A stretch of DNA of 12,422 bases from a bacterium (GTDB lineage: Bacteria; CAIWAD01), in assembly GCA_030685015.1 (NCBI GenBank), contig JAUXWS010000074.1:1-12422 (forward strand), given 5' to 3'. The position numbers and the translations under genes are program-made. Below are positions 1 through 12,422 of the stretch, in pieces (position 1 is the first letter of the stretch; the number at the start of each line of letters is the position of its first letter). The notes under the pieces were generated by a model. The model ran no database searches. It saw only the letters and a list, made by a program, of their open reading frames with translations, and was not told where the DNA came from.

Positions 1-18
1 TAGGGCCCTCTGTCCGAC
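1..18 (+). repeat. 18-bp direct repeat, copy 1
   Basis: Reads TAGGGCCCTCTGTCCGAC. It matches positions 334-351 at 17 of 18 bases (C/T difference at base 14). A shorter third copy, TAGGGCCCT, lies at 374-382. It marks the start of the first composite intergenic unit and probably continues to the left of the window. Confidence 0.75.
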
Positions 19-26
19 AAGGCCTT

Positions 27-42
27 GCGGCGCAAGCGCCGC
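27..42. repeat. GC hairpin in composite unit 1
   Basis: Perfect inverted repeat GCGGCG-CAAG-CGCCGC with 6-bp arms and a 4-nt loop. It occupies the same place in unit 1 as the hairpin at 352-369 does in unit 2. Confidence 0.6.
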
Positions 43-51
43 CCTTTCCCA

Positions 52-73
52 CTTTCTTTTCGCGAAAAGAAAG
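52..73. repeat. 22-bp perfect palindrome, TTTCTTTT/AAAAGAAA type
   Basis: CTTTCTTTT (52-60), CGCG (61-64) and AAAAGAAAG (65-73) form an uninterrupted palindrome. After one A/C mismatch the pairing resumes with CCC (48-50) against GGG (75-77). Its A/T-rich arms stand out from the GC-rich surroundings. The element at 412-439 is its counterpart in unit 2. It could act as a bidirectional terminator or as the core of a repeat family. Confidence 0.8.
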
Positions 74-226
74 CGGGGCAAAGAAAAGGCTCGCAGACCC
101 TGCCCAGCCATGGCGGTGACACGCGCGGGGTCGCGCGACTGTGGACTTTGTGGGCACCGGCTCTTCGGCCTCTGCGCGCGCATACGCTCAGACGCCGCGC
201 TGCGCGCGACGTCCCGGCGTGGCGCG

Positions 227-248
227 CGCGACGAGGCCGAAAACAAGG
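227..248. repeat. 22-bp direct repeat, copy 1
   Basis: The stretch beginning CGCGACGAGGCC and ending AAAACAAGG is identical to positions 475-496. On the minus strand it reads CCTTGTTTTCGG followed by CCTCGTCGCG. An exact 22-bp match 248 bp apart is unlikely by chance and supports the two-unit reading of this region. Confidence 0.8.
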
Positions 249-257
249 TTTGGATAT

Positions 258-279
258 GCCAGGTGAAGCTTCGCCTGGC
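258..279. repeat. Hairpin centred on AAGCTT
   Basis: GCCAGGTGAA (258-267) pairs with TTCGCCTGGC (270-279) across a GC centre. All ten positions pair, counting one G-T wobble. A second, smaller hairpin, AGGCC-GAA-GGCCT, follows at 289-301. Confidence 0.6.
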
Positions 280-333
280 GTGACGTGAAGGCCGAAGGCC
301 TGAACCAACTGCCATGGTGTCCGCATAAAGTGA

Positions 334-351
334 TAGGGCCCTCTGTTCGAC
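334..351 (+). repeat. 18-bp direct repeat, copy 2
   Basis: Reads TAGGGCCCTCTGTTCGAC and differs from positions 1-18 at a single base. It opens the second composite unit. Confidence 0.75.
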
Positions 352-369
352 GGCGGCCGTGAGGCCGCC
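352..369. repeat. GC hairpin with GTGA loop in composite unit 2
   Basis: GGCGGCC (352-358), GTGA (359-362) and GGCCGCC (363-369) give a 7-bp perfect stem. Read on the plus strand, the loop is a GNRA-type tetraloop. Compared with 27-42, the pairing is kept while the stem sequence differs, which suggests that structure matters. Confidence 0.6.
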
Positions 370-411
370 TAGTTAGGGCCCTGAATGTCTTGGAGAGGGC
401 TTTCTTTGGGA

Positions 412-439
412 ACCTTTCTTTCGCCCGTGAAAGAAAGGT
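412..439. repeat. 11-bp-arm inverted repeat, TTTCTTT/AAAGAAA type
   Basis: ACCTTTCTTTC (412-422) and GAAAGAAAGGT (429-439) are perfect complements around GCCCGT. A further TTTCTTTGGG at 401-410 precedes it. It is the unit-2 counterpart of the palindrome at 52-73. Confidence 0.75.
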
Positions 440-447
440 GCAAGAGC

Positions 448-463
448 GCGGCGCTGGCGCCGC
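448..463. repeat. GC inverted repeat
   Basis: GCGGCGC-TG-GCGCCGC, 7-bp perfect arms with a 2-nt centre, lies between the TTTCTTT element and the second 22-bp direct repeat. Confidence 0.5.
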
Positions 464-474
464 AAGTCCAGCGT

Positions 475-496
475 CGCGACGAGGCCGAAAACAAGG
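475..496. repeat. 22-bp direct repeat, copy 2
   Basis: Identical over 22 bases to positions 227-248. It lies about 60 bases beyond the deoC stop in the direction of deoC transcription. Confidence 0.8.
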
Positions 497-520
497 ACCC
501 TGGGGCAAACCCCCATCCCG

Positions 521-545
521 GCCTTCCCCCTGGCAGGGGGAAGGC
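521..545 (-). terminator. Strong hairpin just after deoC; possible terminator
   Basis: CCTTCCCCCTG (522-532) and CAGGGGGAAGG (534-544) are perfect complements, extended by a G-C pair at 521/545. The hairpin starts 14 nt after the deoC stop in the direction of transcription. No U-run follows it directly; the first T-rich stretch on the minus strand, CCTTGTTTTCGG, is inside the 475-496 repeat. It may therefore be a weak or Rho-assisted terminator, an mRNA 3'-end stabiliser, or simply another member of the hairpin repeats. Confidence 0.45.
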
Positions 546-558
546 GCATCGTGCGCCG

Positions 559-1455
559 TCAGTAACCGCCGCCGGCGGCCGGCTTGCCGCCCACGATCGC
601 CACGCTGGCCGATGCGCCCAGGCGATCCGCCCCCGACTCGATGAACTGCACGGCGTCGGTCAGGCTGCGCACCCCGCCCGAGGCCTTGACGCCCATGCCG
701 GCCCCCACCACCCGGCGCATGAGGGCGACATGCTCGGTGGTGGCGCCGCCGCTGGAGAAGCCGGTCGAGGTCTTGACGAAATCCGCCCCGGCGGCGCGGC
801 AGGCCAGGCAGGCCTTGACGATCTGCTCGTCGCTGAGCAGGCAGGTCTCGAGGATGACCTTCTTCACGATGCGCGGGCCGGCCGCCTCCACCACGGCGCG
901 CACGTCCTCCTCCACCGCCCGCCATTCACCGTCCCGGGCCAGCCCCACGTTGAGGACCATGTCCACCTCGCGGGCGCCGTCGCGCACGGCCTGGCGGGCT
1001 TCAGCGGCCTTGGCCTTGCTCGTGGTGGCGCCCAGGGGAAAGCCGATGACGGTGCAGACCTTGACCGTGCTGCCCTCCAGCAGGCGGGTGCAGAGGGCGA
1101 CCCAGCAGGGGTTGATGCAGACGCTGGCGAAGTGGTGTTCGCGGGCCTCGCGGCAGAGGCGCTCGATATCGGCGCGTCCGGCGTCGGCCTTGAGCAGGGT
1201 GTGGTCGATCATGCGGGCGATCTCGCCCCGCACGCGGTCCAGCAGGCCCAGGGTGCAACTGACGCGGTCGGCGCCGCAGGCCAGGACACGATCCGGCTGG
1301 TAGGCGGGGGGCGGCGCCGCGGTGTGGCGGGACGCCCCCGTCACGGCGCAGGGCTGCTCCGCCGGCGCGGGCAGGGGACGGGCGGCCGACGCCGCTCTCG
1401 CCCCGCGCTGCTCCAGCACTTCCTTGACAATGCGGTCGACAATATCCCCGCTCAT
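559..1455 (-). CDS. deoC: Deoxyribose-phosphate aldolase with an N-terminal encapsulation-peptide-like extension
   Basis: Class I aldolase (DERA) that splits 2-deoxyribose-5-phosphate into acetaldehyde and glyceraldehyde-3-phosphate. From the start I chose the protein is 298 residues, with the catalytic TIM barrel from about residue 77. The Schiff-base lysine is K228 in FVKTSTGF, the proton-relay lysine is K257 in GVKASGGVR, and the acidic partner is D165 in EVDMVLN, so it looks active. The first 76 residues are extra compared with plain DeoC of about 220-260 residues. They comprise an amphipathic helix, MSGDIVDRIVKEVLEQRG, and an Ala/Pro-rich linker, the layout of microcompartment cargo tags. 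An ATG at 1467 is in frame, but only the ATG at 1455 has a Shine-Dalgarno-like GGGTGAGG just before it. That signal overlaps the eutN stop, suggesting translational coupling. It is the last gene of the operon. The enzyme identity is secure; the targeting role is inference. Confidence 0.93.
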   Translation of the reverse strand: MSGDIVDRIVKEVLEQRGARAASAARPLPAPAEQPCAVTGASRHTAAPPPAYQPDRVLACGADRVSCTLGLLDRVRGEIARMIDHTLLKADAGRADIERLCREAREHHFASVCINPCWVALCTRLLEGSTVKVCTVIGFPLGATTSKAKAAEARQAVRDGAREVDMVLNVGLARDGEWRAVEEDVRAVVEAAGPRIVKKVILETCLLSDEQIVKACLACRAAGADFVKTSTGFSSGGATTEHVALMRRVVGAGMGVKASGGVRSLTDAVQFIESGADRLGASASVAIVGGKPAAGGGY

Positions 1456-1459
1456 GGCC

Positions 1460-1732
1460 TCACCCATCGATGTGGAAAGCGTCCACCACCCCCACGATGA
1501 GGGCCTGGACGGGAATCCGCTGATTGTCCAGCGCCAGGCGGGCGCTGCCCCCTTCCTTGTTCACCAGGACGCGGTCGCCGATGCCGGCGTCCACCGTGTC
1601 CAGGGCGATGCTCTCCGCGCCACGGGGCTGCCCGTCCAGGCCCAGGGGACGCACCAGCAGCAGCTTGTGCCCCTTGAACTCGGCATGCTTCTCGGTGGAG
1701 ACCACCTCGCCCGTCACCAGCGCGATCTGCAT
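1460..1732 (-). CDS. eutN: EutN/CcmL-family microcompartment vertex protein
   Basis: A 90-residue protein covering a single EutN/CcmL/BMC-P domain. In known shells this family forms pentamers that close the vertices of the icosahedral bacterial microcompartment. Visible family marks are the start MQIALVTGEVVSTEKH, the GHKLLLVRPLG strand, the glycine turn DAGIGDRVLV, the AR pair in GGSARLAL, and the ending ALIVGVVDAF. The start is supported by AAAGGATGG about 6 nt upstream. Its stop is read through by the upstream end of the deoC coding region, and the gap to glmM is 80 bp. A lone EutN does not make a shell, so hexameric BMC-H proteins must be encoded elsewhere if a compartment exists. The name EutN is used for the family; no ethanolamine genes are present. 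Confidence 0.9.
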   Translation of the reverse strand: MQIALVTGEVVSTEKHAEFKGHKLLLVRPLGLDGQPRGAESIALDTVDAGIGDRVLVNKEGGSARLALDNQRIPVQALIVGVVDAFHIDG

Positions 1733-1812
1733 GGACCATCCTTTTCATCCGCGGCCGGGCTTGGACGGCGAGCCCAGCTCTCCTTGCGCCATCGTGCGGC
1801 GCAGGTGAAGGA

Positions 1813-3168
1813 TCAGCTCTCCAGCGCGCGTCCCACCCGCTCCACCAGGCCCTGCGCCACCTGGTCGCTCAAAGCCTCGGCGAAGATGCGCAGGATTGGC
1901 TCCGTGTTGGAGGCGCGAATCTGCACCCAGGCCGGGCCGCCTCCCGCATCGAGGAGGAACTTGAGGCCGTCCGTCTCGTCCAGGCGGGCCTCGGGCAGGG
2001 CCTCCCGGACCTTGAGCAGGGCCAGGGACGGATCCATCACTCCCAGTTCCAGCTTGTGCTTGATCATGGCGTAGGTGGGCAGCTCCTCGCGCAGGACGCG
2101 CAGCTCCCGTCCGCTCTCGAGCAGGTATTGCAGAATGAGAGCCATTCCCACCAGGGCGTCGCGACCCAGGTGGAGGTCGCGCAGAATGACGCCGCCGTTG
2201 CCTTCGCCCCCGATGGCGGAGCCCAGCTGGCGCATGCGCACGCTGACGTTGATCTCCCCCACCTTGGTGCGGTGCAGGTCGACCCCCGCCTCGCGGGCCA
2301 CGTCGTCCAGGATCTGGCTGCTGGAGACGTTGGCGACCAGGGGGGATGCCTCCTGCCGCAGCACGTGGCGCGCCGCCAGGGCCAGGGTCAGTTCCTCGCC
2401 CAGGGGACGGCCTTTGCCGTCGACCAGGGCCAGGCGGTCGCCATCGGGATCCAGGGCGAAACCCAGATCGAAGGGGCTGCTGCGCAAGGTCTCGCAGAGC
2501 GCGCCCAGGTTCTCCGGGGTGGGTTCCGGCCCGCGGCTGAAGAGGCCGCTGTCCTCCACGCCCAGTTTGACCACCTCGCAGCCCAGCTCCTGCAGGAGGC
2601 GGGGCGCCAGGACGCGCCCGGCGCCGTTGACGCAATCCACCGCCACGCGGAAGCCCCGCTTGCGCAGGGCCGGCACATCGAGCAGGCCCAGCGCCAGAAT
2701 GCGCTTGACGTGGGCCTCGCCGGCGTCGGGGATGGCGTCCAGGCAGCCGAGGCGATCCCAGGAGACGCAGTGCGGACCGCGGGCGGCAATCTCCAGATGA
2801 CGCCGGCTCTGCTCGGGGTCCAGGAAGAGGCCGTCGCCATGGAAGAACTTGAGGGCGTTCCACTCCACCGGATTGTGGCTGGCCGTGATGCAGACACCGC
2901 CGGCGGCGCCCAAATCCTCCACCAGCACGGCCACCGTGGGGGTGGGCACCACGCCGGCGTCCAGCACGCGGCAGCCCGCCGCCGTGAGGCCGGCCACCAC
3001 CGCCTGGCGCACCATGGGTCCGCTTGGACGCGTGTCGCGGCCCAGCACCACAGGGCCGCCGCCGCAGTACTCGCCGAAGGCCGTCGCATAGCGGGCCACC
3101 ACCTCCGGACTGAACCCCTCGCCCACCACGCCCCGGATCCCGGAGATGGAGATCATGAGGCGGCTCAC
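1813..3168 (-). CDS. glmM: Alpha-D-phosphohexomutase, GlmM/phosphomannomutase type
   Basis: A 451-residue cytosolic mutase that moves phosphate between C1 and C6 of a hexose phosphate. The best guess is glucosamine-6-P to glucosamine-1-P for cell-wall precursor synthesis. All four active-site loops are intact: phosphoserine loop TASHNP (S97), metal loop DPDGDR (240-245), sugar-binding loop GEGNGG (321-326) and phosphate loop RASNTEP (418-424). The GEGNGG loop is of the archaeal/Bacteroidetes type rather than the GGEQSGH type of classical bacterial GlmM. The GTG at 3168 overlaps the preceding stop by 4 bases (GTGA); an in-frame ATG at 3156 is an alternative start. Substrates cannot be read from sequence. 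Relatives in archaea act as phosphopentomutases, which would be striking next to deoC, so the symbol is provisional. Confidence 0.8.
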   Translation of the reverse strand: MSRLMISISGIRGVVGEGFSPEVVARYATAFGEYCGGGPVVLGRDTRPSGPMVRQAVVAGLTAAGCRVLDAGVVPTPTVAVLVEDLGAAGGVCITASHNPVEWNALKFFHGDGLFLDPEQSRRHLEIAARGPHCVSWDRLGCLDAIPDAGEAHVKRILALGLLDVPALRKRGFRVAVDCVNGAGRVLAPRLLQELGCEVVKLGVEDSGLFSRGPEPTPENLGALCETLRSSPFDLGFALDPDGDRLALVDGKGRPLGEELTLALAARHVLRQEASPLVANVSSSQILDDVAREAGVDLHRTKVGEINVSVRMRQLGSAIGGEGNGGVILRDLHLGRDALVGMALILQYLLESGRELRVLREELPTYAMIKHKLELGVMDPSLALLKVREALPEARLDETDGLKFLLDAGGGPAWVQIRASNTEPILRIFAEALSDQVAQGLVERVGRALES

Positions 3169-3458
3169 GCGTCGCCCTCGGTGGCGGCGGCCGGCAGGAC
3201 GGCGTCCAGGCGCGCCTTTTCGTCAACGAAATTCAGCCGCAGGTCGGTGACGGCGGATGTGAGCATGCGCACCAGCTCGTCGGGCAGGCGGTCCCGCGTC
3301 TTGTCCTCCAACATGGCGAGCACGTCGATGAAGTAAGCCGCTTCCTCCAGGTCCGTGCGCATGCCGTCGCCGGGGCGGGCCACCTTGCCCAGCGCCATCA
3401 TGGCGAGCTGCTGGTACTGCAGGATCAAGGAGAAAAGCAGCTGATCGTTCTTGTCCAT
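3165..3458 (-). CDS. DUF1844 family small protein
   Basis: A 97-residue, mostly helical, acidic protein of the DUF1844 type. The family look is carried by LLFSLILQYQQLAMMALGKV near the N-terminus, then a Leu-rich helix with FIDVLAMLEDKT and a last helix DLRLNFVDEKARL. The molecular role of the family is unknown. The start is well supported: AAGGAGTG lies 5 nt before the ATG. The stop of the upstream kinase-like gene is 11 bp away, and the glmM start overlaps this gene's stop. It is therefore almost certainly co-transcribed and translationally coupled with glmM. No signal peptide, membrane segment or metal-binding motif is visible. Confidence 0.75.
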   Translation of the reverse strand: MDKNDQLLFSLILQYQQLAMMALGKVARPGDGMRTDLEEAAYFIDVLAMLEDKTRDRLPDELVRMLTSAVTDLRLNFVDEKARLDAVLPAAATEGDA

Positions 3459-3469
3459 GGACGCACTCC

Positions 3470-4318
3470 TTAGTTGTCGAGGGGGGCCGTGGCCGCCACC
3501 GCCTCCGCCTCGTCGGCGCGCCAGTCCAGCCGGCGACCGCAGCCGGCCAGCAAGTCCAGCATGAGGGGCCGTGCCAAGAGGGTGCGGGCCTCCGCGGCGC
3601 GGCCCAGGTCGGGCCGCTGCAGACGCAGGCAGGGCCAGCCCCCGGCCAGGTCCACCCGGAGCGGACTCATGTCGTCCTCGCGCACCAGCAGCAGGATGGA
3701 CTCCAACAAGCGGTCGAAGAGCCAGCTGGCCTCGCGGTAGGGCAGGGGGCAGGGTTGGTCGGCCGGCAGGTCCAGCTCCTGTTCACAGCGGTGCTTGAGG
3801 GCCGCGTCGGCGCGATAGAAGCGCAGTTCCTCGTGCACAACCAGTTCCCAGGTGAGAGGGGTGCCCCGCTCGTACTCCTGCAGACGGCGGTAGCGGTCGC
3901 CCAGCAGGCGGATCTGGCCGGCCAACTCGTCGGTCTGGAGGTCCAGGCGCTCCAGATCGGCCAGCTCGGGATGGCGGAACTGCATCAACTGGATCATGCC
4001 CGACAGGGCATTCAAAGGATTGTTGAGGTTGTGGACGATGCCGCCCGTGTAGCGGCCGAAGCTCTCCAACTGCTCGCCGCGCCGGGCGGACTCGGGATCC
4101 AGGCCGGGCACAAGCAGCTCCTCCTCCCCCGCTTCCAGGCGCCAGAAGCCGGAGCTGGGCGCCCCATCCCCGCACAACTGGAGCCCCAGCACCCCCAGGC
4201 GGCGGGCGGCGGCGTTGAGGGGCCGCCAGGCATCGGCGCCGGCGCCGCGGGGACGCAGGTAAACCGGGTAGGGCAGATGTTCAAGCAGGGTTTCGGCCAG
4301 GACAGGAGTGCCGCTCAT
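3470..4318 (-). CDS. Histidine-kinase-like protein with degenerate ATPase region
   Basis: A 282-residue soluble protein. Residues about 10-75 look like a worn PAS-type sensor. Residues 88-112 hold a convincing dimerisation H-box, with candidate phospho-acceptor H96 in GGIVHNLNNPLNAL. A helical pair follows to about 150. The part after 160 sits where the HATPase domain should be, but I cannot find the N-box asparagine pattern, a DxGxG box or a GxGLGL box. The family reading is a sensor kinase or histidine-phosphotransfer dimer that has lost ATP binding, or a very divergent ATPase. Its ATG overlaps the stop of the nuclease gene by 4 bases (ATGA), and DUF1844 follows 11 bp later. No cognate receiver is adjacent; the hybrid kinase at the right end is in another transcription unit. 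Confidence 0.6.
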   Translation of the reverse strand: MSGTPVLAETLLEHLPYPVYLRPRGAGADAWRPLNAAARRLGVLGLQLCGDGAPSSGFWRLEAGEEELLVPGLDPESARRGEQLESFGRYTGGIVHNLNNPLNALSGMIQLMQFRHPELADLERLDLQTDELAGQIRLLGDRYRRLQEYERGTPLTWELVVHEELRFYRADAALKHRCEQELDLPADQPCPLPYREASWLFDRLLESILLLVREDDMSPLRVDLAGGWPCLRLQRPDLGRAAEARTLLARPLMLDLLAGCGRRLDWRADEAEAVAATAPLDN

Positions 4319-4878
4319 GGGCGGGATTCCCCCTCTTCATCGGGCTGGATCAGCTTTCGATAGTAGCGGATCTGGTCCCGCAGGCGGACGGCCTGTTCGA
4401 AATCCTCCCGCTCCACCGCCTCGTCCAGCTCGCCCTCCAGCTTGAGGATGAACTCCTCAAGCGTCACCGCTTGTGAGAATCCATGCTGGCCGGCGGCCTC
4501 CATCAGATCGGGATGGACCTGGATGGCCAAGCCCAGCCGCAAAGCCAGCGGGATGGCGTCGGAGGGGCGGGCGTCCACGCGGATGCGCTCGCCGTCGGGT
4601 CGCTCCAACACGACTTCGGCAAAGAAGGTGTTCTCATGCAGGCGGTTGATCTGCACGCCGCGCACCTGTCCGTCCAGTGCCCGCAGCAGGGAGGCCATCA
4701 AGTCGAAGGTCCTGGGGCGCTGGAACTGCCCGCCCCGCAGATTGTCGGCGATGGCCTGGGCTTCCACCGGCCCGATCAGGATGGGCAGCCAGCGCTCGGA
4801 GTCCTTCTCACGCAGGATCACCATGTATCCGCCCTGCTGGGGGTTGAAGCTCACCTTGGTGACGATGACCTCGATCAC
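4315..4878 (-). CDS. DUF151 bifunctional-nuclease family protein with C-terminal UVR motif
   Basis: A 187-residue protein. Residues about 1-135 are the DUF151/BFN domain, shown by WLPILIGPVEAQAIA (30-44) and ARPSDAIPLALR (103-114). Some members of this family have reported DNase and RNase activity. Residues about 145-175 form a UVR motif, LEGELDEAVEREDFEQAV, the short coiled-coil used by UvrB/UvrC and other partners for docking. The frame stays open upstream to 5130. However, the GTG at 4878 is preceded at 7 nt by a near-perfect Shine-Dalgarno, AAGGAGGTG, and the domain begins there, so that start is preferred. It is the first gene of the operon running to deoC, behind a long structured leader. 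The substrate is unknown; a metal-binding regulatory role is also possible. Confidence 0.82.
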   Translation of the reverse strand: MIEVIVTKVSFNPQQGGYMVILREKDSERWLPILIGPVEAQAIADNLRGGQFQRPRTFDLMASLLRALDGQVRGVQINRLHENTFFAEVVLERPDGERIRVDARPSDAIPLALRLGLAIQVHPDLMEAAGQHGFSQAVTLEEFILKLEGELDEAVEREDFEQAVRLRDQIRYYRKLIQPDEEGESRP

Positions 4879-5123
4879 GGGACACCTCCTTGGGCAGGAA
4901 AAGGTAGTGATCGGGCCGGCCGGGGCCAATAAGAGTAAAGTGGGCCGCCCTGCGGCGGCCCAGCCTCCCGTACTCACCACGTCCCGCAAGCGGGTCATGG
5001 CTTTGCTATTGGGATTTGACCTGCACGCAGGTCCAGGCAGATAGTCTGATGGCGACCATGGTCGCCGGAATCCTCGCGCTGTCAGTTCAGGTCGTGGGCA
5101 CACCGGCCTAGGAAGCCGGAACG
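4879..5123 (-). promoter_or_regulatory. Long structured 5' leader of the nuclease-to-deoC operon
   Basis: If transcription starts near 5123, the leader is about 245 nt. It contains, in order of transcription: CCGGC/GCCGG around a 7-nt loop (5103-5119); a perfect 16-bp palindrome, GGCGACCATGGTCGCC (5051-5066); GACCTGC-N2-GCAGGTC (5018-5033); CCCGC-N2-GCGGG (4983-4994); and the terminator-like hairpin (4941-4962). The Shine-Dalgarno follows. I cannot match it to a riboswitch class I know: no TPP, cobalamin, SAM, GEMM or T-box core was recognised. It may be an RNA regulator, a protein operator region, or a host for a small RNA. Confidence 0.45.
4932..4962 (-). terminator. Terminator-like hairpin in the leader of the nuclease operon
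   Basis: On the minus strand TGGGCCGCC-GCAG-GGCGGCCCA forms a perfect 9-bp stem (4941-4962), followed by the T-rich tail CTTTACTCTTATT. It lies 240 bp after the FlgM-like gene but only about 62 bp before the nuclease start, and downstream of the promoter at 5130-5158. It is therefore placed like an attenuator. The T tract is interrupted, so strength is uncertain. Confidence 0.5.
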
Positions 5124-5129
5124 GGCGCA

Positions 5130-5158
5130 ACTATAGCAGATCTCAAGCTAAGAGGCAA
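5130..5158 (-). promoter_or_regulatory. Sigma70-type promoter for the nuclease-to-deoC operon
   Basis: On the minus strand TTGCCT (5153-5158, 4 of 6 to TTGACA) and TATAGT (5130-5135, 5 of 6 to TATAAT) are separated by the ideal 17 bp. The region is A/T-rich compared with its surroundings. It begins 42 bp after the FlgM-like stop, in the right place to start the next operon. Confidence 0.55.
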
Positions 5159-5200
5159 ATGAATTCCTGCAACAGCGGGTCAACAGCTTATAGACGATAA

Positions 5201-5695
5201 CTATTCTTTATCTCCATGAGAATCAATTTGATAGATATTCATTAACCGATCGGCGACGAACTTCATTACTTCGCCATCGGTATAAAATCCCGACTGGATT
5301 TTGTCGTTCACTTCCCGCATCAGGTCCTGCCGGTAGTCCTCTTCCGGAGTGCCGACAGCGCCAGCGGAGGCCGCGCGCAGACTGCCCTGCTCCAGCAGGC
5401 GATCACTGATTCGGTCCACGACAACCTCCCTATCGTAGTAGCCCGTCGCCATCCTATCCCGCACCTGGGCGAGGATCTCCTCGCGCACATCGGGCAGGGC
5501 CGCGGCCGCGTCCATCAGCACGCCGCGCAAACGTCCCAGGTCGCGCCCGTCCCGGCTGATCTCGACCCGGTCCTCGCCCGCCAGGGCGCTCTCGGCGGCA
5601 CGACCCAGATCACGCACGCTCTGGTAGCGCGCCTCGATCGCGGCACGGCGCAGGGCCTGTCCCAACTGGGATGTTTGGCCGGTGGAAATGTCCAT
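5201..5695 (-). CDS. FlgM-like anti-sigma-28 protein with a duplicated C-terminal segment
   Basis: A 164-residue protein. FlgM binds sigma-28 (FliA) and holds back late flagellar genes until the hook is complete. The FlgM-like part is DRVEIS (42-47) followed by LPDVREEILAQVRDRMATGYY (67-87) and a helix ending DRISDRLLEQ. A second segment, residues 121-154, repeats residues 70-103: nine identical positions of 34 (including the shared V, D, G, Y, V, D, R and L), with many conservative changes. FlgM is normally about 90-100 residues, so this is nearly double. The start has GGGGAGG 5 nt upstream. The last 20 codons are markedly more A/T-rich than the rest. It ends the fliD-fliS cluster, which fits a flagellar role. 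It could be a FlgM relative with another sigma partner. Confidence 0.6.
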   Translation of the reverse strand: MDISTGQTSQLGQALRRAAIEARYQSVRDLGRAAESALAGEDRVEISRDGRDLGRLRGVLMDAAAALPDVREEILAQVRDRMATGYYDREVVVDRISDRLLEQGSLRAASAGAVGTPEEDYRQDLMREVNDKIQSGFYTDGEVMKFVADRLMNIYQIDSHGDKE

Positions 5696-5727
5696 CAGGT
5701 CCTCCCCTCAGGTCCCATCCGCTCCTT

Positions 5728-5747
5728 GTGAGCGGAACTCCGCTCAC
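5728..5747 (-). repeat. Inverted repeat across the stop of the 65-residue gene
   Basis: GTGAGCGGA (5728-5736) and TCCGCTCAC (5739-5747) are perfect 9-bp complements around AC. It covers the stop codon of the upstream small gene and ends 32 bp before the FlgM-like start. No T-run follows, so it is not a standard intrinsic terminator. It could separate expression of the FlgM-like gene from fliD-fliS through mRNA processing or protein binding. Confidence 0.5.
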
Positions 5748-5941
5748 CCATAGATGTCAAGAAGTCGTCCCTTGCCCAACTCCCGAGGTTGACGCGGCTC
5801 CTCCACCCCGGCCTCGGTCTCCGGCGTGGATGATGTGCCGCGCAGCTCGGCGGCGGGCCGGCCCGGCCGCTCCGCCTGGCGCTGGGCCATGTTGTCCTGA
5901 TAGGCCTTGAGCAGCGTCTGCCCCGCCTGTTCGGTGCGCAT
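5744..5941 (-). CDS. Small protein of unknown function in the flagellar cluster
   Basis: A 65-residue, soluble, charged protein I do not recognise. The N-terminus, TEQAGQTLLKAYQDNMAQRQ, looks helical. The middle is Pro/Glu/Arg-rich and probably disordered. The C-terminus ends GKGRLLDIYG, the kind of short hydrophobic tail often seen on small flagellar-operon proteins. The ATG lies 9 bp past the fliS stop. Its Shine-Dalgarno (AGGGGG) overlaps that stop and sits in a 10-bp palindrome, GGGGGCCCCC (5942-5951), which might restrict ribosome access. Spacing and orientation fit the fliD-fliS operon. It could be a chaperone-like or export-signal-bearing protein, or a worn FlgM N-terminal relative; nothing visible settles this. 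Confidence 0.55.
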   Translation of the reverse strand: MRTEQAGQTLLKAYQDNMAQRQAERPGRPAAELRGTSSTPETEAGVEEPRQPRELGKGRLLDIYG

Positions 5942-5950
5942 GGGGGCCCC

Positions 5951-6370
5951 CTAGACCTGGATCGCCGCGCGGCCCTGCTCGGCCGGCGGATCCTGCTCCT
6001 GCCGGCGGATGACCTGGGACCAGGTGGCGCGCAAGTCCTCCAGCAGTCGCGCCACCACCTCCAGGTGGGAGGGATCGTTGCGCAGGTTGGCCTCCCTCAT
6101 GCGGTGCAGCATGAACTCGTAAAGGCGGTCCAGGCTGCGGGCGATGTCCTGCCCCTTCTCCATGTCCAAGGACTGGCGCAGCTCGCCCACGGCGCGGATG
6201 GCCCGATCCATCTGGACTCCCTTGCCGGGCACGTCGCCCTCCCTCATCAGCCGCTGACTGTCCCGCACGGCCCCCACCGCCGCATCGTAGACCATCAGGA
6301 GCAGGCGGCCCCGGTCGGCGGTCCGCGCCTGGGTCTCATGGTACTGGCGGAAGCGTAGATCCTGGCTCAT
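5951..6370 (-). CDS. fliS: Flagellar export chaperone FliS
   Basis: A 139-residue, all-helical cytosolic chaperone. FliS binds the C-terminal tail of flagellin, stops it polymerising early and delivers it to the flagellar export gate. Family marks are the N-terminal YHETQARTADRGRLLLMVYD (10-29), the helix with YEFMLHRMREANLRND, and VVARLLEDLRATWSQV near the C-terminus. The length is usual for the family. The start has AGGAAAGGG upstream, and the gap to fliD is 13 bp, so the two are co-transcribed. No flagellin gene lies in the window. Confidence 0.9.
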   Translation of the reverse strand: MSQDLRFRQYHETQARTADRGRLLLMVYDAAVGAVRDSQRLMREGDVPGKGVQMDRAIRAVGELRQSLDMEKGQDIARSLDRLYEFMLHRMREANLRNDPSHLEVVARLLEDLRATWSQVIRRQEQDPPAEQGRAAIQV

Positions 6371-6383
6371 GCCGGGCCCTTTC

Positions 6384-8039
6384 CTAACTGGAGGACGTGG
6401 TGAGCGAACTCAGCGCGCTGGACTGGGACTGCAGCCTGCTCATGGCGCTTTCCATGGCCAGGTACTCCCGCGTCAACTGCGCGCGCTTTGCTTCAAGTCG
6501 TGCGTTCATGTCCTCGATGGAGTCGGCCAGTCGGCTGATGGACTTCTCCAGCCGGCTGGTCTGGAAGCTGACCAGGCCGCGCTCGCTGTCGGTCAATGCC
6601 GTCAGGGAGCGGGTCAGGGCGGCGGCGGCGCCGTGGATCAGCGTGATCGTGCCGCTGCGCGTGCCCGGCCCGTCGCCGGGGTCGCGGAAGAGGATGCGCA
6701 ATCCGGCCCAGGGGCCATTCTCGGGGCCGGAGATGAGGCGGCCGTCCACCCGCGCCGTCTGGCCGTTGAGGGTGGCGCCCACCAGCGCGCCCTCGGCATC
6801 GTACTCGGCGCTGAGCGACACCGCTCCGGCCGGTGTGTCCGCCTGGCGCGTGAAGAAGCGGAAGACCGGGCTGTCGCTGCGTGCGTTGAAGGTGAAAAGA
6901 GCCGCCAGATCCTCGGGATGGCCGGCCAGGGCGGCCTCCAGCTTGGTTTCATCCATGCCGAGCAGGCCGCCGGCGCCGCTCTTGATGCCGACCTGTCCCA
7001 GCAGCGTGTAACGTGCGTCCGCGTCCAAGCCGGCGAAGGGCCGCGTCACCAGCTGGCTGATGGTGCGCTTCAACTGGTTGACACCGCTGTCCCCCAGCAG
7101 CACACCCATCGTGCTTTCTTCGGAATTGTAGGTGGTCGTGCTGTTGATGAGGCCGACCAGGTCGTTGTAGGCGCTGACGAAGGACTGGATCTTGGCCTTG
7201 ATCGCCGCGTCGTCGCGCTCCACCGTGATGGTCAGCTCCTCGCCGGCGGTGGACGCCGCAAGGGTGAGGCTGAGGCCCTCGATCGTGTCCGTCAGTGTGT
7301 TCCCCGACGACTCCAGCCAGCCTTCCGGTGGATAGCCGTCCACGCGGTAGAGGGCGTTGCGCGCCTCCTGCGTGACGGTGAACGCAGCGGCGCCAAAGCT
7401 GCCGCCGCCCAGGGTGGTCAGCTCCTCATCCACCGCCAGTTGGGCAGCCAGTCCGGTGGCCGTGCCGGACAGCACAAGGTGCCAGCCGTTGGCCCCGCCG
7501 CTGCCGTCGTTGAGCAGGCTGGCACGCACGCCGGGATTGGCGGCGTCCTGGTTGATGAGGTCGCGCAGATCCCTCAGGGTGGCCCCGTCGGGTATGGCCA
7601 GCGTGACCGTGACGGCCTCGTCGCCGCTGCCGTAGGTATAGGCGAAGACCTGGTCGGCGCCCGATGTGTTGAGGGAGGAGTCGTCCGCGCTGGCCACGCC
7701 CTGATGGACCAGGCGCGCCGCCGCGGCCAATTGCTCCACCTGCACGCGGTAGACGCCCGGAGCCGCGCTGCCCGTGGCGGTGACAGCCACGCTGTTGGGC
7801 TGGCTGCTGAGCGCGCGGCTGCTGAGAAAGGCGGCGGCCTCCTGCAGGGAGCCCATGGAGGTGTTGAGGGCGAGCATGCGATTGTTGATGGCCCGCCAGG
7901 CGTCCAGCCGCTTCTGCTCCAGGGACTGGCGGTTCTCGATCAAGGTGACGCGGCGCTGCTCCAACCTCATCAAGGCGTCAATCGTGGATTGCCAGTCGAT
8001 GCCTGAGCTGAGGCCGCTGATGGTGCTGACCGAGGCCAT
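6384..8039 (-). CDS. fliD: Flagellar filament cap protein FliD (hook-associated protein 2)
   Basis: A 551-residue secreted protein that forms the cap at the tip of the filament and guides flagellin folding. The N-terminal FliD_N domain carries the family signature ISGLSSGID (7-15), followed by a helix to about residue 70. The variable middle is rich in beta strands (about 80-275). FliD_C runs from about 275 and ends in a helical, coiled-coil-prone segment (490-540) and a Ser/Thr-rich tail. The frame is open upstream to 8489, but the family N-terminus begins at the ATG at 8039, which has AAGGAAG 7 nt before it. It leads the fliD-fliS cluster. The upstream 340 bp show no strong promoter. Confidence 0.92.
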   Translation of the reverse strand: MASVSTISGLSSGIDWQSTIDALMRLEQRRVTLIENRQSLEQKRLDAWRAINNRMLALNTSMGSLQEAAAFLSSRALSSQPNSVAVTATGSAAPGVYRVQVEQLAAAARLVHQGVASADDSSLNTSGADQVFAYTYGSGDEAVTVTLAIPDGATLRDLRDLINQDAANPGVRASLLNDGSGGANGWHLVLSGTATGLAAQLAVDEELTTLGGGSFGAAAFTVTQEARNALYRVDGYPPEGWLESSGNTLTDTIEGLSLTLAASTAGEELTITVERDDAAIKAKIQSFVSAYNDLVGLINSTTTYNSEESTMGVLLGDSGVNQLKRTISQLVTRPFAGLDADARYTLLGQVGIKSGAGGLLGMDETKLEAALAGHPEDLAALFTFNARSDSPVFRFFTRQADTPAGAVSLSAEYDAEGALVGATLNGQTARVDGRLISGPENGPWAGLRILFRDPGDGPGTRSGTITLIHGAAAALTRSLTALTDSERGLVSFQTSRLEKSISRLADSIEDMNARLEAKRAQLTREYLAMESAMSRLQSQSSALSSLTTSSS

Positions 8040-8382
8040 GACCGCGCTTCCTTCCCCTACGATGCCCACCACGGGAGCCCTCCAACCGGCAGCATATGCC
8101 CAGTCGATCGGTCCTTCGGGCAAAATTGCACCGCCTGGCCCCCGGTGGGGTGGCGAATTCCGAAGTGAGCAAGTCCCGTGACAGTTTGCCCGACCGGCGC
8201 GGGTCCAGGCGTCTGTCGCAGGAGGAGATCGGCCGATGGAGAAAAGGCTGGAGCCGGGACCTGCCCGGCGTGGACGCTGGGCGGATCGGCGGCAGGGCGG
8301 CTTCGGAACTCCCCTAGTTCCGGACGCGACGGGAGCGTGGCGGCTGGTGCCGACGAGAAGAGGGGACGGACTCCGCCGCCGC
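8040..8382. other. Intergenic region upstream of fliD
   Basis: No gene is supported. It should hold the fliD promoter, but no clear sigma70 or sigma54 site was found, and a sigma28-like GCCGATCT (8226-8233, minus strand) lacks a good -35. A hairpin, CGGAACT-CCCCT-AGTTCCG (8304-8322), lies about 60 bp beyond the stop of the 597-residue gene without a T-run. It might mark the 3' end of that transcript. Confidence 0.4.
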
Positions 8383-10176
8383 TCAGGTGAGGAGGGGAAG
8401 TGCCCGGCAGGCCAACCAGGCTTCGGCCAGGGCAGCCAGACGAGCGCGCTGGGTGGCCACGGCGGGGCGCAGGCTGGCCAGGTTCTCATCGGGGTGGGGC
8501 GGCCGCTCCGCCAACCGCTCCAGGCCGTCCAGCTCCGCCTCCAGGTTGCGCCTCATCTCGTCCAGGCCGCGGCGGCTGGACTCGCTGCCGTCATCCCGCT
8601 CGATCAGCCGCTCGTAGTAGTCCACGCTGATCACCAGCTCGGCGGCCAGGTGGTGCGGCCGCTCGGACCCGACCAGCTGGACGCGCCCATAGATGTGGTC
8701 CACCATCTCGTCCAGGCTGTAGTTGCGCGTGAACCAGGCCAGGTTCGGCCCCGGACAGACGGCCACAGGCAGGGCCTTCTCCGTGGCGCCCAGCTTGACC
8801 AGGGCGCCGTTGCCCAGATGGTCGCAGATGCAGGACTTGACCAGCACGGCGGCGCGCCCCGCCTCGTCCTCCGGGGCCAGACTGGCGAGCTTCTGGCGCT
8901 GGAACTCGGCCGAGGCGGTGCAGAGGGGACTTTCCCCGAATTCCAGGTTGGAGACGAGGTGCCCCTTGGGACAGGGCGAGCCCGGCCGGCCGCGCTCGGC
9001 CCGCTCCCGGCCCCACTCCTCGCTCGAACTGCCGCGCAGGTTGTTGAAGGGAATGCCCAGGGGCGAGGAGTCGCTCAGGTAGAAATCTTCGGGGCCGGCC
9101 GCGGCCAGCTGGTTCCGCGTGGCGTCGTCCAGCAAGGTCACTTCCGGCACCAGAAGAAAGGGACTGGCCCAGCCGGTGGCGTCCACCTGGTAGTCCTCGT
9201 GCAGGCGGCGGGCCTCCCCGTGCACGCCCAGGCCGCCCTGGACGGTGAGGCGGCTGCGGCAGGCCTGCTCGGGCAGGGCCTCTTCCCGGCCCTGGGAGCG
9301 GTGGAAGGCCTCGACGAGGGGACGCAGTTCCGTGCAGAGCTGGTCCCGGCGTTCCCGGAACTCCGCCAGCAGGCCGGAGAGCAGGCGCCCGCCCGCCCCG
9401 AAGGCATGGCCGCCGCAATTGAGTCCGGATTCGACGCGATACTCGTGGACCTCGAGACCCAGGCCGGCCAGGATGCGCCCCTGGGCCAGGGCGGAGCGGA
9501 AGTCGCTCACCTTGATGATGATGCGCTTGCGCAGGGTGCCGCCCGCGTCCCGGTAGAAGTCGCGGAACTGGGCCATGTACCGGTAGAGGCGCTTGTTGAG
9601 GCCGGCTGAGACGACCAGGGCCGATTCCAGGCTGCTGTTGGCGAAGCCGCGCAGGGCGGCCATGGCATCGTTGAACTCGGCGGGCAGGGTGTGGCCCTGG
9701 GCGTCCTGGTTGCTCCGGTCCAGCTTGGCCATGATGTTGACGTCGATGGAGCCGGCCGTGATGCGCGCCTCCAGTTCGCGCTGTCGCTCCGCGCAGCCGG
9801 GGGTGTCCCGCAATTCCAGCAGTCTCAGCCAGGCCTGGCGCAGGGGCGACTCGTCGGGCAAGAGGCGGAAGTAGCGCTCCTTGTCGTTGGCCTGGAAGAA
9901 GGGCTGGCGGCGGATCTCATCCACCTTCTCCTGCACCAGCTCGTTGAGGAGATCCAGATAGGCCGTGATGCGGCGGGCGCGGCTGTCCTCCTCGCGGCGC
10001 GCGATGGCCGTGAAGGCCCGGTCGAAGCGGGCACAGAGCTGGCGGCGCATCTGTTCGATCAGGGTGTCGTCCACCAGCGAAAGGCAGCTGTCGATGCCCA
10101 GCGGGGCCACGGCCAAGGGCGTGGCAATGCTGAAGCCTGTCCCCATCACGGGGATGTGGAAGGTGTGGGGGGACAT
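8383..10176 (-). CDS. Conserved protein of unknown function, 597 residues, cysteine-containing
   Basis: I cannot assign a function. The sequence resembles, from memory, a family of uncharacterised proteins common in Bacteroidetes that begin FHIPVMG. Striking blocks are THTFHIPVMGTGFSIATPLA at residues 4-21, ITAGSIDVNIMAKLDR (139-154), ESGLNCGGHAFG (249-260, C254), TVQGGLG (311-317), DATGWASPFLLVPE (332-345), SPLGIPFNNLRG (371-382), and a C-terminal cysteine set: C402 (CPKGH), C419, C449, C451 (CICDHLGNG) and C474 (CPGPN). The glycine turns suggest an alpha/beta, perhaps TIM-barrel, core; the late cysteines could bind metal or an iron-sulfur cluster. Both are guesses. There is no signal peptide or membrane segment. 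The start has a modest GGCAGG upstream, and its leader holds a hairpin at 10209-10239. It appears to be a single-gene transcript. Confidence 0.8.
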   Translation of the reverse strand: MSPHTFHIPVMGTGFSIATPLAVAPLGIDSCLSLVDDTLIEQMRRQLCARFDRAFTAIARREEDSRARRITAYLDLLNELVQEKVDEIRRQPFFQANDKERYFRLLPDESPLRQAWLRLLELRDTPGCAERQRELEARITAGSIDVNIMAKLDRSNQDAQGHTLPAEFNDAMAALRGFANSSLESALVVSAGLNKRLYRYMAQFRDFYRDAGGTLRKRIIIKVSDFRSALAQGRILAGLGLEVHEYRVESGLNCGGHAFGAGGRLLSGLLAEFRERRDQLCTELRPLVEAFHRSQGREEALPEQACRSRLTVQGGLGVHGEARRLHEDYQVDATGWASPFLLVPEVTLLDDATRNQLAAAGPEDFYLSDSSPLGIPFNNLRGSSSEEWGRERAERGRPGSPCPKGHLVSNLEFGESPLCTASAEFQRQKLASLAPEDEAGRAAVLVKSCICDHLGNGALVKLGATEKALPVAVCPGPNLAWFTRNYSLDEMVDHIYGRVQLVGSERPHHLAAELVISVDYYERLIERDDGSESSRRGLDEMRRNLEAELDGLERLAERPPHPDENLASLRPAVATQRARLAALAEAWLACRALPLLT

Positions 10177-10208
10177 GAGAGCCTGCCTTTCCGCGGAGGA
10201 GCGGTCCT

Positions 10209-10239
10209 GGCCGATGCGCCACCTCCCGTGGCGTCGGCC
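10209..10239 (-). promoter_or_regulatory. Bulged hairpin in the leader of the 597-residue gene
   Basis: GGCCGA (10209-10214) pairs with TCGGCC (10234-10239), and CGCCAC (10217-10222) pairs with GTGGCG (10228-10233). There is a 2-nt bulge (10215-10216) and a 5-nt loop. In the mRNA the loop reads GGGAG. Twelve base pairs lie 33-63 nt before the start codon. It could affect translation or serve as a protein-binding site; it is too far from the start to cover the ribosome site directly. Confidence 0.45.
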
Positions 10240-10473
10240 CGTCCCGGCGACGACTTCGCTCGATCAAACGTGAACCTGCTTCAACCGCAAGGTCGCATAT
10301 GGTGGGCTGATCTGGCTCTCCAAAGCAGGCGATTGTTTTCTGAAGGACATGGTTGGCCGTCGGCCGGGCTCGGCCGCCCCGCTCTCTTCATCGCTCCCGC
10401 CAACGCTGGGTCGGGCTGGCCGGCCCCCTCCCCGCGGGCCGCCAGTCATGGTCAGATGACGACTGGGTGACGC

Positions 10474-10489
10474 GGGGGGGGGGGGGGGG
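10474..10489. repeat. Homopolymeric run of 16 G
   Basis: Sixteen consecutive G on the plus strand, by far the longest single-base run in the window. It lies 94 bp beyond the stop of the hybrid kinase and about 300 bp upstream of the 597-residue gene. Such runs change length by slipped-strand mispairing and are also error-prone in assembly. Confidence 0.85.
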
Positions 10490-10582
10490 TCAATGCATCA
10501 ACTGATCATCCTACGGCCCCTCGCCCGGTGGATCCGTCCCCACGCATGCGGAATCCCGCCGCGCCGCCGCACTGTTTCGCGT

Positions 10583-12422
10583 TCAGGGCTCGTCCAGGAC
10601 CGCCCGCACTTTCGCCAACAGCACCAGCATGTCGAAGGGCTTCTGGATGAAGTGCACGCCTGGATCCAGGATGCCGTGGCGGGCAATGGAATCCTCCGTG
10701 TAGCCGGACATGTAGATGACCCGCGGGGCATCGGGCAGCCGGGACAGCCTCTCCACCAACTCGCGGCCCCCCATGCGGGGCATGATCACGTCGGAGAGCA
10801 CAAGGCGGACGCCCGCCCCGCTGTCCCCCAGCAGGCGCAAGGCCTCCTCGCCGTCCGCCGCCTCCAGGACGGTGTAGCCGTGGCTGGTCAACATGCGCAC
10901 AGCCAGGCGTCGCACCATCACCTCGTCCTCCACCACCAGCAAGCGTTCGCTGCCGCGCAGATGCTGATCCGAGGGGCGCTCCGCCTCCCGTCGGCGGGCC
11001 TGTTCGCGGACCACGGGCAGGAAGATCTGGAAGGTGGTGCCCACGCCCTGTTCGCTTTCCACCCAGATGAAGCCGCCGATCTGCTTGACGATGCCGTAGA
11101 CCGTGGCCAGACCCAGGCCCGTCCCCTTCCCCTTTTCCTTTGTGGTGTAAAAGGGTTCGAAGACCCGGCCCAGGGTTTCCCGGCTCATGCCGGCGCCCGT
11201 GTCCGTCACTTCCAGCAGGCAGAAGTGGCCCGGCCTCATGGGCGGGTGCAGGCGGCAGAACTCCTCGTCCACCTGCACGGCACGAGTCGCCACCGTCAGG
11301 GATCCACCATCGGGCATGGCGTCGCGGGAGTTGACCGCCAGGTTGACCACCACCTGCTCCAGCTGGCCGGTGTCGGCCATGACGGTGCCGCAGTCCCGGT
11401 CCAGCTCGGTGACGAGGCGGACGTCCTCGCCGATGAGGCGCTGCAGCATGCGCTGCATGTCACCCACCACGGCATTGAGATCGATCGCCTCGAGCTGCAG
11501 CACCTGGCGGCGGCTGAAGGCCAGCAGCTGCCGGGTCAGCCGGGCCGCCCGCTCCCCGGCATGGCCGATCTCGCCCAGCTGCTCGCGCAGCGGGTCCTCA
11601 TCCTTGCACTGGGCCTGCAGCATGTCCACATGGCCGTTGATGACCGTGAGCAGGTTGTTGAAGTCATGGGCCACGCCCCCGGCCAGGCGGCCGATGGACT
11701 CCATCTTCTGGGCTTGGTAGAACTGCTGCTGGAGCAGCTTGAACTTGGTGATGTCGAAGAGGTAGCCCTGCATGCGCCGCAGCCCGCCCTCCTCGTCGAA
11801 GCTGCCCAGCACGTTCATGATGACATGGACGGGCTGGCCGGCCAGGTCGCGCAGCTCGATCTCGAGGTACTCCAGCTTGCCCTGCCGGGTCAATTGCTCC
11901 AGCATGGCGCGCCGCAGCGAGGCGTCGGGGTAGAGGACGCCCACATTGGTGCGCAGGGCCTCCTCGCGGGAGGCGAAGCCGAAGAGGGCCAGGAAGCTTG
12001 GGTTGCAGTCCACCAGGCTGCCGTCGGCCAGGGAGATGTAGTCGGCGGTGAGATCGTGCTCGAAGAATTCGCGGTAGTGGGCCTCGCTGCGCCGCAGGGC
12101 CTCCTCCGCCTCCTGCCGCTCCGTGATGTCCAGGATGGAGCCGAGCATGTGCGTGGGACGGCCGTCCGGGCCATGGGTGAGGCGACCGCGCCCGTGCACC
12201 CAGCGCAGCGCGCCGTCCTGGCGCCGGAAGATGCGGTAGCTGCGGTCGAACTCGCCGCCCCGTCCGACGACGTCCTCGCGCAGATAGCGCTCCATCTCCA
12301 CCCGGTCATCGGGGTGGATGAGGCTGACCCAGCCCGCCACATCCGGGTGGAAGTCCTGGCCGCGCAGTCCGAAGATCTCGTCCAGCACGGGCGAGCTTTG
12401 CCACAGTCCGGTGCCCAGGTCC
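10583..12422 (-). CDS. Hybrid sensor histidine kinase with PAS domains and receiver (5' end cut by window)
   Basis: The frame is open to the right edge, so the N-terminus lies outside the window; a GTG at 12388 is only an internal codon. Numbered from that codon there are 601 residues. A PAS/PAC domain runs to about 92, ending MLGSILDITERQ. A second PAS/PAC covers 100-218, with GYLFDITKFK. HisKA follows, with phospho-acceptor H241 in GGVAHDFNNLL. The HATPase has N353 in NLAVNSRDAM, DTGAG (396-400) and GTGLGL (422-427). The receiver (480-601) has acceptor D533 in LSDVIMP and K583 in FIQKPFD. All key residues are intact. It should sense a signal through PAS and pass phosphate to its own receiver, like CckA-type kinases. 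There is no membrane segment in the visible part. Ligand and downstream partner are unknown. Confidence 0.92.
   Translation of the reverse strand, partial: DLGTGLWQSSPVLDEIFGLRGQDFHPDVAGWVSLIHPDDRVEMERYLREDVVGRGGEFDRSYRIFRRQDGALRWVHGRGRLTHGPDGRPTHMLGSILDITERQEAEEALRRSEAHYREFFEHDLTADYISLADGSLVDCNPSFLALFGFASREEALRTNVGVLYPDASLRRAMLEQLTRQGKLEYLEIELRDLAGQPVHVIMNVLGSFDEEGGLRRMQGYLFDITKFKLLQQQFYQAQKMESIGRLAGGVAHDFNNLLTVINGHVDMLQAQCKDEDPLREQLGEIGHAGERAARLTRQLLAFSRRQVLQLEAIDLNAVVGDMQRMLQRLIGEDVRLVTELDRDCGTVMADTGQLEQVVVNLAVNSRDAMPDGGSLTVATRAVQVDEEFCRLHPPMRPGHFCLLEVTDTGAGMSRETLGRVFEPFYTTKEKGKGTGLGLATVYGIVKQIGGFIWVESEQGVGTTFQIFLPVVREQARRREAERPSDQHLRGSERLLVVEDEVMVRRLAVRMLTSHGYTVLEAADGEEALRLLGDSGAGVRLVLSDVIMPRMGGRELVERLSRLPDAPRVIYMSGYTEDSIARHGILDPGVHFIQKPFDMLVLLAKVRAVLDEP

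What the first reader, a model, noticed from the sequence alone, without database searches (positions are those of the whole stretch)
559..1732. DeoC with an encapsulation-peptide-like N-terminus, coupled to a BMC vertex protein
Seen: DeoC starts MSGDIVDRIVKEVLEQRG, with hydrophobic residues at 5, 6, 9, 10, 13 and 14 (one face of a helix). An Ala/Pro-rich linker of about 55 residues joins it to an intact aldolase, and its start overlaps the end of an EutN/CcmL gene. Known: bacterial microcompartment cargo enzymes carry such terminal amphipathic helices on flexible linkers, EutN/CcmL pentamers cap shells, and a sugar-phosphate-utilising (SPU) BMC class includes DeoC. Inferred: this aldolase is packaged so that its acetaldehyde product is contained, in a flagellated lineage outside the classic model organisms.
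Basis: partly seen in the sequence, partly recalled or inferred. Interest (0 to 1): 0.75.

Follow-up and report, generated by a model that had tools for sequence, protein, structure and literature searches.

The report
Tagged aldolase of scattered bacterial organelle
A DNA-sugar-cleaving enzyme in an unnamed bacterial phylum carries a packaging tag and sits beside an organelle-shell gene, and the same tagged enzyme recurs in bacteria whose protein organelles had no known job, suggesting that these organelles digest deoxyribose from DNA.

Summary
The finding holds and reaches beyond its window. DeoC (559-1455, minus) is an intact deoxyribose-phosphate aldolase with an N-terminal helix tag, a variable linker, and a BMC vertex gene (1460-1732) 4 nt upstream. 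The genome also encodes two BMC-H, a PduT-like BMC-T, four BMC-P in all, an acetylating acetaldehyde dehydrogenase, PduL, phosphopentomutase and a BMC-type RpiB, scattered over at least seven contigs. The aldehyde dehydrogenase ends in nearly the motif (IDRIVKE) that begins DeoC; a pattern for it occurs three times in 3.6 Mb, twice at these two termini. All 32 extended DeoCs tested lie in genomes with shell genes (against 7 of 18 without the extension). The same set recurs in Ignavibacteria, Calditrichaceae and KSB1, with conserved PGM-BMC-P-DeoC-DeoA and DeoB-BMC-P-BMC-P units. Such dispersed ('FRAG') BMCs were described in 2021 as lacking an obvious signature enzyme. Best reading: tagged DeoC is that enzyme, and FRAG-like BMCs of this group are scattered SPU-type organelles for deoxyribose 5-phosphate. 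Packaging is inferred, not shown. Two reader details are wrong: the genes do not overlap at the stated start, and the variable linker is about 34 residues, not 55.

The parts
559..1455 (-). deoC: deoxyribose-5-phosphate aldolase with encapsulation-peptide-like N-terminus (298 aa)
   Evidence: TIGR00126 272.8 bits; the only DeoC match in the genome; closest solved structures are DeoC, matching residues 79-295
1405..1455 (-). Encapsulation-peptide-like helix, residues 1-17 (MSGDIVDRIVKEVLEQR)
   Evidence: conserved in four genomes of the phylum and in pattern across phyla; AF2 helix 3-24; same motif at the AldDH C-terminus
1303..1404 (-). Variable Ala/Pro-rich linker, residues 18-51
   Evidence: 3-13 identities of about 32 among congeners; AF2 pLDDT under 50 at 29-49
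1222..1302 (-). Conserved segment between linker and barrel, residues 52-78 (contains GADR)
   Evidence: 20-24 of 27 identical among relatives; G61, A62 and R64 invariant in 25 sequences
589..1221 (-). Aldolase (TIM barrel) domain, residues 79-289
   Evidence: TIGR00126 residues 79-287; AF2 mostly pLDDT over 90
1460..1732 (-). BMC-P vertex (EutN/CcmL) shell protein, 90 aa, 4 nt upstream of deoC
   Evidence: PF03319 94.3 bits; adjacent to deoC in G000, G002, G003, G004 and Calditrichaceae L027
1813..3168 (-). PGM/PMM-family phosphomutase upstream of the BMC-P gene
   Evidence: PF02878, PF02879, PF02880, PF00408; same gene order in the sister genomes and in Calditrichaceae L027

Best explanation
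This DeoC is the signature enzyme of a bacterial microcompartment whose genes are scattered round the chromosome. Its N-terminal helix acts as an encapsulation peptide that brings the aldolase into a shell of BMC-H, PduT-like BMC-T and BMC-P proteins. [quoted passage not shown] An acetylating acetaldehyde dehydrogenase, carried in by a C-terminal version of the same motif, and PduL turn acetaldehyde into acetyl-CoA and acetyl-phosphate; an RnfC/PduS-like protein encoded beside the BMC-T may handle electrons. A BMC-type RpiB and PduL carry a module related to EutQ residues 2-47, the part that docks EutQ on the shell. Shown by sequence: genes, tags, synteny and co-occurrence. Inferred: encapsulation, flux, containment of acetaldehyde. 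The same set in Ignavibacteria, Calditrichaceae and KSB1 implies that FRAG-like BMCs of this group are dispersed SPU-type organelles.
For: Shell genes: BMC-H x2, tandem BMC-T (closest to PduT, TIGR02526) and BMC-P x4. AldDH hits TIGR02518, acetaldehyde dehydrogenase (acetylating), at 599.6 bits (just under its cut-off of 620.1), and its closest solved structure is an acetylating acetaldehyde dehydrogenase; PduL is next to it. AldDH ends SDEEIDRIVKEFKG and DeoC begins SGDIVDRIVKEVLEQR; a degenerate DNA pattern of the motif has 3 hits in 3.61 Mb (these two termini plus one internal site) and 0 for the reversed control. The AldDH C-terminal tag recurs in the 21 AldDHs of the group that were checked, in weaker form in two or three. 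32/32 extended against 7/18 unextended DeoCs lie in BMC genomes, Fisher P=8.5e-7. DeoB-BMC-P-BMC-P and PGM-BMC-P-DeoC-DeoA units are conserved across phyla. DeoC is single-copy in nearly all of these genomes. The RpiB N-domain matches EutQ, E=7.7e-13 in a small set; EutQ 9-41 binds the shell (PMC12487888). The EutC tag residues I6, V10, V13, M14 said there to contact EutQ correspond to V6, V10, V13, L14 here.
Against: No localisation, binding or activity data. Helix amphipathicity alone is not significant. The 32/32 co-occurrence is not phylogenetically independent: 2 independent contrasts on supported branches (5 on all), sign test not significant. No pyrimidine-nucleoside phosphorylase was found in this genome, although it follows deoC in relatives. 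The tags are short, and in Ignavibacteria DeoC has no shell gene within 5 kb.
Confidence: 0.85

Rival explanations
1. The N-terminal extension is an oligomerisation or scaffold element of DeoC unrelated to the shell, and the neighbouring BMC-P gene is a chance neighbour; DeoC works in the cytosol.
For: Short helices can mediate self-association; encapsulation peptides themselves drive condensation in PduP work (PMC12339742). The hydrophobic moment alone is not significant.
Against: The extension occurs only in BMC genomes in the sample; a second core enzyme, AldDH, carries the same motif at the opposite terminus; BMC-P-DeoC adjacency is kept between this phylum and Calditrichaceae.
Confidence: 0.07
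2. It is simply an ordinary compact SPU locus broken up by draft assembly.
For: The enzyme set (DeoC, RpiB, acetylating AldDH, PduL) is that of SPU; the window contig ends 558 nt past deoC.
Against: The BMC-H pair, AldDH-PduL, the BMC-P pair and BMC-T lie inside contigs of 46-106 kb with no other BMC genes seen in the 18-20 kb examined around each; the same dispersal recurs in independent assemblies of other phyla.
Confidence: 0.04
3. The compartment's main substrate is something else (an unidentified aldehyde source) and DeoC is a secondary cargo.
For: Some SPU and HO genomes carry EUT-like satellite modules (PMC8217296); other signature enzymes (EutBC, diol dehydratase, glycyl-radical enzymes) were not searched for here; an ACT-DUF711 unit next to a BMC-P gene is unexplained.
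Against: AldDH is of the acetaldehyde type, matching DeoC's product; BMC-P pairs sit with DeoB, whose product is DeoC's substrate, in several phyla; DeoC is nearly always single-copy and tagged in this group.
Confidence: 0.12

Closest known systems
SPU (sugar-phosphate utilisation) BMC (Axen 2014 PMC4207490; Sutter 2021 PMC8217296)
   Same: DeoC aldolase, RpiB-type isomerase, AldDH that would take acetaldehyde, PduL, PduS/RnfC-like protein
   Different: SPU enzymes and shell genes are clustered in one locus; here they are spread over at least seven contigs, and the AldDH carries its tag at the C-terminus
FRAG BMCs (Sutter 2021 PMC8217296)
   Same: Shell genes in up to six separate places, BMC-P triplet, found in Ignavibacteriae and related phyla
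   Different: Described as lacking an obvious signature enzyme; here a tagged DeoC, a tagged AldDH and DeoB- or DeoC-linked BMC-P genes supply one
HO BMC (Haliangium ochraceum; Sutter 2021)
   Same: The catalogue noted a remote DeoC with an EP-like N-terminal extension in some HO genomes
   Different: HO shell genes form a main locus plus satellites; membership in HO was not tested here
EUT encapsulation peptides and EutQ (E. coli, Salmonella)
   Same: The EutE N-terminus MNQQDIEQVVKAVL resembles the DeoC tag; EutC contact positions 6, 10, 13, 14 coincide; the EutQ N-terminal module recurs on RpiB and PduL
   Different: Different pathway; the EutQ cupin domain is not attached here

Membership tests
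Deoxyribose-phosphate aldolase (DERA, DeoC) | TIGR00126 match over cut-off, with Schiff-base Lys and catalytic Lys/Asp | tested here: met
   272.8 bits against 117.3; K228, K257 and D165 invariant
BMC encapsulation peptide | Terminal helix of about 15-20 residues with a hydrophobic face, joined by a poorly conserved linker | tested here: met
   AF2 helix 3-24 and disorder 29-49; hydrophobic positions 6, 9, 13, 14 conserved; variable linker. The hydrophobic moment alone was not significant
BMC encapsulation peptide | Directs cargo into shells | not testable with these tools
   needs co-expression and imaging
BMC vertex protein (BMC-P) | PF03319 domain over cut-off | tested here: met
   94.3 bits against 25
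SPU BMC | Both DeoC-type (PF01791) and RpiB-type (PF02502) enzymes | tested here: met
   PF01791, two PF02502 genes, one with a EutQ-like N-domain
SPU BMC | Enzymes and shell genes clustered in one locus | tested here: not met
   scattered over C21, C27, C36, C41, C74, C95 and C99
FRAG BMC | Shell genes in several genomic places, with a BMC-P triplet | tested here: met
   BMC-H on C21, BMC-T on C99, BMC-P on C36, C74 and C95, four BMC-P in all
FRAG BMC | Shell-protein types as assigned by the catalogue's own HMMs (BMC Caller) | not tested
   those HMMs were not available here

The most novel reading that the evidence does not exclude
FRAG BMCs of the Ignavibacteria/Calditrichota/KSB1 side of the bacterial tree, listed in 2021 as lacking an obvious signature enzyme, are dispersed deoxyribose-5-phosphate organelles. 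Cargo is loaded by two tag systems: helix tags on DeoC (N-terminal) and AldDH (C-terminal), and a EutQ-like shell-docking module on RpiB and PduL.
Probability: 0.68. Interest if true: 0.72.

Novelty: new variant of a known kind. Interest (0 to 1): 0.63.

Why it matters
Sutter et al. (2021) listed FRAG BMCs as metabolosomes without an obvious signature enzyme; because their genes are scattered, gene neighbourhood could not reveal the cargo. Here neighbourhood (BMC-P beside DeoC, BMC-P pairs beside DeoB) and shared terminal tags both point to deoxyribose 5-phosphate. That makes the function directly testable, for example in Melioribacter roseus (a MAG filed under that species has the tagged DeoC, the tagged AldDH, the BMC-type RpiB and the shell genes), and links organelles in several environmental phyla to the breakdown of DNA from dead cells. 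Searching by terminal tag rather than by locus could find the cargo of other dispersed compartments.

Tried and rejected
Hydrophobic-moment statistics as stand-alone proof: not significant (P 0.18 for the peptide, 0.11 for the family profile), so not used as evidence. Phylogenetically independent contrasts of extension against BMC: same direction or neutral, but too few (2 on supported branches) to reach significance. The third motif hit (C100) lies inside a hypothetical protein, residue 190 of a 240-residue frame, and was rejected as a tag. A DeoA gene was sought in the genome and in the window and not found. Rfam scan of the window: no match. A first attempt to find RpiB genes by hand-made motifs missed most of them and was replaced by phmmer.

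Full report
WHAT IS THERE. The window is the whole of contig C74 of a 3.61-Mb draft genome (97% complete). On the minus strand lie a PGM/PMM-family phosphomutase (1813-3168), a 90-aa BMC vertex protein (1460-1732; PF03319) and DeoC (559-1455). DeoC scores 272.8 bits against TIGR00126 (cut-off 117.3), aligned over residues 79-287; its nearest solved structures are deoxyribose-phosphate aldolases that match only from about residue 76-79 on. So residues 1-78 are an extension.

THE EXTENSION. Residues 1-17 (MSGDIVDRIVKEVLEQR) are conserved in two congeners (15/17 and 13/17 identical to the window) while residues 18-51 are not (13/32 and 9/33); the aldolase is about 89% identical. AlphaFold2 (25 sequences) puts a helix at 3-24, disorder at 29-49 and a confident barrel. 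Across 25 tagged DeoCs positions 6, 9, 13 and 14 are hydrophobic in at least 96%, position 10 in 84%, and 4, 7, 8, 11, 12 and 16 in 8% or fewer. The moment test by itself is not significant (P 0.18 and 0.11).

THE GENOME HAS A COMPARTMENT, IN PIECES. PF00936 finds two adjacent BMC-H genes on C21 and a tandem-domain, PduT-like BMC-T on C99 right after an RnfC-like protein. PF03319 finds four BMC-P genes: one here, two on C95 downstream of phosphopentomutase DeoB and a deoxyhypusine-synthase-like gene, and one on C36 before an ACT-domain protein and a DUF711 protein. An acetylating acetaldehyde dehydrogenase (TIGR02518, 599.6 bits, slightly below its cut-off of 620.1) and PduL are neighbours on C41. 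One of two RpiB genes, on C27, has an extra N-terminal domain. The C21, C36, C41, C95 and C99 sites lie inside contigs of 46-106 kb, and the 18-20 kb examined around each shows no other BMC genes, so the dispersal is not an assembly effect.

A SHARED TAG. The AldDH ends ...GKSGMSDEEIDRIVKEFKG after a variable linker. A degenerate DNA pattern for this motif occurs three times in the genome: at the DeoC N-terminus, at the AldDH C-terminus and once inside a hypothetical protein; the reversed control gives none. In Ignavibacteria, Kryptonia, Melioribacter, KSB1 and the sister genomes the AldDH keeps this C-terminal motif (for example ISEEEIQKIIKEF), with weaker forms in two or three members. The tree sets this AldDH clade apart from EutE-type enzymes of E. 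coli, Treponema and others, with an Anaerolineales SPU-locus enzyme on its side (some branches are long, so the outer placements are unsure).

CO-OCCURRENCE. A genome-contig scan gave 80 DeoC loci. Of the 50 whose genomes were tested, 32 have the extension. Thirty-one of those genomes have PF00936 shell genes, and the other (Bellilinea) has three EutN genes beside DeoC. Of 18 without the extension, 7 have shell genes over cut-off, all Firmicutes. Fisher P=8.5e-7, but relatedness is not removed; independent contrasts are too few to test. DeoC is single-copy in nearly all the group's genomes.

CONSERVED UNITS ACROSS PHYLA. PGM/PMM - BMC-P - tagged DeoC is shared by this phylum and Calditrichaceae, and in G003, G004 and Calditrichaceae a pyrimidine-nucleoside phosphorylase follows. 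DeoB - BMC-P - BMC-P recurs in Ignavibacteria, Rhodothermales, Calditrichaceae and this phylum, in G000 and G003 with a deoxyhypusine-synthase-like gene in between. A BMC-H pair, the second with a conserved C-terminal motif, is also shared. In three Melioribacteraceae/Ignavibacteriales genomes DeoC lies about 8-12 kb from the BMC-H pair on the same contig. These tie the shell to the route nucleoside -> deoxyribose 1-phosphate -> deoxyribose 5-phosphate -> acetaldehyde + glyceraldehyde 3-phosphate (established pathway of the Deo enzymes).

A SECOND TAG. The extra N-terminal domain of the BMC-type RpiB matches E. coli EutQ residues 2-47 (E=7.7e-13 in a 38-sequence set), the EutT N-terminus, and the C-terminal part of this genome's PduL; Pfam has no model for it. 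AlphaFold2 folds it with confidence and joins it to RpiB by a disordered stretch. In Salmonella, EutQ 9-41 binds the shell and EutQ 62-99 binds cargo tags; EutC residues I6, V10, V13 and M14 make the contacts (PMC12487888), the positions of V6, V10, V13 and L14 here. So RpiB and PduL may dock on the shell by this module while DeoC and AldDH follow by helix tags. This step is inference.

COMPARISON WITH WHAT IS KNOWN. SPU BMCs are defined by DeoC plus RpiB in one locus (PMC4207490; PMC8217296). FRAG BMCs have scattered shell genes and a BMC-P triplet, occur in Ignavibacteriae and neighbours, and were said to lack an obvious signature enzyme (PMC8217296). Axen 2014 noted BMC-P genes of Melioribacter in five loci and a Caldithrix locus without a signature enzyme. 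The 2021 catalogue also noted remote DeoC with EP-like extensions in HO genomes. So a tagged DeoC is not new as such; its link to dispersed BMCs of this group, with DeoB- and DeoC-linked vertex genes and the matching AldDH tag, was not found in the open literature searched here. That library holds open-licence papers only, and the catalogue's supplementary data were not readable.

VERDICT. Packaging is inferred at about 0.85; the wider FRAG assignment at about 0.68. Novelty: new variant of a known kind.

Noticed in passing
L172:6409-7053(-) (G000:C27), and RpiB genes in L174-L190: A ~45-residue module (LITExdV...ITPxARD) at the N-terminus of BMC-type RpiB is homologous to the N-termini of E. 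coli EutQ and EutT and to the C-terminal part of this genome's PduL; Pfam has no model for it.
   Followed up: partly
L009:12226-12732(+); L198-L204: The second BMC-H of the tandem pair has a variable linker and a conserved C-terminal motif (VHKLRxLARxxxxFPIxGREISxANRxELL), SAP/Rho_N-like by eye, with no Pfam match; shared by this phylum and Ignavibacteria.
   Followed up: partly
L011:6266-8410(-) (G000:C36): A BMC-P gene followed by an ACT-domain protein with a ~60-aa N-terminal extension starting MAISEATIRELTRKAIDELG and a DUF711 protein; role in the compartment unexplained.
   Followed up: no
L010:9967-10944(-) (G000:C95); L149, L151: A deoxyhypusine-synthase-family gene next to the BMC-P pair in G000, G002 and G003 (between DeoB and the pair in G000 and G003), not in G004; the reason is unknown.
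   Followed up: no
window 1-558: Downstream of deoC the contig ends in DNA with short direct and inverted repeats; no DeoA here although it follows deoC in relatives, and no match was found elsewhere in the genome.
   Followed up: partly
L026, L029, L041, L042 DeoC N-terminal region: In Ignavibacteria and relatives the linker between tag and aldolase is Cys-rich (CxxC-type), unlike the Ala/Pro linker here; possibly metal-binding.
   Followed up: no
window 8383-10176(-): A 597-aa open reading frame next to the flagellar genes has no Pfam match at E 0.001.
   Followed up: no
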